In this document: one piece after another, positions 1 through 64,000 of the stretch
How positions within the stretch are numbered: position 1 is the stretch's first letter
How the letters are laid out: each line of letters begins with the position of its first letter
Notes under the pieces: generated by a model
Told to the model about the DNA's origin: nothing
The model's input: only the letters and a program-made list of their open reading frames with translations
The model's database searches: none
Made by a program: the position numbers and the translations under genes
NCBI RefSeq assembly: GCF_040515995.1
Contig: NZ_CP159485.1
Span: 310,001-374,000, forward strand
Length of the DNA: 64,000 nt
Reading direction: 5' to 3'
Source: Proteinivorax hydrogeniformans
GTDB taxonomy: Bacteria > Bacillota > Proteinivoracia > Proteinivoracales > Proteinivoracaceae

Positions 1-117
1 ATTGAAAACGCCTTGAAACAACACAATGGAGTTAAGTCAAAAGTAGCAGAGTCTTTGAAGATTAGCACTACAACTTTATGGCGAAGGATGAGGGATTTAG
101 ATATTAAGGACAGTTAA
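1..117 (+). CDS. C-terminal end of a Fis-type (sigma-54 activator) regulator, partial
   Basis: The first 38 codons are open from the window edge and end in TAA. The peptide has the features of a Fis-type helix-turn-helix: an alternating ENALKQHNG helix, then KVAESLKIS, then TTLWRRM. This is the usual C-terminal DNA-binding tail of sigma-54-dependent enhancer-binding proteins such as PrpR and other AAA+ activators. The AAA+ and sensor domains lie outside the window. A sigma-54 promoter about 300 bp downstream fits the idea that this protein activates the catabolic operon that follows. The class is fairly sure; the inducer is unknown. Confidence 0.75.
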   Translation: MENALKQHNGVKSKVAESLKISTTTLWRRMRDLDIKDS

Positions 118-216
118 ACTTCAAATGTGAAAAACCATTGCAAAAGTGAAAAAATAGAATAATGCCTGCTTTTATTAAATTTTAAGAAATTTTAATAAAG
201 TAGTTCTTTCAGAGTT

Positions 217-257
217 GAAAAGGTTTTTGTACTTAGTGGTACAAAAACCTTTTTTTA
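217..257 (+). terminator. Rho-independent terminator of the regulator gene
   Basis: AAAAGGTTTTTGTAC and GTACAAAAACCTTTT form a 15-bp stem around a 6-nt loop, followed by a T-run. It lies 100 bp after the regulator stop codon. Between gene and terminator (150-180) is an AT-only inverted repeat of about 14 bp of unknown role. Confidence 0.85.
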
Positions 258-408
258 TCGCAGATAACCGTTCGTAAAACCCTCGCCTCAAAATAGAGAA
301 AAAAATCTACTTAGGCGGGAGATAACGGACGCTAATGTCCTGATTCACTCAACTAACAATCAGTGGGAGAAAGATAAAAACTCCCATTGAATGAAGTTTT
401 CGTTTTAT
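257..408 (+). ncRNA. Structured element, copy 1 (candidate cis-regulatory RNA or enhancer region)
   Basis: About 150 nt is closely matched at 5532-5686 upstream of the second catabolic operon. Pairings seen: AAAAC (276-280) with GTTTT (396-400) as a closing stem; CCTCGCCT (281-288) with AGGCGGGA (313-320); GGAC (327-330) with GTCC (337-340); and TCAGTGGGAG (360-369) with CTCCCATTGA (381-390). Between the copies the last stem changes only by G-C/G-U type exchanges, so pairing is kept. It matches no riboswitch class I can name. The sigma-54 promoter lies downstream of it here, so it could instead be the DNA enhancer region. Function unknown. Confidence 0.5.
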
Positions 409-421
409 ACTACTTTAAAAG

Positions 422-437
422 TGGCATAGAACTTGCA
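422..437 (+). promoter_or_regulatory. Sigma-54 (-24/-12) promoter for the first enamidase operon
   Basis: TGGCAT, 5 nt, TTGCA matches the RpoN consensus TGGCAC-N5-TTGCW, with GG and GC exactly 12 nt apart. The predicted transcript start is near 448, giving a leader of about 105 nt before the ATG at 554. The adjacent gene ends in a Fis-type DNA-binding domain typical of sigma-54 activators, which supports the call. Confidence 0.8.
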
Positions 438-553
438 CTAGGTAATTGCAAGTGCAAAATAGTACTAATAAAAATTTGGGAGGGATGTAGTTAAAAAGTT
501 AAAAGGTTTGAAAACACACAAAAATTCTAAAAAAAACAAGGAGGCTTAAAACT

Positions 554-1717
554 ATGTCAGCACTTGCAATTAAAAATATTGGACTGTTAATAACAGGTGA
601 TTTGGACGCACCATTATCAAAAGATAATACTATTATTGTGATTAACGGAAAAATTGAAGCTATAGGTGGACAAGAATTAATTTCGAAATATCAGTGCGAT
701 AAGGTAATAGACGCAAATGGCACAACAGTTGCACCTGGTTTTATTGACTCTCATACGCATCCCGTATTAGGTGACTTCACACCTAGGCAAAACACAGTAG
801 GATTTATTAATAGCTCTCTTCATGGAGGGGTCACCACCATGATTTCTGCTGGCGAACCACACACACCAGGCAGACCCAAGGATGTCTCAGGAGCTAAGGC
901 TTTGGCAATATTGGCTCATAAAAGCTCTCAAAATGTTAGACCAGGTGGAGTAAAGTTGCATGGTGGAGCAGTTATTTTGGAACAAGGCTTTACAGAAAGA
1001 GATTTTATAGACCTTAAAAAAGAAGGGGTTTGGTTAGTAGGTGAGGTTGGTTTAGGCACTGTAAAAGATCCTAGTGAAGCAGCACCCTTAATTGAAATGG
1101 CAAAAAAATACGGCATGAAGGTTATGATGCATACTGGTGGAACCTCAATTCCTGGTAGTAGTACTATTGGTTTTGAAGATGTTGTAACCGCTAAGCCTAC
1201 AGTAGTTTCTCATGTAAATGGCGGACCAACATCTATACCTATTGAAGATGTGAAAAAACTGATAGACGAGACAGATTTTATCCTAGAAATAGTTCACTGT
1301 GGAAATTCCAAAGTAATGAAAGAAGCAGTGGAGTATGCTGTTGAAAAAAATCAGTTGCATAGATTTATTATCGGTAACGATTCTCCATCAGGAACTGGGA
1401 TAATACCTCTTAGTATTTTAAGGGTAGTATCGTATTTGGCTTCAGTTTGTAATATTCCTGCTGAGAAGGCAGTTTGTATGGCAACTGGGAATACTGCAGA
1501 TGTTTATGAATTGAATGTTGGTAAAATTGAAAAGGGAAGAGAAGCAGATTTTGTTATAATGGATGCACCTATGGGGTCCGTTGGTTCAAATAGCATCGAG
1601 GCTTTAGCAGCAGGAGACTTATGTGGTATATCTAATGTAATTGTTGATGGCAAAATTATGTTTGAAAAAAGTAAAAACACACCACCAGCAGTAAGAAAAA
1701 GCAAAGTTATAAAATAA
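554..1717 (+). CDS. ena: Enamidase (amidohydrolase family), first copy
   Basis: Enamidase hydrolyses 1,4,5,6-tetrahydro-6-oxonicotinate, opening the ring to 2-formylglutarate and ammonia, in anaerobic nicotinate breakdown. The 387-residue protein has the amidohydrolase layout: a small N-terminal beta domain, the metal-binding motif DSHTHP (H67, H69) at the start of the TIM barrel, HTGGTS near 193, a later SHVNGG segment, and the NDSPSG loop near 275. The start follows AGGAGG with 9-10 nt spacing. It is the first gene behind a sigma-54 promoter. A close paralogue lies at 15415-16581. Family assignment is firm; whether both copies use the same substrate is not known. Confidence 0.88.
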   Translation: MSALAIKNIGLLITGDLDAPLSKDNTIIVINGKIEAIGGQELISKYQCDKVIDANGTTVAPGFIDSHTHPVLGDFTPRQNTVGFINSSLHGGVTTMISAGEPHTPGRPKDVSGAKALAILAHKSSQNVRPGGVKLHGGAVILEQGFTERDFIDLKKEGVWLVGEVGLGTVKDPSEAAPLIEMAKKYGMKVMMHTGGTSIPGSSTIGFEDVVTAKPTVVSHVNGGPTSIPIEDVKKLIDETDFILEIVHCGNSKVMKEAVEYAVEKNQLHRFIIGNDSPSGTGIIPLSILRVVSYLASVCNIPAEKAVCMATGNTADVYELNVGKIEKGREADFVIMDAPMGSVGSNSIEALAAGDLCGISNVIVDGKIMFEKSKNTPPAVRKSKVIK

Positions 1718-1746
1718 CGAAAACCCGAGTTTTTTGAGGAGATGTT

Positions 1747-3285
1747 ATGTATAATAAGACAAAAAATCTTGGTTACGTAGATGTGCTGATTTTAGGTGGA
1801 GGCATGGCTGCTATGCTTGCAGCGATTGAAGCAGATAGTAATGGTGTAGATGTATGTATGGTATCCAAAAAAAAAATCGGCAGATCAGGAGCTTCTGTTG
1901 TATCAAAGGCAGTTCATAGGTTTGCACCGCAAGAGAAACAGGATAAGCAAAGTTATAAACAAAATTTAATTAGTAGTGGTAGATATATAAATGACACTTC
2001 ATTAGTAGATGTTTTAGTTGAAAAAGGTGCTAAGAGTGTGGAGGAGTTAGCGCTCATTAACAAAAATTTAAACTTTAAATATAAAACCATAAAAGGTGAT
2101 AAATACAAAAATTTTGCTACCACCAAACCAAAGCAAGGAAAACATTTATGTCACCCCGTTTTAAAACATTTAATACGAAAAACAGGTGTAAGATTTCTAG
2201 AAGGTTATATGGCTGTGGACTTAATTAGTCATAAAAATAAAGTTTGTGGAGCAATTTTGGAGAAAGGTAACGAACTGTTCATTATTAGAGCTAAATCAGT
2301 GGTACTAGCAACAGGTGGTGGCGGTAAAATTTATTCAGAAACTAGTAATACGAATGATTTAACAGGAGATGGCTATGCAATAGCAAAAAGATCAAATGTT
2401 TCAATTAGAGATATGGAATTTGTTCAATTTTATCCATATAGGATATGTGAACCCAAAGAACATGACATATTTCCAGGGATATTTGAAAAAGGCGCAAAAT
2501 TATTAAACAAAAATGGTGAAAGGTTCATGAATAAATATCCTAAACGAGAGCTAGAAAACAGGGATATATTAGCAAAAGAAATGTTTAAACATGCAGAAAG
2601 TTATCTTGATTTGAGTGGTTGTGACTTAACCTATTTACAGGAAGAGTGTAATGACTTATATAATATTTTCATGAATAATAAAGGAAGAAAATATAAAATT
2701 AAGCCAGTTGCTCACTATTTTATGGGTGGTGTAATACAAAAACCAGATGGAAAGACGAGTATGAAAGGTTTGTTTAGTTGTGGAGAAGTGTCTGGAGGCA
2801 TCCATGGGGCAAATAGACTTGGAGGCAATGCGCTAACAGAATTAGCAGTATTCGGGCCAATTGTTGGTCAAAATGCTGCTCACTTTGCCATTAAAAATCA
2901 GATCCAATCGACAGATATTAGAAATATTTTTTTAAAACAAATACCTGATATAGGGAAATCACATTTGTTAAATTTCGAAAATAGATTAAGAAAAGTTATG
3001 TGGGAGAATGTAGGCATTGTAAGATCTATGACTTCTCTTAGCGAGGCAGAATCTGTTGTAAATGATTTACTCCTGGAGATTGAAACAATAAAACCCAATA
3101 ATCTGAAAAACTGGTTAGAACTATACAATATGATTGAAGTGTCAAAGCTTGTTATTAAGTCTTCAAAATATAGAAGAGAAAGTAGAGGATCATATTACAA
3201 TGAAGATTTTCCTTCAGAAAAAGATATTTGGTTAGGGCATATATCCTACAATAATAATGGAAATTTGAATTTTGTTAAAAATTGA
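1747..3285 (+). CDS. FAD-dependent oxidoreductase of the fumarate reductase/succinate dehydrogenase flavoprotein family
   Basis: 512 residues. The N-terminal dinucleotide-binding motif is LGGGMAAMLAA (about 16-26), followed by GRSGAS near 45, VLATGGGG near 186 and a C-terminal GANRLGGNALTE segment. The catalytic-type residues of fumarate reductase are recognisable (ENRDI arginine, the AHYFMGG histidine, GEVSGGIHGAN). There is no signal peptide, haem domain or membrane segment, so it is probably soluble. It sits 29 bp after enamidase and before a permease. The role is not established: it could reduce or oxidise a pathway intermediate, or act as a fumarate-reductase-like electron sink. It is not a known member of the E. 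barkeri pathway as I recall it. Confidence 0.7.
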   Translation: MYNKTKNLGYVDVLILGGGMAAMLAAIEADSNGVDVCMVSKKKIGRSGASVVSKAVHRFAPQEKQDKQSYKQNLISSGRYINDTSLVDVLVEKGAKSVEELALINKNLNFKYKTIKGDKYKNFATTKPKQGKHLCHPVLKHLIRKTGVRFLEGYMAVDLISHKNKVCGAILEKGNELFIIRAKSVVLATGGGGKIYSETSNTNDLTGDGYAIAKRSNVSIRDMEFVQFYPYRICEPKEHDIFPGIFEKGAKLLNKNGERFMNKYPKRELENRDILAKEMFKHAESYLDLSGCDLTYLQEECNDLYNIFMNNKGRKYKIKPVAHYFMGGVIQKPDGKTSMKGLFSCGEVSGGIHGANRLGGNALTELAVFGPIVGQNAAHFAIKNQIQSTDIRNIFLKQIPDIGKSHLLNFENRLRKVMWENVGIVRSMTSLSEAESVVNDLLLEIETIKPNNLKNWLELYNMIEVSKLVIKSSKYRRESRGSYYNEDFPSEKDIWLGHISYNNNGNLNFVKN

Positions 3286-3356
3286 TATCACTAAAGGAGG
3301 TGAGTTAGGAGAGCATATTTGCAATAATCTATAAATATTAAAGGAGGAACTTGACA

Positions 3357-4655
3357 ATGAATGAAAAACAAAATCAAAATCAACATGATGCATATGAACA
3401 TGCTTTTGAAAGGGTTCCAGATTCTAAGAGAAAAAGCTTACTAAGTTTAATCATTGTATTAGCAGGATATCCAATAGCTCTTTCTAATTTTGTTATTGGT
3501 GGGAATGTTGCTATTGGATTAAGCTTTTCGGAAGCTATGCTAGCCTTATTGGCGGGGAACCTTGTCTTGATATGCATAGTGGTAGCAACTGGTATATTTG
3601 CTTTTAGAACTGGATTATCAACAGCGTTCTTATCAAGAAGGGCTTTTGGTAAAAGTGGTTCAAGTATTTTCTCCATTCTATTAGCAATTTCAGCTGTTAC
3701 TTGGATATCCTTAAATGGGGATATTTTTGCAAGATTGATTGATACAACTTTTGGATGGTGGTTTTTGTCAATACCCGTAACTGCTGTAATTTGTATATTA
3801 TTATGGATGCAGTCGGCTATAAGAGGTTTTAAAGGTCTTCACTTTATAAGTGCACTGGGAGTTCCTGCAGCTTTAATAATGTCTGCTGCTGGTGTTATAG
3901 CTGTTGGAATTCATACCTCTGGTTTTGAAGGTATTACTGAATATGTTCCAGTAGAGCCAATAACTTTTACTGCAGGCAGTGCAGCAGTGGTTGGTGGATG
4001 GGTCTTTGGAGCAGTAATAACTCCAGACGTGTGTAGGTTTGCTAAGAAAGAGAGTCATGTTTTAATTGCAGGTGCTATAGCATTTGTTATTGGTTGTTTT
4101 GGCTTGCAATTTGCGGGAGCGTTAGTTGCAATATCAACCGGATATGGTGACTTTACTGCAGCAATGGCAGCTTTAGGCTTATCTTTAATAGCTTTTGTAG
4201 CAGCCATATTTTGTCTTTGGACAACTCAGGACAATAACATTTATGGTGCAAGCTTAGCTTTACAAAATATCATTAAAGAAACATCCTTCTATGGGAAAAT
4301 AACACATAAAAATATTGCAGTAGGAATATCTGGGCTAGCAGCGCTTTTTGCGGCACTAGGAATATATGACCATATTATCCCAATTATATCCAACCTCAGC
4401 GTTCTGATTACGCCTGTACCAGGATTGATAATAGCTGAAGAAGCGATAGTAAAAAGCCCTAATTCAGAAAAAGTTGTTAATTGGTTTGGTATAATAGCTT
4501 GGCTTGCAGGTGGAATAACAGGATTTATTGCTTTACAGGCAAACTTCTTTATCCCTCCAGTAATTGGTATGGGGACAAGTTTTGTTATCTATGTTGTACT
4601 AGGCAAACTAGTATGTAAGAATGTATCTACTGATAAGTCTGAAGTAAAAGCTTAA
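3357..4655 (+). CDS. NCS1-family permease (cytosine/purine permease type)
   Basis: 432 residues with about twelve hydrophobic segments and NCS1 features: the SFVIGGNVAIGLSF region after a short hydrophilic N-terminus, and TTQDNNIYGASLALQNI in the middle, typical of cytosine/hydantoin-type symporters. I chose ATG 3357 because AAGGAGG at 3341-3347 is 9 nt away; a TTG at 3351 is too close. In this operon it probably imports the ring substrate (nicotinate, 6-hydroxynicotinate or a related heterocycle) with a cation. The substrate is inferred from the neighbours only. A second perfect Shine-Dalgarno at 3293-3303 leads to no gene. Confidence 0.8.
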   Translation: MNEKQNQNQHDAYEHAFERVPDSKRKSLLSLIIVLAGYPIALSNFVIGGNVAIGLSFSEAMLALLAGNLVLICIVVATGIFAFRTGLSTAFLSRRAFGKSGSSIFSILLAISAVTWISLNGDIFARLIDTTFGWWFLSIPVTAVICILLWMQSAIRGFKGLHFISALGVPAALIMSAAGVIAVGIHTSGFEGITEYVPVEPITFTAGSAAVVGGWVFGAVITPDVCRFAKKESHVLIAGAIAFVIGCFGLQFAGALVAISTGYGDFTAAMAALGLSLIAFVAAIFCLWTTQDNNIYGASLALQNIIKETSFYGKITHKNIAVGISGLAALFAALGIYDHIIPIISNLSVLITPVPGLIIAEEAIVKSPNSEKVVNWFGIIAWLAGGITGFIALQANFFIPPVIGMGTSFVIYVVLGKLVCKNVSTDKSEVKA

Positions 4656-4683
4656 ATAAATTTAAGATAAAAGGAGAATTGAT

Positions 4684-5262
4684 ATGGATTTAAAGGTAAG
4701 AAAATATTATACACTCGTAGAGGAAATAAATAAAGACGGAGTTAAAGAAGTGTCAAAAGTTCAAAAAAGAGCTGTAGCTGCAGCAGTGATAGAAAATCCT
4801 TTTATAGATAAATTTCAAGAAGACCTTTCGTTGTTGTATGATTGGAGCGAAAAGTTAGCCCCCATATTAACCAAAAAAGCTAAAGATGCAGCAGGATTAA
4901 CTCATGTCGAAAGTTATGGTAAAGCGGCCATTGTTGGTGGTCGTGGAGAACTAGAACATGCAGCGGCATGCTTACATCCTAAGCTAGGCAAACCTTTTAG
5001 AAAGGCTATTGGAGGAGGTAAATCAATAATACCTTCAGCTAAAAAGATGGGGTTCCCTGGAACAGCAATTGATGTACCTATTCACTATAAGGATGCTGCT
5101 TATGTGAGAACTCATTTTGATGCCATTGAATTTAGAGTTCCGGATGCTCCCAGAGATAGCGAAATCGTATTGATACTTGCGATTACAGATTGCGGCAGAC
5201 CTCATCCTAGAATTGGTGGGTTAACAATAGAAGAAGCAAAAGGTGAGGATGGCTTACGATAA
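4684..5262 (+). CDS. AA_synth (amino acid synthesis) family protein, first copy
   Basis: 192 residues throughout one domain of the AA_synth/DUF1185 family, which is named for structure and not for a proven reaction. Seen: the opening VRKYYTLVEE, the conserved GKAAIVGGRGELEHAAACLH block, the KPFRKAIGGGKSIIPSAKKMG block, the HYKDAAYVRTHFDA block and a C-terminal ITDCGRPHPRIGGLT. A paralogue at 18965-19546 also shares an operon with an enamidase. It is the last gene of the operon and is followed by a terminator. The paired duplication suggests a job next to enamidase, for example on the ring-opened or enamine product; this is inference. Confidence 0.75.
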   Translation: MDLKVRKYYTLVEEINKDGVKEVSKVQKRAVAAAVIENPFIDKFQEDLSLLYDWSEKLAPILTKKAKDAAGLTHVESYGKAAIVGGRGELEHAAACLHPKLGKPFRKAIGGGKSIIPSAKKMGFPGTAIDVPIHYKDAAYVRTHFDAIEFRVPDAPRDSEIVLILAITDCGRPHPRIGGLTIEEAKGEDGLR

Positions 5263-5319
5263 AGGATATTTTTGATGCAACCTGTTTAACAAATCAGGTA
5301 ATGATTAGCTGAAGCTATT

Positions 5320-5363
5320 AAACGATAAAGCCATAAAAATGAATATTGGCTTTATCGTTTATT
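5320..5363 (+). terminator. Terminator of the first enamidase operon
   Basis: AAACGATAAAGCC and GGCTTTATCGTTT form a 13-bp perfect stem around a 15-nt AT-rich loop, about 60 bp after the AA_synth stop. The T-run is short. The following 5364-5530 is very AT-rich, with possible promoter-like hexamers but nothing decisive. Confidence 0.7.
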
Positions 5364-5531
5364 TCAAAATATAAAAATATATCCGTATATTTACTTAAAA
5401 ATTAAAAGGCTTAAGGTTTTAAATCCAATCTTTAAAGTTTTAAAGTACTACTTCTTTCAATCGCTTTTAATTAATTCTTTAACTATAAATCTAAATTTAA
5501 TATATATTAAGGAAATTTAATTAGAATATTT

Positions 5532-5686
5532 ATCACAGATAGCTGTCTGTAAAACTCCCGCCTCAAAATAGAGAAAAAAATAAATCTATTTAGGCGGGAG
5601 ATAACGGACGCTAATGTCCTGATTCACTTAACTAAAAATCAGTGGGAGAAGGATAAAACTTCCGCTGATTTAAGTTTTCGCTTTAT
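5532..5686 (+). ncRNA. Structured element, copy 2 (candidate leader RNA of the main catabolic operon)
   Basis: Near-copy of 257-408. Stems: AAAAC (5551-5555) with GTTTT (5674-5678); CTCCCGCCT (5555-5563) with AGGCGGGAG (5592-5600), fully paired here; GGAC (5606-5609) with GTCC (5616-5619); ATCAGTGGGAG (5638-5648) with CTTCCGCTGAT (5659-5669). The core from the GGCGGGAG arm through the GGAC hairpin to TGATTCAC is identical in both copies. It lies 40 bp before the 2-(hydroxymethyl)glutarate dehydrogenase start, where a riboswitch-like leader would sit. No terminator is evident between it and the gene, so if it is an RNA switch it may act on translation. Not matched to a known class. Confidence 0.5.
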
Positions 5687-5727
5687 TGCTTGAGCGTAAA
5701 ATAGTTTTATAATATGGAGGGAATAAC

Positions 5728-6627
5728 ATGAGATTAGGATTTATAGGACTTGGAGTAATGGGAAAAGGAATGGCTGCGAATCTTATGAAAAATGATTACA
5801 AACTGACGGTTTTTGATATAAACCAAACCGTTTTGGAAGAATTTAAAGGCTTAGGAGCTGAAATAGCCGAGTCTCCTAAACAGTTGGCTGAAAAAGCGGA
5901 TGTTATTATGACATCTCTTCCAAACTCGAAAATTGTACAAATGACGTTGTTAGGGGAAAATGGTGTTTTAGCAGGTGCAAAACCTAATAGTATAATAGTT
6001 GATTTTAGTAGTATAACCCCTAAAACAATAAAAGATATAGCAAAGCAAGCAGCGAAAAAGCAAGTAGAAGTGATGGATGCTCCGGTTAGTGGTGGGCAAG
6101 CAGGAGCTTTAAAAGGTGCTCTTACTATTATGGTTGGAGGAAAAGAGGAAGCCTTAGAGAAGGTTATGCCTCTTTTACAATGTATGGGTAAATCCATAAA
6201 ACATGTAGGAGATGTGGGAGCTGGCGACACTGTTAAATTAGTTAATAATTTGTTGTTAGGTGTCAACATGGTGGCTGCATCAGAAGCATTGGCTTTAGGT
6301 GTAAAAGCTGGTTTAGATGCAGATGTATTGTATGATGTAATATCTCAAAGCTCTGGAAACTCATATGCTCTTGAGGCAAAATATAAAAAGTTTATCGCTA
6401 AGGGTAATTTTGAGCCAGGATTTATGATTGATTTACAGCATAAAGATTTACAGCTGGCAATTGATACTGCTAAGGATTTAGAGTTGCCGCTACTTGTAGG
6501 AAACCTAACACAGCAATTATATGAAGTTGCTAAAGCTGAGGGTAACGGTCAAAAAGATATTTCAGCAATAGTAAAAACCTATGAAAAATGGGCGGAAGTG
6601 CAAGTTAGGGAAGGTGAGAATAAATAA
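5728..6627 (+). CDS. hgd: 2-(hydroxymethyl)glutarate dehydrogenase
   Basis: 299 residues, the usual length for beta-hydroxyacid dehydrogenases. The N-terminal Rossmann motif GFIGLGVMGKGMAANL (4-19) is present. The substrate-binding signature is DAPVSGGQAGALKGAL near 122, and the catalytic lysine region is VKLVNN near 170. In nicotinate fermentation this NAD-dependent enzyme reduces 2-formylglutarate to 2-(hydroxymethyl)glutarate. The context (next gene an Fe-S dehydratase, then the rest of the pathway) points to Hgd and not to 3-hydroxyisobutyrate or tartronate-semialdehyde dehydrogenase. It overlaps the next gene by one base (TAATG), so the two are translationally coupled. Confidence 0.88.
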   Translation: MRLGFIGLGVMGKGMAANLMKNDYKLTVFDINQTVLEEFKGLGAEIAESPKQLAEKADVIMTSLPNSKIVQMTLLGENGVLAGAKPNSIIVDFSSITPKTIKDIAKQAAKKQVEVMDAPVSGGQAGALKGALTIMVGGKEEALEKVMPLLQCMGKSIKHVGDVGAGDTVKLVNNLLLGVNMVAASEALALGVKAGLDADVLYDVISQSSGNSYALEAKYKKFIAKGNFEPGFMIDLQHKDLQLAIDTAKDLELPLLVGNLTQQLYEVAKAEGNGQKDISAIVKTYEKWAEVQVREGENK

Positions 6628-8030
6628 TGGACCTTAAAAAAAGCATAGCTTCAAAAACACCTTTGACACTTGGAGAGACATTAGAAATAGCGGAAAAAGA
6701 TAAGGTGAAAGTAGTAGATGTGATTTTAGCAGAAGCTCAAAATGAAACAAATAAAACGAAGGAAGAAGTTTTAACTGAATCATATAATCAGTTTGCTCAC
6801 AATTTAAAGGCAATTGACATTGGTTTAGATACAGGACAGAGTTTGCTTTTAGGCAGCACAGGAGCTCAACTAAACAATGAAGAAAACACATTATTTGAAG
6901 ATGAATTCGTCAATAAGATTTTAAAATATACACTGGCTGCTCAAGTGGGAAATCATGAAATAGGTTTAAACCCTTGTGCTGGTACAGGCGACTCTTGTCC
7001 TTATACTGGTTTCATCAAAGCTATGCAGGATACTGGATATAGTAAAAATGAAGTGAGAGAAACAACAGCCTTGATTCTAAAGATAGGTTCAATGTTTAGA
7101 GTTGGCAAAATAACTACAGGATGTAACATGGAAGGTTTTGGAGCTGGAGCTGCAGCTATAGCAGCTGCAGCAGTACACATAAATGGTGGAAGTCCAAAAG
7201 ATATGGAAAGAGCCATGGTACTATCCATATCTCCAACCATTGCAGTTCCTTGTACTCCAAGAGTAATGGTTCCTGGCCTTTGTGCTACCCATATAGGTGG
7301 AGCAATTTTGATTGGAGTACTATCGGCACAGTTAGCTATCAAAACAGATATTGAAGTAAATGTGCCAATAGATGTTATGTTAGCAATGGCGACAGAAGCG
7401 CATCCTATTTCAGCTAAACATATTGTGCCGACGGTAAATGATTTTATGAGACCATTTTTCAAAACAAAGCAAGAAGTAGAAAAACTTATAGACCAGCCCA
7501 TTAAAGAGCAAGAAAAACTAGATATCCAGGAAACATTGGAAACGTCTAAGCAAGTGGCCAAAAAACTTGCTAAAGGAGCAAAGCCAATCTATGAAACGTT
7601 AGGAGAAGCGGTAGTAGGAGGTAGTTCTCAAGCGGTTGGCTCACCTACAAATACTGGTAGAATCGCCCATCATTTATCTAAAGGGCAAATAAAGAAAGTC
7701 AAAATAGAGTTATACGGGGAGTTATTTGACCGTAGGGGGATTAACATTCCCGGAACCTTAATGGGAGCTGTTTTTGGTGCCTCAACAAATGATTATAAAA
7801 TGTATAGGCAAGTAATGGAGTCAATTGAGCGTACAGGAATTGAAGTAGATATAGTTAAAGCTAAAGAACATCAGGTACAAAAAGTAACTATTGAAACAAG
7901 CGAAGGGACTTATGCTGTTGATGCGTTAAATAGAGGTGGAGGTCGTCTAGTTTTAAGAGATGCAACGCCTTCTATAGAACAGGCGAGAAAGGTAGCTCAA
8001 GAACTTTCAATAGTAGTAGTGGAGGAGTAG
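6627..8030 (+). CDS. hmd: 2-(Hydroxymethyl)glutarate dehydratase, [4Fe-4S] serine-dehydratase-like
   Basis: 467 residues. The N-terminal ~290 residues match the alpha domain of anaerobic L-serine dehydratases, with cysteines in NPCAGTGDSCPYTG, TTGCNMEG and VPCTPRVMVPGLC available for an Fe-S cluster. The C-terminal ~150 residues (AVGSPTNTGRIAHHL, then a YGELFDRRG stretch) resemble the beta domain, so the order is alpha then beta, opposite to single-chain serine dehydratases. Predicted reaction: dehydration of 2-(hydroxymethyl)glutarate to 2-methyleneglutarate in the cytoplasm. The operon order, between Hgd and the later steps, supports this. A plain L-serine dehydratase is the alternative but less likely. 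Confidence 0.8.
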   Translation: MDLKKSIASKTPLTLGETLEIAEKDKVKVVDVILAEAQNETNKTKEEVLTESYNQFAHNLKAIDIGLDTGQSLLLGSTGAQLNNEENTLFEDEFVNKILKYTLAAQVGNHEIGLNPCAGTGDSCPYTGFIKAMQDTGYSKNEVRETTALILKIGSMFRVGKITTGCNMEGFGAGAAAIAAAAVHINGGSPKDMERAMVLSISPTIAVPCTPRVMVPGLCATHIGGAILIGVLSAQLAIKTDIEVNVPIDVMLAMATEAHPISAKHIVPTVNDFMRPFFKTKQEVEKLIDQPIKEQEKLDIQETLETSKQVAKKLAKGAKPIYETLGEAVVGGSSQAVGSPTNTGRIAHHLSKGQIKKVKIELYGELFDRRGINIPGTLMGAVFGASTNDYKMYRQVMESIERTGIEVDIVKAKEHQVQKVTIETSEGTYAVDALNRGGGRLVLRDATPSIEQARKVAQELSIVVVEE

Positions 8031-8041
8031 GGGGTGCAACC

Positions 8042-9259
8042 ATGAATATAATTGAGAAAATAATAGCACAAAAAGCAAATAAGGATTTTGTTAAAGTGGG
8101 CGATGAAGTAACGATCAGTGTGGATTTAGCTATAGCACATGATGTGACAGCCCCTATGGCGATAAAGCAGTTTAAGTCCATAAACATTGATAGAGTGTTT
8201 AATAAGGACAAAGTAGCTTTTGTGATGGACCATTGTATCCCCTGCTCTACTGTGGAGTCAAGAGAACAGCATAACTATATCAAGGAATTTTCTAATCAAT
8301 TTGGTGTAAAGCTATTTGATAAATCAGAAGGAGTTATCCATCAGGTTCTAAGAGAAGAAAAGCTTTGTGATACAGGAGATGTGGTTGTTGGTGCAGACTC
8401 TCATACGTGTACTGCTGGAGCTTATGGTGCATTAGCATTACCAGTGGGGTCAACAGAATTAGCCGCTGTTATGGCACTGGGAACAATAGACATTGAAGTT
8501 CCTCAAACCCATTTGATAAAAATAGAGGGACAGCTTAAAAAAGGTGTTTATGCCAAGGACATAATTCTTCATGTTATCGGTAAATTTGGCACTAATGGAT
8601 TTACTGATAAAGGAGTAATTTTTACTGGAGAGACCATACTAAATTTAACTGTAGAAGAAAAAATGACCATAGCAAATATGATGATTGAAAAGGGAGCTAT
8701 GATTGGCTATATAGATCAAGAAAAAGAAATGGATACCGAAAAAATTGGTGAAGTATCTGATATCACCTGTATTTCTGCGGAAGATATAAAGCCGGTAGCT
8801 GCCTGTCCATCCTCTCCAGCTAATATAAAACCTGTTGAGGAAATAGAAGGTACAAAAATAAATCAAGTGGTTGTAGGCAGTTGTACTAATGGTAGATATT
8901 CAGACATGGAAATAATAGCAAATGTTTTAAAGGACAGGAAGGCTAGTGATGATGTTACATTAATAGTAGTACCGGCTTCAAAAAAAGTATTGGACAAAAT
9001 GGAAGAAAACGGTCTATGCAAAATAATCAGAGATGCAGGAGCGATTATTATCAATCCTGGTTGTGGTCCTTGTTTTGGTGCCCATCAAGGATTACTAAAT
9101 AAAGGTGATGTTGCAATAACTACAACAAACAGAAACTTTCCAGGAAGAATGGGCCACAAAGACGCGAAAATTTATTTGGCATCACCGAGGGTTGTAGCAG
9201 AAAGTGCTGTCAAAGGTTATATAGTGAGACCTGGAACGGTAATTCCTTTGGAGGTATAG
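8042..9259 (+). CDS. dmdA: (R)-2,3-dimethylmalate dehydratase / dimethylmaleate hydratase large subunit
   Basis: 405 residues of the aconitase/LeuC family. It has the cluster cysteines in [12 protein letters not shown] and in [13 protein letters not shown], the [17 protein letters not shown] block near 120-136, and a C-terminal [13 protein letters not shown]. It forms the Fe-S large subunit with DmdB and hydrates dimethylmaleate to (2R,3S)-2,3-dimethylmalate. On sequence alone it could be 3-isopropylmalate dehydratase LeuC, but the neighbours are all nicotinate-pathway genes and no leucine genes are near. The small subunit follows 2 bp later. Confidence 0.87.
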
Positions 9260-9261
9260 AT

Positions 9262-9786
9262 ATGGAGAAAATTAAAGGAAATGTTTTTTGCTTCAAAGAT
9301 GATGTAGATACCGATCAGATTTTGCCTGGATATGCTATGTCTAGCCCAGAAGAAGAACTTAAAAACTTTGCATTAAAAGGTAGTTGTATTCCTAAATTTG
9401 CTGAATTAGTAAACAAAGGAGATATTATTTTGGCTGGTGAAAATTTTGGCTGTGGCTCTAGTAGAGAACAGGCTCCGGTTGCTATTAGACAATCCGGTGT
9501 AGGCGTTATAATAGCTAAGTCGTTTGCAAGGATATTTAGGAGAAATGCCATAAATATTGGGTTGCCAGTTTTGACCAGTGATTATGTAGATGAAATAAAA
9601 GAAGATTTGAGTGATGGTGATGTACTAGAAGTTGATATTGATAAATTAAAAGTTACAAATATAAACAAAAACAAATCATATCAACTTAATGAGCTTACTG
9701 ACGTAACTTTGGAGACTTTACAAGCTGGAGGGCTCATCAACAAAGTAATCAATAAGTTAAATGAGAAGGGGTGTAAAAATGGCTAG
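9262..9786 (+). CDS. dmdB: Dimethylmaleate hydratase small subunit
   Basis: 174 residues, LeuD/aconitase swivel-domain family. Seen: [18 protein letters not shown] at the start and the signature [16 protein letters not shown] near 53-68, followed by [18 protein letters not shown]. It completes the substrate pocket of DmdA. It starts 2 bp after dmdA, and its last 8 bp overlap the start of the mutase gene, so the three are likely translated together. The length is normal for the family. Confidence 0.87.
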
Positions 9787-11626
9787 CTCAAGACCAAAAA
9801 CTGAAAAAATAATAAAAGAGGAAATTGAGCGTATAAAAGCTTATGAAAAGGCTTTTGATGTAAAAATGCCTTATATTGATGAAAATGGAGACGTTCAAGG
9901 ATTGCCAGAGGCTTATCCCAGAGAAATAAATGGAGTAAAGCGTAGTGGATATCGCTTAACTGAGCTAGGAAGACAAGCCATTGAAACTGGCAAACCAGTA
10001 CAAAATCCTATTTTGGGAAGAAATAGTGCACAGGAAACATTTGAAGAATCACAACACATGTATGATATAGCAGAAAAACTTGGAATTAGTTTGTTTCAAT
10101 TTGTTCACTCAGAAGCTACAAGGCATATTGACCCTTTAGATGGCTTAGAACTAATAGAGCAGTCAAGGGGCAAAGGTGGAATAACTCCAAAAGGTGAGCG
10201 GGAATTCGTTAAAATGGGTGGAGGTGCTAAGCATCCACTGAGAATAAACGCTACTGGAGACACTACTCATTTAAATGTGATTAATGCATTAATTGCAGGA
10301 TTTGATGGAACAGATTTAGGACCTGTAATACACGTTCACTTTGGCGGTCGAGGTATCCATGATTTTAGAACAAAGGTGGCAAATGGATATAAAGCTTTGC
10401 AGATTTGTGCTGAAAATAATATGTTTGTTCAGTTAGATACTCATAAACATATAAATAACATTATGGGTACAGATGGTATGGCTTTAGCAATGTGCTTATT
10501 GTCTGAAGGTTTAGCAATCAAAGCAGGATTGGATAGAGCTTTGAGCGCCATACAAATGAATGTAGGCGGAATAAACGTACTGGCAGACTTAGCCTTGATT
10601 AAAGCATATCGTGAGATAATTTGGAGTGAATTTATTGTAGCAGTGCCAGAGACTTTTCAGAACCCACCGGCTGACTTAATAGCAGAACAAGCACACTTTG
10701 CCAGAATGGCAATGACCGCTAAATTAGCTGGAGCTAATTTTTACCGACCAAAAGCTGCTGAAAATGTGGGCATTCCTACTGGCAATTCTATGGCAAAAGC
10801 TATTTGGGCAACTCAAGATGTGTTTAATAACACCTATAGAATGGAAATTAATGATCCTTTTATAAACGCTAGAAAGGAAGAAATAAAAACAGAAGCATTG
10901 GCTATACTTACAGCTGCTTTGGAGAGAGATACTTTACTTCAACCAGAAGAAATAACAGAAGAATTCTGGAAATCATTTGACGACAAAGAGTTAATTGACT
11001 TGATAGTAGAAGCCGGGCGAAAGGGAATTTTAGATGCACCTAGAGCTGGTGGTTGGGATTTAAAAAGATTTGTAAAAACAAATAGAGATAGTGATGGTAT
11101 TAGGCGCTACCTTGAAGGATACACTCCATGCGATGTACCTCAAAAACATATGCCTATTACAAAGGATAATGTAAAAGCGGAAAAAGAGTATGTTGTTACC
11201 AAAAAAGAAAAAGTGCTTTTAGCTACAGTTGGGGCGGATGCCCATGTTGTTGGAATAAATATGGTAAAAGAAGCAATTCAAAAAGCAGGTTATGAAGTTA
11301 TCTTTTTAAGAGGAATGAACTTGCCGGAAACGGTAGCAGAAGTTGCAGCGGAGACAAAAGCTAGCGTAGTTGGTGTGAGCAACTTACTAGGAATGGGTTC
11401 AACGCTGTTTCCTAGGGTAGACAAACGTTTAAGAGAGTTAAAGTTAAGAGATGATGTAGTTTTATTAGCTGGCGGAAGGCTAGCAGAAAAAGAAGAAGAG
11501 CATGCATCTTATGAAGAGAAAATAGCTAATGAGGGAACAAATTTCTTAGGCGTTGATGCCTTTTTTGGTCCAGGTAGCGATGTCACAAAATGCGCAGAAT
11601 GGATTGAAGAACAATTAAAAAAATAA
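9779..11626 (+). CDS. mgm: 2-Methyleneglutarate mutase, adenosylcobalamin-dependent
   Basis: 615 residues. The N-terminal two thirds match the methylmalonyl-CoA-mutase-like barrel of this enzyme. The C-terminal ~130 residues are a B12-binding Rossmann domain with D487-A-H489-V-V-G492 as the cobalt-ligating motif and a later LLAGGRLAE. It converts 2-methyleneglutarate to 3-methylitaconate by a radical mechanism. ATG 9779 is chosen because GAGAAGGGG lies just upstream and the protein then has the length expected for the family; an in-frame ATG at 9761 lies inside dmdB without a site. A MutL-like gene two places downstream may reactivate it. Confidence 0.92.
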
Positions 11627-11643
11627 GTTTGAGGTGATAAGTA

Positions 11644-12798
11644 GTGGAACAACATAACACTAAAGTCGTGATAATGAGGGCAGGTACAAGTAAGGGAATA
11701 TTCATCAAAGATTCGGATTTGCCTACTGACAAGAAACAACGGGACAAGCTTATATTAAAAATATTTGGCAGTCCAGATGTAAGACAAATAGATGGTTTAG
11801 GGGGGGCAGACCCATTGACAAGCAAGCTTGCTATAATAGGCCCCTCGTCTAGAGAAGATGCAGATGTGGACTATACGTTTGGACAAGTTTCGTATACAGC
11901 TCCTAAAATAGATTATTCTGGCAACTGTGGCAATATCTCTGCTGGAGTTGCGCCTTTCGCAGTTGACGAAGGTTATGTTAATGCGGTTAAACCTGTTACA
12001 ACGGTGAGAGTGCATAATACAAATACAGGAAAAATTTTAGTTGAAAAAGTGGAAGTGGATCATGGCAAAGCAAAAGTGATAGGTGACTTCAGTATTGCTG
12101 GAGTTCCGGGAACAGGTGCACCTATTGCTATAGATTTTTCCGACACTCAAGGTTCAAAAACTGGCAAGTTACTACCAACAGACAACGTAGTTGATAAAAT
12201 TTCGGTACAAAATTATGGACAAGTCACTGCGTCGTTAGTGGATGCAGCAAATCCAATGGTTTTTGTAAAAGCTGAAGACTTAAATCTGAAAGGTACAGAA
12301 ACACCAGCTGAAATTGATGAAAACAAAAGCCTGTTGAAAACATTAGAGGAAATCAGGGGTAAAGCTGCAACAATGATGGGACTTGTTGACAGTTGGGAGA
12401 AAGCAGTGGATGAAGTTCCAGCCTTTCCAATGTTAGCTTTAGTATCTGAGGCACAAAATTATAAAGATTTTACAAAAGGAACGCCTATTGACCAATCAGA
12501 GGTGGACTTTGTATCTAGACTTATGTTTATGCAGGTGGTACACAAAACATATGCTGGAACTGCAACAATTTGTACAGGAGCAGCGGCTAGAGTTGAAGGA
12601 ACAGTTGTTAATGAAGTTATGAAAGACAAAAACAGAGGCCGGCAAGACGTTTTAAGGATAGGTCATCCTGCTGGTGTAATTACAATTGATGTAACAGCTA
12701 GCAAAGCAAAAGAAGGATGGGAGTTAAACAAAGCGGTAATTAACAGGACGGCAAGAAGAATAATGGAAGGGGACTGTTATACAACGAAAAGAGGGTAA
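11644..12798 (+). CDS. mii: 3-Methylitaconate delta-isomerase (PrpF family)
   Basis: 384 residues, PrpF-type fold (diaminopimelate-epimerase-like). Recognisable blocks are VVIMRAGTSKGIFI at the N-terminus, GLGGADPLTSKLAI near 55-68, YSGNCGNISAGVAPFA near 98-113 and TICTGAAARVEGT near 303. It moves the double bond of methylitaconate to give dimethylmaleate, the substrate of DmdAB. It starts with GTG after GAGGTGAT at a good distance. Related PrpF proteins isomerise aconitate in the 2-methylcitrate pathway; the mutase just upstream makes Mii the better call. Confidence 0.88.
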   Translation: MEQHNTKVVIMRAGTSKGIFIKDSDLPTDKKQRDKLILKIFGSPDVRQIDGLGGADPLTSKLAIIGPSSREDADVDYTFGQVSYTAPKIDYSGNCGNISAGVAPFAVDEGYVNAVKPVTTVRVHNTNTGKILVEKVEVDHGKAKVIGDFSIAGVPGTGAPIAIDFSDTQGSKTGKLLPTDNVVDKISVQNYGQVTASLVDAANPMVFVKAEDLNLKGTETPAEIDENKSLLKTLEEIRGKAATMMGLVDSWEKAVDEVPAFPMLALVSEAQNYKDFTKGTPIDQSEVDFVSRLMFMQVVHKTYAGTATICTGAAARVEGTVVNEVMKDKNRGRQDVLRIGHPAGVITIDVTASKAKEGWELNKAVINRTARRIMEGDCYTTKRG

Positions 12799-12802
12799 TA
12801 AA

Positions 12803-14233
12803 ATGTCTAAATTTGATTACTTGGTAATTGACATAGGTAGTACTTACACAAAACAGAGACTATTTAGCAAAAAAAAGCTTGTTTGCAGTGTGCAAAGTCC
12901 AACAACAATTAAAAACGTTCAACAAGGAATAGCAAAGGGTCAAAATTTTATCAAACAAAAAATCACAGAAAGTGAAATAGATGTCGATAATATTTTAGCA
13001 TCTAGCAGTGCAGCAGGTGGTCTAAAAATGGTTGCCATGGGATATATGTCAAGGGTAACAGCAAAAGCTGCTAAAGAGGTGGCAATGAACTCAGGAGCTA
13101 AAATATTAGAAATAGTTTCTAATGAAGACCCCCCATCTTACAGAATACAAATATTAAAAGAGACAGCCCCTGATATAATTTTGCTGGCAGGGGGAACAGA
13201 TTTTGGAGATGAAACTTCGTTGCTGGAGAATGCCCAGCTTCTAGCTGATTGTAAAATAGACGGAATAGTTGTGTTAGCAGGCAATATTGCGGCTCAAAAG
13301 AAGGCGGAACAAATATTAATAAAAGCGAACATATCTTGTGTGAGAGTAGCCAATATAATGCCGACCATCCATCAATTAAAAGCCAAGGAAGCCAGGGAAG
13401 TAATACACAAGGAGTTTATAAAGCAAATAACACAAGCACAAGGAGTAAATTTGCTACAAAATCAACTAACGAACGATAAAATAATGCCTACTCCTGGAGC
13501 GGTTTTAATGGCAGCAGAGCTGCTTTCTAAAGGAACATATTCACAAAAAGGTTTAGGAGAAATTATTGTGGTTGACTTAGGCGGAGCAACCACCGATGTA
13601 CATTCAGTAGTTCCAAGATTGGCAGATTTAAAAACAGAAGAAATAGGTTTAATAGTTAGCAACGAAAAACAAGTGTCTTATCGTACAGTTGAAGGCAATT
13701 TAGGTATGCGAATTAGCGCTATGAGTATTTTGGATACAGTTAATCCCAAAGGTATATTGCAAAAAAGGCAAATAACAGATGAACAAACATTAAAGTCATT
13801 CATTGACTATTGTAAGGAAGTGGAAGAAAACCCCGAGCATATACCTAAAGACAAACAACAATATCAGTTTGATACTTTTCTAGCTGAGACAGCAGTAGAA
13901 ATAGCACTGAAAAGGCATGCCGGTTATATATCAACCTATCATGACCCAGTGACAGGTGTAGTACCGGGAATGCCCGTAGGTAGAGATTTGCGAAACGTAG
14001 ATACCATAGTTGCTGTTGGAGGAATTTTTGCTAATAGAACACAACAAGATTGTAAAAATATAGTAAAAAATGCACTAAAAGATAAAGGAACTTCCCTTTT
14101 GCCAAAGGAGCCTGAAGTATTAATTGATTCAAACTACTTGCTTTTTACAGGGGGAATAATTTCACAAGTGGATGAAGAATACGCTTTTGATATTCTTATA
14201 AATCAATTTAATAAAAAAATAGGTAATTGCTAA
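12803..14233 (+). CDS. MutL/GlmL-family protein, putative mutase reactivation or assembly factor
   Basis: 476 residues of the actin-like ATPase-fold family found beside B12-dependent glutamate mutase (MutL/GlmL), unrelated to the mismatch-repair MutL. Seen: the phosphate-1 motif VIDIGSTYTKQRLF at 8-21, ILLAGGTDFGDE near 129, and a second nucleotide motif VVDLGGATTDVHSV near 255. In carbon-skeleton mutases such proteins are thought to protect or reactivate the B12 enzyme, so the likely client is 2-methyleneglutarate mutase. It starts 4 bp after mii. The family is clear; the client protein is inferred from position. Confidence 0.75.
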   Translation: MSKFDYLVIDIGSTYTKQRLFSKKKLVCSVQSPTTIKNVQQGIAKGQNFIKQKITESEIDVDNILASSSAAGGLKMVAMGYMSRVTAKAAKEVAMNSGAKILEIVSNEDPPSYRIQILKETAPDIILLAGGTDFGDETSLLENAQLLADCKIDGIVVLAGNIAAQKKAEQILIKANISCVRVANIMPTIHQLKAKEAREVIHKEFIKQITQAQGVNLLQNQLTNDKIMPTPGAVLMAAELLSKGTYSQKGLGEIIVVDLGGATTDVHSVVPRLADLKTEEIGLIVSNEKQVSYRTVEGNLGMRISAMSILDTVNPKGILQKRQITDEQTLKSFIDYCKEVEENPEHIPKDKQQYQFDTFLAETAVEIALKRHAGYISTYHDPVTGVVPGMPVGRDLRNVDTIVAVGGIFANRTQQDCKNIVKNALKDKGTSLLPKEPEVLIDSNYLLFTGGIISQVDEEYAFDILINQFNKKIGNC

Positions 14234-14522
14234 AGTGACTCAACGAAATAGCATGTCAATCTAACTATTGTTAAGAAAAGAATCAGCTAATCCAACTCCA
14301 CTTTAGCAGAAGAGGTCGGTCTATGTGCCGACCGACCCATTTGGACACCACAGCACTAAAATAAACTGCATGTCATTTTAAATGGTAGTAAGGCCGTGCA
14401 TTTAACAGTAGAAACCCAATTTTTTTTGAAATTATAAATGTAAAAGTCTTTTATCAAGCGTTGTGAAATAAGCAATCGCGAATCGCCTATAACCAAAAAT
14501 AAATTAGGAGGAATTAAACAGA
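14234..14522 (+). other. Intergenic region between the mutL-like and dml genes
   Basis: The 289 bp hold no gene. GGTCGGT (14314-14320) and ACCGACC (14331-14337) form a 7-bp hairpin without a T-run, so it is not a clear terminator. No sigma-54 or convincing sigma-A promoter was found. It has no similarity to the repeated element at 257 and 5532. It may be a leader or a processing site within one long operon. Confidence 0.4.
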
Positions 14523-15389
14523 ATGAAAAAGACGACCCAACTGAGAAAACTATTGAATTCAGAAGAAATCTTGGTAGCTCCAGGAGCTCACGACGCTTTA
14601 ACAGCTAGAGTGATTGAAAAAACAGGCTTTGAGGCAGTTTATATGACTGGATATGGACAAGCGGCAAGTGCGTTGGGGAAACCAGACATTGGACTATTAA
14701 GTATGACTGAAATGCTAGATAGAGCTAGGAAGATGGTGTCTGCTGTTGAAGTGCCAGTTATAGCAGATGCTGACACAGGTTTTGGCAATGCTATAACAGT
14801 AATGAGAACTGTTGAGGAGTATGAAGCAGCAGGGGTAGCAGGAGTTCAGCTAGAGGATCAAGTGGCGCCCAAAAGATGTGGGCATATGTTAGGCAGAAAA
14901 GTAATTTCTATGGATGAGATGGTAGGAAAAATAAAAGCGGCAAAAGCTGCTAGGAAAGATGAAGAATTGGTTATTGTAGCTAGGACTGATGCAAGAACAG
15001 TACATGGTATAGATGAAGCGATTAAAAGAGCTAAAGCATATGAAAGTGCAGGAGCGGATGTTATTTTCGTAGAGTCATTAGAAACAAAGGAGGAAATGGA
15101 AAGAATCCACAAAGAGCTTAGCGTCCCAACCTTGGCTAACATGGTTGAAGGAGGTAGAACCCCTCTTTTGACTAATGATCAGCTTCAAGACTTAGGTTAC
15201 GGGTTGGTTATTTACCCAACAGCTTCAACTTATGTTTACGCAAAGGCAATGTTCGGATTGATGAGCAAGCTTAAATCAGATAAAACAACTGAAAATTATA
15301 CCGATGAAATGATAACATTTTCTGAGTTTAATGAGTTGGTAGGTTTAGGAGATTTTGCGGATTTAGAGGATAAGTTTGTGAAGGAATAA
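14523..15389 (+). CDS. dml: 2,3-Dimethylmalate lyase (isocitrate lyase/PEP mutase family)
   Basis: 288 residues. It has the family motif in QLEDQVAPKRCGHMLG near 113-128 (the K-R-C-G-H catalytic loop), VIADADTGFGNA near 80-91 binding the metal, and ARTDARTVHGIDEA near 156. It splits 2,3-dimethylmalate to propionate and pyruvate, the last specific step of nicotinate fermentation. Methylisocitrate lyase (PrpB) and oxaloacetate decarboxylase are close relatives; the operon context decides. It starts after AGGAGGAATT and is followed 25 bp later by the second enamidase. Confidence 0.88.
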   Translation: MKKTTQLRKLLNSEEILVAPGAHDALTARVIEKTGFEAVYMTGYGQAASALGKPDIGLLSMTEMLDRARKMVSAVEVPVIADADTGFGNAITVMRTVEEYEAAGVAGVQLEDQVAPKRCGHMLGRKVISMDEMVGKIKAAKAARKDEELVIVARTDARTVHGIDEAIKRAKAYESAGADVIFVESLETKEEMERIHKELSVPTLANMVEGGRTPLLTNDQLQDLGYGLVIYPTASTYVYAKAMFGLMSKLKSDKTTENYTDEMITFSEFNELVGLGDFADLEDKFVKE

Positions 15390-15414
15390 ACTAAATGCAA
15401 GGGGAGATGAAGAG

Positions 15415-16581
15415 ATGGTAACTACGTTGGCAATTAAAAATATTGGTGTTTTAGTTACAGGAGATATAAATAACCCCATATTAAAAGCAAGTACCATTAT
15501 AGTTCAAAATGGTAAAATTAAAAAAATCGGTAACGAAGAGTTGTTAGACCAATTTAACTGCCAAAAAATTATAGATGCAAAAGACACAACGGTAGCCCCA
15601 GGATTTATTGATTCACATGCCCACCCTGTTTTGGGAGATTATACCCCAAGACAAAACACAATGGGCTTTATTAACAGCTCTCTTCATGGCGGTGTCACCA
15701 CTATGATTTCTGCTGGAGAGCCACACACACCTGGTCGTCCTAAGAATCCATCAGGAGCGAAAGCACTAGCTATACTGGCAAATAAATCTTCAAAAGCAAG
15801 GCCAGGAGGTGTAAAGCTTCATGGAGGTGCAGTGATTTTAGAAAAAGGACTTACAGAAAAAGACTTTATTGAAATGGCTAATGAAGGAGTATGGCTAGTT
15901 GGTGAGGTTGGTCTCGGCTCGGTAAAGGACCCCGAGGAAGCAGCGCCACTGGTAGCATGTGCAAAAAAGCATGGGTTTAAAGTAATGATGCATACTGGTG
16001 GAACATCCATTCCTGGCAGCAGTACCATAACTTCAGATGATGTTATAAAAACCGACCCTGATGTTGTGTCCCATATAAATGGTGGGCCTACAGCTGTGTC
16101 ATTAGAAGAAGTTGAAAAAATTATCGATAATACCAACATGGCATTAGAAATAGTTCAATGTGGTAATTATAAAATCTTGAGGCAAACTGTTAATAAAGCA
16201 ATAGATAAAGGGCAAACAGAAAGAATTATTGTGGGCAACGACTCTCCATCTGGTTCGGGAGTTATACCTTTAGGTATTTTGAGAACACTTGCTTATGTAG
16301 CAGCGGAAACCGAAGCAACTGCTGAAGAAGCGATTTGCTTTGCTACTGGAAACACAGCAAAAGTATATGGACTAGATGTAGGGGTCATAGAAGAAGGAAA
16401 AGAGGCAGACATTGTTATTATGGATACACCGCTAGGGTCAATGGGTAAAAATGCATTAGGTGCTTTAGAGCAAGGGGACTTACCAGGAATATCAATGGCT
16501 TTAGTTGATGGAGAAGTGTTATTTGCCAAGAGCAGAAATACTCCGCCTGCTTCTACTCCAGCGGAACTAATTCAAAAATAG
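15415..16581 (+). CDS. ena: Enamidase (amidohydrolase family), second copy
   Basis: 388 residues, alignable end to end with the protein at 554-1717 and sharing all key blocks: DSHAHPVLGDYTPRQNT (metal-binding histidines), SSLHGGVTTMISAGEPHTPG, MMHTGGTSIPGSSTI and NDSPSGSGVIPLGIL. One motif residue differs (HAH here, HTH in the first copy). It sits directly before the 6-hydroxynicotinate reductase gene, so this copy is the more likely dedicated enamidase of the main pathway. Its stop codon runs into the GGGGGG ribosome site of the next gene. Confidence 0.9.
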   Translation: MVTTLAIKNIGVLVTGDINNPILKASTIIVQNGKIKKIGNEELLDQFNCQKIIDAKDTTVAPGFIDSHAHPVLGDYTPRQNTMGFINSSLHGGVTTMISAGEPHTPGRPKNPSGAKALAILANKSSKARPGGVKLHGGAVILEKGLTEKDFIEMANEGVWLVGEVGLGSVKDPEEAAPLVACAKKHGFKVMMHTGGTSIPGSSTITSDDVIKTDPDVVSHINGGPTAVSLEEVEKIIDNTNMALEIVQCGNYKILRQTVNKAIDKGQTERIIVGNDSPSGSGVIPLGILRTLAYVAAETEATAEEAICFATGNTAKVYGLDVGVIEEGKEADIVIMDTPLGSMGKNALGALEQGDLPGISMALVDGEVLFAKSRNTPPASTPAELIQK

Positions 16582-16592
16582 GGGGGATAACA

Positions 16593-18107
16593 ATTATTAC
16601 AATTATTTTAGATAAATGTAAAGGTTGTAATATATGTGTTAAAAACTGTCCACTAGAGGCAATTGAGGTTGTTGACAAAAAAGCATATACAAATGAAAAT
16701 TGTGTAGCTTGTGGAATATGTGTAAGAGTTTGCCCGTTTGATGCAATAGAGAAAGATTCAAAACAGTCTTCAGACGCATTATCTTGTACAAATTGTCCGG
16801 TTAGTTGTGCCATTGCCCCAGGGAAGACGGGTGCGTGCGCCAGATATGTAAATGATCGTAATGAAATCATTAGAAATAGAAAGTTAGTTGTGGATAGTTT
16901 AACAAAGAAATCGAATGAGAAGTTACCTTATAAGCCTATAATTACAGCAGTTGGTAGCGGAAGTACCTATCCTTGTTGCCGTCCTGCCCCTGCAATAGTT
17001 CAAGAAAAAGTAGATGACGTGGATGTCGTGACTGTAGTTACAGAAGCTCCCCTTAGCTACAGCGGAGTAAAAGTAAAAATTGATACTAATATGCATATAG
17101 GAGAAGAGGGCGCAAAAGTAAAAAGAGATGGTAAAGTGGTGGGAATGGTTACCACTGAAGAATATGGTTCTAAGATGCTGACGGTGGGTGGCGCAAATTT
17201 ATTAAGTAATGGAAATGATGGATTTATAGTAGCAAAGACAATTGTAGATTTGGCTAACTCCAGAAAAGTCACTTTAAAGGTTGAAGATGGAAGTACCCTA
17301 GAATTACAACAAGGTCAGCTTCCAGTTATCGATGGAAAAACAGATACGCTTATGAGAGTTGGATGTGGAAGTGCGGCAATTGGTTTGTTTGCAACTCATA
17401 TGTCAAAAGTAGCACAAGAAGCAATTATATTAGATTATCATGTTATAGGTTTACTGTCAGAGCATTTTGCTGGAGGAGAAGTGGGAATGCAATACAGCGG
17501 CGTAACTCCCAATGGTGTTAAAAGTACCAGAGGAAGGTATTTTGGTAAACAGGGACATGGTTGGGGTGGAACTGATATAACAGATCCTGTAGATGCTGTG
17601 GCTGATGTAGATATGAATATAGCCAAACCAGGTTATAAAATCTTAGTTACTGAAACCACCGGTCAAAAAGCAGCGGTTTTAGAAGTTCAATCCGATGGTA
17701 GCGTAAAAGAAATCCTTATGCCTGAAGATGTAAAAGAAGTTACTAATATAATGGCTCAAACCTGTGAACAATCTTCAGTTTCAGTTATATATACAGGAGG
17801 AACCGGTGGAAGCGCTAGAGCAGGAGTATCAAGCATGCCTCGGAAATTAACCGAAGCTATTCACAATGATGAAGTTTTAATGACATTGGGAGGAGCACCA
17901 GCATTTGTCCTTCCAGGCGGTGGTATAAACTTCATGGTTGATGTTGGCAAAATGGTTCCTGATGCTACAACATGGGTTCCCACACCAGCAACGGTGGCAC
18001 CAGTGGAGTACACTATGACCCGTAAAAAGTATGATGAGATTGGTGGACACAAAGGCCACATAATGACAAGAGAGGAACTTAATAAAAAATTCAACCTAGG
18101 TGAATAA
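16593..18107 (+). CDS. hnr: 6-Hydroxynicotinate reductase, with a non-canonical start codon
   Basis: Reduces 6-hydroxynicotinate to 1,4,5,6-tetrahydro-6-oxonicotinate, probably with ferredoxin as donor. The frame encodes two [4Fe-4S] motifs right at the start (CKGCNICVKNC, then CVACGICVRVC), two more cysteine groups (CTNCPVSC, ACA), then a large domain with GSGSTYPCCRP, VGCGSAAIGLF and YTGGTGGSARAG. The frame is open back to a stop at 16506, but no ATG, GTG or TTG occurs before GTG 16890, which would remove the ferredoxin domain. ATT at 16593 (or 16596) lies 6-9 nt after GGGGGG and is taken as the start. About 504 residues result. A sequencing error is the alternative. Confidence 0.82.
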   Translation: MITIILDKCKGCNICVKNCPLEAIEVVDKKAYTNENCVACGICVRVCPFDAIEKDSKQSSDALSCTNCPVSCAIAPGKTGACARYVNDRNEIIRNRKLVVDSLTKKSNEKLPYKPIITAVGSGSTYPCCRPAPAIVQEKVDDVDVVTVVTEAPLSYSGVKVKIDTNMHIGEEGAKVKRDGKVVGMVTTEEYGSKMLTVGGANLLSNGNDGFIVAKTIVDLANSRKVTLKVEDGSTLELQQGQLPVIDGKTDTLMRVGCGSAAIGLFATHMSKVAQEAIILDYHVIGLLSEHFAGGEVGMQYSGVTPNGVKSTRGRYFGKQGHGWGGTDITDPVDAVADVDMNIAKPGYKILVTETTGQKAAVLEVQSDGSVKEILMPEDVKEVTNIMAQTCEQSSVSVIYTGGTGGSARAGVSSMPRKLTEAIHNDEVLMTLGGAPAFVLPGGGINFMVDVGKMVPDATTWVPTPATVAPVEYTMTRKKYDEIGGHKGHIMTREELNKKFNLGE

Positions 18108-18108
18108 T

Positions 18109-18942
18109 ATGATTGAAAAACTCAAGGATGATAGAGTTTATGTTGAACAAGGTCCTATTCGTATGGTGTTAGATTTATCTATAGATAATAAAAAAAAGCC
18201 AAACTTGGCCTTAGAAGTTGCAGAGCATGTATTAGGGCAGTTTCATAAAACCCTTAATTATATACCATATGTTAAAGGGCAAAAAAAACTTGAAGCACCC
18301 ATAGAAGAAGCCCCTATAGCACTACAGAAGATGTTAAAGGCTGTAGAAAAATGTAGCGATAGCTTCATGACTCCTCTTTCAGCTGTTGCAGGCTCCTTTT
18401 CAGATATCGCTTTAGAAAAAGCTTTAGAGCTTGGTTGTCAAAGGATAATAGTAAACAATGGTGGCGATATTGCTTTGACAGATGTGGACAACCCTATTAA
18501 TGTAGGTATACCGCTTAAAGGGAATAACGAGCCTAGCTATATTGTCACCATAGCTCCTAAAGCTAACATAAGAGGGGTTTGCACCAGTGGGTTAGGTGGA
18601 AGAAGTTTTTCCAAGGGGATAGCAGATTTAGCAGTTACTTTAGCTAGTGATGCGGCTACTGCTGATGTTAGTGCTACACTTGTAGCTAATAGTACTGATG
18701 TAAATTCGCCTAATATTGTGAGATGTTACGCTGATGAAATTGATAGTGAAACAGATATAGCAGGGCAATTAGTTACCTTAAAAGCTAATAACCTACAGGA
18801 AGATGAGAAGCTTAAAGCTTTGATGAATGGTTGTGACGTCGCAGAAAAGCTTTTAAATAAGCAGGTAATTCAAGGGGTATTCATAGCTGTTGGAAAACAT
18901 ATGGTTAAGATTCCTAATGAAATAGATATCAAGGCTATTTAA
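18109..18942 (+). CDS. UPF0280 (ApbE-like) family protein
   Basis: 277 residues of the UPF0280 family, distantly related to the ApbE flavin transferases. Seen: VNNGGDIALTDVDNPINVG near 115-133 and RGVCTSGLGGRSFSKGIADL near 160-179, comparable to the ApbE-type GGD and SG.-rich segments. ATG 18109 follows AGGTGA and lies just past the reductase stop; an upstream GTG (18100) overlapping the reductase is less likely. Its place immediately after hnr suggests it helps mature or supply a flavin for the reductase; this is inference, and no classical flavinylation motif was found in the reductase. Confidence 0.7.
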   Translation: MIEKLKDDRVYVEQGPIRMVLDLSIDNKKKPNLALEVAEHVLGQFHKTLNYIPYVKGQKKLEAPIEEAPIALQKMLKAVEKCSDSFMTPLSAVAGSFSDIALEKALELGCQRIIVNNGGDIALTDVDNPINVGIPLKGNNEPSYIVTIAPKANIRGVCTSGLGGRSFSKGIADLAVTLASDAATADVSATLVANSTDVNSPNIVRCYADEIDSETDIAGQLVTLKANNLQEDEKLKALMNGCDVAEKLLNKQVIQGVFIAVGKHMVKIPNEIDIKAI

Positions 18943-18964
18943 CTTTAAAAAGTAGGAAACGATA

Positions 18965-19546
18965 ATGAAAATTAGAAAGTTTTATACTTGGGTGGAAGAG
19001 CCTAAAATTGATGGAGAAAAACCCATTGAAGGAAACCCACAAAAAAAAGTATCGGTGGCAGTTGTAATTGAAAATCCATTTGCAGGAAAATATCAAGAGG
19101 ATCTGTCAGAATTAGCAGATTGGAGTGAAAAAATTGCTCCTTTAATGGTAGAAAAAGCTTTAACTGCTGCAAACATAGATGAATCAGAGGCTCAAAATTA
19201 TGGTAAGGCGGCAATTGTAGGAGGAAATGGCGAGTTAGAGCACGCTGCAGCAGTGTTGCATCCAAAGTTAGGGAAACCTTTCAGAGCTGGTTTAGCTGGA
19301 GGAAAGTCAATTATTCCATCGGCTAAAAAAATGGGATACCCAGGTGCAGCTATAGATGTACCTTTACATTATAAAGACGCTGCATATGTAAGGACTCATT
19401 TTGATGCTATGGAAGTGAGCATACCAGATGCTCCTAGAGATAATGAGTTAGTGCTAATACTATCTGTCACCAATTGTGGAAGACCCCATCCAAGAGTAGG
19501 TGGATTAACCATAGAAGAAGCAGAGGGCAAAGATGGACTAAGATAG
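18965..19546 (+). CDS. AA_synth (amino acid synthesis) family protein, second copy
   Basis: 193 residues, close paralogue of 4684-5262. Shared blocks are GKAAIVGGNGELEHAAAVLH, KSIIPSAKKMGYPGAAID, HYKDAAYVRTHFDAME and TNCGRPHPRVGGLTIEEAEG. It closes the main operon as the first copy closes the first one, and a terminator hairpin follows within 100 bp. No reaction is proven for the family as far as I know. The repeated association with enamidase suggests a role in handling the ring-opened product. Confidence 0.75.
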   Translation: MKIRKFYTWVEEPKIDGEKPIEGNPQKKVSVAVVIENPFAGKYQEDLSELADWSEKIAPLMVEKALTAANIDESEAQNYGKAAIVGGNGELEHAAAVLHPKLGKPFRAGLAGGKSIIPSAKKMGYPGAAIDVPLHYKDAAYVRTHFDAMEVSIPDAPRDNELVLILSVTNCGRPHPRVGGLTIEEAEGKDGLR

Positions 19547-19638
19547 AATTTAATATGGTTGTTGGAAGTCCAGTATTTTAGGAGGCTACTGAAATCTGAC
19601 TGGATTTCACTAAAGGAAAAGAATTTTCACTCAAAAAG

Positions 19639-19675
19639 ACGAGTTTGGTTCAAAATTTTGAAACAAACTCGTTTT
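19639..19675 (+). terminator. Terminator of the main catabolic operon
   Basis: ACGAGTTTG and CAAACTCGT pair around a loop that is itself the palindrome TTCAAAATTTTGAA, with a short T-run after it. A smaller hairpin, TGAAATC/GATTTCA, lies upstream at 19589-19608. Confidence 0.7.
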
Positions 19676-19742
19676 AAGGGAGAATAAATCGTTTTCGATA
19701 ACCATCTCTGTTAGCTGGCCACAGTAAAGAAGGAGTCAGCAA

Positions 19743-19800
19743 TGAGCCAAGGGGACAGGAACCTTGTCCCAATTATTATTAACATACCCATTAACTTTCT
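19743..19800 (+). repeat. Dispersed repeat A, copy 1 (GGGGACAGG type)
   Basis: Carries AGCCAAGGGGACAGG-A-ACCTTG followed by TTATTAACATA-CCATTAAC. The same arrangement recurs at 21541-21605. The core forms a small hairpin (AAGG..CCTT). Similar GGGGAC remnants occur near 24013 and 37967. It resembles REP-like intergenic repeats common in clostridia. Confidence 0.55.
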
Positions 19801-19882
19801 GCTTTAGTCGCAGAATTTTGAAGTCACGCTTTTAATATTCTGATTCCCTATTTTCTACTTGTTTAAGTCAGAGTTGAAACAC

Positions 19883-19933
19883 CTAAAAGAAAAAGCAGAT
19901 AATCCCAATGGGACTATCTGCTTTTTCTTTTAG
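19883..19933. terminator. Long hairpin upstream of the MerR gene
   Basis: A 19-nt arm, CTAAAAGAAAAAGCAGATA, is perfectly repeated in inverted form at 19915-19933, with a small inner TCCC/GGGA stem. A-rich on the left and T-rich on the right, it could terminate on both strands. It isolates the MerR promoter just downstream. Confidence 0.75.
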
Positions 19934-19939
19934 AATTCC

Positions 19940-19970
19940 TTGACCTGTAGTTAGGTACAGGTTATATACT
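19940..19970 (+). promoter_or_regulatory. MerR-type promoter with 19-bp spacer and operator
   Basis: TTGACC at 19940-19945 and TATACT at 19965-19970 are separated by 19 bp, the overlong spacer typical of MerR-activated promoters. Inside it the inverted repeat ACCTGTA-6-TACAGGT (19943-19949, 19956-19962) is the expected operator. It drives the MerR gene and the reductase after it, so the regulator probably activates its own operon. Confidence 0.88.
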
Positions 19971-19991
19971 AAAGCTAGGAGGTGATTATTT

Positions 19992-20381
19992 ATGTTAATT
20001 GGTGAAGTGTCTCAAAGGTATAGAATTAATATTGAAACTTTGAGGTATTACGAAAGGCTGGGGTTAGTTGTTCCTGGGAGAGTCGGCAATAGAAGGTGTT
20101 ATACCGAAAAGGATATTGACGATTTGATCTTTGTTCTGCGTATGAAGGAGATGATGTTTTCTTTGTCTGAGATTAAAAAGGTTATGGCTATAGATAAAAA
20201 AATAGATAAAGCAATTAATACACAGCATATAGATAAGGATGAAATTGATAAATTGCAAAAGGAAGTTGCTAAAAAGCATGACGATATATTAAAAAAAGAA
20301 AAGGAGTTAGCAAAAGTTAAGGGGCATTTAAACAAGTTGCTTTGCAAAATTGAAGAATTTAAAAAAGGGGAGGAGTCATAA
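19992..20381 (+). CDS. MerR-family transcriptional regulator
   Basis: 129 residues: an N-terminal winged helix-turn-helix (IGEVSQRYRINIETLRYYERLGL), then NRRCYTEKDIDDL, and a C-terminal coiled coil rich in K and E from about 75. There are only scattered cysteines and no clear metal-binding cluster, so the signal is not evident. It is co-transcribed with an aldo/keto reductase from a classic MerR promoter. A response to a reactive carbonyl or xenobiotic is possible, but not shown by the sequence. Confidence 0.88.
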   Translation: MLIGEVSQRYRINIETLRYYERLGLVVPGRVGNRRCYTEKDIDDLIFVLRMKEMMFSLSEIKKVMAIDKKIDKAINTQHIDKDEIDKLQKEVAKKHDDILKKEKELAKVKGHLNKLLCKIEEFKKGEES

Positions 20382-20382
20382 A

Positions 20383-21534
20383 ATGCTCAGAAAAGAGCTG
20401 GCGAAACTACCTTTTTCTTCTATAGGGTTTGGGTGCTATGGATTGGGTGGAGCTTACGGGAGTAAGATTAATGAAAAACAAGGTATAGACTTAATTCAAA
20501 CGGCGTTTACTCAGGGGATAAAGGTATTTGATACCGCCAGTAGTTATGAGGGTACTGAAGAAATATTAGGAAAAGCTATTGCACCTTTTAGACACGAGGT
20601 TGTAGTAGCATCTAAGGTTGGTCTTGTAGCAGGCAATATACCAGACCTATCCAAGAGGAATGTTATTGCGTCATGCAAGGAAAGTCTAAAAAAGCTTGGC
20701 ACAGATTATTTAGATATTTATCAAATCCATTATGATGATCCAAAGACAACGGTTGAAGAGACAGTAGAGGGTTTGGAAAGTCTTAAAGAAGCTGGGCTGA
20801 TAAGAAGCTACGGTATAGGTCATTTGCCTATGGGAAGAATGCTAGAATATTTAAAGGTAGGGGATGTATCTACTGTTTTATCAGAAATTAGTGTAATTAA
20901 TAACTCTAGTTATACGCAGTTGTATCCACTTCATAAAAAGTATGGCTTTGACATAATGGGTTTTAGTGTAACTGGCAGAGGGATCTTATCGGGGGAAATA
21001 AATCATGCTACTAAATTTTTACCCGGTGATATTAGGGCAATCGATCCACAGTTTAAAAGATCTAAGCTTAAGTCAGCTCTACGGAAATACAAAAAGCTAA
21101 AAGAGATTAGCGAAAATTGTGGGGTTACACCGGTCCAGTTAGCCATTTGTTGGGTAATACACAAGGAAGGCATAGAAGTAGCGTTGATAGGGCCAACAAA
21201 GAAAGAGCATCTTTTAGAAAATAGCAGGGCAGCAAAATGTAGTATAAAAAAAGATATTATAGATGAAATTGATCGTTTTATAAGAAAGGAAGATGAATGG
21301 CTAAAGGTAGCTGTATCTGAAGATGTGTCTAACATATTAGATAATCAACTGAATAAAGACATTGTCACCGTTACCCAAGATTTAATATATGTGCTAGAGC
21401 ATTGTCTGGAGAACAACTTGATGGAGCACAAAAAAGGGGCAGCTTTATATAAGCAAGTAATAGCAGTACAAAAAAGTGATAAATCGTTAAATCAGATACA
21501 GGAAATAAAAGAAGAAATAAAGAGCAGCATTTAA
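20383..21534 (+). CDS. Aldo/keto reductase family protein with a C-terminal extension
   Basis: 383 residues. Seen: GFGCYGLGGAYG near 14, FDTASSYEGTEEILGKAI near 48-65 (catalytic D and Y), SKVGLVAG, YLDIYQIHYDDP near 105, GIGHL and the late GPTKKEHL NADP-binding segment. Typical family members are about 310 residues; the last ~80 are helical and charged and of unknown role. ATG 20383 has GGGGAGG upstream; an in-frame TTG inside the MerR gene is rejected. It is the second gene of the MerR operon. Confidence 0.85.
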   Translation: MLRKELAKLPFSSIGFGCYGLGGAYGSKINEKQGIDLIQTAFTQGIKVFDTASSYEGTEEILGKAIAPFRHEVVVASKVGLVAGNIPDLSKRNVIASCKESLKKLGTDYLDIYQIHYDDPKTTVEETVEGLESLKEAGLIRSYGIGHLPMGRMLEYLKVGDVSTVLSEISVINNSSYTQLYPLHKKYGFDIMGFSVTGRGILSGEINHATKFLPGDIRAIDPQFKRSKLKSALRKYKKLKEISENCGVTPVQLAICWVIHKEGIEVALIGPTKKEHLLENSRAAKCSIKKDIIDEIDRFIRKEDEWLKVAVSEDVSNILDNQLNKDIVTVTQDLIYVLEHCLENNLMEHKKGAALYKQVIAVQKSDKSLNQIQEIKEEIKSSI

Positions 21535-21540
21535 AAATAT

Positions 21541-21605
21541 AGAGCCAAGGGGACAGGGACCTTGGCTCTATGCAGTTTTATTAACATAACCATTGACTTG
21601 TTCAC
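21541..21605 (+). repeat. Dispersed repeat A, copy 2 (GGGGACAGG type)
   Basis: AGCCAAGGGGACAGGGACCTTGGCT forms a self-complementary hairpin (AGCCAAGG with CCTTGGCT), followed by TTATTAACATAACCATTGAC, matching 19743-19800. It lies right after the aldo/keto reductase stop. Confidence 0.6.
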
Positions 21606-21755
21606 TATATATAATATTTTTATCTATCCATTTCTACCTTGTTGCCATTTACGTTTAAGAGCTATAAAAATTAAGTATCAAATTTTCACAGTAGGAAGGA
21701 TTTTTGGATTAAAAAAAGAAGGTTGTTTTAGACAATATTCTAAAGGAGTGTTACC

Positions 21756-22268
21756 ATGTCAAAAAAAGTGGCTTTGCTTTTAGAAGATTTGTACAATGAG
21801 CAAGAATTTTGGTATCCATACTATCGTATGATTGAGGCTGGGTATGAAGTGACAGTCATAGGGACCGGTAGAAAAAGTATCTATGAAGGAAAGTCTGGCC
21901 TTTCTGCAAAAGAAGATGTAGCTGCTAAAGATGTTGATCCAAAGGACTTTGATGCAGTTATTGTTCCCGGTGGTTTTGCACCTGACTACATGCGCAGAGA
22001 TAATGATATGGTGAATTTAGTTAAAGTTATATCAGACCAAGGAGGCGTTGTGGCAGCTATTTGCCATGCTTTATGGGTGTTAGCAAGTGCAGATATATTA
22101 AAAGGCAAAAAAGCTACCGCTGCGGCTTCAATTAAAGTTGATGTTATTAACGCTGGAGGGAAATTTTTAGATGAGGTAGTAGTTGTAGATGGTAATTTAG
22201 TTACATCAAGAAAGCCAGATGATCTGCCGGCATTTTGTAAAGAAATTATTGGGAAGTTAGAAGAGTAA
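21756..22268 (+). CDS. DJ-1/PfpI family protein
   Basis: 170 residues, the standard length. The nucleophile elbow is AAICHALWVLASA (Cys near 100), preceded by DAVIVPGGFAPDYMRRD, and followed by VDGNLVTSRKPDDLPAFC, all typical of the PfpI/YhbO/DJ-1 type. Such proteins act in stress protection (glyoxalase or deglycase-like activity has been reported) or as peptidases. The start follows AAAGGAG. It is a single gene with a strong hairpin terminator behind it. The exact activity cannot be read from the sequence. Confidence 0.85.
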   Translation: MSKKVALLLEDLYNEQEFWYPYYRMIEAGYEVTVIGTGRKSIYEGKSGLSAKEDVAAKDVDPKDFDAVIVPGGFAPDYMRRDNDMVNLVKVISDQGGVVAAICHALWVLASADILKGKKATAAASIKVDVINAGGKFLDEVVVVDGNLVTSRKPDDLPAFCKEIIGKLEE

Positions 22269-22295
22269 AAATAAGATAACTTAAGAGCATCGCAC

Positions 22296-22340
22296 AAAAA
22301 TGTCAGGTGACAGGTTAAACTCCTGTCACCTGACATTTTT
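22296..22340. terminator. Perfect hairpin terminator after the DJ-1 gene
   Basis: AAAAATGTCAGGTGACAGG and its exact inverse flank a 7-nt loop (TTAAACT), with A-run on the left and T-run on the right, so it could act in both directions. The core GGTGACAGG resembles the GGGGACAGG repeats nearby. Confidence 0.85.
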
Positions 22341-22511
22341 TGTACAACATACTAATCTCACATACAGAAACCTAATTCATTGATAAAATTTTGGAAATAT
22401 TTTATAATTTAGGTTAGGCGTATAAACAAAAATAATCAAGTTTGAAAAGCCATAAAAGATTCGCATAAAAGGAATTGTATTTCGCTTGGGCTTAAGGAGG
22501 GAGGAGATAAA

Positions 22512-23354
22512 ATGCAACTAGCTGATATTCTGAAATTAAAGGGATTTAACCATAAAAAAATTAAAGTGATTAGGCATACGACTAATAGGAAAGAAATAAA
22601 AGTCCTTGTTGATTTAGGGGAATTTGAATTATATCAATCCTATCAGAAGACAGAAGTTTTTAAGGATGCTGAATATATCATTTCGTTTAGAGCTACAGAA
22701 GGAAGAAAAGCAGTACTACAAGGTGTCTATAAAGTAAATAAAGTGCAGCAGGTTATGAACCTTCCAGATATACTTCATCCTATTATTGACTTAGAAAACT
22801 GGGGGCCAGGACCGTACTTTCACTATGATCTTATTAGAGAAAATTCTCTGGCTGATTTAGAAGAGAGATTGGTTATTGATTGGGGAGGATCTACGGTAAC
22901 GTGGTGTCAGAAAAGACTTGATAAAGATATCATTGAAATATTACCTGAAGGGTATGCAAAAACATTTTTAGGTTATGAAAATGTACTTCTAGATTTTGAT
23001 GAATTAGAAAAGATTGTTATGCATCCAGATGTGAACAAGCAGTGGAAAATGATGCTCTCAAATGTGTATGGGGTGTATCTAATACTTGACACAACTACCG
23101 GGCAGCAATATATAGGATCCGCTTATGGTAAAGAGGGGTTATGGGGCAGATGGAGTAATTATATTCAATCAAAGCATGGTGGAAACAAAATCCTAATTGA
23201 ACTGTTAAAGGATGATCCATTAAGGTATAAAAAATTCAGATTTAGTATATTGAACGTTGTTCCTAACTCATCTTTAAAAGAAGAAGTAATACATCTTGAG
23301 CAGATAACAAAAGAAAAGCTGGGAACTAGAGTGTTTGGGTTAAATTCTAATTAG
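22512..23354 (+). CDS. GIY-YIG nuclease-domain protein
   Basis: 280 residues. The C-terminal third has GVYLILDTTTGQQYIGSAYG near 193-212 (the GIY/YIG pair as GVY and YIG), then LWGRWSNYIQ with the arginine, and a later glutamate-rich HLEQITKEKLGTR. The N-terminal ~180 residues form another domain that I do not recognise. Stand-alone proteins of this layout are common in Firmicutes and not tied to a mobile intron here. It could be a repair or restriction-like nuclease. The start follows GGAGGGAGGAG. Confidence 0.78.
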   Translation: MQLADILKLKGFNHKKIKVIRHTTNRKEIKVLVDLGEFELYQSYQKTEVFKDAEYIISFRATEGRKAVLQGVYKVNKVQQVMNLPDILHPIIDLENWGPGPYFHYDLIRENSLADLEERLVIDWGGSTVTWCQKRLDKDIIEILPEGYAKTFLGYENVLLDFDELEKIVMHPDVNKQWKMMLSNVYGVYLILDTTTGQQYIGSAYGKEGLWGRWSNYIQSKHGGNKILIELLKDDPLRYKKFRFSILNVVPNSSLKEEVIHLEQITKEKLGTRVFGLNSN

Positions 23355-23378
23355 ATTTGAGGGGGCAAGGTAAGTGCA

Positions 23379-23428
23379 AGGTAAGACTTTTGATATTTCA
23401 ATACTGGAGTTCCTCTATTTATTAGGAT
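23379..23428 (+). repeat. Dispersed repeat B, copy 1
   Basis: A stretch of about 47 bp starting GGTAAGACTTTTGATATTTC and ending TCCTCTATTTATTAGG recurs at 32877-32926 with only two base differences. Both copies are intergenic and in the same orientation. Not coding in any consistent frame; origin unknown. Confidence 0.7.
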
Positions 23429-23528
23429 AGACCTTTATTTTACAGGCAAGAGGGGAATATAAAGTTTCAAAAAGGGTGGAAGTTACAACGAAAGTTTAAG
23501 TAAAAGTAAATAACGGGAGGGTTGGCCG

Positions 23529-24002
23529 TTGGTTAAAATTAAGAAGGGTTTTATGGTATTGGCCCTTTGTAGCGCTTTGCTTATTGGCCTTGTTGGGTGT
23601 GAAAAAAATGGGGATGAAAAGATAGTTTTTGACTTTGATACCCATGATGTTAAGCAGCTAGAGGTGTTTAGGTATTCAGATACATCAGATGCTGAGAAAT
23701 TTGTTATTGCAGACAAAGAAAAAATAGATCATGTCTTACTTACTATTACAAGTCTTGATTACAAGGTTAATAACAAAGTGGCACCTGAGGGGGTGCAAGT
23801 TACAAGTTTCCGCTTTCACCTTGCAGATAACTCCTATGTTGATGTTATTTATGCTGATATAGGAGTAAAGGATGGAATTATCAAATCTCCTAAACTTTTT
23901 AATTATAAAACTCAGGCTGACCTCGGTGGCGTAGGGCTAGATTTAATTGAAGGCGTTCCTGCTGAGAAAGTTTCTGAAGATGAATTGCCTTATTATGAAT
24001 AA
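23529..24002 (+). CDS. Small lipoprotein of unknown function
   Basis: 157 residues. The N-terminus is a lipoprotein signal: KIKK, a hydrophobic core and the lipobox LVGC with the cysteine at residue 24. The mature part is hydrophilic and contains a beta-rich domain (VTSFRFHLADNSYVDVIYAD) that I do not recognise. TTG 23529 is taken as the start because GGAGGG lies 8 nt upstream; an ATG nine codons in would cut the positive charges. It is probably anchored on the outer face of the membrane. A hairpin terminator follows at 24047. Confidence 0.7.
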   Translation: MVKIKKGFMVLALCSALLIGLVGCEKNGDEKIVFDFDTHDVKQLEVFRYSDTSDAEKFVIADKEKIDHVLLTITSLDYKVNNKVAPEGVQVTSFRFHLADNSYVDVIYADIGVKDGIIKSPKLFNYKTQADLGGVGLDLIEGVPAEKVSEDELPYYE

Positions 24003-24046
24003 GATTGTGCAAACGGGGACGAGAATTTTGTGCCTATTATTTGCAG

Positions 24047-24074
24047 AAACACCACTTTTTAAGTGGTGTTTTTA
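24047..24074. terminator. Hairpin terminator, AACACCACTT type
   Basis: AAACACCACTT and AAGTGGTGTTT pair around a short T loop and end in a T-run. Almost the same stem is used at 27297-27326 and 32957-32991. Confidence 0.8.
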
Positions 24075-24200
24075 GAGAGATATAAAAATATTTAGGCACA
24101 TAGATATTTATATTCAAACTTGCTATTGGGGTAAAATGGGGTGCAAATAGTAAATGCAATTGCGTGATATTGGCAACTGTATTGCAAAGGAGTTGATAAC

Positions 24201-25022
24201 TTGCCTAGTTTACAAGATTTCTTTTCAGGTGCTCCTTTATTATTATCCGGAGTAATTTTGTTGTTTGATGTTTTTGTAAATAGAAAAAGAAGCATGAATT
24301 ATTTTTTGGGCACAAAAATGGAGGAAGGACAAGAAGAAGAAGCTCGGGGATTAAAAAAGCTGTTTAATTTTTTACTTGGCATTTTAATGATAAGCTTAGC
24401 AATCTTTATTTTGTTTACTGATTATTATTTTGAAATGATAATTCTCTCTGTATTGGTTCCTTTAGTAGGTATTATAGCTAAGTTGATAGCAGCTGCAAGA
24501 GGTTTATTGCTTATCAGCAATAAAAAGCAATTTTTTTTAGTGGTGCTTTCTATATTTTTGAGTTTAACTATAGTATTTTTATTTGTGTATGATCAAACGA
24601 GACACACCACTTTTAAGGTGGCAGCAGGAGAAGTTTTAGAAAGAAAGATTGAAAAAATTACAATTCGTGACCTTTCGGATAGGGAAGATAAAAACATCGT
24701 TAGGAAACTTAAGGTTGAGGATGATAAAACAATAGAGCAGGTTAATAATAATTTAGCTGCTATGGAATTAAAAGAAACGTTTATAGGAGTTGGAACAAGA
24801 AAGTATGTGATGAGGTTATATTATAGAAATGGCGGTGACGAATTAGATTATTATGTTTTGGTAGTAGGTGAGAGATCAATACACTTATCATTAGACGATA
24901 ACCTAGGAACTGACAGTTACAATTTAATTAGTGACAACTACATATTTGAAAAACTTGATAGACTATTTTATGAAAGAAAGGAAGAAATAGAGGTAAGGGA
25001 AACAATACCTTTACCCTTTTGA
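24201..25022 (+). CDS. Membrane protein of unknown function
   Basis: 273 residues. About four hydrophobic segments lie in the first ~140 residues (around 8-24, 57-75, 80-96, 110-130), with an acidic loop EEGQEEEARG between the first and second. The C-terminal ~130 residues are soluble and alpha/beta in look (VAAGEVLERKIEKITIRDL...), probably facing out. The start is TTG with AAGGAG upstream. I do not recognise the family. It stands alone, between the lipoprotein and an ABC transporter operon. Confidence 0.65.
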   Translation: MPSLQDFFSGAPLLLSGVILLFDVFVNRKRSMNYFLGTKMEEGQEEEARGLKKLFNFLLGILMISLAIFILFTDYYFEMIILSVLVPLVGIIAKLIAAARGLLLISNKKQFFLVVLSIFLSLTIVFLFVYDQTRHTTFKVAAGEVLERKIEKITIRDLSDREDKNIVRKLKVEDDKTIEQVNNNLAAMELKETFIGVGTRKYVMRLYYRNGGDELDYYVLVVGERSIHLSLDDNLGTDSYNLISDNYIFEKLDRLFYERKEEIEVRETIPLPF

Positions 25023-25164
25023 TATTCTTTAGGACACAGACCCGGGTTAGGCTGTTCAAATGGGAACGGTGTCCTGGGATTGCATATGAGATGAATACTA
25101 AAAAATGTTACTGGAAACAAGCGGTTGAGTTGTGTTAAGTATTTTAGAATAAGGGGGGATTGTT

Positions 25165-25932
25165 ATGGAGGATAAACTACTAGAGTTTAAAAATATCTCT
25201 AAATATTATGATGCTGTCAAAGCCTTAGATGAGGTTTCTTTTGCCATTAAGGAAGGTGAAATAGTGGGGCTAATTGGCCCTAATGGTGCAGGTAAAACTA
25301 CAGCGATTCAGACAATGATGAAATATATCACTCCAGATAGTGGGGATGTTTACTTTAAAGGCAAAAACATAAAGCTTTTAAGCCAAAATAAGCTAAACAT
25401 TTCTTACCTGCCTGACGAACCGGTATATTTTGAAGAATTAACATTAGAAGAACACTTGTTTTTTATTTGCATGCTTTATAACTATACACAAAAAGAAGCT
25501 AATGAATCAGTAAATTATATTATTGATAAGCTAGAATTATATGAACATAAGAACAAACTGCCGGATAAATTGTCTAAGGGGACAAAGCAAAAACTACAAA
25601 TAGCATGCTCATTACTTAGAAAGTTTGATGTTCTTTTAGCAGACGAGCCTTTCACTGCTTTGGATCCAAAGCAAATATGGGTACTAAAAGAGTTGTTTTT
25701 AGAGCAAAAAAAGGATAACAAAAGCATCTTGGTGTCTACTCATCTTTTAGATTTAGCGGAAACCTTTTGTGATCGGTACATTTGCTTAAATAAAGGGGAA
25801 ATAATTGGACATGGTACAAAAGAAAGTCTTATTAGAAAATCTAATTTATGCCCAGGTGGCTCTCACTCCCTTGAGACCGTGTTTATGCAGTTATTAGCTC
25901 AATCAAAGGAAGATGAAACATGTACGGATTAA
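25165..25932 (+). CDS. ABC transporter ATP-binding protein
   Basis: 255 residues. Walker A GPNGAGKTTA near 37-46, signature-like LSKGTKQKLQIA near 135-146, Walker B DVLLADEP near 153-160, and switch His in STHLLD near 192. The LSKG.KQ form is typical of BcrA/YtrB-like exporters and ABC-2 systems. It overlaps the permease gene by 13 bp, so the two are coupled and form one transporter. Cargo is unknown; there are no lantibiotic or regulator genes beside it. Confidence 0.88.
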   Translation: MEDKLLEFKNISKYYDAVKALDEVSFAIKEGEIVGLIGPNGAGKTTAIQTMMKYITPDSGDVYFKGKNIKLLSQNKLNISYLPDEPVYFEELTLEEHLFFICMLYNYTQKEANESVNYIIDKLELYEHKNKLPDKLSKGTKQKLQIACSLLRKFDVLLADEPFTALDPKQIWVLKELFLEQKKDNKSILVSTHLLDLAETFCDRYICLNKGEIIGHGTKESLIRKSNLCPGGSHSLETVFMQLLAQSKEDETCTD

Positions 25933-27224
25933 TTAAAGTTATTTTAAAAATAAAGTGGAGGTTTTATGTAGCTAATTTTAAGAAAGTAGCAAAATACTTG
26001 CTTGCAATCCTAATCGGTGGGGCAATTATCATTGGTAACGTGGATCTTTTAATAGACAATAAAATGGTGCAAGAAAACGGGAGGTTTATATTATCCTTAC
26101 TTATCACTATATTTATATTTCATAAGACAGTTTGGGATAAAAAACCTTGTATATATTTTTCTTTGCCTAGTTATTACTATATACTGGGTAGTTCAATAAA
26201 ATCTTCACACTTATATCTAATGAAGTTTGCTTTGCTTTTTTTAAGTAACTCCATTATCTCACTAGGCATATTAGCCTTCCTCACATTCTTAGGAGCTTTT
26301 GACTTATCTGAAGCTTGGTTTAGATTTTTGAACTTACTTTTTCTTATGTGTAGCTGCCAATTTCTGAGCTTGATTTACTATAGCTTTGAGTTTAAAGGTA
26401 AATTATTAGTTCGAATTATATCCGCTATGGTACTGTGGTCAATCTTTATGACTATGGATTTTAGCTTTTTAATACTAATGCTGCTATCTACTGTCTTAGT
26501 ATGGGTGTTTTTAAAATTCAATTTTAATATGAATCACCCCAAATTTCTAAGCGACTGTAGATTTATTTATTTAAGTAAAAAGTATTTCTTGGAAGATAAT
26601 TGGGCTGGTTTGCAAACTTTAGCAAATGAAGCTAAGAAAGGCAAGAAAAATAATAAGATCTTAGGAAGAAGATATATGGCAGGCTGGAAGGGTTTACTTT
26701 TAAAAGAGGTTGTATCGTTTTTAAGGATGAAAGTAGCAGTTTGGCTTATTTTAATTGTTAATTTAATTACAATTACTGCAATAGTAAAAGCTTTTGTTCC
26801 TAACCTTATGTTGTTAGGTTTTGTAGCTATTTCTTTAAGTTTAATTAACTTATTTAGAAACCACTACTCTACTATTTTTAGCAACATTGATAATGGGTTT
26901 ATATTACCCTTGGATTTTAACGTTGTTTTTAAGACCATACTTATCATTCCGACAATCATCTCTCTAATCTTTTTTGGTGGGTATTTAATTTTTCTTACAG
27001 AAACTACAAGAGTGCTTATTTCTTTAGTTGCTATTAATTGGATGATACCGACTTTATCTATTTTAACAATCAGAAAGCCTAAACTTTTTATCATATTCTA
27101 TATAATATTCATTGGCGTTATCTATTTAGCTTTTAGTTTGCCTGTAAGCTATGCAGCGATTTCTGTAGCTATGATATCTACTTTATTAAGTGTATTGCTT
27201 TTTAAGGGGGAGGTTTTATGTTAG
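25920..27224 (+). CDS. ABC-2-type transporter membrane subunit (putative ABC exporter)
   Basis: 434 residues with about ten to twelve hydrophobic segments in two blocks, split by a charged cytoplasmic loop near residues 200-250 (LANEAKKGKKNNK). It overlaps the ATPase gene. The layout is that of exporter permeases in Firmicutes with a putative ABC exporter domain. The final codons carry the ribosome-binding site (GGGGGAGG) of a further start codon at 27218, which leads only to a short ORF, so a third gene of the operon may have been lost. Confidence 0.75.
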   Translation: MYGLIKVILKIKWRFYVANFKKVAKYLLAILIGGAIIIGNVDLLIDNKMVQENGRFILSLLITIFIFHKTVWDKKPCIYFSLPSYYYILGSSIKSSHLYLMKFALLFLSNSIISLGILAFLTFLGAFDLSEAWFRFLNLLFLMCSCQFLSLIYYSFEFKGKLLVRIISAMVLWSIFMTMDFSFLILMLLSTVLVWVFLKFNFNMNHPKFLSDCRFIYLSKKYFLEDNWAGLQTLANEAKKGKKNNKILGRRYMAGWKGLLLKEVVSFLRMKVAVWLILIVNLITITAIVKAFVPNLMLLGFVAISLSLINLFRNHYSTIFSNIDNGFILPLDFNVVFKTILIIPTIISLIFFGGYLIFLTETTRVLISLVAINWMIPTLSILTIRKPKLFIIFYIIFIGVIYLAFSLPVSYAAISVAMISTLLSVLLFKGEVLC

Positions 27225-27283
27225 CTAATAAGAGATTTCAAATAGAAAATATAGAGGGCAAACCATCTGGGTCAGCCCTTTGA
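27218..27283 (+). CDS. Short ORF (21 codons), probably the remnant of a lost downstream operon gene
   Basis: ATG 27218 lies inside the permease stop region, 6 nt after GGGGGAGG, exactly as a coupled operon gene would start. It reads 21 codons and stops at TGA, just before a TGAATATTGCAAC sequence that is also found in the repeat C family. A truncated gene is more likely than a functional peptide. Confidence 0.35.
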   Translation: MLANKRFQIENIEGKPSGSAL

Positions 27284-27296
27284 ATATTGCAACAGC

Positions 27297-27326
27297 AAAA
27301 ACACCACTATGCAAAGTGGTGTTTTT
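27297..27326. terminator. Hairpin terminator of the ABC operon
   Basis: AAAAACACCACT and AAGTGGTGTTTTT flank a short ATGCA loop. Same stem family as 24047 and 32957. Confidence 0.8.
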
Positions 27327-27416
27327 GATTTTATAGCCCAAGCAGAGGAGTACGACTGCCACCTTGATGATGAGCTAAGTGTCACATTAGACTATCCTGA
27401 AGATGTTGAGTGGTAA
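27309..27416 (+). pseudogene. Coding-like fragment, C-terminal remnant
   Basis: An open stretch runs through the hairpin and ends ...LSVTLDYPEDVEW and stop. The acidic composition looks protein-like, but there is no ribosome site and the only ATG (27309) is within the terminator hairpin. Probably the tail of a gene that lost its front when the terminator-bearing segment arrived. Not assigned to a family. Confidence 0.25.
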
Positions 27417-27461
27417 TTTGACTTTTAACAAGGGGCCTTAGTTGCACTGGGGAATACGTAC

Positions 27462-27890
27462 TTAATCCTCTTGATTGAATTCACGATATAAATAAATTGT
27501 GGCCATCACTGCTAAAGGAAATGTAATAAAGGCAAAAACAGCTCTCAATAAAATTATAAATAGCATTGTTCCTACATTATAACTAAGAAAAACTGGAGTA
27601 AAAACAACTAGAAAAACTAATATTAAAAACAAAAATAATTTAAACCCTTTATCAGTTGTTAACTCCCAGCTTTTACTTAATGAATAAAAAACCCCTTTAT
27701 CTTTATCGACCATATAATGTATAAAAAATAAATACCTAGATATCAAAAAAACTCCAAAAAGAAACGCAAACATCAAAATACCAAAAGCATTACTAACTGA
27801 TAGTAAAATTTCTACTAAAATTATAAGCCCAATAAAAAATGGTATATATTTATAATTATTTACAAGGTCAATTGGTTTTACTTCTTCTAT
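27462..27890 (-). pseudogene. 5'-truncated membrane protein gene
   Basis: The frame is open from 27890 to the stop at 27462 (about 142 codons) with three to four hydrophobic segments and an inner DKGVFYSLSKSWELTTDKG loop, as in membrane proteins of the DUF975/glycerophosphodiesterase membrane-domain type. No start codon or ribosome site exists at its 5' side: the frame begins after TAG and the first TTG lies in a later membrane segment. It abuts the DUF2752 gene head to head with almost no space. I infer a deletion that removed the fronts of both genes. Confidence 0.5.
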
Positions 27891-27915
27891 CTATCACCCC
27901 GCTACACCTTACACT

Positions 27916-28221
27916 ATGATGACTTGTCTCATTAGGGAGATAACAGGCATATACTGCCCCGGCTGCGGCACCATTAGAGCTTTGACTCAAATGATACAAG
28001 GGAATTTTTTAGCAGCGATGTCTCATAATGTTTTAGCAGTATTATTTACACCGCTACTATTGTGGTATATAGCTTCAAGCATTGCTTTAGTGTTATCTGG
28101 CAAATCCCTTCCCCAGTTTTCTTTGTCTTCTAAAGGCGTTTGGGTGTTGTTGATAGTTGTGGTGCTATTTGGGGTTGCCAGAAATATACCCCTTTCACAG
28201 TTTGACCTAATAAGACCGTAA
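27916..28221 (+). CDS. DUF2752 domain membrane protein, possibly missing its N-terminus
   Basis: 101 residues from the first ATG. The DUF2752 core is plain: TGIYCPGCGTIRALTQMIQGNFLAAMSHNVLA, followed by two hydrophobic segments. The frame is open upstream to 27856 and encodes a YHPATPYTM segment that fits the usual family N-terminus, but without a start codon or ribosome site. Family members normally have another membrane segment before the CPGC motif. It is therefore probably truncated at the junction with the opposing fragment. Function of the family is unknown. Confidence 0.6.
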   Translation: MMTCLIREITGIYCPGCGTIRALTQMIQGNFLAAMSHNVLAVLFTPLLLWYIASSIALVLSGKSLPQFSLSSKGVWVLLIVVVLFGVARNIPLSQFDLIRP

Positions 28222-28521
28222 AATGGTAATCTAAAGGGCCTGATAGTTTCCATATATCAGGCCTGAATATTGCAACTGTCGCCGCTCCATAGCTTGTGAG
28301 CAAAACTCATACATTTCAGAGGCTCACAGGGAAGCTCTATACCAACAAGGACACATTGATTCTGTTTTGTATATGTAGTAGGCCAGATTGTTATTAGGAA
28401 AATCTTTTGGATAATTGATGGTTGAGACATTATCACATGTGAATCACTCTTGACACTATCAATTTTCCTCAAGTGTTTGACATCCTTTTAAATAACTGTT
28501 ATCATAATTTAAAATAAAAAT
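28222..28521. other. Intergenic stretch upstream of the riboswitches
   Basis: GCCTGATA and TATCAGGC (28238-28263) form a hairpin after the DUF2752 gene. Copy 1 of repeat C follows at 28264. From 28400 to 28521 the sequence is AT-rich and must hold the promoter of the riboswitch transcript: TTGACA at 28450-28455 and TTGACA at 28477-28482 are possible -35 boxes, with AT-rich -10 candidates near 28500. Confidence 0.4.
28264..28306 (+). repeat. Dispersed repeat C, copy 1
   Basis: AATATTGCAACTGTCGCC, GCTCCATAGCT and GTGAGCAAAA in order; the same order is found at 31464-31508, and similarity continues for another ~60 bp (CTCTA..ACAAG..GATC). A more diverged copy lies at 30328-30366. Confidence 0.6.
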
Positions 28522-28610
28522 AGCTTATCAAGAATAGGGGAGAGAGTTAGCTCGTTGAACCTATGCCAACCTATTTTATAATAAGGTGGTTCTGCTAACA
28601 TCGATAAGAA
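28522..28610 (+). ncRNA. SAM riboswitch, variant of the SAM-I/SAM-IV clan
   Basis: P1 is formed by CTTATC (28524-28529) and GATAAG (28603-28608). Inside are GGGAGAGA, GCTC, TTGAACC, GCCAACC, then GGTTCTGCTAACA, which follow the SAM-I order (GAGGGA, GCCC, TGAAACCC, GGCAACC, GGTGCTAA) but depart from it in length and bases. A terminator of its own follows at 28625. I read it as a SAM-clan aptamer of a variant class; a decayed SAM-I copy is the alternative. Confidence 0.7.
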
Positions 28611-28624
28611 CGGATTAGTTTGTT

Positions 28625-28663
28625 AAAAAATCCTTCCTACATGATGTTAGGAAGGATTTTTTG
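28625..28663 (+). terminator. Terminator of the first SAM-type riboswitch
   Basis: AAAAAATCCTTCCTA and TAGGAAGGATTTTTT enclose an 8-nt loop. Strong intrinsic terminator 15 nt after the first aptamer. Confidence 0.85.
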
Positions 28664-28683
28664 TATTTAGAAAAACTTAATAT

Positions 28684-28789
28684 TTCTTATCAAGAGAGGT
28701 GGAGGGACTGGCCCTATGAAACCCGGCAACAGCCAGTTAAAACTGGAAATGTGCTAAATCCTACAGCTTTAAAGCTGAAAGATAAGAAG
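28684..28789 (+). ncRNA. SAM-I riboswitch (S-box)
   Basis: Canonical S-box order: TTCTTATCAAGAGAGGTGGA, GGGACTGGCCC, TGAAACCCGGCAAC, then GTGCTAAATCCTACAG and a closing GAAAGATAAGAA. It binds S-adenosylmethionine and normally stops transcription when SAM is plentiful. It is followed by its own terminator and then a methionine-type transporter gene, the expected regulon. Confidence 0.97.
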
Positions 28790-28808
28790 AAAATAGTATC
28801 TTAGGATC

Positions 28809-28843
28809 TAAAACACTTCTTATCTTTGGGGGAGTGTTTTTTT
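28809..28843 (+). terminator. Terminator of the SAM-I riboswitch
   Basis: AAAACACTTC and the GGAGTGTTTT arm pair before a T-run. The left arm also repeats the CTTCTTATC of the aptamer region, as expected for a switching helix. Confidence 0.8.
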
Positions 28844-28903
28844 AGTGGATTAACTTAGCGCTCTTGACAAAGATGACTATTATTGGAAACAGGAGATGAT
28901 TAA

Positions 28904-30265
28904 ATGGGAGAAAATAAGAATCAAAAATCTAATGGATGGGCATTGTTACCGTTTTTTATTTTTGTAACAGTATTTTTGGGGGCTGGGGTTATTTTAGAAG
29001 TTCAAGGTGTAGACATGGCATTTTATGAGTTTCCAGCACCTATTGCTGCTTTATGTGGAGTTGTATCGGCTTTTATTGTGTTTAAAGGTACTGTTAGAGA
29101 AAAAATTGAAGACTTTATAAAAGGTTGTGGCAATGAAGATATTATTATTATGTGTATTATTTATCTGTTAGCAGGTGGATTTGCTGCGGTAACCGAAGCT
29201 ATGGGGGGAATTGAATCTACTGTAAACTTAGGGCTAACCTATGTGCCCGCACAGTATGTAACTGCGGGGCTATTTATAATTTCCGCATTTGTTTCTGTGG
29301 CAACTGGATCATCTATGGGTTCTATTGCAGCAGTGGGTCCCATTGCAGTGGGAGTTGCTAACGCAGCTGGTACTGACTTAGCTTTTACTTTAGCTGCAGT
29401 GCTAGGGGGATGTATGTGTGGCGACAACTTATCAATAATTTCTGATACAACTATTGCGGCTACACGAACTCAAGGTGTTGCTATGAAAGATAAATTTAGA
29501 GTTAACTTGTTGATAGTCTTACCAGCAGCTTTACTAACAATTGTACTATTAATTTTCTTTGGGAACCCAGAGACAGTTGTAGAGATGGAAACATATGAGT
29601 ATAATTTGACAAAAGTTATTCCTTACATCTTTGTACTAGTAGCTGCTATAGCTGGAATGAATGTTTTTGTTGTGTTAACTGGCGGTATTTTTATCTCAGG
29701 AGTTATAGGTATTTTTTATAGTCAGTTGTCTGTACTTACATTTGCGCAACAAACTTATCAAGGTTTTAGTGGAATGTTTGAGATTTTTTTGTTATCCATG
29801 TTTACAGGCGGACTGGCAGCTATGGTAACTAAAGCCGGGGGAGTGCAATTTTTGCTAGATAAAGTCCAAAAACTTATTAAAGGAACTAAATCTGCAGAAC
29901 TAGGAATAGCGGCTTTAGTTTCATTAACAGATGCTGCTGTTGCTAACAACACAGTAGCTATTATAATAAATGGGCCTATTGTTAAAGAAATTAGTAATAA
30001 ATATAAGATTGATCCTAGAAGAAGTGCAGCAATGCTGGATATTTTTGCATGCGTCATGCAGGGGGCAATACCTTATGGAGCCCAGATGCTGCTTATAGGC
30101 ACACTGTCTGGAGGACAGGTTTCACCGTTAAATATTATACCGTTATTATGGTACCAAATGTTTTTAGCGGTAGCAGCTATAATTTCAATTTACATTCCTT
30201 ATGCCAACGGTCTAATTAATAAACCACCTTGGAATTGGGATAAAAAAGAAAAAGAAGTAGAATAA
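28904..30265 (+). CDS. metT: NhaC-family transporter, probable methionine uptake (MetT type)
   Basis: 453 residues with about eleven to twelve hydrophobic segments. NhaC-type blocks are SSMGSIAAVGPIAVGVANAAG near 133-153, GGCMCGDNLSIISDTTIAATRTQGV near 166-190 and DAAVANNTVAIIINGP near 346. NhaC members controlled by SAM riboswitches have been assigned to methionine transport (MetT), and two SAM-type switches precede this gene, so methionine is the likely substrate with sodium as the driving ion. Family by sequence, substrate by regulation. No other methionine genes follow. Confidence 0.85.
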   Translation: MGENKNQKSNGWALLPFFIFVTVFLGAGVILEVQGVDMAFYEFPAPIAALCGVVSAFIVFKGTVREKIEDFIKGCGNEDIIIMCIIYLLAGGFAAVTEAMGGIESTVNLGLTYVPAQYVTAGLFIISAFVSVATGSSMGSIAAVGPIAVGVANAAGTDLAFTLAAVLGGCMCGDNLSIISDTTIAATRTQGVAMKDKFRVNLLIVLPAALLTIVLLIFFGNPETVVEMETYEYNLTKVIPYIFVLVAAIAGMNVFVVLTGGIFISGVIGIFYSQLSVLTFAQQTYQGFSGMFEIFLLSMFTGGLAAMVTKAGGVQFLLDKVQKLIKGTKSAELGIAALVSLTDAAVANNTVAIIINGPIVKEISNKYKIDPRRSAAMLDIFACVMQGAIPYGAQMLLIGTLSGGQVSPLNIIPLLWYQMFLAVAAIISIYIPYANGLINKPPWNWDKKEKEVE

Positions 30266-30327
30266 GGAAATATATCATATGACGACAGCTCCTTGTGGAG
30301 AAAAACATCTGGGGCAGGATTGCAATG

Positions 30328-30366
30328 TTGGAATTTTCACCGATTCATGGCTGAAGGCAAAAAATT
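30328..30366 (+). repeat. Dispersed repeat C, diverged copy
   Basis: TTGGAATTTTCACCGATTCA, TGGCT and GGCAAAA match the order seen at 31470-31506 with several changes. Weak on its own; listed because three copies fall within 3.2 kb. Confidence 0.4.
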
Positions 30367-30403
30367 ACAATATTTCAGACCGATATGGATTTTAGCCCTA
30401 CTT

Positions 30404-31267
30404 TTATTTATCCTTGCTATCTAGATATGAGCAAGCTGATAATGCAGCTATATTTCCTTCGCCGGCTGCCTTAATGTATTGGTGCGGTTGACCCACAATA
30501 TCCCCAGCAGCAAAACAACCGTCTAGATTAGTTTTCATATTGTTATCAACTTCAACATGATTGTTTTTTACACTTAACCCAGGAACAAGATGAGCTGGTG
30601 ATATACTATCACGCAGTATAAAAACCCCATCTATGTCAAGGTTTGTGTTTTTCAGCACTAGTTGATCGGCCTTGTTTACACCTGTTATTTTTAGAGGGAT
30701 ATCTTTAACTACCTCGATGTCTTTATTTACGCTTATTTCTTCTTTATACATAGGAATGTAATAAACTTTAGAAGCTACAGTGGACAAAAAATTTGCCTCC
30801 GACTCATCCTTTTTATTTTGGGCTATTACTGCTACAATCTTGTTTTTATATAAAGCGGCGTCACAGGTTGCACAATATCCCACTCCTTTTCCTAAAAATT
30901 CCTCCTCACCTTTAAAAGGTTTACCAAAATTAACACCTGAAGCTAGTATAATAGTTGATGCTTCATATACCTGGTCGTTGGCCATTAAAGCATAGTAATC
31001 ACCCATAGCGTAGATGTTGTTAATTTTCTCATTGGTGATATTTATATCCATCTTATTTAGGTGATTAACAAAACTGTTTTTTAACTCTATTCCGCTGACA
31101 TTTGGGAAACCTAAATAATTATCTATTTGCTTAGCTTTGATTAATTTATTACTTAGATCGTCAGAGCCAAAAATAATAAAATTTTTGCCTCTTATTTTAG
31201 CATTTAATGCAGCAGATAAGCCGGCCGGACCACTCCCGACTATAGCAATGTCATACCTTGTTGACAT
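30404..31267 (-). CDS. Thioredoxin-reductase-like NAD(P)/FAD disulfide oxidoreductase
   Basis: 287 residues. FAD-binding GSGPAGLSAALNA near 11-23, the redox pair CATCDA near 132-137, and a C-terminal GCFAAGDIVGQPHQYIKAAGEGNIAA. The NAD(P) segment between them is unusual: where GxGxxA would be expected it reads VAVIAQNKKDESEAN, so pyridine nucleotide binding may be altered, and a ferredoxin-dependent type is possible. It is a single gene. Upstream lies an 18-bp perfect palindrome resembling CsoR/CstR operators, suggesting control by copper, persulfide or similar stress. Confidence 0.82.
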   Translation of the reverse strand: MSTRYDIAIVGSGPAGLSAALNAKIRGKNFIIFGSDDLSNKLIKAKQIDNYLGFPNVSGIELKNSFVNHLNKMDINITNEKINNIYAMGDYYALMANDQVYEASTIILASGVNFGKPFKGEEEFLGKGVGYCATCDAALYKNKIVAVIAQNKKDESEANFLSTVASKVYYIPMYKEEISVNKDIEVVKDIPLKITGVNKADQLVLKNTNLDIDGVFILRDSISPAHLVPGLSVKNNHVEVDNNMKTNLDGCFAAGDIVGQPHQYIKAAGEGNIAALSACSYLDSKDK

Positions 31268-31333
31268 AATTGATCACATCCTTTTATTTATTTTAAGTAT
31301 TTTTAAGATTAGCTTAGTTGCAAGCATAGTTTT

Positions 31334-31372
31334 ATACTATCTTTATACCCCTTTGGGGTATAAAGATAGTAT
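31334..31372. promoter_or_regulatory. Palindromic operator, CsoR/CstR-like
   Basis: ATACTATCTTTATACCCC and its exact inverse flank a TTT centre. The core TATACCCC-TTT-GGGGTATA is like operators of CsoR/CstR/FrmR-family repressors (AT-flanked C4/G4 tracts). It is centred about 85 bp upstream of the thioredoxin-reductase-like gene on the minus strand. No CsoR-family gene is in the window. Confidence 0.6.
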
Positions 31373-31463
31373 ATCTTATTGCTTAAATGATTACAATTAT
31401 AATTACTAAACTTTTTGTTAATTTAGATAATAACTAGCTTTTAAGGAGAGAAAGCCTGTCTGT

Positions 31464-31508
31464 AATATTGCGATTTTTACCGCTGCATAGCTAGTGAGCA
31501 AAATCTTT
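31464..31508 (+). repeat. Dispersed repeat C, copy 2
   Basis: AATATTGCGATTTTTACCGC, TGCATAGCT and AGTGAGCAAAA, matching 28264-28306; the flank to about 31560 also shows partial similarity. The whole stretch 31373-31640 has no gene. Confidence 0.6.
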
Positions 31509-31653
31509 CAAAGCCATATGGTGATCACTCTACTAACAAGTACGACAAAGGCTGATCACACAAAGTCCCAGTTATTAGCTGTTTAAGAATAGTCCTCAAG
31601 CTATTACGGCAAAGAGCAAGTTATAAAACCAAGGATAGGGCAAGGGGCAAAAG

Positions 31654-31840
31654 TCAGCTTTGCTCTATGGCAACTTCTGCTAGAATCATAGCAGCATACC
31701 ACGGCTCAAGTTGATTTAACGTATTTTCTCCACCACTTACTTCATAGAAGATATCTTTGGAACCAATAGATTCAGTAGAGCACATGCTACTAAAAAACCT
31801 ACTATCATAAGTGCAAAATATTCATTAACCTAGCTTTCAT
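31654..31840 (-). pseudogene. Decayed or very small coding region on the minus strand
   Basis: AGGAGG (31849-31854, minus) is followed 8 nt later by ATG 31840, which reads only 11 codons. An overlapping frame encodes a short hydrophobic peptide (YFALMIVGFLVACALLNLL), and a third frame reads 43 codons (31785-31654) ending GENTLNQLEPWYAAMILAEV and so on. The mixture of good signals and frame changes suggests a broken small membrane or lipoprotein gene. Not assigned. Confidence 0.3.
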
Positions 31841-31976
31841 AAGTACAGCCTCCTAAAATTAATACCTAAGATTAAAATGTGTCCCTTAAAGGATTAGGGG
31901 GCTATCTTTTTTTTATTAAAATTATAAAGAACAACAAGACTTTTTATAAAGTGCTTCAAAAATGAAAAGCATCTTA

Positions 31977-32423
31977 TTATTGGTAATCACTATCTTTATT
32001 TTGCCGTTTGTATGACAGCTTGACCATAGCTAAATTAACAGCTACGGTACCTAAAAAGAAAAAGAGGGTTAGAAATATAATTTTTAAGTTAAAATCATTC
32101 TCTATAAAGATAGCATATAACAATCCAAATAAAGTAGAAGCCAAAAGTCCCTGCAAAAAAGCGGCCTTTTTAATTTTTTGGAAATCTTTTTTGTAGCTAA
32201 CTATTGGCTGCAGTATTCCCATATAAACTAGTCTGATTACAAAATATAAGGAACCTATTAACCAAGTAAAAAAGGTAATAGCTACCTCATTAAAAGGAAC
32301 TTCTAATACTATAAGGCGATAAAAATTATCAAGAAGCAGCCCGAACAAAAAAATCATCATAACTTGATTTACAACCTTGTCAACTTGTTGCTCTACTCGT
32401 TCATCTTTTACTTTTTTAAACAT
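31977..32423 (-). CDS. Small membrane protein, DUF6773-like, partner of the XRE regulator
   Basis: 148 residues with four hydrophobic segments (about 22-40, 50-72, 90-107, 115-130) and a charged N-terminus with EQQVDKVVNQ. It starts 11 bp after the XRE-type regulator gene, an arrangement very common in Firmicutes. Function unknown; the regulator likely controls it. Confidence 0.65.
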   Translation of the reverse strand: MFKKVKDERVEQQVDKVVNQVMMIFLFGLLLDNFYRLIVLEVPFNEVAITFFTWLIGSLYFVIRLVYMGILQPIVSYKKDFQKIKKAAFLQGLLASTLFGLLYAIFIENDFNLKIIFLTLFFFLGTVAVNLAMVKLSYKRQNKDSDYQ

Positions 32424-32434
32424 ATAAATCCTCC

Positions 32435-32659
32435 TTATAAACTGTCATCCCAAAAAATGTCGTCTAGGGTTTTATCTAAAGCTTTACATATTGATATGCA
32501 AAGTTTTAGGCTGGGATTGTATTTCCCTTGCTCAATTAAACTGATAGTTTGCCTTGTAACTTCTACCCTTTCAGCTAGCTGTTGTTGAGACAACTGCTTA
32601 GCAGTTCTAGCTAATTTAAGCTTGATATTTTGTGCAGGTATAACCATCCCTCCCAACAT
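32435..32659 (-). CDS. XRE-family helix-turn-helix regulator
   Basis: 74 residues: KLKLARTAKQLSQQQLAERV, then EVTRQTISLIEQGKYNPSLKL, the standard Cro/C1-type helix-turn-helix, ending ALDKTLDDIFWDD as in the YozG/YvaO-like group. The start is uncertain: ATG 32659 lacks a ribosome site, and ATG 32647 lies directly against GGGAGGG. First gene of a two-gene unit with the membrane protein. A perfect AT-rich palindrome about 40-55 bp upstream is a likely own operator. Confidence 0.85.
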   Translation of the reverse strand: MLGGMVIPAQNIKLKLARTAKQLSQQQLAERVEVTRQTISLIEQGKYNPSLKLCISICKALDKTLDDIFWDDSL

Positions 32660-32698
32660 TTTAAATTCAATACCATGCTAACATTTATAAACAGTAAA

Positions 32699-32734
32699 TG
32701 CAATATATATATTGCAAGATGCAATATATATATT
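32699..32734. promoter_or_regulatory. Palindrome and direct half-copy upstream of the XRE gene
   Basis: TGCAATATATATATTGCA (32699-32716) is a perfect 18-bp palindrome; after 3 nt the sequence TGCAATATATATATT is repeated (32720-32734). Two adjacent operator-like sites in the regulator's promoter region suggest autoregulation. Confidence 0.6.
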
Positions 32735-32876
32735 TAATTTAAATTTGATAGTCTTTTATCATTATATGGAGGGGGGTCAATTGTATTAAAACTAAAGAAA
32801 AGTGTATAATCTAGGGGGTACAATATGGAGCACAATGACCACAATTTTATAGCAAAGGCGCACTAAAAATTCTTGG

Positions 32877-32926
32877 GGTAAGACTTCTGATATTTCAATA
32901 CTGTAGTTCCTCTATTTATTAGGGAA
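32877..32926 (+). repeat. Dispersed repeat B, copy 2
   Basis: Near-identical to 23379-23428 (two differences in about 47 bp). A terminator of the AACACCACTT type lies 30 bp downstream. Confidence 0.7.
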
Positions 32927-32956
32927 AAGGCAGAGTAAAACAAGCCTTAAACCATG

Positions 32957-32991
32957 AAAACACCACTTTTATAAAAGGTGGTGTTTTTTTA
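32957..32991. terminator. Hairpin terminator, AACACCACTT type
   Basis: AAAACACCACTTTT and AAAAGGTGGTGTTTT pair with a small ATA loop and a T7 tail. No gene on the plus strand ends nearby, so it may come with repeat B or belong to a lost gene. Confidence 0.75.
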
Positions 32992-33079
32992 TAATAAAAA
33001 AATTCAAGATTTTTAGAGGGGGTAACGCCCAAAAATAAAGGATAGTGATAAATATCACACAATTTTTTGAAAACAATCA

Positions 33080-33108
33080 TTGAAAAAACAGAATACAACC
33101 TATATAAT
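33080..33108 (+). promoter_or_regulatory. Sigma-A promoter of the tetronate operon
   Basis: TTGAAA (33080-33085) and TATAAT (33103-33108) with a 17-bp spacer, near-consensus. It lies just upstream of the DeoR operator-like repeat. Confidence 0.85.
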
Positions 33109-33129
33109 GAACACATAAAAACAAAACCG

Positions 33130-33164
33130 AACATAAAAGAACAAACAGTTTGTTTGTTTATGTT
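33130..33164 (+). promoter_or_regulatory. Probable DeoR-family operator
   Basis: AACATAAA ... TTTATGTT (33130-33137, 33157-33164) encloses CAAAC ... GTTTG (33142-33146, 33148-33152), a nested inverted repeat 15-50 bp after the predicted transcript start, well placed to block transcription. The encoded DeoR protein starts 20 bp on. Confidence 0.65.
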
Positions 33165-33183
33165 TGCGAGGGGGGTGGTTTTA

Positions 33184-33948
33184 ATGTTGCCAGCAGAGCG
33201 ACGTAAAGAAATCATTGAAGTGCTTAAAAGAGACGAAAAGATAGTAGTTGATGAGGTGGCGGCTAAACTCAATGTATCACCTATGACTATAAGAAGGGAC
33301 CTTCAACAGCTTGAAAAAGAGGAGGTTCTAACAAGAACCCACGGTGGAGCTGTGTTAGGTGAAAAGCTAACTCAAGAAATTCCATATGATGAAAAAAAGC
33401 AGGAAAACACAGAAGCTAAGGAAAAAATAGCAGATCAAGCTGCAACTTTAATAGAGGATGGATATACCATAATTTTAGATGCAGGGACAACTAATATGGC
33501 GATTGCAAAAAGACTGGATAAGTTTAAAAATATAAAGGTTGTTACAAACGACCTGTTAATTGCCTCTTATCTTTCCCAACAAGAAGTTGACGTTTATTGT
33601 AGTGGTGGGGAGATACAAAAAAACACCGGTGCATGTTTTGGATCGGCGGCGTTAAGGTTTTTTAGTGAGCTATATGCCGACATAGCCTTTGTAGGAACTT
33701 CTGCAGTGGATGTTGTAGCCGGGATAACAACCCCAACCTTAGATAAAGCTGAATTGAAAAAGAGAATGCTTTCAGCAGGTGAGAAAAAGGTGCTAGTGGC
33801 TGATAGCTCCAAGTTTGGCAAAAAAAGCTTTGCTAAGGTGGTAGATTTAAGGGATTTAGATGTGGTAATAACCGATTCTGACCTTCCACAAAACTTAATA
33901 GACACTATAAACTCAGAACAAGAATCAATTAAAGCTACAATTGTTTAA
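33184..33948 (+). CDS. DeoR-family repressor of the sugar-acid operon
   Basis: 254 residues. N-terminal DeoR helix-turn-helix (RRKEIIEVLKRDEKIVVDEV, then VSPMTIRRDLQQLEKE), the family's THGGAV turn, then the effector domain with LDAGTTNMAIAKRL near 107 and VADSSKFGKKSF near 206. ATG 33184 is chosen for AGGGGGG upstream; an open frame back to 33067 covers the promoter and is not real coding. Likely inducer: a phosphorylated intermediate of the four-carbon acid pathway encoded next. Confidence 0.9.
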   Translation: MLPAERRKEIIEVLKRDEKIVVDEVAAKLNVSPMTIRRDLQQLEKEEVLTRTHGGAVLGEKLTQEIPYDEKKQENTEAKEKIADQAATLIEDGYTIILDAGTTNMAIAKRLDKFKNIKVVTNDLLIASYLSQQEVDVYCSGGEIQKNTGACFGSAALRFFSELYADIAFVGTSAVDVVAGITTPTLDKAELKKRMLSAGEKKVLVADSSKFGKKSFAKVVDLRDLDVVITDSDLPQNLIDTINSEQESIKATIV

Positions 33949-33965
33949 TATAGGAGGCGTAAAAG

Positions 33966-35297
33966 ATGTCAAAGGTGGTAATCATAGCTGACGATTTAAC
34001 AGGTGCCAATGCTACTGGAGTGCTACTGGCTAGGAAGGGATTTAAAACTGGAACTTATCTTAATATTGATAGATACTCTAAAGATAATAACTGCGAAGTA
34101 ATATCTATAAGCACTGATAGTAGAGCTATTGGTGCAGAAAGTGCTTATCAACGTGTGCAAAGTGTTGCCCAGTTTTTTAAAGGTGATGATGTTTCTTTAT
34201 TTGCCAATAGAATTGATTCCACATTGAGAGGGAATATTGGAGCTGAAACTGAGGCCCTTTTGGATATTTTAGAAGATCATATGGCTATCGTGGTTTGTTC
34301 TTTTCCTTCATCGGGCAGGACATCTGTCGGGGGGTATCTGACTGTTGATTCTTTGCCGCTGGAGAAAACTGCCGTGGCTCAAGACCCTAAAACTCCCATT
34401 AGTCAATCATATATTCCACAGCTAATTCAAGAGCAAACAGACTATTCTTTAGGCTTTATTCCCTTAAAAGTAGTGTTAAAAGGTAGCGCTACTATAGCTG
34501 TTCAGCTTGCAAAACAAAGGGAATTGGGCAACAGAATTGTTGTGGTGGATGCAACCACTGATGAGGATATAAAAGAAATAGCAAAGGCGACTAGGGAAAG
34601 TAAAATTAATGCTATATCGGTGGACCCGGGACCATTTACATCCGCCCTTGCTTCCCAAATCCTAGAGGATAGTAAGAAGAAATCTTTGGGACAAAAAACT
34701 ATGTTTGTGGTGGGAAGCGTAACCGATGTTACTAGAGGTCAGTTAGAAGAGCTAAAGTTAAAGCATAGGCCGTTAACAGTAAAAGTATCACCTAAGGACT
34801 TAATCTATGATGATACCAAAGAAAAAGAAATTGAACGAGCAACAAACAAGTTAGTGCAGAATATGGTTAGTTACAAAATCATTGGAGTAGCAACCACCAA
34901 AAACAAAGACGGTGTGTTGAATTTACCCCAAATAGCAAAAGAACTAAAGATTTCAGAAGATGATGTGGCTAGTCGGATTACTAAGGGGCTTGGAGAGATA
35001 ACCAAAAGAGTTATGGAAGAAAGCAAGGGCAAAATTGGTGGGTTGTATACAAGCGGTGGTGATGTAACTGTTGCTGTGTGTCACAGCCTTCAGTCAGCAG
35101 GGATAGAAGTTAAAGATGAGGTGTTGCCATTAGCAGCCTACGGAAAGATACTAGGTGGTAGTTATGAAAACACTCCAATTATAACTAAGGGTGGTTTAAT
35201 AGGTGATTCTAAGGCGATGATTACTGCGCTGGAATATCTATTAACTAAAATTTCTACAAATCAATATTCCAATAAGGAGGAGAAGATAGATGAGTAA
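33966..35297 (+). CDS. dtnK: Four-carbon acid sugar kinase (D-threonate/D-erythronate kinase type)
   Basis: 443 residues of the OtnK/DtnK/DenK family (formerly DUF1537). N-terminal substrate domain with [19 protein letters not shown] at 4-22, KIDSTLRG-like [12 protein letters not shown] near 80, and a C-terminal nucleotide domain with [14 protein letters not shown] near 358 and [10 protein letters not shown] near 398. It phosphorylates a tetronate such as D-threonate or D-erythronate. The next gene is a PdxA2-type dehydrogenase, the standard partner for D-threonate and D-erythronate catabolism. It overlaps that gene by 8 bp. Confidence 0.85.
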
Positions 35298-36291
35298 AGC
35301 GTATATTGCAGTTCCCATGGGAGACCCAGCTGGCATAGGGCCAGAGATAGTGGTAAAAGCCATAGCAGAAGACAGCTTACATGAAGAAGGCAAGGTGGTA
35401 GTTATTGGTGATAGAGATACATTAGAGCAAGCTGCCAAAATTACCGGATTTAATAACTTAGAAATCAACGAGGTTACTAAAGTTAGTGAGGGAAGATATC
35501 AACCTGGTGTGTTAAATCTAATTGATTTAGCTAATGTAGATATAAAAAAACTAAAGCTAGGAAAAGTTCAGGGTGCTGCAGGTAAGGCAGCCTTTGAATA
35601 TATTAAAAAGTCTGTAGATCTTGCCTTAGATGGAGAGGTTGATGTAGTTGCTACAACCCCAATTAACAAAGAAGCTTTAGCTGCTGGAGGGGTTAACTAT
35701 ATCGGTCATACTGAAATGCTTGCAGACCTTACCGATACAGATGATCCGCTTACGATGTTTGAAGTCAGAAACCTAAGGGTGTTTTTCCTTTCCCGTCATG
35801 TTTCGCTGCGTAAGGCTTGTGATATGGTTACTGAGGAAAGGGTATATGATTATATTGTTAGATGTTCAAAGGCTTTAGAGCGATTAGGAGTTAAGGGAGG
35901 CTCGATAGCAGTTGCTGGTCTAAACCCTCATAGCGGAGAAAACGGTTTATTTGGCGATGAGGAAGTAGCGCAGATTGCCCCTGCTATAGAGCGAGCTCAA
36001 AAAGATGGTTATAAGGTAGAAGGCATTATACCAGCTGATTCGGTATTTCATATAGCTTTAAATGGAAAGTATGATGCAGTGCTATCTCTTTACCACGATC
36101 AGGGTCATATAGCGACAAAAATGGTGGATTTTGAAAGGACGATAGCTATTACAAATAACCTTCCTTTTTTAAGGACATCAGTGGACCATGGTACCGCCTT
36201 TGATATAGCGGGAACCGCTAAGGCAAGTGCTGTCAGCTTAATTGAAGCTATCAAGCTTGGCGCAAAGTATGGACCTAACTTTAAAAGATAG
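35290..36291 (+). CDS. pdxA2: 4-Phospho-D-threonate/erythronate dehydrogenase (PdxA2)
   Basis: 333 residues, PdxA family. Seen: [13 protein letters not shown] at 8-20, [23 protein letters not shown] near 122-144 (metal histidine), [13 protein letters not shown] near 210, and [13 protein letters not shown] near 266 plus [12 protein letters not shown] near 297. PdxA2 oxidises and decarboxylates the 4-phospho-tetronate to dihydroxyacetone phosphate and CO2. Pyridoxine biosynthesis (PdxA) is the alternative, but the kinase-permease context argues for sugar-acid breakdown. Confidence 0.88.
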
Positions 36292-36402
36292 TAATGATTT
36301 AATAGAATTATTTAAACTCATCTTATCAAGCAACTAATTTGGTGCCCTACTTAATGTGGGGCACCAGCAAAAAAATATAATATTTTTAAGGAGGAGTATC
36401 AT

Positions 36403-37779
36403 ATGTCTACATCTTTTGGGATTTTAGGTCTTTTATTAGGTCTTGTGTTACTATTTGTATTTATTTTAAAGACAAAGATCCATGTGTTTTTGGCTTTAAT
36501 AATTTCAGCCTCAATTATTGGACTTACTAACGGAGTAGCACCAGGTGAAGTAGTGGAACATATTCAAACAGGATTTGGATCAACCTTAGGTAATATCGGT
36601 ATTATAATTGGTTTTGGTGTTATGATGGGACAAATATTTGAAATGTCTGGTGCTGCAGAAAGAATGGCAAAAACCTTTACTAAGATGCTTGGTAAGGGCC
36701 GAGAGGAAATCGCCATGGCATTGACTGGATTTATTGTTTCTATTCCAATCTTTTGTGATTCAGGGTTTGTTGTTCTTTCACCCTTAGCAAAAGCTATTTC
36801 TAGGAAAATAAAAAAATCAGTTATTTCCCTTGGTATTGCTTTGGCATTGGGACTTGTTATAACTCACTCTTTAGTTCCACCTACTCCAGGCCCTGTAGGT
36901 GTCGCTGCAATATTTGGCGTGGGCATCGGAAGCATTCTGTTATGGGGACTTATATTAGCTGTGCCAATGACCGCTGCGGGAATGATATATGGCAGTTGGG
37001 TAGGTAAAAAGATTTATCAGCTTCCGGGTGATAAGGAAGGTGAATGGATAAGGCCGCAATTTCAGCAGCCTGACTATGGAAATCTTGATATGGATGACAA
37101 TAAAACATTACCATCGTTTTTCATGTCTATATTACCTATTTTAGTACCAATTATTTTAATTTTAGTTAATACAACAATGACAGCTTACGCTGATATTAAT
37201 GAGTTAGAAAACTTTGTACATCCGATGATTGAATTTTTAGGAGCCCCTGTTATAGCTGTAGCAATAGGTCTTTTAATTGCAATCTTTGGGCTAGCAAAAG
37301 GGTTTACTAGGGAAGTAACAATTGAAAATATGGAAGAAGGCATTAAATCTGCCGGTATTATCATTTTAGTAACCGGTGGTGGTGGAGCCTTAGGTAGAAT
37401 TATCGGCGAAAGTGGTTTAGGTGAAGAAATAGCATTATGGTTAGCCGGTATCGGAATACCAGGAATTTTAGTGCCATTTGCTATTGCTTCAATGGTTAGA
37501 CTGATTCAAGGTAGCGGTACTGTTGCTATGTTAACAGCAGCTAGTATAACTGCTCCAATGGTGGGTAGTCTTGGAGTGGACCCAGTGTTTGCCGCATTAG
37601 CAGCTTGCGTTGGTTCGCTAGTGTTTTCCTATTTCAACGACAGCTATTTCTGGGTTGTTAACCGCACGCTTGGAATCAAAGACGTAAAAGAGCAAATAAG
37701 GGTATGGTCAGTAACAACTACTATTGCATGGGCTGTAGGCTTTGTTTGCTTGTTAGTCCTTAACGGCATTTTTGGATAA
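36403..37779 (+). CDS. GntP-family sugar-acid permease
   Basis: 458 residues with about twelve hydrophobic segments. GntP marks are FGVMMGQIFEMSGAAERMAKT near 71-91, PIFCDSGFVVLSPLAK, HSLVPPTPGPVGVA near 155-168, and RLIQGSGTVAMLTAA near 368. Imports an organic or sugar acid with protons; the operon suggests a tetronate (threonate or erythronate). The start follows AAGGAGG. A bidirectional terminator at 38000 ends the operon. Confidence 0.88.
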   Translation: MSTSFGILGLLLGLVLLFVFILKTKIHVFLALIISASIIGLTNGVAPGEVVEHIQTGFGSTLGNIGIIIGFGVMMGQIFEMSGAAERMAKTFTKMLGKGREEIAMALTGFIVSIPIFCDSGFVVLSPLAKAISRKIKKSVISLGIALALGLVITHSLVPPTPGPVGVAAIFGVGIGSILLWGLILAVPMTAAGMIYGSWVGKKIYQLPGDKEGEWIRPQFQQPDYGNLDMDDNKTLPSFFMSILPILVPIILILVNTTMTAYADINELENFVHPMIEFLGAPVIAVAIGLLIAIFGLAKGFTREVTIENMEEGIKSAGIIILVTGGGGALGRIIGESGLGEEIALWLAGIGIPGILVPFAIASMVRLIQGSGTVAMLTAASITAPMVGSLGVDPVFAALAACVGSLVFSYFNDSYFWVVNRTLGIKDVKEQIRVWSVTTTIAWAVGFVCLLVLNGIFG

Positions 37780-37999
37780 AGTTATAAAGACGGTTAAATG
37801 GAAACGGTGACTGAATGTGGTATTGGAACTTTTTAAGGATCTCGTCGCTTTATGCCTAGTGTAAATGCCGCCCTATAAATTTACTAGTTAGGCTACTTTG
37901 CTAGCGAGTTAGTTTACCACCAATCATAAAATTTTTACAAAATACAGTCAGATGGCACGTGCAAATAGGGACGGTGACTGTTGTATCCATTATATATAA

Positions 38000-38042
38000 A
38001 ACAAACAACCATCACTTTTTCTGAAGTGATGGTTGTTTGTTT
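38000..38042. terminator. Bidirectional terminator between the GntP permease and the DUF523 gene
   Basis: AAACAAACAACCATCACTT and its inverse enclose a 6-nt loop with A- and T-runs on both sides. It overlaps the stop codon of the minus-strand gene. Just upstream (37960-37985) is a GGGACGGTGACTG remnant like the GGGGAC repeats; the rest of 37780-37999 shows nothing clear. Confidence 0.85.
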
Positions 38043-38991
38043 ATACATTATTTCGCAACATTAATTCACCAGGATGGGAGTTTAGATAATATTGTTGTGA
38101 CAGATACTCAATATTATATTTTCTAACATAGTGGTTAACTAAAGTCAGGGGGACTATTAGGGGAGCCGTGCCGTTAGCAAATCTATTAATTAGCTCCAGT
38201 AGCTCTGCTTTTTCATCTTCATTTATAAATCTTTTAAAATGTCCCATTATATGTAAAAGAACATTTCTATGCTTTCTTACTGTGGCCTTTATGCTCAAGG
38301 CTTGCATCAGTTTTACGTAGTAATCGTTGATTAATATATCCCTATCTATTTCTTTGCTTTTAGCCACTAGTTTTCCCAGATACTTATAATGCGCGATACT
38401 GTGGGACATAATCAAAAGCTTATGCTGTGTGTGAAATGCCACTAGCTCTTTATAGGTTGGATTATTTTCCAAAAATTCATTCCACCGATGGTGACAGAAA
38501 ACTCTTTCAAGGAAATTCTCCTTTAAAGCGGCGTCTTGAAGTCTACCCTCCTCTTCCATAGGTAAATAAGGTAAAGCCTTAGAAAAAGTAGCTGCAAAAA
38601 TACCCCTTCCTTGTCTAACTGAGTTTACCGGGGAAGTATAAACTTTGACTCTATGCAACCCGCAGCTTGGAGAATCTTTTTTAAGTATAAGACCACATAA
38701 ATTAAGGCTTTTTAAGCTTTGAGTTTTATCTGTGCTATAGGCCTGCATATGTTGAGTTAAGTCCTTTTTTGTCTTGTTTGTGATAAGCTGTGGAGATTCC
38801 AGATCACCTTCTAGCCTCATAGTTTCTCTAGGGGTTGGTAGACCACATTCAACTTCTGGACAAAAGGAAATAAACTCAAAATAATTAGCTAGAACATTGG
38901 TTATAAAAGAATTTTTTTTATGTCCACCATCCCACCTAACCTTATCCCCTAGCAAGCACTTGCTAACACCTATTTGTATTGGCTTTTTCAC
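38041..38991 (-). CDS. DUF523-DUF1722 (YbgA-type) protein
   Basis: 316 residues in two known domains. DUF523 (about 5-145) has GVSKCLLGDKVRWDGG, CPEVECGLPTPRETMRLEG and LKKDSPSCGLHRVKVY, with conserved cysteines that could hold a metal or cluster. DUF1722 (about 185-305) has FHTQHKLLIMSHS and HIMGHFKRF. The family has no firmly established reaction; a role in thiouridine desulfidation or in DNA repair has been discussed for DUF523 and YbgA proteins. It is a single gene. Confidence 0.88.
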   Translation of the reverse strand: MKKPIQIGVSKCLLGDKVRWDGGHKKNSFITNVLANYFEFISFCPEVECGLPTPRETMRLEGDLESPQLITNKTKKDLTQHMQAYSTDKTQSLKSLNLCGLILKKDSPSCGLHRVKVYTSPVNSVRQGRGIFAATFSKALPYLPMEEEGRLQDAALKENFLERVFCHHRWNEFLENNPTYKELVAFHTQHKLLIMSHSIAHYKYLGKLVAKSKEIDRDILINDYYVKLMQALSIKATVRKHRNVLLHIMGHFKRFINEDEKAELLELINRFANGTAPLIVPLTLVNHYVRKYNIEYLSQQYYLNSHPGELMLRNNV

Positions 38992-39295
38992 ATTATCACT
39001 TCCCTTTAAAATATTAAACCATACTATTATGGGCTCATCTATATAGTCAATATTATTAGAAATATAAGCTCAAGTAAAGATTTTTAAGAGGTAGTTATAA
39101 GGGTTTAAATTTTTTTATAAATTTACTTTATATATTATAAAGCAAATAACCGAAGATACAAAAAAGCAGGAAAATGATAGCCTGCTGTTAAATAAATAAT
39201 ACTAGCATTAAAAATGAACACAAATTTCAGTTGATGCCGGTAAATTAATGCTTTGGCGGTAGAAGATATAGTTAACAAGTAGAAAGGATGGTTTT

Positions 39296-41212
39296 ATGAT
39301 ATTATCTGTACAAGAAAGAATATTATTGCTATTAAATAAGTTTTTTCAGGATTTAGTAGAACATAAGCTTAGTGAAAAGTATGGTGACAAGTGGTTTGAG
39401 CAATACTTAGTGCCCTATGTAACAGCTTATACACAAGATAGTAACAACAGGACTAATAAGAACTTCGAGAAGTATAATGCATTTTTGAACAAAAATAATG
39501 GGAATTATTCAAAAAAAGATATAGATGTTACTTTTGCTAGTGCACTATTACTGTACGATGATCAGCTTCAACTAGAATTTGAAAGTAATGAAAAAAATGC
39601 GTTAAATCAACTTAGAATTGCAAGAAATAATTATGGCCATGCCACCGATCTGACTCCTCTTCATAGAATGTCTCTTAATAGCAAAACCCTTATAGATCTG
39701 AAAAATGCTGTTTTAACGTTTGGCAAAGAATCTATTTCACCGGGCATGTTTGAGGAAATAGAAGAATTAGAGCAAGTTGTATTAAATCCTAATGCTGAGG
39801 CAAATGGGCATACAAGTGAAAAAGTAGAGGAGTCCATTTGTGACCAAGAATACAATAGAGCAGAAGATTTGTTAAAAAATGACAATTTAGAAGAAGCATA
39901 TGCCATTCATACTGAATTAGACTCTCAGGGGCATACTCCTTCGACTATACGTTTGGGAGATTTTTATCGTTTGGGTATTTATGTAAGTTCAGATATAGAT
40001 CGGTCTGTAGATTTGTATGAAAAAGCTAAAAAGCAAGGGGAATTATCTGTATCAGAGGTGATAGAGTCTTTAAAGGAATTAAAACAAAATAGCAAAGAAG
40101 CAGAAGAAGGAAAGTTAAACTCTCAGTTTAAACTAGGAATTGTCTATGAAGAAGGCAAGCTGGTTCCACAAGATAAAGAAAAAGCGTTATACTGGTACCA
40201 AAAAGCTCTTAGTCAAAAAAGTCTGCTGGCCCGCAATAGAGTTATTAGTCTTGCAGAATCAGGATACAAAAATGCCAAATACGTAGTGGCAGAAGCTTAT
40301 GAGCTAGGTCGAGGTGTAAAAAAAGACTTGGATAAAGCGTTAGTAGAATATGAAAAGATTTTATACGGGGACACTGAGGAAATAGCAGCCTTAGAAAAAG
40401 TAATTGCTCTATCGGACAGAAATGCCGAAAGTCAATATAATCTAGGGATTTACTATCATGACAAGAAAAATTATAAAGAAGCATATAAATATATAAAAAG
40501 ATCAGCAGAAAATGGTCACGCCAATGCTATGAATGCACTGGGATATTTATATAGCTACGGCCAAGGTGTAGAAAAAAAATTGGAGACGGCATTTAAGTGG
40601 ACTGAAAAAGCAGCTGAACAAGGATTAGTAAAAGCTCAAAGAAATCTTGGATTATTATATAAAAACGGCACAGGTGTCGAAAAAAATCTTAAAGCATCTT
40701 TTAATTGGTATAAAAGGGCGGCTGAACATGGGGATGGTAAATCCGAGAGGATATTAGGGCAATTTTACAAAAGAGGATATGGTGTAAAAAGAGATTACGA
40801 TATGGCTTTTGAATATTTTCAAAAAGCTGCCAATAGGGGAGATATAGTAGCGCAGTATGAGCTTGGGTTGTGCTACGGATTGGGACAGGGCACAAAAACA
40901 AATCATACAGAAGAAGTAAAGTGGTATAAAAAAGCAGCTAGTCAGAATAATTCTGATGCCCAACATAATTTAGGTCTATGCTATTGTTATGGGGATGGTG
41001 TTGACAAGGATTATAGCATGGCTTATAAGTGGTTTTTTAAAGCAGCAAAAGCAGAAAACCCTAGGGGCCTATATAAACTTGGAAATTGTTATGAGTTTGG
41101 TTATGGAACATATGTGGACAAAGAAGAAGCGTTTAAATGTTATAAAAAGTCTGCAGATTTAGGTTGGAAACCGGCTATAGAGAAGGTGTCCCCCAGAAAT
41201 GCAGATAAATAA
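39296..41212 (+). CDS. HEPN-like domain fused to Sel1 repeats
   Basis: 638 residues. The first ~125 look like a Swt1-type HEPN domain: helical, with RNNYGH (R110, H115), the RX4H motif of HEPN ribonucleases. After an acidic linker (about 155-185) come about ten Sel1/TPR-like repeats (from ~188 to the end) of the form A...LG.-Y..G.GV-.D...A..WY.KAA. Sel1 repeats bind proteins; HEPN domains often cleave RNA in defence or toxin systems. It stands alone, without an antitoxin candidate beside it. A sensor or defence effector is a reasonable guess, unproven. Confidence 0.72.
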   Translation: MILSVQERILLLLNKFFQDLVEHKLSEKYGDKWFEQYLVPYVTAYTQDSNNRTNKNFEKYNAFLNKNNGNYSKKDIDVTFASALLLYDDQLQLEFESNEKNALNQLRIARNNYGHATDLTPLHRMSLNSKTLIDLKNAVLTFGKESISPGMFEEIEELEQVVLNPNAEANGHTSEKVEESICDQEYNRAEDLLKNDNLEEAYAIHTELDSQGHTPSTIRLGDFYRLGIYVSSDIDRSVDLYEKAKKQGELSVSEVIESLKELKQNSKEAEEGKLNSQFKLGIVYEEGKLVPQDKEKALYWYQKALSQKSLLARNRVISLAESGYKNAKYVVAEAYELGRGVKKDLDKALVEYEKILYGDTEEIAALEKVIALSDRNAESQYNLGIYYHDKKNYKEAYKYIKRSAENGHANAMNALGYLYSYGQGVEKKLETAFKWTEKAAEQGLVKAQRNLGLLYKNGTGVEKNLKASFNWYKRAAEHGDGKSERILGQFYKRGYGVKRDYDMAFEYFQKAANRGDIVAQYELGLCYGLGQGTKTNHTEEVKWYKKAASQNNSDAQHNLGLCYCYGDGVDKDYSMAYKWFFKAAKAENPRGLYKLGNCYEFGYGTYVDKEEAFKCYKKSADLGWKPAIEKVSPRNADK

Positions 41213-41356
41213 ATGGGGGCAGCGGATTTGTAGTGGCACAAAGCCTGGTAAAATAGAGAATATTTATAGTATTCTTTTCATGAAGGATATTTGCCATTAA
41301 TATAGAATAAAAACAATATACATAATATTAAGTCAAAAGTTGGTGGAGGGGTTAAT

Positions 41357-42472
41357 TTGGAAAAGCTTCTTTATGAACTTAGAAGGTTAGATAAGATACC
41401 TAATGGTGCAGTTAGAGAATACGAAGAAAAAAAAGAGGATTTAATGGAGTATGTTAATTTAAAAATGGAAGCGCACCCCAAAATTGATCAGTATCTTGGC
41501 GAAAGTCCAAAAGAATTAATGTATAACAATAATAGAAATCATGTAGAGTTTATGACAAATGTATTTAAGTTTAATGATTTTGAAATGCTAGCAAGAGTGT
41601 TGCCAGGGATATACCGAAGTTATATGGCAAGAGATTTTTTGCCAGAATATTTTATTAAAAGCTTAGAGGCATGGCAAGAAGCAATTGGAAAAATCCTTAC
41701 CCCCTTGACTGCAAAGGCAATTACTCCTGTGTATGTAACTATGGGCAAACTTCACCAAGAGGTACTGCTGGCATCGAAAGATGAAGCAAATGTAGTGGGT
41801 TTTTCTGATAACAACTTCCCAAAAATCAAAGAGAGGTTTTTACACGCATTACTAGACGGAGACCATATAGAGTGTATGAATATAACAAAGGAGTTTCTTT
41901 TTATTCAAAAAAAAGATATAAAAAGGTTTTATCTGGGTATTTTACAGCCTGCTTTATATGAAATCGGTCGATTGTGGGAGTATGGGCAAATCTCAGTGGC
42001 GGAGGAGCACCTAGCTACAGCTATAGCAGGTAGAGTTATGGCTTCAGTATACAACAAATTTTATGTTTATGAAAAAGAAAAGGGAAAGGTAATTGTCACC
42101 TGTAGTCCTAATGAATTCCATGAAGTAGGAGGAAGAATGATAGCTGACGCTTTAGAATTTGATGGATGGGATGTACACTACATGGGTGCTAATGTTCCCA
42201 TTGAAGAGCTATTACTGAACATAGAAAAAATTTCCCCCAACATTCTAGCCATCTCAACAGCCATGCCTTTTAATTTAGATGCTACACAACATATAGTTGA
42301 AAGAGTACGCAAGGAATTTGGCGATACAGATTTAAAAATCATGGTTGGTGGTCTTGCCTTTGCCTACTCCCCAAATCTATGGGAGCAAATGGGAGCTGAC
42401 GGCTGGGGAGGGGATGTAGAGGAGGCCATTAAGCTAGCGAGAGGTTGGTGGGCTGATAATGAAAAAACTTAG
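41357..42472 (+). CDS. Cobalamin-binding sensor with CarH-type photoreceptor motifs
   Basis: 371 residues. Residues 1-150 are helical and unassigned. About 153-240 is a helical B12-cap domain with W207-x9-E217-H218 (LWEYGQISVAEEH), the Wx9EH motif that contacts the adenosyl face in CarH. About 243-365 is a B12-binding Rossmann domain with E253-F-H255-E-V-G258, the ExHxxG cobalt-ligand form also used by CarH. No DNA-binding or methyltransferase part is present. The stop overlaps the start of a diguanylate cyclase gene by 14 bp, so it is likely a light- or B12-responsive partner of that enzyme. TTG start after GGAGGGG. Confidence 0.82.
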   Translation: MEKLLYELRRLDKIPNGAVREYEEKKEDLMEYVNLKMEAHPKIDQYLGESPKELMYNNNRNHVEFMTNVFKFNDFEMLARVLPGIYRSYMARDFLPEYFIKSLEAWQEAIGKILTPLTAKAITPVYVTMGKLHQEVLLASKDEANVVGFSDNNFPKIKERFLHALLDGDHIECMNITKEFLFIQKKDIKRFYLGILQPALYEIGRLWEYGQISVAEEHLATAIAGRVMASVYNKFYVYEKEKGKVIVTCSPNEFHEVGGRMIADALEFDGWDVHYMGANVPIEELLLNIEKISPNILAISTAMPFNLDATQHIVERVRKEFGDTDLKIMVGGLAFAYSPNLWEQMGADGWGGDVEEAIKLARGWWADNEKT

Positions 42473-43400
42473 ACTAAAGAATTATAAGCATCAGGACATA
42501 CTTTTCGAGTATTTAGATGAGTTGTCTAGGCTCGCGGTGGTTTTAGTAGACCGCCAGTTAATTATTCAAGACTGCAACCAAGGTTTTTTAAAAATGGTTA
42601 ATCAAGTAGTAAAGCCTATTGGGCAAGAGTTTCAATCGTTTTTAAAGCAAAAAATCCCCACAGAAAAGCTGCCGATAAAAGGCAGAAAAGAACAAATAAA
42701 GAGGGAAACTAAAGTTGCGGAAAATTTATTTATATTTTTCAGCTGGACTATTTTGCATTTAGAAGAGGGCTATTTGATGGTGGGCGAAAAGCTTCCCTTA
42801 TATAGCTCTGACATTACAGAAAAGATGGCTACTATTAATGATGAATTAACTAATTTAACAAGGGAATTAACAAAAAAAACAATTGAATTAGAAAAAACTA
42901 ATGCTACGATTAAAGAACTCAGTAATACTGATGGATTAACAGGCGCTTTTAATCGTAGGTATATAAACGAAATGTTACCTGCTCTTGCGGAAACTTCTAA
43001 GGAAGTAGCAAAACCTTTATCTATTATTATGGCAGATATTGATACATTTAAAAAGATAAATGATAGCTATGGTCATTGTGTGGGTGATGATGTGTTGAAA
43101 GACTTTGTAAAAATACTAAAAGGTCGCAGTAGGAATAAGGATTTAGTAGCACGATATGGAGGAGAGGAATTTTTACTGGTGTTACCAGACACTGCCGAGG
43201 AAGAAGCTGGGAAAATAGCGGAAAGAATGAGAGAAGAGTTACAGAATTTTCAGTTTGATAAGCTTTCGGAAGTGGTGACGGCTAGCTTTGGCGTTGCTGA
43301 GTTGATGGCAAAAGAAAAAACTGAAAACTTTATTAAGCGGGCAGATGATGCTATGTATAAGGCAAAAATGGAAGGAAGAAATAAGGTGGTAGTGTCTTAA
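42459..43400 (+). CDS. Diguanylate cyclase (PAS-like/GGDEF)
   Basis: 313 residues. A small PAS-like N-terminus (about 10-110, LAVVLVDRQLIIQDCNQGFL), a coiled coil (about 122-152), then GGDEF from about 153 with NTDGLTGAFNRRY, ADIDTFKKINDSYGH and the active-site loop RYGGEEF, so catalysis is expected. It makes cyclic di-GMP. The overlap with the B12-sensor gene implies one functional unit, with the sensor probably controlling this enzyme. Confidence 0.9.
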   Translation: MKKLRLKNYKHQDILFEYLDELSRLAVVLVDRQLIIQDCNQGFLKMVNQVVKPIGQEFQSFLKQKIPTEKLPIKGRKEQIKRETKVAENLFIFFSWTILHLEEGYLMVGEKLPLYSSDITEKMATINDELTNLTRELTKKTIELEKTNATIKELSNTDGLTGAFNRRYINEMLPALAETSKEVAKPLSIIMADIDTFKKINDSYGHCVGDDVLKDFVKILKGRSRNKDLVARYGGEEFLLVLPDTAEEEAGKIAERMREELQNFQFDKLSEVVTASFGVAELMAKEKTENFIKRADDAMYKAKMEGRNKVVVS

Positions 43401-43442
43401 CTATGAAATATGTAGCAAGTTGATAGAAAGGAGACGTTATTT

Positions 43443-44768
43443 ATGGAAGGGATTTATTTAAAAGATGAATTATATGCTTTAATTAAAAAAGATAAAAGTA
43501 TTTTTGAATTTATACAATCAGGATCTTTAGATGGAATTTGGTATTGGGATTTAGAGAATCCTCAAATGGAATGGATGAGCCCTAAATTTTGGGAAACACT
43601 TGGTTATAGTTCAGAAGATAAAAAGCACTTGGTAAGTGAATGGCAAGATATTATTTTTCAAGAAGATTTAAAGTTAGCCATAGAAAACCTAAAAAAACAC
43701 TGTGCAGATCCTAATTATCCATATGATCAAATTGTACGATATAAACACAAAAATGGTTCTACTGTATGGATAAGGTGTAGAGGCTTAGCTATAAGAGATG
43801 AAAATGGAAAAGCGATACGTATGTTGGGAGCACATACTGATATAACAGATTTAAAAGAAATAGAAAAAGAGATTTCAAGATTAACTAAAGAATATGAAAA
43901 GATATTTAATGGCACTCAGGATGCTATGTTTTTGATAGAAGTGTTTGAAAATGGTGAATTTAGGTATGTTCGAAATAATCTTGCCCATCAAAATAAAACA
44001 GGTATTCTTTTTGAACAAATAAGGAATAAATCTCCACAAGACTTGCTTGGCCAAGAAATGGGCGATGTTGTTTCAGAAAACTATAAAAAATGTGTTGTAG
44101 CCAAGAAAAACATCACATATGAAGAAGAGCTAAATTTACCTGGCGGAGAACGTATTTGGTCAACAACTTTAACCCCTATTTTCGAAGATGATAAAGTGTC
44201 ACATATTGTAGGTTCATCAACAGATATTACCGACCGAAAAAAACTACAAATGAAGTTGGAAAAACAAGCTAACTATGATCAGTTAACGGGAATTCCTAAT
44301 AGAAGGTTGTTTTTGGAACGACTAGAGAGACTAGTTGTTGAAAGTGAAAGAGATAATACTCAGTTTGCGCTACTTTTTATTGATTTAGATGGGTTTAAAT
44401 ATATTAATGACAAGTATGGTCATGAGGCTGGAGATGAGGTTTTGATAACTGTAGGACAAAGGGTCCAAAAGTGCATTCGAAAATCAGACACAGCGGCAAG
44501 AATGGGCGGAGATGAATACTCAGCGCTTTTACGAGGTATTGGAGATAAAGATGCGATAAGCAATGTAGTTGAAAAAATCCATAAGGAATTGCAAGAAGTA
44601 ATGTATATAGGTGACAATGAATGCTATGTAAATTCTTCTATTGGTGTTGCAATTTATCCTGATAATGGTGCAGATAGTGAATCATTACTAAAAAATGCAG
44701 ATTCTAAAATGTATGAAGTGAAAAAAAGTGGTAAGGGTGGTTTTAAGTTTTATGAAGATAAAAGATAG
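43443..44768 (+). CDS. PAS-PAS-GGDEF protein with a changed active-site loop
   Basis: 441 residues. First PAS (about 18-140) with WYWDLENPQMEWMSPKFWETL and a PAC end AHTDITDLK. Second PAS/PAC (about 150-270) ending SSTDITDRK. GGDEF domain (about 275-440) with YDQLTGIPNRRLF, LDGFKYINDKYGHEAGDE, and RMGGDEY in place of GGDEF/GGEEF. The final Phe-to-Tyr change may reduce activity. It lies 43 bp after the other cyclase, possibly co-transcribed. No membrane segment is seen, so it senses a cytoplasmic signal. Confidence 0.88.
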   Translation: MEGIYLKDELYALIKKDKSIFEFIQSGSLDGIWYWDLENPQMEWMSPKFWETLGYSSEDKKHLVSEWQDIIFQEDLKLAIENLKKHCADPNYPYDQIVRYKHKNGSTVWIRCRGLAIRDENGKAIRMLGAHTDITDLKEIEKEISRLTKEYEKIFNGTQDAMFLIEVFENGEFRYVRNNLAHQNKTGILFEQIRNKSPQDLLGQEMGDVVSENYKKCVVAKKNITYEEELNLPGGERIWSTTLTPIFEDDKVSHIVGSSTDITDRKKLQMKLEKQANYDQLTGIPNRRLFLERLERLVVESERDNTQFALLFIDLDGFKYINDKYGHEAGDEVLITVGQRVQKCIRKSDTAARMGGDEYSALLRGIGDKDAISNVVEKIHKELQEVMYIGDNECYVNSSIGVAIYPDNGADSESLLKNADSKMYEVKKSGKGGFKFYEDKR

Positions 44769-44863
44769 ATAAAGGAAATTGCGGATGGGGCTTTTTAAGA
44801 TGCAGAAGAAGTTTTTGATTTTGCATGTGTGAGATTTTGTAAAATATAAAAGGAGTTATTTCT

Positions 44864-46174
44864 ATGGACGAAAACTTACTATCATTAGAGGATTTGATTA
44901 TATTGCGAGCTTTTCCTAAAGAACCTACAGATTCACAAAATCTGTTGATTAATCAAATATTTAATAAGTATAAAATTAACAGTAATGAGGAAATGCACTC
45001 TCTGATATTTAGATCTTTGGAAGCTATTAATGGGCCGACTGAATATCCCAAATTAAAACCTCCTTATACCTTAGAGCGGGTGCTGAACACACTAACAAAG
45101 GATGAGCTGACTAAGATTAGGCAAAGGCTATACTTAAAGGGTGTAAGTAAGTTGAGGAAGAAGGAGTTAATAGAAGTCTTAGTGGAGGAGATACCGAATC
45201 ATGTAGAATATTGCCTATCTTACTTTGATAAAAAGCAATTTGATTATATCTATGACATTGTAAAAAATAGTGGTGTTAAAAAATGCAAACCTTCTTCTTT
45301 TATAAGAAAACACTTTGGTCAATTTGGCATACTTTTTACTATAGTTGATGAAGGAAAATGCTATTATGTTGTGCCAAAAGAGTTGATTTCTAAAATAGAA
45401 AAACTTAGTAAAGATAAAACTTTTAATGAAATATTAAAAAGAAATTCAGAATGGATTAGAATAACCAATGGGCTTTTAAACTATTACGGAGTATTAGGGT
45501 TTAACCAACATATGGATTTTATGTTTAAGTACACAATGCTAAGGCAATCAGAATATGTTATCTTTTTAGGTGTAACTGACCTTGCAAGCAAGTTTTATGA
45601 TAATTTTCGAATAGGTGAGAATTACTATTATAATAAGGGTGCTATTGAGCCTGAAAAAATTTATGCAGAGCAAAAATCTAAAAAGAATATTGATTTTTAC
45701 CACTTTAGTTATGAAGAGTTAGAACAAGCAGGTGAGGCAGGTTATATTGATAAAAATTCTGCTTTTAGAAAGTTTGTTAGATTTTTTATTACATACTACG
45801 ATATGGAACAAGAAGAGGCTGAAGGTATGGTGCTAAACACATCGCTGCTAACTCAAAATGGTAGAAAGGTTGAAGAAATTCTAAAATATCTAGAAAGGTA
45901 TATAGAAGTTCCCAATACTGAGGTAGCCCAAAGTATTACAAGTTTGATAATTGAGTTAAAAAAACACACTAGGATGTGGATGTTAAAAGGTCATAAGCCA
46001 ATAGAACTAGCTGAAAAAAAGCAAGAGTTACCAAACTCTTTTGAAACTAATAACGGATTGCGTCTAGCAGTTGATAACACAAAGGATAGCACAAAAACAC
46101 AGCAAAATTTCAGCAGAAATAAGCCCTGCCCTTGTGGCAGCGGTAAAAAGTATAAAAGGTGTTGCGGAAAATAA
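44864..46174 (+). CDS. SEC-C motif protein of unknown function
   Basis: 436 residues. The C-terminus is a SEC-C zinc-binding motif (PCPCGSGKKYKRCCGK, last ~20 residues) as at the end of SecA. A SAP/Rho-N-like segment lies near 75-110 (LTKDELTKIRQRLYLKGVS, then KLRKKELIEVL). The middle ~250 residues are helical and not recognised. Such proteins are frequent in Firmicutes, and the SEC-C part may bind protein or nucleic acid. Single gene; the start follows AAAGGAG. Confidence 0.8.
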   Translation: MDENLLSLEDLIILRAFPKEPTDSQNLLINQIFNKYKINSNEEMHSLIFRSLEAINGPTEYPKLKPPYTLERVLNTLTKDELTKIRQRLYLKGVSKLRKKELIEVLVEEIPNHVEYCLSYFDKKQFDYIYDIVKNSGVKKCKPSSFIRKHFGQFGILFTIVDEGKCYYVVPKELISKIEKLSKDKTFNEILKRNSEWIRITNGLLNYYGVLGFNQHMDFMFKYTMLRQSEYVIFLGVTDLASKFYDNFRIGENYYYNKGAIEPEKIYAEQKSKKNIDFYHFSYEELEQAGEAGYIDKNSAFRKFVRFFITYYDMEQEEAEGMVLNTSLLTQNGRKVEEILKYLERYIEVPNTEVAQSITSLIIELKKHTRMWMLKGHKPIELAEKKQELPNSFETNNGLRLAVDNTKDSTKTQQNFSRNKPCPCGSGKKYKRCCGK

Positions 46175-46244
46175 TAGTCTATAATTAATTATATATGCTG
46201 GGATTTGATATAGCTGCGAAAAAGTGTTTAGGGAGGGTTTACTC

Positions 46245-47726
46245 ATGTTTACTAGAAAGCATACAGCTTACAAAGTTTCTGTGGCTATGGCCTATTTAGG
46301 GGTTATTATAACAAATGCCTTAGCTAATATTATTCCCATTTTTGGGGTGACAACTGGTGAAGTTTCTGATAGCTATCCTAACCTTTTTGCCCCAGCGGGC
46401 TTTACTTTTGGAATTTGGGCAGTTATATATTTACTTTTAGGGGCATACGTACTGTACCAGTTTGGTTTATTTAGAAGGCAGCTGACAAGTGAGAGGATAT
46501 TTCAAAAAATAGCCCCGTACTTTATAATCTCTTCATTGGCAAACGTCCTGTGGATTTTTGCATGGCACAATTTTAACATAGCAGCCAGTGTGCTTTTAAT
46601 GATGACAATTCTTTTAACTCTTATTAAAATCCAATACATATTAAGAAGGTTTAAACTGTGCCCCCGTGATAAATTCTTTATAAGAACATCTTTTAGTATT
46701 TACTTTGGATGGATTACAGTGGCTACCATAGCCAATATAACCACCTATTTAGTGAGTATTAGTTGGGGTCGATTTGGGCTAGAGGATGTAACATGGACGG
46801 TAATTATATTAATAGTGGGTTTAGTTATTGGACTGTTGACCATAATTATAAATAAAGACCTAGCCTACGGTGGGGTAATTATATGGGCTTATTTTGGGAT
46901 TTTGTTTAAGCATATTTCTCCATTTGACTTTGGTGGAAAATATACACCAGTAATATTAACGGCTATTTTATCTATATTTATATTGAGTATGGCTATGGCC
47001 TACATAAAGAAAAAATTAAAGGTATTTGTTGCTGTGTTTATAATATTTGTCGGAAGTTTTACGGGATTTATTAATTTCAGAACCTATAAAGCAATGGATG
47101 AAGCTTTAAAAGTTATGGAAATGGGCAATGTAACGATACAGGATAGGACAATTATTATTAACCCAGAAGAAGAACCTATAGCTAACCTGGTACTTTATCA
47201 GGGTGGTTTAGTTCAGTCAGAAGCATATGCTGTTTTAGGTCAAATGCTTTCAAAGCAGGGGATAAAAGTTTTTATCCCTAAAATGCCTTTAAATCTACCA
47301 ATATTAAATGCCAGGGCCTTTGATAGTATAGTTGGGGAATATGATGACGGTAATAAGTGGTATATAGGGGGACATTCTTTAGGTGGTGCTACAGCTTCTA
47401 TGTATGTAAAAACCAATCCAGAAAATATAGAAGGGATTTTTTTCTTTGGGGCATATCCCAGCGATAGAAGCGATCTTTCGGAATTTGAAGTAGATGTGTT
47501 ATCCATAAATGCTACCTTAGATAGTATAATTGATGTAGATAAGTACATTAAAACGAAATCACTGTTGCCCCAGCATACGGTGTATGTAGAACTAGATGGG
47601 GGAAATCACTCAAACTTTGGATATTATGGTTTACAAAAGGGTGATGAGGAAAGTACTATCACAAGGGAAGAACAACATAAAATAGTTTTAGAAAAAATAA
47701 GTGAATTGATAAAAATGACAAACTAA
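46245..47726 (+). CDS. TspO/MBR-like membrane domain fused to an alpha/beta hydrolase
   Basis: 493 residues. The N-terminal ~260 residues have about eight hydrophobic segments and match tryptophan-rich sensory/TspO-type proteins: YPNLFAPAGFTFGIWAVIYL near 42-61 is diagnostic. The C-terminal ~220 residues are an alpha/beta hydrolase with the nucleophile elbow GGHSLGGATAS, VLSINATLDSIIDVD before the acid, and LDGGNHSNFGYYG with the catalytic His. Each part is a known family; the fusion in one chain is unusual. ATG 46245 is preceded by GGGAGG. The hydrolase would sit on one face of the membrane. Substrate unknown. Confidence 0.8.
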   Translation: MFTRKHTAYKVSVAMAYLGVIITNALANIIPIFGVTTGEVSDSYPNLFAPAGFTFGIWAVIYLLLGAYVLYQFGLFRRQLTSERIFQKIAPYFIISSLANVLWIFAWHNFNIAASVLLMMTILLTLIKIQYILRRFKLCPRDKFFIRTSFSIYFGWITVATIANITTYLVSISWGRFGLEDVTWTVIILIVGLVIGLLTIIINKDLAYGGVIIWAYFGILFKHISPFDFGGKYTPVILTAILSIFILSMAMAYIKKKLKVFVAVFIIFVGSFTGFINFRTYKAMDEALKVMEMGNVTIQDRTIIINPEEEPIANLVLYQGGLVQSEAYAVLGQMLSKQGIKVFIPKMPLNLPILNARAFDSIVGEYDDGNKWYIGGHSLGGATASMYVKTNPENIEGIFFFGAYPSDRSDLSEFEVDVLSINATLDSIIDVDKYIKTKSLLPQHTVYVELDGGNHSNFGYYGLQKGDEESTITREEQHKIVLEKISELIKMTN

Positions 47727-47776
47727 AATGGAAAGATTTTGGGAAATAAAAGTGGAGCTTGAATAGTTGTGAATTA

Positions 47777-47826
47777 TAAAAAATATGTAGCGCTAAATCT
47801 AATGTGATTTGCGCTACATATTTTTT
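47777..47826. terminator. Bidirectional terminator between the fusion hydrolase and atoB
   Basis: AAAAATATGTAGCGC and GCGCTACATATTTTT pair; an inner AAATC/GATTT stem extends the hairpin. T-runs lie on both strands, fitting the convergent genes. Confidence 0.85.
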
Positions 47827-47843
47827 AATTACTTTCTATGTCT

Positions 47844-49025
47844 TTATTTTCTTTCTACAATTAAACTAACACCTTGGCCTCCGCCGATACATAACGTTGC
47901 AAGTCCCCTTTTAAGGTCTTGGCGTTTCATTTCATAAAGTAAGGTGGTTAAAATTCTAGCCCCAGATGCGCCGATGGGGTGCCCAAGGGCAATGGCTCCG
48001 CCGTTTACGTTGACTTTGCTTTTATCAAGGCCTAAATCCTTTGCTACTGCCAAAGATTGTGTGGCAAAAGCTTCATTAGCTTCGATTAGGTCGATATCGC
48101 TTATTTGTAAGGCACCTTTTTTAAGAGCTAGCTTAGTAGCAGGAACAGGACCATACCCCATAAACTCAGGCTCCAACCCAGCTTGAGCGTAAGAAGTGAT
48201 GGTGGCTAGTGGTTTAATATTTAGTTCTTCTGCTTTTTTAGCGGACATGATTATTAACATGGAAGCGCCATCATTAATTCCAGAAGAATTCGCTGCGGTT
48301 ACTGTTCCATCTTTTTTAAAAGCTGGCCTTAGCTTTGATAGTTTTTCTATATCTACGTCTGGCTTTATAAATTCATCCTCAGCAAAAATAATTGGAGCTT
48401 TTTTCCGCTGGGGTATCTCTACAGGTACAATTTCCTCGACAAACTTACCCTCTTGTTGAGCTTTATAGGCCTTATGCTGACTTTCTTTGGCAAACTCATC
48501 TTGTTCTGCACGAGAGATGCTCCATTTTTCAGCGATATTTTCCGCTGTTATTCCCATGTGGTATTCGTTAAAGGCGTCTGTCAATCCATCGCAGAGTAGA
48601 GTGTCTTTTACTTGTCCATGCCCCATCTTTTGGCCCCAACGGGCTTTAGGTATTGTATATGGAGCATTACTCATGCTTTCGGTACCACCTGCTAGTATAA
48701 TCTCTGAATCTCCTAGCATAATTGACTGTGCTGCTAGGGATACAGCCCTAAGACCGGAACCGCAAACTTTATTAACGGTCATTGCTGGTGAAGGATAAGG
48801 GATTTTTGCGTTTACTGCTATTTGTCTGGCTGGGTTTTGTCCTAAACCAGCAGACAACACATTGCCAATTATTGTTTCGTCAACTTGCTCAGGCTTAATG
48901 CCAGCCCTTTTTATAGCTTCTTTTGCAGCTATTACTCCTATGTCTATTGCGGAAAGTTTAGCTAAACTTCCGCCAAAGTTTCCTATAGGAGTTCTTGTAG
49001 CGCTGACGATTACAGCTTCTTGCAT
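47844..49025 (-). CDS. atoB: Acetyl-CoA acetyltransferase (thiolase)
   Basis: 393 residues, the usual length. Catalytic residues are all present: C88 in [12 protein letters not shown]349 in [12 protein letters not shown] and C379 in CIGGGQG. It interconverts acetoacetyl-CoA and two acetyl-CoA. As the last gene of the ato operon it would split acetoacetyl-CoA made by the CoA-transferase, or run in reverse for butyrate formation. The start has AGGAGG upstream. It lies 21 bp after atoA. Confidence 0.95.
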
Positions 49026-49046
49026 AATGAATACCTCCTTGTTTAT

Positions 49047-49709
49047 TTAAACCCCAAATGATTTTATTGAATCAGGTATAATAAGATCTGCTTCTGTATT
49101 GCTTTTTACTTCTTCTAATGTTGTGTGCTCAGCAACCTCTTTTAACACTAATCCATCACTTGTAACTTCAATAACAGCCATGTCTGTGACAATTAAGTCC
49201 ACCTCTTTTGCAGCAGTTAACGGCAGGTTACATTTTTTTAATATTTTTGGACTTTTGGTTTTTGAGATATGCTCCATAGCTATGATAACTTTTTTTGCAC
49301 CTTGAACTAAATCCATAGCTCCTCCCATACCTGGAACTATTTTGCCAGGGACCATCCAGTTTGCAAGGTTGCCTTCTTCATCAACTTCTAAAGCGCCTAG
49401 CACGGTGGCGTCTACATGCCCGCCACGAATAATGGCAAATGAGGTGGCGCTGTCGAAAAAGACACCGCCAGGGTTTATAGTTACTGGCTGCCCGCCAGCG
49501 TTTGTAAGATCTTTGTCTTCCTCTCCTTCTTTGGGAGCGGGGCCTAGTCCCACAAAACCATTTTCTGATTGTAGTACTATATCAATATTTTTTGGAATAA
49601 AGTTAGCTACCATGGTGGGCATACCTATACCAAGGTTTACAATATCGCCATCATTAAACTCCTGAGCTACTCGCTTTACAATTAACTCTCTTTTTTTTAG
49701 CTTATCCAT
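49047..49709 (-). CDS. atoA: Acetate/acetoacetate CoA-transferase subunit beta
   Basis: 220 residues. CoA-transferase family I, subunit B, with the catalytic glutamate in [11 protein letters not shown] near 44-54, and blocks [20 protein letters not shown] and [16 protein letters not shown]. With AtoD it moves CoA between acyl-CoA (acetyl- or butyryl-CoA) and acetoacetate or a short fatty acid. It overlaps atoD by 8 bp. Confidence 0.93.
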
Positions 49710-50355
49710 TAGTTCCCACCTCCACTACTATATCCACAAATACTCCTGGAGTCATGATCTCATCCGGGTCTATTTCCTCAACCACATGCTCTACTTCTGC
49801 TATAACTAGCTTTGCTGCTGTAGCCATAATTGGGTTAAAGTTTCTAGCTGCTTTTCTATAGACAAGATTACCATGTTTGTCTGCTTTGTAGGCCTTAATC
49901 AGGGCTACATCAGCTACAATAGGTTTTTCTAACAAATATTCTTTGCCATCTACTAAAACTTTTTCTTTATTTTCTTCTACTACAGTTCCAATGCCGGTAG
50001 CAGTAAGGATACCCCCTAATCCAGCTCCGCCAGCTCGAATTTGCTCCGCTAAGGTGCCCTGTGGAACCAACACTACTTCAGTTTCTTTGGCGTGCATTTG
50101 CTTTCCTGTTTCTGGGTTTGTGCCAATATGTGTAGCCACAACTTTTTTTACCCTTTTATTAGCAACTAGCTTGCCTACTCCTTTGTCGGGGAATCCAGTG
50201 TCGTTTCCGATAATCTCCAAGTCTTTTAAACCTTTTTCTAAAATTACATCTATCAAAGTTTCAGGTGTGCCAACATTTAAGAAACCACCCACCAATAAGC
50301 TTTGATTATTGTTTAACTTTTCTGCTGCATCATTTAAAGAAACAACCTTGTTCAT
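49702..50355 (-). CDS. atoD: Acetate/acetoacetate CoA-transferase subunit alpha
   Basis: 217 residues. Family I subunit A with the glycine loop [16 protein letters not shown] near 20-35, [20 protein letters not shown] near 100-119 and the conserved [19 protein letters not shown] near 155-173. It follows the transporter gene with a GGAGTGG site and starts a tight atoD-atoA pair. Confidence 0.93.
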
Positions 50356-50412
50356 ATAAAACCACTCCTTTGCTATTAGAATAATTCAAATTAGGAAAGT
50401 TTATAACATTTG

Positions 50413-51732
50413 TTATAAAAGTACTAAACCTAAAGAAATAACAATACCTGATATAAATAAAATCATTAAACAATATCCCATGATATCCCTAGCACCTAAA
50501 CCGGCAATTCCTAAAGCAGGTAGCGCCCAAAATGGTTGAATCATATTAGTCCATGCATCGCCCCAAGAAAGAGCAATAACTGTTTTGGAGATTTCAACTC
50601 CAGTTTCTATAGACGCTGGGATCATTATTGGTGCTTGAACTGCCCATTGTCCTCCACCGGACGGAACAAAAAAGTTAACTATACCTGCACTTAAAAAGGC
50701 AAAAAGAGGAAAAGTGGTTTCTGTGGAGATGTTGATAAACAGTTCTGTCATTTGCGCTGCTAAGCCAGATTCAACCATCATCCCCATTATACCGGCGTAA
50801 AACGGAAATTGAATAAGTATTCCTCCAGCACCTTTAACAGCCTGCCTTAAAGCGTGCAAATAGTTTTTCGGGGTTTTGTGGAACAAAATTCCCATAAATA
50901 AGAAGATGAAGTTGACGATGTTTAAGTCAAGAGAGCCGCCTTCAATGGCGAAATAGTATACTATATATACAACACCCATAAAGCCAATTACAAAGGATAT
51001 AAGGCTAAAGTTTTCAAGAAATTCTGCAGGTGTTTGGTGCTTTTTTGTGGTAGCTTCAGGCAAATCATCTTCTAGTAGCTTAGGATCAACTTCTACGACA
51101 TCTTTGCTTTGTGGCATCATAAGTCTATTAATTATTGGTAATAGTGCTATTAACACAATACTTATGATAAGGTTTGTACTGCTAAAAATTGTTTCACTTG
51201 TGCTAACTAAACCGGTAACGTCTTGAAAGTCGTGCCCTTCAGTAGCTATGGTTAGTGGCATAGAGCCTGAAATGCCAGCATGCCATACTAAAAATCCGGA
51301 GTAAGCACTGGCAATAAGCAGTCTGTAATCTACTCCTTTTTGAATGCGTGCAACTTCTTTTGCTAACAGTGCACCTACAACAAGACCAAAGCCCCAGTTA
51401 ACCCAACAAGCTACAGCTGAAACTAAAGATACTATTATAATTGATGAGCCCGGAGAGCTAGGTATTGATGCTATGGACTTAAGAACTTTTTTTACTGGAG
51501 CGCTACTTGCCATAACGTGACCTAAAACAAGTACTAAAGCCATTTGCATTGAAAATGCTAATAGACCCCAAAATCCACTTCCCCAATGGTCTATCATATT
51601 TATAGGAGTGCTATCAGTTGCAAAAACACCTCCAATAAATACAATTAATGTGAGTAAAATTGCAAACAAAAACGGGTCTGGTAAATACTTTTGGACAATT
51701 GACACGAAAAAATTAGTAAGTCGTTTAAACAT
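50413..51732 (-). CDS. atoE: Short-chain fatty acid transporter (AtoE family)
   Basis: 439 residues with about eleven to twelve hydrophobic segments. AtoE marks are FVSIVQKYLPDPFLFAILLT near 9-28, DHWGSGFWGLLAFSMQM near 48-64, and FFVPSGGGQWAVQAPIMIPA near 345-364. It takes up short-chain fatty acids or acetoacetate. It is the first gene of the operon; its start has GGAGG upstream and a sigma-54 promoter lies about 65 bp before it. Confidence 0.93.
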   Translation of the reverse strand: MFKRLTNFFVSIVQKYLPDPFLFAILLTLIVFIGGVFATDSTPINMIDHWGSGFWGLLAFSMQMALVLVLGHVMASSAPVKKVLKSIASIPSSPGSSIIIVSLVSAVACWVNWGFGLVVGALLAKEVARIQKGVDYRLLIASAYSGFLVWHAGISGSMPLTIATEGHDFQDVTGLVSTSETIFSSTNLIISIVLIALLPIINRLMMPQSKDVVEVDPKLLEDDLPEATTKKHQTPAEFLENFSLISFVIGFMGVVYIVYYFAIEGGSLDLNIVNFIFLFMGILFHKTPKNYLHALRQAVKGAGGILIQFPFYAGIMGMMVESGLAAQMTELFINISTETTFPLFAFLSAGIVNFFVPSGGGQWAVQAPIMIPASIETGVEISKTVIALSWGDAWTNMIQPFWALPALGIAGLGARDIMGYCLMILFISGIVISLGLVLL

Positions 51733-51797
51733 AAATATAGCCTCCTTTTGATTATTTTAAACCTTTCCTAATTCAAATATACTTCACTTTAGAAAAA

Positions 51798-51813
51798 AGC
51801 AAAAAGCATGCCA
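51798..51813 (-). promoter_or_regulatory. Sigma-54 promoter of the ato operon
   Basis: On the minus strand TGGCAT, 5 nt, TTGCT matches the RpoN consensus with the GG/GC distance of 12 nt. The transcript would start near 51786, about 54 nt before atoE. E. coli atoDAEB is also sigma-54 dependent (AtoC); no activator gene for it is in the window. Confidence 0.8.
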
Positions 51814-51963
51814 TTTTTATTTTTAACGGAAATGAAGAATAAATTTCTTTTATTATTTTCGTCGCATTTTAATTGGCTATACTACCCAGACTTCAGCAGT
51901 TTGCGAAAAGTTAAGAATTTTAAGTGATGAGCAACAGGACATATAAAAGAACGTAAAAAAATA

Positions 51964-52023
51964 GGTAGCTATCATCGAGCACATTGAACCTATATTAGTT
52001 CAATGTGCTCGATGATAGCTACC
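51964..52023 (-). terminator. 26-bp perfect inverted repeat, probable minus-strand terminator
   Basis: Arms of 26 nt (51964-51989 and 51998-52023) are exact inverses, with an 8-nt loop. On the minus strand it is followed by TATTTTTTTA, so it can stop minus-strand transcription, yet no minus-strand gene lies upstream. It is about 180 bp upstream of the ato transcript start, so a regulatory role is also possible. Confidence 0.55.
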
Positions 52024-52616
52024 GAAGTCTTTACTTTAAAGCGTTAAAGAGGGCGATAAAACAAGGAGGTTAAAACGTTGAACCGAAAATGGTTCCTGTT
52101 GATTCAATAATAGGTCGGTAGGTTTTATCAGTATTAGTATAACCCTGCCATACTATCCCTCCCCTTAAATAATTATAAAGCCTGTATCTTGGTACAGAGT
52201 CAAGTTTAGAACTAATTTTGTTAGCTTTAATTTCCTGTAGACTCTACTTACACTTTTAACTGATAAAGTATAAGTAAAGAAAACCACTGAAGCCATGGTA
52301 TCGTACGTGTATAAAAAACGCAACCAAACTATTCAAGATTTCTCACTATTTTGGTGTTACGTAAGATTATCTGGGAGAAGAACTAATTTGATAAAGGATA
52401 CTTAGTTGTTAATGTCGAATAAAGTCAATAATAATTTTTGAATATTCAGTTACGAAATACTTTTAAACTGTGGTGCCATTATGAGGATTTTAGTTGTTGA
52501 TGATCAAAACTTTTACTTCTCAATATGGTAATGGAAATAAGCATTAATTTAAGGGTAAGGCAAGTAGTGAAAAAAAGGTAAAAACTGCAGTTAAATTTGT
52601 AAGAAAGGGGCGCGAC
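52024..52616. other. Gene-poor stretch with decayed sequence
   Basis: About 590 bp without a real gene. It contains a short response-regulator fragment (52481) and many stops in all frames. No riboswitch or clear promoter was recognised. It looks like an eroded former gene region. Confidence 0.4.
52481..52531 (+). pseudogene. N-terminal remnant of a response regulator
   Basis: ATG opens MRILVVDDQNFYFS, the start of a CheY-like receiver with the acidic DD pair, then stops after 16 codons. The rest of the receiver is missing. It lies 85 bp before the split sensor gene, so a two-gene signalling unit may once have stood here. Confidence 0.45.
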
Positions 52617-54104
52617 ATGAGAAAATGTTTGAGTGTTGCTTTTGCTGTTGTGTTGTTAGTTGTTAGTATGTACACGTTTATCTGTGGTCAGAAGGTATAC
52701 TCTATAGATAAAAACAACAATATTTTAGTTATACATTCATATCATCCAGGACTTAAGTGGACAGACTCCCAAAATAAAGGGATTTTTAAAGGTGCTGCTG
52801 ATAGCGATAAAAGAACCGAGATATTTGTGGAATATCTCGACTGGAAAAACTATCCCAATCAAGAGAGTATAAATTTAAAGTATGATTTAATGAAATATAA
52901 ATATAAGGATACTGATATAGATGTTATCATAGCGACAGATGATGCAGCGGTAGAGTTTGCTATAACATATAGAGATAGGCTGTTTGATAATGCCCCTATT
53001 GTTTTTACCGGTGTAAGTGAAAGTAACGCTGAAAAATTTACTGCAAACCAGTCAGGTATTACTGGAGTGATAGAAGAGGTTGATATTGAGAGAACTTTAG
53101 AATTAGCAGAAGCTTTGTATCCTGAACTTGAGAATATCTATGTTATTTATGATGATACTGAAAGTGGAATTTCTATGGGTTCTGCAGCGATGGCAAGTAT
53201 TAAAGAGAGGTTTTTAGATGTTAATTTAATCGAGAGTAACGAGAGCCATGTTGACGAAATAGTTAAGAATATAAATAACCTTCCACCAAGTAGCGCGGTG
53301 TTAATGACGGTTTTTTATAATGATAAAGAAAAAACTATAATGGGATTTAAAGAAAATATAAAGTATATAACAAAAAATACTAAAGATATACCTATGTTTG
53401 CACTTTATGAGTTTCAAATGGGCTCGGGTGTATTAGGTGGTAGTCTCATAAGTGGCGAACAACAAGGAAGGTTAGCGTTTGAATATGCCGAAACAATTTT
53501 ATCGGGTGTAGATGCTGACTCAATACCTTTTGAAAAAACAAAATCTTTAACTAGGCAGGTGGACTACTATGCCATGGAAAAATTGGGGATTAAAAAGTTC
53601 CAAGTTCCTGAAGATTTTGCTATAGTCAATAAGCCTCTAACCTTGCTAGATACACACTACCAATATGTTTATAGCGCTGTTATAGTGTTAATATTTTTGG
53701 TGGTGTTTATACTAATTTTATCGTACTATCTTAAGCGGACAGTGTTTTTGAAAAAGATGCTAGAAAATAAGAATAGAACTCAGATTGAACTATATGATGA
53801 GCTTGCTGCATCCGACGAAGAATTACAAGCTCAGTTTGACGAATTGCACACTACCTATGAAGAATTGGCAAATGCCCAAGAAGAGTTAAAGTTTATAGCG
53901 TATCATGATTTTTTGACAAAAGTTCCCAACAAAGCTAGCTTTGTAAAAGACTTTAAAAAGCTAACTCAAGACAATAACGTTAAAAAAATGGATATAATTA
54001 TCTTAGATATTGATAACTTTAAACTTGTAAACGATACCATGGGGCATATTTTCGGCGATAAGGTAATCCAAAAGGTATCAAAGGAGATAAAAAAAGGTGC
54101 TTGA
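52617..54104 (+). CDS. N-terminal part of a frameshifted sensor: ABC-substrate-binding-like, TM, first half of GGDEF
   Basis: 495 residues as read. Signal/anchor (3-22), then a periplasmic-binding-like domain of the ABC sugar-binding-like type found in sensors (about 30-340; NNILVIHSYHPGLKWTD at its start), a membrane segment near 357-377, a coiled coil (about 390-430), then the start of GGDEF (YHDFLTKVPNKASF, LDIDNFKLVNDTMGH). The frame ends at TGA right after an A7 run, where GGDEF should continue. The next frame resumes the same domain without a gap, so the two ORFs are one gene with a one-base shift (one A too many). Confidence 0.8.
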   Translation: MRKCLSVAFAVVLLVVSMYTFICGQKVYSIDKNNNILVIHSYHPGLKWTDSQNKGIFKGAADSDKRTEIFVEYLDWKNYPNQESINLKYDLMKYKYKDTDIDVIIATDDAAVEFAITYRDRLFDNAPIVFTGVSESNAEKFTANQSGITGVIEEVDIERTLELAEALYPELENIYVIYDDTESGISMGSAAMASIKERFLDVNLIESNESHVDEIVKNINNLPPSSAVLMTVFYNDKEKTIMGFKENIKYITKNTKDIPMFALYEFQMGSGVLGGSLISGEQQGRLAFEYAETILSGVDADSIPFEKTKSLTRQVDYYAMEKLGIKKFQVPEDFAIVNKPLTLLDTHYQYVYSAVIVLIFLVVFILILSYYLKRTVFLKKMLENKNRTQIELYDELAASDEELQAQFDELHTTYEELANAQEELKFIAYHDFLTKVPNKASFVKDFKKLTQDNNVKKMDIIILDIDNFKLVNDTMGHIFGDKVIQKVSKEIKKGA

Positions 54105-55185
54105 ACCTTATGGAGAGCTTTACCGGATTGGTGGAGATGAATTTATTATAATGACTATTTTTGAAAAAAAAGATAAAGATAACAAGACCACCGATTTGAT
54201 AGAACTTTTAGCTAAAAGGTTTGAAGAACCTGTACAGATAGAAGAAGCTCCTTTAGATATATCTTTTAGCATGGGATTAGCTAGCTATCCATATGATGGC
54301 ACAAAAGCCGACGAACTTCTTAAAAAGAGTGATATAGCAATGTATAGGTCAAAAGCAACCCAAAAAGGTACACTGACTGTATTTAATGATAACATGTTAC
54401 AAAATTTAACGAAAAGAAAAGAAATAACGGAAATGCTAAGGGGGGCTGTAGATAATAATGAGTTTTATCTGCACTTTCAACCGCAGGTATATGTACAAGA
54501 AAATATGGCATGGGGTGTAGAGGCTCTGATTAGGTGGAATAACCCTAAGCTGGGGTTTGTTTCGCCGGGTGATTTTATAGAGATAGCAGAAGAAGGCCAA
54601 GAGATAATAAAAATAGGACAATGGGTGCTGGAGGAGTCATGTAAGTTTATAAAAACATGTCAAAATGAAGAAAGCAAAGGAGTGAAAATATCAGTTAACA
54701 TTTCTCCGGTTCAGCTAATACAAGAAAATTTTGTGGATTTAGTATTTGAGACATTGGACCGCTATGATGTAGATTATAGTTTTTTAGAGATTGAAGTTAC
54801 AGAATCCATTATGGTGGAATCTTATGAGGTGATTTATTCTACATTATCAAAACTTAGAGATAAAGGGATAAAAGTAGCTATTGATGATTTTGGGACAGGT
54901 TATTCATCCCTAAGTTATTTAACAAAGCTTCCTATTGACACCATAAAGATAGACAAATCTTTTGTTGATGATATAGAAAGAGACAGCAGAAAAAAACATC
55001 TGGTCACTACTGTTATCGAAATGGCTAAAATAATGAATTTAGAATTAGTGATAGAGGGAGTAGAGACTAAAAAGCAATACGAATATTTTGCCAGCATTGC
55101 TAGTGCCCGGGTTCAAGGATATTACATTGCAAAACCAATGCCTAAAAAGCAGGTTTTAAGTAAACTAAAAGAGCTAACCAATTAG
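54097..55185 (+). CDS. C-terminal part of the frameshifted sensor: second half of GGDEF, then EAL
   Basis: 362 residues from GTG 54097. It begins with the GGDEF active-site strand (YRIGGDEFIIM) directly after the break and continues with a full EAL domain (about 105-355): VEALIRW, EVTESIMVE, DDFGTGYSSLSYL and IKIDKSFV are all present, so phosphodiesterase activity is possible. There is no ribosome-binding site of its own. It would be made only if the shift is bypassed, by slippage at the A7 run, or if the run is a sequencing error. Confidence 0.8.
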   Translation: MLEPYGELYRIGGDEFIIMTIFEKKDKDNKTTDLIELLAKRFEEPVQIEEAPLDISFSMGLASYPYDGTKADELLKKSDIAMYRSKATQKGTLTVFNDNMLQNLTKRKEITEMLRGAVDNNEFYLHFQPQVYVQENMAWGVEALIRWNNPKLGFVSPGDFIEIAEEGQEIIKIGQWVLEESCKFIKTCQNEESKGVKISVNISPVQLIQENFVDLVFETLDRYDVDYSFLEIEVTESIMVESYEVIYSTLSKLRDKGIKVAIDDFGTGYSSLSYLTKLPIDTIKIDKSFVDDIERDSRKKHLVTTVIEMAKIMNLELVIEGVETKKQYEYFASIASARVQGYYIAKPMPKKQVLSKLKELTN

Positions 55186-55251
55186 AACAGTCATAGCACA
55201 TTACATAGACTGTATAGTTAGCCCTTCACTTATAGAAGTATTGCTTTAATG

Positions 55252-56097
55252 TTATTTATACCTTTCAAGAAAATCTGTTAGCTCTTTAATTGTTTGATTG
55301 ATTTGCTCAGTGCTTGCCAAAACTTCCTGTGATGTAGCTGCTTGCTCTTCGCTTATTGCTCCTACTGCTTCTATGTTTTCGCTGACTGTCGATATACTTT
55401 TGTTCATGTCGCTTATAATAGCCTCAATCTGCTTAACAGCATCTTGAGAATTAACCGCCAACTTTCTTACTTCTTCAGCTACCACGGCAAAACCTCGGCC
55501 ATGTTCCCCAGATCTAGCAGCTTCAATTGAGGCATTTAATCCTAGTAGGTTGGTTTGGGTCGATATCACTTTTATCATTTCTAAGATACTTAGTGAATCT
55601 TTTTGCTTTTTTGTCAATTCATCGACCTCTTTAACTAAATATTGACCTGAATCAGCTAAGTTTTCTGATGCTGCAGCTAGCTCCCCCATACTTTCTGTGA
55701 CTTGTTGAGTAACTTCTGAAACATCCTCAACACTTTTTACAAGCTGTTTATTGTTTTCAAAGTCGATTCCTGAACTTAAAGTGCCGATGACTTCATTATT
55801 TACCCCATATATAGGGGTGAAAATAGTTTTAATTGCCCGGCCATACACACTTGGCGGAACGTTATCTATGGTGTCTTTTTGCTCTTTTATACACTGCTCA
55901 ATCGTAGAAATGCCTGCAACAGGTTTGCCCTCTGGTAGGTCTAGCTCAAAATTATCTGCACGGAAATACCCTACGTATTCTTCTAAGTCAGTAAGGCCCA
56001 CCGCCATATCATCATGAACAATCCTGTTAATATAAGGTAGTACAAGTTTAAAAGCTCGTAAAATATCCTCGTTGCTTTCAAAGTCACCTTTTTTCAA
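55252..56097 (-). CDS. Soluble methyl-accepting chemotaxis-type transducer
   Basis: 281 residues from the chosen start. The N-terminal ~120 residues are a cytoplasmic sensory domain with [20 protein letters not shown]/Cache-like in look; then the MCP signalling domain with the hairpin tip [20 protein letters not shown] followed by [15 protein letters not shown]. No membrane segment is present. TTG 56097 is chosen since GAGGAGG lies 8 nt upstream; the longer reading to 56139 includes that site inside the coding sequence. It should signal to CheA from the cytoplasm. Confidence 0.85.
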
Positions 56098-56139
56098 AGC
56101 ATATTCCTCCTCAAAACTTTTTAATTGAAACTTATACAA

Positions 56140-56419
56140 TAATTATAGCTTTTACATAACCAACAAGCAACAAGATTATATAAGTGACAGGAAAGACTAT
56201 TTGAAATAAAGATGGTGGGGTTATGAGTTACTTATCAAAAGTCTGACTAAATTAGAGGTTTTTCGACAAGTTTACCGAATAAAATTATTAAATCAAATTA
56301 TTCTAAGTTTAGTTGTCGGCGTATTAAGGCACTGGTGGTTTTGAATTAATAAGTTTTATAATAGAACCAAGGCTTTTGTTTCAAAATGAGAGTAATTTGA
56401 TCGGAAAACTTAAGAAAGG
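56140..56419. other. Divergent intergenic region between two chemotaxis genes
   Basis: 280 bp, AT-rich. It must hold promoters in both directions, but I could not single out convincing hexamers. No hairpins or repeats of note. Confidence 0.35.
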
Positions 56420-56425
56420 ATGATA

Positions 56426-58480
56426 ATGATGAGAGGTTTAAAAGGTAAAATCACGGCAACATTTTTAGTGGTGTCACTTTTGCTCCTTAGCGGGGTAGGG
56501 ATGATCCTATACATCACGGCTACTTCTATGGCTAATGACTTATCGGAGAATTTAAACACGGAAATTATTGATAGCTATTCACAAAATATTGAAAGTCTGT
56601 TAGAAAGGAAAATTTCAGAAGCTTATGTTATAAGCCAAAACCAAGATATAAAAGAAATGGAACCAGAAAAATCTAGTCCGTTTCTTATGAATGTTTTACA
56701 AAACACTGACTTTAGTACTTTGTCGTTGGTTTTTCCAGATGGACAGGCCTATGACGCAGACCTTCAAACTTATGACTTTAGTAGCAGCGAGTATATGAGC
56801 GCCATCTTTGAAGAAGGAGAGGATTACTATATCACCAACCCTTTTCCAAGCTCGATGGATGGCCGGATGCTGGTAGTTATTGCCCATGGCATCGATAATG
56901 AACAAGGAGAGCGTGTGGGGGCGATATCTGGTTCTATTTATCTAAGTGATTTAACCATGCTACTTGAAGATATCAGCGTTAGCGGCGCTGGTTTTGGATG
57001 GCTGTTAGGAGAAGACGGAACTATCTTAGCACACCCTGATGGAGATATGGTGGGGCAAAAGTTAGGTGCAGGTGATTACTACAGTGATATTACTGTCGGT
57101 GATATTAATCAAACTAGATCCGGCTTACTCGATGTTGAAATTGGAGGAGAGCGCACCGTTTTGTTAAACTCTCCAATTTCTAACACTCAAGGTTGGAATC
57201 TAATGCTAGAAATTCATTGGGGACAGCTATTAGCAGGGATGGACACTTTCCGAAATGTATCTATTTTAATACTAATTTTAGCAGTACTGTTAAGTACAGT
57301 GGCAGCTACTTGGATAGCCTTTACCATCTCTAATCCTATAATGGCTGTGGCAAACAACCTTAAAAAGTTAGCCCAATACGATCTGACACAAATAGAAGAC
57401 AAGAAGTTGTTAAAATGCGCAAAGCGTAAAGATGAAATCGGCGATATGGTTAATGCTGGTAATCAAATGCAAAAAAATATGATTTCCTTAATACAAAAAA
57501 TTTCCCAAGCATCGGAGGAGTTAGCTTCTTCTTCTCAACAACTAACATCAACAAGTAAAGATTCATCTAAAGCATCTGATGAGGTAGCAAGGGCTATAGA
57601 AGAAATAGCCAACAGTACATCAGAGCAGGCTGCAGAAACCACAGATGGTGCTACTGCTATAAATGAATTAGGAAGTTATATCACCACCGACCAGGAATAT
57701 TTGAAACACCTTAATGAGGGCGTGGAAAGTGTAGATAAATACCAACAGCGAGGTCAACACTCCATGGAAGGCTTGTTAGCTACCACAAAAGAAAACAGAG
57801 AGGTAACAAGCAGTTTTAAAGGGGTGGTTATAGACACCAAAAAAAGCACAGAAGAAATTGAAAATGCCAGTAGTATGATTCAAGATATAGCAGAACAAAC
57901 TAGTCTTTTAGCATTAAATGCCGCCATCGAGGCTGCACGGGCAGGAGAGTCTGGCAAAGGGTTTGCAGTGGTAGCTGACGAAATACGCAAGCTATCTGAA
58001 CAATCAAACCAGTTTACCTTAGATATTGCGAAAATTATAGAAGGATTATCAATAAAGGTAGACAATGCCGTTAATGATATGGAAAAGATTGATCAAATTA
58101 CAGCAAAACAGGAAGAACAAGCACTGCAGACAAAAGAAGGGTTTGACGATATACAAAAGTACTTAGAAGAGATGAAAGAAGATATCAAAAACCTTAACCA
58201 CTCTGGCGGGCAAATGCTTAAAAAGCGCGATGAAATTCTCACCTTAATCGAGCGCATCTCCGCCATCGCTCAGCAAAATGCTGCAAGCACAGAGGAAATC
58301 TCGGCATCTGTAGAAGAACAAACAGCAGCTATGGCCGAAATTTCAACTGCCAGTTACACACTGTCAGAACTAGCAGATGAAATGACCACTGCTGTCCGTC
58401 AATTTAAGCTAGATAGCAGTAATCAACAAGAAAGTGACTTAAAAGAGCAATCTAATAATTCCCAAGAAAATAACAGTTAA
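56426..58480 (+). CDS. Methyl-accepting chemotaxis protein (dCache-HAMP-MCP)
   Basis: About 684 residues. Membrane segment 1 (about 10-30), extracellular dCache domain (about 40-270, with [21 protein letters not shown]), membrane segment 2 (about 277-300), HAMP (about 300-355, [15 protein letters not shown]), then the cytoplasmic MCP coiled coil with tip [20 protein letters not shown] and [15 protein letters not shown]. The C-terminus is acidic and glutamine-rich. ATG 56426 or 56429 has AGAAAGGA upstream; ATG 56420 abuts it. The ligand is unknown; dCache domains often bind amino acids or organic acids. Confidence 0.92.
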
Positions 58481-58488
58481 TAGTAAAT

Positions 58489-58540
58489 AAAAAAGCAAGG
58501 GTGTCCAGCCGACTAAGTCAGGACACCCTTGCTTTTTTAT
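58489..58540. terminator. Bidirectional terminator after the chemotaxis gene
   Basis: AAAAAAGCAAGGGTGTCC and GGACACCCTTGCTTTTTT form an 18-bp stem with a 14-nt loop, with A- and T-tails. It separates the plus-strand MCP from the minus-strand GntR gene. Confidence 0.9.
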
Positions 58541-58598
58541 TGTAGGTCAAGGCCCAATTACCTAAAAACTTATTACACTTTGCCAATGTACAATAAAA

Positions 58599-59303
58599 TT
58601 AACGTTCTACTACTATGTGATAGTTATACAGTTTTGGATGGTAGTAGTGAATGGTATATTCAAACACCCTTTGATTTTGTAAAAAGGCCTGAGAGTCTAC
58701 TTGAAGGATTGGACTTTCTTTTTCAAGCCCTAGCACCAGTTGTACTAGCTTATTAGGGTTAGTAGGTATGATTTTTTGACAACTTTTATCTATAGTCAAT
58801 TTTTTGTGATCTTCGATATAACTGTATTTAGATTTTTCCAAAATATCGATAGATAAATCTTCAAATAAATCTACGGGCATATAACAAATTTCTAACACAG
58901 CACTTTCACCGTTAATTTTTCGCACCCTTTCGATATAGTAACACAGGTCTTTTTTTGGCACTTTTAAATAATCACTAACTTTTTCATCGGCTTTTATTAC
59001 CTTAAAATCTAAAACCTCGCTGTCCACCTTTTTACCCCATTTTTTAACTTCTTCAGTAAAACCAATCAACTTACCGTGGTTAAGTTCCTTTATATATGTC
59101 CCGCTGCCTTTGACTTTGTATACTAATTGTTCTTTTTGCAGTTGCTTTATCGCCATCCTTACCGTCACGCGACTAACATTATAACGCTCAGCTAAACAAC
59201 TCTCCGAAGGCAAAATATCGCCTGCCACCAGGTTACTATCAGCGATATACTGCTTGATTTGATTTTTAACTTGTATATATAAAGGATTTGCATTTCTTTT
59301 CAT
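58599..59303 (-). CDS. GntR-family (HutC/UTRA) regulator of the alpha-glucoside operon
   Basis: 234 residues. N-terminal winged helix (PLYIQVKNQIKQYI, then LPSESCLAERYNVSRVTVRMAI), linker, and a UTRA effector domain from about 85 (VKKWGKKVDSEVLDF, CYMPVDLFEDLSI). This group (TreR, NagR, GmuR) binds phospho-sugars and represses sugar PTS operons. It is divergent from the GH4-PTS operon and shares its control region, where an 11-bp inverted repeat covers the promoter. Likely inducer: a 6-phospho-alpha-glucoside. Confidence 0.9.
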   Translation of the reverse strand: MKRNANPLYIQVKNQIKQYIADSNLVAGDILPSESCLAERYNVSRVTVRMAIKQLQKEQLVYKVKGSGTYIKELNHGKLIGFTEEVKKWGKKVDSEVLDFKVIKADEKVSDYLKVPKKDLCYYIERVRKINGESAVLEICYMPVDLFEDLSIDILEKSKYSYIEDHKKLTIDKSCQKIIPTNPNKLVQLVLGLEKESPILQVDSQAFLQNQRVFEYTIHYYHPKLYNYHIVVER

Positions 59304-59474
59304 AGTTTTTCCTCCAGCTACTAGTGTTTAATTATCTATATACCATAGTACTATATTAGTGAAAATTAATAAAGTGCAAACAACGAAGACTTCGCTTGCA
59401 GGTTGGATTGCTTGGTTAAATGACTCTAGTTTGACAATGCTCGCCAACTTATTTTAATTTTTTGCAAATTACCC

Positions 59475-59528
59475 TTGAATGTTTTCTCGACTTGTATTAT
59501 ACTTATAGCAATACAACTATAATACAAG
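59475..59528 (+). promoter_or_regulatory. Promoter and GntR operator of the alpha-glucoside operon
   Basis: TTGAAT (59475-59480) and TATACT (59498-59503), 17-bp spacer. CTTGTATTATA (59491-59501) and TATAATACAAG (59518-59528) are perfect inverse arms covering the -10 box and the transcript start, a good repressor site. The right arm runs into the AAGGAGG of the first gene. Confidence 0.82.
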
Positions 59529-59539
59529 GAGGATAAATA

Positions 59540-60865
59540 ATGAAAAAACAAAACCTAACAATAGTTGGTGCCGGTAGTACTTATACTATCGGGATGATGA
59601 TGAGTCTAGTAGCAGAGAAAGAAGTATTCCCACTTAAATCCATTACATTTTATGACACTGACGCTAAGCGTCAAGAACCTGTAGCTAAAGCTACGGAGGT
59701 TTTGCTTAGGGATAAATACCCTGAATTGGAAGAGTTTTGCTACACAACGGATAAAAAGGAGGCTTATCAAGGTGCCGATTTTGTCTTTGTTCAAATAAGA
59801 ACTGGCGGACTAAAGATGAGGGAGCTAGATGAGAAAATACCTCTATCAAATGGAGTAGTCGGTCAAGAAACTTGTGGTCCAGGTGGTTTTGCTTATGGAA
59901 TGCGTTCCATCAAGGATATGATTGAAATAATTAATGATGTGAGAAAGTATGCTCCAGATGCATGGGTGCTTAACTACACTAACCCTGCGGCTATAGTTGC
60001 AGAGGCGTTAAAAAGAGAATTTCCAGAAGATAAAAAAATCTTAAACATCTGTGATATGCCTGCAGCTATTATGGTAAGTTATGCAAAAATACTTGGCTGT
60101 GAGATTTTTGATTTAGTACCAGAGTATTTTGGTTTAAACCACTTTGGTTGGTTTACAAAAATCTCAGACAAACAAGGAAATGATTTAACGGATAAGATTA
60201 AAAACTCAATTTTAAATCAAGGGTTTATTCCAAAAGATGCAGAGATTTTAAATGACCCATCATGGATACAAACCTTTAAGCAAGTAGAAGTAATGCTAAG
60301 AGATTTCCCGCAATATTTGCCTAACACCTACCTGCAATACTATTTATATCCTTCGAAAATGGTGGAAAAAGAAGACATAGAAAACACTAGAGCAAGACAG
60401 GTCATAAACGGTCGTGAGAAAAGAGTGCAAAAACTTGCAAAAAGCTTAATAAGTGCAAACAGCACCGAAGGTCATGAGTTAGAGGCGGATATTCATGGTC
60501 GTTACATGGTCCGTGTAGCTGCGTCCATAGCATACAACAATAAAGAAACATATATAGTGATAGTTCCAAACAACGGTATTATTTCTAACCTTCCCAAAGA
60601 TGCTATGGTAGAGGTTCCAGCTCAGCTGACAAACGAGGGTCCAAAAGCATTCTCTGTAGGAGAAATTCCAAGGTTCCAAAAAGGTTTAATCGAAGGGCAA
60701 CTAGCCTATGAACAATTGACAGTAGATGCATATTTTGAAAATTCATACCAACTAGCCCTTGAAGCTTTAACTTTAAACCGTACGATAGTTGATGCCCCGC
60801 TAGCCCGAAAAATTTTAGACGACCTAATTGAAGCCAATAAAGATTATTTTCCAGTTTTAAAATAA
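59540..60865 (+). CDS. 6-Phospho-alpha-glucosidase (GH4)
   Basis: 441 residues. NAD-binding VGAGSTYTIGMM near 9-20, NYTNPAAIV near 145, metal ligands C171 in CDMP and H201 in GLNHFGWF. The CDMP form is the one known from GH4 6-phospho-alpha-glucosidases such as GlvA/MalH; 6-phospho-beta-glucosidases carry CN-V/I-P. The enzyme needs NAD and a divalent metal, usually Mn. It hydrolyses phosphorylated maltose-type disaccharides delivered by the PTS gene that follows 18 bp later. Confidence 0.92.
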   Translation: MKKQNLTIVGAGSTYTIGMMMSLVAEKEVFPLKSITFYDTDAKRQEPVAKATEVLLRDKYPELEEFCYTTDKKEAYQGADFVFVQIRTGGLKMRELDEKIPLSNGVVGQETCGPGGFAYGMRSIKDMIEIINDVRKYAPDAWVLNYTNPAAIVAEALKREFPEDKKILNICDMPAAIMVSYAKILGCEIFDLVPEYFGLNHFGWFTKISDKQGNDLTDKIKNSILNQGFIPKDAEILNDPSWIQTFKQVEVMLRDFPQYLPNTYLQYYLYPSKMVEKEDIENTRARQVINGREKRVQKLAKSLISANSTEGHELEADIHGRYMVRVAASIAYNNKETYIVIVPNNGIISNLPKDAMVEVPAQLTNEGPKAFSVGEIPRFQKGLIEGQLAYEQLTVDAYFENSYQLALEALTLNRTIVDAPLARKILDDLIEANKDYFPVLK

Positions 60866-60883
60866 AATTTAGGAGGTTCGATT

Positions 60884-62458
60884 ATGAAAGGTAAAATTAA
60901 AGAAAAAGTTCAAAGATTTGGTGGTGCCATGTTTTTTCCTGCACTTCTTTTGCCTTTTGCAGGTATCTTATTAGGACTAACTGTTATTTTGCAAAACCCA
61001 CAACTTTTTCCCTTTGCAGTAGAGGGGGCAACGTACACAAAAATAGTGGATATCTTTTTGCAAACATCTCTGGTAATTTTCAGTAATTTACCGATAATTT
61101 TTGTGTTAGGTATTCCAATAACATTGGCTAAAAAAGAGTCTGGCAGAGCCTGCTTAACAGCATATATTACCTACCTTACCTTCAACTATTTTATCGGAGC
61201 GACACTTAGCCATTTTGGCAGCAACTTTGGTGTAGATAACTATGAAGCTGGCGCTTTAGGGCTTACTGAAGTGGCGGGTGTTCTAACGCTAGATACTAAT
61301 CTAATTGGTGCTATTCTTGCAGCGTCATTGGCTGTATGGATTCATAACAAATATTACGACAAAGAAGTGCCTAATATGTTGCAAAGCTTTAAAGGAACTC
61401 CATTAGTTGTAATTATTCTTTTCCCTATAACAATTTTAGCTGCACTAATAACTTTAGTAGTTTGGCCTTCAGTGCAAAGTGGAATCTATGGAATGCAAAG
61501 CTTTATGGTTGATGCTGGAGCAGCAGGAGTTTTCAGCTTTACATTTCTTGAAAGAATTTTGATTCCTACGGGTTTGCACCATTTTATCTATGGACCGGTA
61601 TTTTATGGACCGATCGCAGTGGACGGAGGTACAGTAAATTATTGGATTCAAAACCTTTCCTCCTTTGCTAACTCAACTGAGAGCTTAACCACCCTTTTCC
61701 CACAAGGTGGGCTGATGCTCACTGGTATGGGTAAGACATTTGGCACCACCGGAGCAGCGATAGCTATGTACCTTTCAGCTAAACCAGAAAATAAGAAAAA
61801 AGTTCTTGGTCTTTTAATACCTGCAGTAGCTACCGCCATATTAACCGGTATAACGGAGCCAATTGAATTTACCTTCTTATTTGTGGCACCATTACTGTTT
61901 TTGATTCACGCGCTGTTATCAGCAAGTATGGCCACTGTTCTTTATATTATCGGTCTATCAGGGAACTTCCAAACTGGATTGATTGATTTTATCTTCCAAA
62001 ACTGGCTGCCATTAGGAGCAAACCACTATATGGTTTACATTATGCAGGTGGTTGTGGGCTTTGGGTTTATGGCATTATACGTTGTTATCTTCAAGGCCTT
62101 AATTACCAAATTTAATTATGCAACTCCAGGCCGGGGAGATAAAAACATATCCCTAAAAACTAAAAAAGATTATAAAGCAAGCAAAAAAGCAGGATCTAAA
62201 AGTGGTAGCATCGATGAAAATTTAGCAATAGAATACCTAAAGGCTTTAGGAACCAAAGATAACATCGAGAGCATCACCAACTGTGCTACCAGGCTTAGGG
62301 TAAAAGTTAAAGATGCTAGCAAAGTAGCTAGCGACGATGAGTTTATGGAAATTGGAGCCGCTGGGGTTGTTCGCTCTGGAGAAAGTCTCCAAGTTATTGT
62401 AGGGCTTAGAGTTTCTCAAGTTCGAGGTTACATGGAAGAGTTAATTTCAAAAGAATAA
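60884..62458 (+). CDS. PTS alpha-glucoside-type EIICB component
   Basis: 524 residues. EIIC (about 1-420) with ten or so hydrophobic segments, starting KVQRFGGAMFFPALLLPFAGI and carrying ILIPTGLHHFIYGPVFYGP and TGITEPIEFTFLFVAP. EIIB after a basic linker (about 440-524) with the phosphorylated cysteine C467 in NCATRL. No EIIA domain is fused or adjacent, so a EIIA from elsewhere must serve. Sequence and GH4 partner both point to maltose-like alpha-glucosides. Confidence 0.92.
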   Translation: MKGKIKEKVQRFGGAMFFPALLLPFAGILLGLTVILQNPQLFPFAVEGATYTKIVDIFLQTSLVIFSNLPIIFVLGIPITLAKKESGRACLTAYITYLTFNYFIGATLSHFGSNFGVDNYEAGALGLTEVAGVLTLDTNLIGAILAASLAVWIHNKYYDKEVPNMLQSFKGTPLVVIILFPITILAALITLVVWPSVQSGIYGMQSFMVDAGAAGVFSFTFLERILIPTGLHHFIYGPVFYGPIAVDGGTVNYWIQNLSSFANSTESLTTLFPQGGLMLTGMGKTFGTTGAAIAMYLSAKPENKKKVLGLLIPAVATAILTGITEPIEFTFLFVAPLLFLIHALLSASMATVLYIIGLSGNFQTGLIDFIFQNWLPLGANHYMVYIMQVVVGFGFMALYVVIFKALITKFNYATPGRGDKNISLKTKKDYKASKKAGSKSGSIDENLAIEYLKALGTKDNIESITNCATRLRVKVKDASKVASDDEFMEIGAAGVVRSGESLQVIVGLRVSQVRGYMEELISKE

Positions 62459-62464
62459 ACAATA

Positions 62465-62501
62465 AAAACAGTTCGGATGATTGTCATCCGGACTGTTTTT
62501 A
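62465..62501 (+). terminator. Terminator of the alpha-glucoside operon
   Basis: AAACAGTTCGGATGA and TCATCCGGACTGTTT pair with a TTG loop and T-run. The remaining 62502-62744 shows no gene; an AT-rich promoter region for the next operon is expected there. Confidence 0.88.
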
Positions 62502-62744
62502 TATGCTTTTTTGGGAAAGTTATTTGCTAGCTAATTTGGGCCGCCCTACCTATATAAAGACAAGGCAACTAAATAATGTAGACAGAAGCATTGGCTCCAA
62601 ATAAACATCTAAAAAGAAAATTATTGACAGAAAATAAAATCTAAGCTACAAGCTTAAATATCTAAAGGATTTCAGCAACTATCGGCGAAAACTATATTGT
62701 GGTAAGTTTTTTAAAAAGGAAGAAAAAAAGTAGAAGGTGATATA

Positions 62745-63782
62745 ATGAGCAAAAAAGTGGGTAAAATTATGCAACAAAAAGTTATAATGTTTCTAAAATC
62801 AAAAAAAAGAACTACAGTTAAGCTTAACGAGCTTTATGGGTTGTTTAGCGGTGAGGTATCTTATAATGACTTTGCTAATGTTATTCAGTCTTTAGAGCAG
62901 AAAGGTTTGCTTAGGCCGGTTAAATCCCACTACACTAACAATAAAGAAATCCCCCTTTACAATACATATAGAATTAACAAATTAGCGTTTAAAGATCAGC
63001 TTGTCGATGATATTCAAAAGTTTAAGCTTTCTAGCCATCCTCTAATTGATTTAAGTTATTACTTTTCTAGCTCTGAAAGTCAGTGGCAAAAAGATTTGCC
63101 TTTTATTAAGTTAGTCAACAAATATTTCAAATATAGCGGTGTCCCCCAAAAGGAGGTATCTGCTGCAGAACGTTCCTACCAAATAACAGGTGATGAAAAG
63201 TGGATTGATTTTAAAGGGGGCAAAAGCTTACTCAAGCGGCTAGCAGTTTACGACAAACTAAGAATTGTGCATAATGCCGATCCTTTGATGGTTGCTGTAA
63301 ACCCTAAAAATTTTACCCCGCCATATATTCATTTAATTGTGGAAAACAAGGCTACTTTTTATGAGTTTCAGCAATTTTTAGAAGAAAGTCTCTTAACTTC
63401 GTTAATATATGGAAGTGGTTGGAAGATAATAGGTAATATTAACCTTTTACAAAAACAACTATCCCTGCCAGATAAGGGCCATAGGTTTTATTATTTTGGC
63501 GATTTAGATTGGGAAGGGCTATCTATATGGAGTGGGGTTTTTGCAAAGCAAAAGGTACTACCTGCAGCCGGCTTTTACCAGATGCTTTTGACAAAACCAG
63601 CTACCAGCGGCAAGAAAAATCAAAAGCAAAACAGAGAGGCTTTAGACAAATTTACAAAACACTTTAACAAAGATGAAGCTGCAAAGATAGAAAAACTACT
63701 AGCAGGCGGCTACTATTACCCTCAAGAGGGGTTAGGTAGGGATGATATAGTTAAGGTTATGGAGGAAATGAAATGGATTTAG
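62745..63782 (+). CDS. jetD: Wadjet defence protein JetD-like (DUF2220, Toprim-type nuclease)
   Basis: 345 residues. The C-terminal half matches the JetD Toprim-like domain: HLIVENKATFYEF near 193 (metal glutamate), SLIYGSGWKI near 215, and HRFYYFGDLDWEGLSIW near 242-258 (acidic pair). The N-terminal ~100 residues look like winged-helix folds (KRTTVKLNELYGLFSGEVS). JetD is the DNA-cleaving part of the Wadjet plasmid-restriction system with SMC-like JetABC. It ends in ATGAAATGGATTTAG, overlapping the next gene by 10 bp, so an operon follows. Here jetD comes first, unlike type I jetABCD. Confidence 0.78.
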   Translation: MSKKVGKIMQQKVIMFLKSKKRTTVKLNELYGLFSGEVSYNDFANVIQSLEQKGLLRPVKSHYTNNKEIPLYNTYRINKLAFKDQLVDDIQKFKLSSHPLIDLSYYFSSSESQWQKDLPFIKLVNKYFKYSGVPQKEVSAAERSYQITGDEKWIDFKGGKSLLKRLAVYDKLRIVHNADPLMVAVNPKNFTPPYIHLIVENKATFYEFQQFLEESLLTSLIYGSGWKIIGNINLLQKQLSLPDKGHRFYYFGDLDWEGLSIWSGVFAKQKVLPAAGFYQMLLTKPATSGKKNQKQNREALDKFTKHFNKDEAAKIEKLLAGGYYYPQEGLGRDDIVKVMEEMKWI

Positions 63783-64000
63783 ACATAAAAACCATCACCG
63801 AAAATTATAGAGAGCGGGTGCAGAGGATTGCTCTTTTTGACTGCCTTTATAAGCTGCAAAGCAAAAAAAGAAAAGATAACTCTCAAAAGGAGGTAGACTT
63901 TTTTGGGTTAGGGATTTTAACTTTGCTGTTCTTTTTTGAGAACATGCTTATCCGCAATAATAAAACAGGAAGTGAAGAGCTTGCTGATTTTCTTTATAAT
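63773..64000 (+). CDS. 5' part of the next gene in the putative Wadjet operon, cut by the window edge
   Basis: 76 codons to the edge, open. ATG 63773 follows GGAGGAAATGA and overlaps jetD. The helical, charged N-terminus (MDLDIKTITENYRERVQR, then a hydrophobic GLGILTLLFFFENML stretch) is not recognised with confidence. By position it is likely a Wadjet kleisin- or KITE-like subunit (JetA or JetB of a non-type-I system). Confidence 0.55.
   Translation, partial: MDLDIKTITENYRERVQRIALFDCLYKLQSKKRKDNSQKEVDFFGLGILTLLFFFENMLIRNNKTGSEELADFLYN

Follow-up and report, generated by a model that had tools for sequence, protein, structure and literature searches.

In Escherichia coli, infC (encoding IF3) and pcnB start at AUU (excerpts of PMC1780047 and PMC13009471). 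In Staphylococcus aureus, cvfC1 starts at AUU, and ccpN and infC start at AUA (excerpt of PMC13009471), while translation can begin at AUU in Clostridium butyricum and C. sporogenes (excerpt of PMC11040787). The replacement of an ancestral AUG by AUU was counted once among 61,358 starts in 36 genome groups (excerpt of PMC5622118); annotation bias probably hides further switches of this kind. Here we analyze a 64-kb stretch of the Proteinivorax hydrogeniformans genome (hereafter, the window), in which translation of a 6-hydroxynicotinate reductase-like gene, hnr, most likely starts at AUU, with position 16593 as the favored codon. Searches of the openly licensed literature turned up no description of hnr starting at AUU.

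The hnr locus resembles E. coli infC and pcnB in that AUU replaces AUG, a Shine-Dalgarno (SD) sequence is in place and the gene is otherwise ordinary, but it differs from them in that hnr encodes a catabolic enzyme, for which no autoregulation by the product is expected, and in that AUU is not conserved in its homologues. Similarly, it shares with the S. aureus cases an AUU or AUA codon lying beside an SD motif in a low-GC Gram-positive bacterium; however, the staphylococcal starts are, according to the same excerpt of PMC13009471, conserved across staphylococci and shown by ribosome profiling, whereas neither holds for the hnr start, which has an average SD. Conservation of AUU in orthologues is not required for membership of this class because most known cases were judged by experiment, and in another known case (a different gene in a different lineage), the start was likewise deduced solely from a missing N-terminus and an alignment. 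The features of the hnr region, in window coordinates, are as follows.

15415..16581, plus strand: ena2, enamidase-like amidohydrolase gene, upstream neighbor of hnr (Amidohydro_1)
16506..16508, plus strand: TGA, stop codon closing the hnr frame upstream (sequence)
16579..16581, plus strand: TAG, stop codon of ena2, overlapping the G-run (sequence)
16580..16586, plus strand: SD-like AGGGGGG, 6 nt 5' of ATT 16593 (sequence)
16593..16595, plus strand: ATT, proposed start codon of hnr (a canonical start is aligned there in 50/85 loci, including the 11 best-scoring)
16596..16598, plus strand: ATT, alternative start codon of hnr (a canonical start is aligned there in 27/85 loci, all of them more distant)
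16593..18107, plus strand: hnr, 6-hydroxynicotinate reductase-like coding sequence read from ATT 16593, 504 aa (open frame, homologues, ferredoxin domains)
16617..16652, plus strand: first [4Fe-4S] motif of hnr, CKGCNICVKNCP (translation; Fer4 families)
16701..16736, plus strand: second [4Fe-4S] motif of hnr, CVACGICVRVCP (translation; Fer4 families)
16890..16892, plus strand: GTG, first canonical start codon in the hnr frame, rejected as the start (ORF list, alignment)
5728..19546, plus strand: nicotinate-fermentation-like cluster (gene families; presumed pathway roles, see below)

The hnr frame is open from 16509 to the TAA stop at 18105–18107. Direct reading bears out what the first-pass annotation had reported about its 5' end: no ATG, GTG or TTG occurs in frame between the stop at 16506 and GTG 16890, a stretch of 127 codons, 99 of which lie past ATT 16593; a run of six G (16581–16586) ends 6 nt before ATT 16593 and 9 nt before ATT 16596; and the ena2 stop codon overlaps this run, the last G of the TAG being its first G (16581). 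The same annotation had placed two [4Fe-4S] motifs in the first 45 codons. Both motifs (CxxCxxCxxxCP) are indeed present, but the count fell slightly short, as the cysteine codons run from codon 9 to codon 47 when numbered from 16593. The coding signal of hnr begins near 16593. The 6-nt spacing between the SD and this codon is inside the 5–10 nt expected of an AUU-initiated gene, and the predicted SD/anti-SD duplex (−11.8 kcal/mol) is of ordinary strength, exceeding that of 54% of the chosen canonical starts in the genome sample. The RNA fold at the start region is not unusual (z of about −1.5, with 13/200 shuffles equally stable), and the exact start region had no match in a scan of the viral_contigs collection.

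By itself, an ATT close to a G-run is not beyond chance; it is the alignment with the starts of relatives that lifts the observation above chance. The homologue set comprised 85 loci, of which 80 are the best of the 99 loci confirmed in a collection of named genomes and five come from further relatives, and the N-termini were anchored on the first CxxCxxC. The alignment of related start codons, a check already proposed in the first-pass annotation, favors 16593 over 16596: in this set of the best 80 of 99 plus five, the codon aligned to ATT 16593 is canonical in 50/85 loci (43 ATG, 5 GTG and 2 TTG), 27/85 loci have their canonical start one codon later, opposite 16596, and 5/85 start one codon upstream of 16593. 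Thus, a canonical start lies at most one codon from 16593 in 82 of these 85 loci, the remaining three being archaeal loci with longer N-termini. All 11 top-scoring loci (63–79% identity) start at the 16593 position, ten with ATG and one, that of Clostridium magnum, with TTG. ATT itself occupies this position in none of the 85 other loci (again the best 80 of 99 plus five), so that the AUU of hnr is particular to the window's genome among the loci examined and is not conserved.

The hnr gene is intact and is the sole full-length copy in the genome. Compared with its counterpart in the related genome G002, it shows pN = 0.13 and pS = 0.66, a ratio of about 0.09 that is rough because synonymous sites are near saturation. 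Its product is probably 6-hydroxynicotinate reductase-like, given its full-length homology to Eubacterium barkeri Hnr, the two N-terminal [4Fe-4S] motifs and the cluster context. The E. barkeri locus (L085) is similar in the encoded protein (55% identity, N-terminal ferredoxin motifs) and in the presence of an adjoining UPF0280-like gene and hydroxyacid dehydrogenase gene, but it starts with ATG and has a different gene order. The cluster (5728..19546) encodes a hydroxyacid dehydrogenase, a serine-dehydratase-like protein, a LeuC/LeuD-type dehydratase, a B12 mutase, a PrpF isomerase, MutL, a PEP-mutase-family lyase, Ena2, Hnr, and UPF0280-like and AA_synth proteins, whose roles we take to be those of the E. 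barkeri nicotinate fermentation pathway. No nicotinate dehydrogenase gene was seen among the genes annotated at 1–20 kb of the window. Two enamidase-like genes (554–1717 and 15415–16581) occur in one cluster and match the same single G002 gene, as do two AA_synth-family genes (4684–5262 and 18965–19546) with respect to another single G002 gene. Elsewhere in the window, two tandem SAM riboswitch aptamers lie on the plus strand at 28522–28610 and 28684–28788.

An ena-like gene is found in 55/85 hnr loci of the set (best 80 of 99 plus five), often ending 0–60 nt ahead of hnr. The distance from the ena2 stop to the hnr start is 11 nt in the window and 0 nt in G002. We infer that AUU is used in the cell, with a lower output than AUG, sensitivity to IF3 and some help from coupling to ena2. 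More specifically, ribosomes would bind the AGGGGGG SD, which overlaps the 3' end of ena2, and hnr would be started on AUU by the usual initiator tRNA (anticodon CAU) via an imperfect third-base pair, the N-terminus being formyl-Met although the codon reads Ile. The ancestral start was probably AUG, and its change to AUU should lower initiation and make hnr output IF3-sensitive. IF3 disfavors start codons with a third base other than G (excerpt of the review PMC4611024), the AUU/CAU pair is weak in a reconstituted system (excerpt of PMC10158994), and in S. aureus reporters non-canonical starts reach about 10% of the AUG level (excerpt of PMC13009471). Since the SD of hnr is average, no compensation by SD strength is expected, and a low, IF3-sensitive output is likely; it is plausible that this output is tuned by the IF3 level. 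Translational coupling between ena2 and hnr is likewise plausible and would fit the 11-nt geometry; it would help a weak start. In E. coli, re-initiation is helped by an SD and lowered by excess IF3 (excerpt of PMC2268962).

We surveyed 844 kb of the window's genome (G000; the window and 39 other stretches), scoring ORFs for Markov coding signal and for SD. The joint run gave 669 coding-like ORFs, short or atypical genes being missed by the Markov score, and the two samples run separately gave 357 and 301. Slots were defined as codons 5–9 nt from a strong SD without a canonical start up to five codons further, and AUH as ATA, ATT or ATC. A strong SD without a canonical start was found for 23/669 ORFs, corresponding to 43 slots, 12 of which hold AUH codons versus 3.6 expected (p = 1.5e-4). 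All of these 12 come from the first sample (12/33 slots, 357 genes; 0/10 in the second sample, 301 genes), so that the true rate of AUH starts is uncertain. This slot count replaced a less strict expectation-maximization (EM) estimate of start codons in the 357 genes, which had given 11.2 for ATT and 3.3 for ATA, along with 2–3 each for AAA, GTA and CGA. Nine genes have AUH slots, and seven were kept by eye: hnr and the six genes below. The other two candidates (window 12779 and L156:6086) were dropped because a better ATG lies downstream in both, and weaker ones, e.g. L158:10164, L157:5605 and L313, were set aside.

L168:6204-6716, minus strand: infC (IF3), read from ATT L168:6716 (alignment)
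L162:16513-17493: LCP-family gene, ATA start candidate (survey)
L162:12685-14505: amidase gene, apparent ATA/ATT start (survey)
L159:262-1137: LiaG-like lipoprotein gene, apparent ATA/ATT start (survey); ATG in G001
L166:18558-19658, minus strand: DUF3810 protein gene, apparent ATA/ATT start (survey); ATG in G002
L166:4560-5234, minus strand: sortase gene, apparent ATA/ATT start (survey)

The infC start aligns to an ATT behind AGGAGGTGG, as does that of infC in G001 (L318), a genome of the same genus, and by eye the aligned codon is ATT or ATC in 18/18 relatives shown. The LCP gene of G001 (L277) likewise lacks a canonical start, over 35 codons, and carries ATC at the codon aligned to the G000 ATA. 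The SDs of the LCP, lipoprotein and DUF3810 candidates are stronger than average. Separately, the survey showed an ORF without an early start at L155:11413-13167 that corresponds to the C-terminal portion of a ProA-like anti-phage protein and has the look of a split or broken gene.

The first-pass proposal of an AUU start for hnr is well supported by orthologue alignment, SD placement and the occurrence of other non-canonical starts in the genome (infC and others). The survey also bears on the idea that the assembly is wrong by one base, the genuine codon at 16593 (or 16596) being ATG. For hnr taken alone, such an error is possible: a single T-to-G change restores ATG, the codon seen here in 43/85 relatives (best 80 of 99 plus five). 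However, six AUH-start candidates besides infC would have to be accommodated in the survey of 669 genes. In addition, 144 orthologue alignments (147,780 bases) contain no internal nonsense change, the flagged in-frame stops all being either no more than about 15 codons from the end of an alignment or part of one of three frame-shift candidates. Taking 4–5% of substitutions to make stops, an estimate on which the bound rests, substitution error is bounded near 4.5e-4 per base, which would yield about 0.3 spurious AUH starts among the 669 genes, with a probability of about 8e-7 for six or more. An indel in the G-run could not create a start either, as all three frames lack ATG, GTG and TTG from the run to codon 6. 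Altogether, infC, the other AUU/AUA candidates and selO of G001 (see below) make a base-call error less likely, and we consider it an improbable explanation of the hnr ATT.

Alternatively, the start may truly have been lost through a recent ATG-to-ATT mutation, leaving hnr barely translated; the gene would then be an incipient pseudogene or carry a mutation acquired in the laboratory. This would agree with the uniqueness of AUU at hnr to this genome among the loci examined and with the weakness of AUU as a start in the S. aureus reporters cited above (PMC13009471). Yet the entire hnr frame and the cluster are intact: 14/16 ORFs of the first 20 kb of the window are matched in a 20-kb stretch of G002, each by one unbroken alignment (two pairs share one target each, and one alignment is cut by the stretch end), and the other AUH starts suggest that the genome tolerates such codons. 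We therefore view start loss as very unlikely. A −1 frameshift at the A-run ahead of the ena2 TAG, producing an Ena2–Hnr fusion, could draw on the five A before the stop and on a hnr frame that is open across the last 24 ena2 codons; it was rejected as highly improbable, since hnr of relatives has its own SD and start codon, adjacent ena and hnr genes are separated by anything from −4 to >100 nt, counted from stop to start, and no fusion partner was seen. Finally, a start at GTG 16890, the first canonical codon and the one that a mechanical ORF list yields, is scarcely credible, as the resulting 405-aa protein would, as the first-pass annotation had anticipated, lack the cofactor domain; the 99 N-terminal residues that it would lose have codons that match homologues, show coding signal and hold both [4Fe-4S] motifs.

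Start choice might also be relaxed more widely in the genus. G001 provides two further candidates that are listed here.

L190:7154-8620 (G001), minus strand: selO, ATT start preceded by AAAGGAG, no canonical start for 38 codons
L185:11698-12780 (G001), minus strand: GNAT-domain protein gene, CTG as the likely start behind a very strong SD, 55 codons lacking any canonical start

The selO start is ATG in G000, G002, G004 and G008, and a search of 12 other genomes gave no match to the GNAT-domain protein. A MATE transporter of G001 is a further candidate, with an ATC start. Among G000/G001 orthologue pairs, 90/99 share a canonical start; infC alone among the other nine has AUH in both genomes, and the remaining non-shared starts look, by eye, like alignment or frame artefacts. 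With an identical pipeline, AUH codons fill 0/9 slots in G002, 1/33 in G024, 4/19 in G063 and 4/18 in G001; note that G063, which likewise has ATT candidates, belongs to another family. The AUH excess of the genus is not significant, whether 8/963 (G000 and G001, without infC) is compared with 0/310 in G002 (p = 0.21) or with 1/685 in G002 and G024 together (p = 0.09).

IF3 of G000 and G001 departs from 30/30 other IF3s at several sites, among them three otherwise conserved ones where L/M/I is replaced by R, E/N/K/T by A, and Y/F by V (R36, A48 and V63 in G000). These residues map to positions of about 43, 55 and 70 in E. coli IF3, in the N-domain and linker (aligned range to an E. coli-length chain, with an assumed offset of 7). 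The Tyr at E. coli position 75, mutation of which lowers fidelity (excerpt of PMC5037330), is retained in both genomes. Nothing odd was found in the initiator tRNA, two copies of which are present, both with the GGG/CCC anticodon stem and CAU; 16S rRNA was absent from the single stretch scanned for it. A genus-wide relaxation of start selection, in which AUG would drift to AUU, AUA, AUC or CUG, enabled by the IF3 substitutions and exemplified by hnr and G001 selO, strikes us as rather doubtful, and a tie between the unusual IF3 residues and relaxed start choice is speculative.

If the AUU start of hnr is real, a catabolic reductase starts at a codon ignored by the usual gene finders and would consequently be annotated without its iron-sulfur domain. 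A metabolic gene, involved in the breakdown of nicotinate (vitamin B3), would then join the short list of AUU starts, and orthologue alignment combined with SD placement would stand as a route to such starts. Should the genus-wide reading also be true, these bacteria would serve as a natural test case for the control of start-codon stringency by IF3.

Follow-up and report, generated by a model that had tools for sequence, protein, structure and literature searches.

CarH and LitR form tetramers in the dark, which fall apart in the light. A light signature of B12 domains has been formulated as GxxW/EH/GxxH/GxxxP (SignatureFinder; PMC11796333); tested proteins that carry it were photoactive and one without it was not, and CtMerR showed a structural change under anaerobic illumination (PMC11796333). 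Photocobilins have already been characterised too, one of them being fused to a diguanylate cyclase (DGC). According to the report describing them (PMC10979010), photocobilin groups carry the adenosylcobalamin (AdoCbl) domain at either terminus; in the DGC-fused AbDPcob, AdoCbl in the dark lowers cyclase activity relative to the apo form and light raises it, with an increase in turnover of more than 10-fold; and isolated or standalone photocobilins, whose function is called unclear, act on a DGC in trans in vitro, besides regulation in cis. The first-pass annotation of the present locus had presented a sensor gene linked to a DGC gene as a candidate for an undescribed signalling system, which is too strong, since the AbDPcob fusion and the standalone photocobilins already tie B12 photoreception to a DGC. 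A literature search retrieved no paper describing the two-gene sensor-cyclase form, and the two-gene variant with exchangeable outputs is new within the photocobilin field.

This gene pair is located in the window, i.e. the whole stretch of 64,000 nucleotides that was analysed, and has the following layout (coordinates are positions in the window):
41345..41351, + strand: ribosome-binding site GGAGGGG, 5 nt upstream of the TTG start (read from the sequence)
41357..42472, + strand: sensor gene with TTG start, 371 aa, N-terminal globin followed by a CarH-type B12-binding domain
42459..42472, + strand: overlap of the sensor and cyclase genes, 14 nt
42459..43400, + strand: DGC gene, 313 aa
43443..44768, + strand: PAS-PAS-GGDEF gene, 42 nt 3' of the DGC gene
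The 14-bp overlap given at first pass was confirmed. The PAS-PAS-GGDEF gene possibly belongs to the same transcript as the pair; its protein lacks the coil motif described below, and the gene was not seen with the pair in other genomes. Sites resembling promoters or terminators near the pair were close to shuffled expectation and were left unused. Just 5' of the pair, a 638-aa protein (39296-41212) is encoded that has many Sel1 repeats behind a Swt1-like HEPN domain. The window also contains a tandem pair of SAM (S box) riboswitch aptamers (28522-28788, + strand).

The sensor comprises the following domains and motifs:
41357..41797, + strand: phycobiliprotein-like globin (photoglobin) domain, residues 1-147 (AF2, Foldseek, profile match, and alignment)
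41828..42043, + strand: B12-binding four-helix bundle (PF02607), residues 158-229 (Pfam)
41975..42010, + strand: GxxW-x9-EH motif, W207 to H218 (alignment and motif check)
42083..42430, + strand: B12-binding Rossmann domain (PF02310), residues 243-358 (Pfam)
42113..42130, + strand: ExHxxG motif, residues 253-258, including the predicted lower cobalt ligand H255
Matches to the Pfam families B12-binding_2 (residues 158-229, E 1e-15) and B12-binding (residues 243-358, E 3.5e-19) were far beyond chance, and a motif check found both CarH-type marks, W207-x9-E217-H218 and E253-x-H255-x-x-G258, where the first-pass annotation had placed them (residues 207-218 and 253-258). Its statement that the sensor carries no DNA-binding domain was borne out as well, Pfam returning the B12 domains only, with no DNA-binding domain, MerR type included, and the N-terminus being a globin. 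A CarH-like transcription factor was excluded, as the sensor has no DNA-binding domain. The initial label of a CarH-type module applies to the B12 domain and is too narrow for the whole protein, which is a photocobilin-like sensor made up of a globin and a B12 domain. A PDB sequence search with the B12 part gave photocobilins as best matches (E 1.5e-22), CtMerR and CarH ranking lower. As to the light signature, GxxW (G204-x-x-W207), EH (E217H218), and GxxxP (G277-x3-P281) are present, and the place of GxxH is taken by N252-x-x-H255, where many relatives in the alignment vary too; to the Gly of GxxH, a main-chain contact has been ascribed (PMC11796333). Directly after W207, E208 stands where CarH has its bis-His partner H132 (comparison residue from PMC11796333). 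Given that B12-binding modules are common to corrinoid proteins such as MttC, the sensor might alternatively be a corrinoid carrier for a methyltransferase, with the cyclase as an incidental neighbour. This is very improbable, as no methyltransferase was found among the neighbouring genes examined, the W/EH motif is present, and the DGC or histidine kinase partner is constant (see below); a corrinoid methyltransfer protein was excluded on the basis of the neighbours and the motif set.

The sensor's own genome encodes two CobA-type adenosyltransferases, one in a BtuFCD-like importer cluster behind a cobalamin riboswitch and the other adjoining a second importer and a CbiB/CobD protein, whereby AdoCbl should be available; a PduO-type adenosyltransferase was not found in this genome. 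The organism is taken here to be an anaerobe, following the first-pass annotation, and Ilyobacter holds one of the closest named pairs. CarH needs O2 to reach its final light state, anaerobic light stopping at Co(I)/Co(II) (PMC10442372). Combined with an anaerobic host, this need makes AdoCbl or redox sensing a serious rival to light sensing; the pair would then report AdoCbl availability or the cobalt redox/oxygen state, with the apo, AdoCbl, and Co(II)/Co(III) forms setting the cyclase activity in the dark. The lowering of AbDPcob cyclase activity by AdoCbl binding alone, compared with the apo form (PMC10979010), the import and adenosylation of corrinoids by the own genome, and the absence of the bis-His residue from the sensor are in line with such a role. 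However, the sensor keeps the W/EH pocket seen in photoactive B12 domains, photoactivity went with the signature among the proteins tested, and the structure of CtMerR does change under anaerobic illumination (PMC11796333), so that a response to AdoCbl or redox state instead of light is considered rather unlikely. A second B12-binding protein of this genome (227 aa; L118, 4530-5210, - strand, about 260529-261209 of the genome) retains EEH and GEYHELG, lacks Wx9EH, and is followed by genes for a MacB/FtsX-like permease and an ABC ATPase, so that a link between a B12 domain and an ABC exporter may exist as well.

The N-terminal 150 residues or so of the sensor, listed at first pass as an unassigned helical domain, are a phycobiliprotein-like globin. 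When AF2 modelled the whole sensor from 4 sequences, the helical bundle came out poorly (pLDDT <50 at residues 207-239), so the N-terminus was folded separately, residues 1-147 alone giving a mean pLDDT of 90.9. The Foldseek matches of this model in the PDB were globins throughout, phycobiliproteins and smURFP among them and allophycocyanin and smURFP at the top, with TM-scores of 0.60-0.69 to most phycobiliproteins and of at most 0.74 (target length) to smURFP, and with E-values of at least 0.03, which are weak taken alone. Furthermore, a profile of 16 family N-termini matched the globin domain of SasPcob (8j2w, E 3.7e-6) and allophycocyanins, five family members gave weak matches to the Pfam family Phycobilisome, and the Azospirillum thermophilum homologue exceeded the gathering score of that family (37.2 bits versus 22.2). 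The globin fold, together with these independent sequence matches, indicates that the sensor is a photoglobin-B12 protein with a reversed domain order (globin, then B12 domain). This globin-first architecture is already recognised, as some photocobilin groups have an N-terminal and others a C-terminal AdoCbl domain (PMC10979010).

To locate the bilin site, SasPcob numbering was mapped via the profile alignment, with an offset of 6 set by His108, after which Trp296 fell on a Trp. N58 of the sensor occupies the position of the SasPcob bilin Asp270, and G84 that of Trp296. In the window's clade, the bilin-Asp position is aligned with Asn in L038, L039, L040, and Ilyobacter and with Lys in L006; in the sister clade, all aligned rows have Asp, mostly in an xxQD/CxED context that recalls the photoglobin motif CxQD (PMC10151467). 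No haem oxygenase of family PF01126 was found in the sensor's own genome, which, together with N58, makes bilin binding by the sensor unlikely; judging from these residues, the globin of the window's clade is probably bilin-free. AbDPcob, with His at the bilin-Asp position, is a poor biliverdin binder that is still switched by light (PMC10979010). A dual-chromophore photocobilin, the globin of which would bind biliverdin or another bilin and extend sensing to red light, would fit the closeness of the fold to allophycocyanin and smURFP, the Asp kept by relatives of the other clade, and the Azospirillum homologue that passes the Phycobilisome model, but is improbable with N58 and G84 at the Asp270 and Trp296 positions and with the PF01126 haem oxygenase missing from the genome.

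The cyclase partner is built up as follows:
42513..42803, + strand: PAS-like N-terminal domain, approximately residues 19-115 (weak PAS_8/PAS_9 matches)
42813..42914, + strand: coil with the family motif, reading INDELTNLTRELTKKTIEL, cyclase residues 119-152
42924..43385, + strand: GGDEF domain, residues 156-309 (Pfam, E 5.5e-44)
43131-43142, + strand: I-site RNKD (RxxD), cyclase residues 225-228
43158-43172, + strand: GGEEF, cyclase residues 234-238
The GGEEF sequence, the DxDxFKxxND metal/substrate motif, and the RxxD I-site are all retained, and the partner is an active-looking DGC, as had been noted at first pass. Matches of its N-terminus to PAS families are weak, the best E-value among four homologues being 0.00045 (PAS_9) and that of the window protein 0.062; a profile search against the PDB gave a PAS-type sensor-kinase chain, again weakly (E 0.031). 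Directly before the output domain lies a coil, LNNELxxxQRxLxKKNxEL, that is common to histidine kinase and DGC partners. It was found by pattern in 34 of 35 non-redundant adjacent partners, and the remaining one (L073) and L047 are one gene, with the coil reading MNNELITMHRQLAKNN; the negative control was small, consisting of two non-adjacent outputs, both without the motif. Coil-bearing outputs outside strict adjacency (L081 and L097) occur beside broken sensors. A profile of the PAS-like segment plus coil of window-type cyclases gave three strong matches in 398 genomes, all beside sensors, in addition to the coil-only DGC of L114, which adjoins a probable TnpB-type transposase gene, and a weak PAS-like match in an unrelated protein (L115). 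One 574-aa ORF (L096, 1477-3201) is a natural fusion that joins a B12 domain to the coil and a HisKA-HATPase and has no globin. At first pass, the N-terminal domain of the sensor had been named as a possible binder of the cyclase; the conserved candidate contact is the coil on the partner instead.

Related arrangements were seen as well. In L097 and L099 (G099), the sensor gene is interrupted, its N- and C-terminal parts lying ~2 kb apart, and the kinase partner is intact. In the Bacillus-like class, the parts can be divided further; in L082 (1396-3274), for instance, a globin, a B12 domain, and a protein with a PAS-like segment, a coil, and a STAS-like end, the latter recognised by eye and unconfirmed by Pfam, are encoded by three separate adjacent genes; this layout suggests that the input module can also have a stressosome-like output. 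In L098 (92-2046, - strand), a histidine kinase gene lies 83 nt behind that of a 211-aa B12 protein, which has the signature and no globin; the two possibly represent another trans pair.

The sensor and the pair were absent from the other genomes of the genus, family, and class that were examined (13 genomes, including the window's own). This ruled out conservation by descent in close relatives, so that evidence for conservation was taken from distant genomes. A contig scan with the single sensor protein returned only 3 loci, among which a Planctomycete pair (L007/L008) in other gene contexts. A survey of 398 genomes of the phylum, two class-centred scans (349 + 83 genomes), and a plasmid collection yielded, together with the window's own, 36 different sensors that are full-length and carry the B12 signature; they come from Bacillota, Fusobacteriota, and Pseudomonadota (33 sensors plus those of Ilyobacter polytropus pILYOP01, A. 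brasilense, and A. thermophilum, where the annotation splits the partner in two). Each of the 36 has an output gene directly behind it on its own strand, which encodes a DGC in 8 cases and a histidine kinase in 28; where measured, the spacing is -179 to +68 nt. A genome survey for the same gene pair, as proposed at first pass, thus found it conserved elsewhere. As many sensors stem from one family of large genomes, these represent fewer than 36 independent events. Two full-length relatives are partnerless, one having lost EH (L006) and the other both EH and the cobalt His (L040). In an unrooted tree, DGC-linked sensors lie on either side of the deepest branch and the histidine kinase-linked ones need one change, fine placement being unsure with several long branches. 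With a cyclase beside it in some bacteria and a histidine kinase in others, the sensor resembles a plug-in switch whose outputs can be exchanged. The sporadic occurrence of the pair in the window's own lineage, by which each neighbourhood could be accidental, would agree with mere co-transcription of sensor and cyclase without mutual action, but the linkage in 36/36 cases over deep divergence, the coil common to two output types, and the L096 fusion make this extremely improbable. The domains, motifs, gene linkage, partner exchange, shared coil, and fusion were all read from sequence.

The preferred reading, which is held to be reasonably likely, is that of a two-protein module in which an AdoCbl sensor, probably responsive to green light, controls a cyclase in trans via the coil, the globin probably being bilin-free. 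Speaking against it are NxxH in place of GxxH, E208 at the H132 position, the O2 requirement of CarH in view of an anaerobic host, and the absence of the pair from the relatives in the genus, family, and class that were examined. We infer B12 binding, a light response, contact and coupling between sensor and cyclase, and the direction of the effect along the following lines. The sensor would bind AdoCbl with H255 as the lower ligand and with W207, E217, and H218 around the adenosyl group. Loss of this group, most likely by green-light photolysis, would alter the shape or dimerisation of the sensor. By directly touching the PAS-like/coil segment immediately ahead of GGDEF, the sensor would pass this change on to the cyclase, the product of a separate gene, and so change the c-di-GMP output. 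The globin in the window's clade, probably no longer holding biliverdin, may be a structural or contact domain. More tentatively, strict anaerobes such as this organism and Ilyobacter may have discarded the bilin and may possess O2-free, AdoCbl-only photocobilin-like switches, a common coil code allowing interchangeable DGC and histidine kinase outputs (STAS-like ones in the Bacillus-like class) in a general trans-acting B12 input system. Dedicated partners are encoded beside standalone photocobilin-like sensors, with a candidate docking element common to two output types, and pairs are present in organisms suited to testing, namely Azospirillum, Ilyobacter, and probably Paenibacillus. A sharp question that arises is by what means a photochemical switch of the CarH type operates when both oxygen and bilin are absent. 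Green-light optogenetics would profit from a sensor and an output that are separable and rely on a common coil.

Compared with known systems, the sensor has the B12 domain motifs and the predicted base-off/His-on AdoCbl in common with CarH/LitR, whereas the MerR DNA-binding domain of the latter is missing and the second His ligand, H132, is replaced by E208. As in photoglobins and BBAG-2 globins, a globin is associated with a B12-binding domain; in the sister clade, xxQD or CxED stands for the photoglobin motif CxQD (PMC10151467), which the window's clade has lost (MYNN). SasPcob (PDB 8J2W/8J2X), the best PDB sequence match to the sensor (E 1.5e-22), is likewise a separate sensor without output domain that affects a DGC in trans in vitro; it differs in its reversed domain order and in Asp270/Trp296, which are N58/G84 in the window sensor, and, unlike the latter, it has no dedicated partner gene reported in the accessible part of PMC10979010. 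Similarly, AbDPcob, the Acidimicrobiaceae photocobilin-DGC fusion (PDB 8J2Y), combines a CarH-type B12 domain, a phycobiliprotein-like globin, and a GGDEF output, and its bilin Asp is also replaced (by His, with weak bilin binding; N58 in the window) (PMC10979010). However, AbDPcob is a single chain in which the B12 domain precedes the globin, whereas the window encodes a globin-first sensor and a separate cyclase with its own PAS-like domain and coil.
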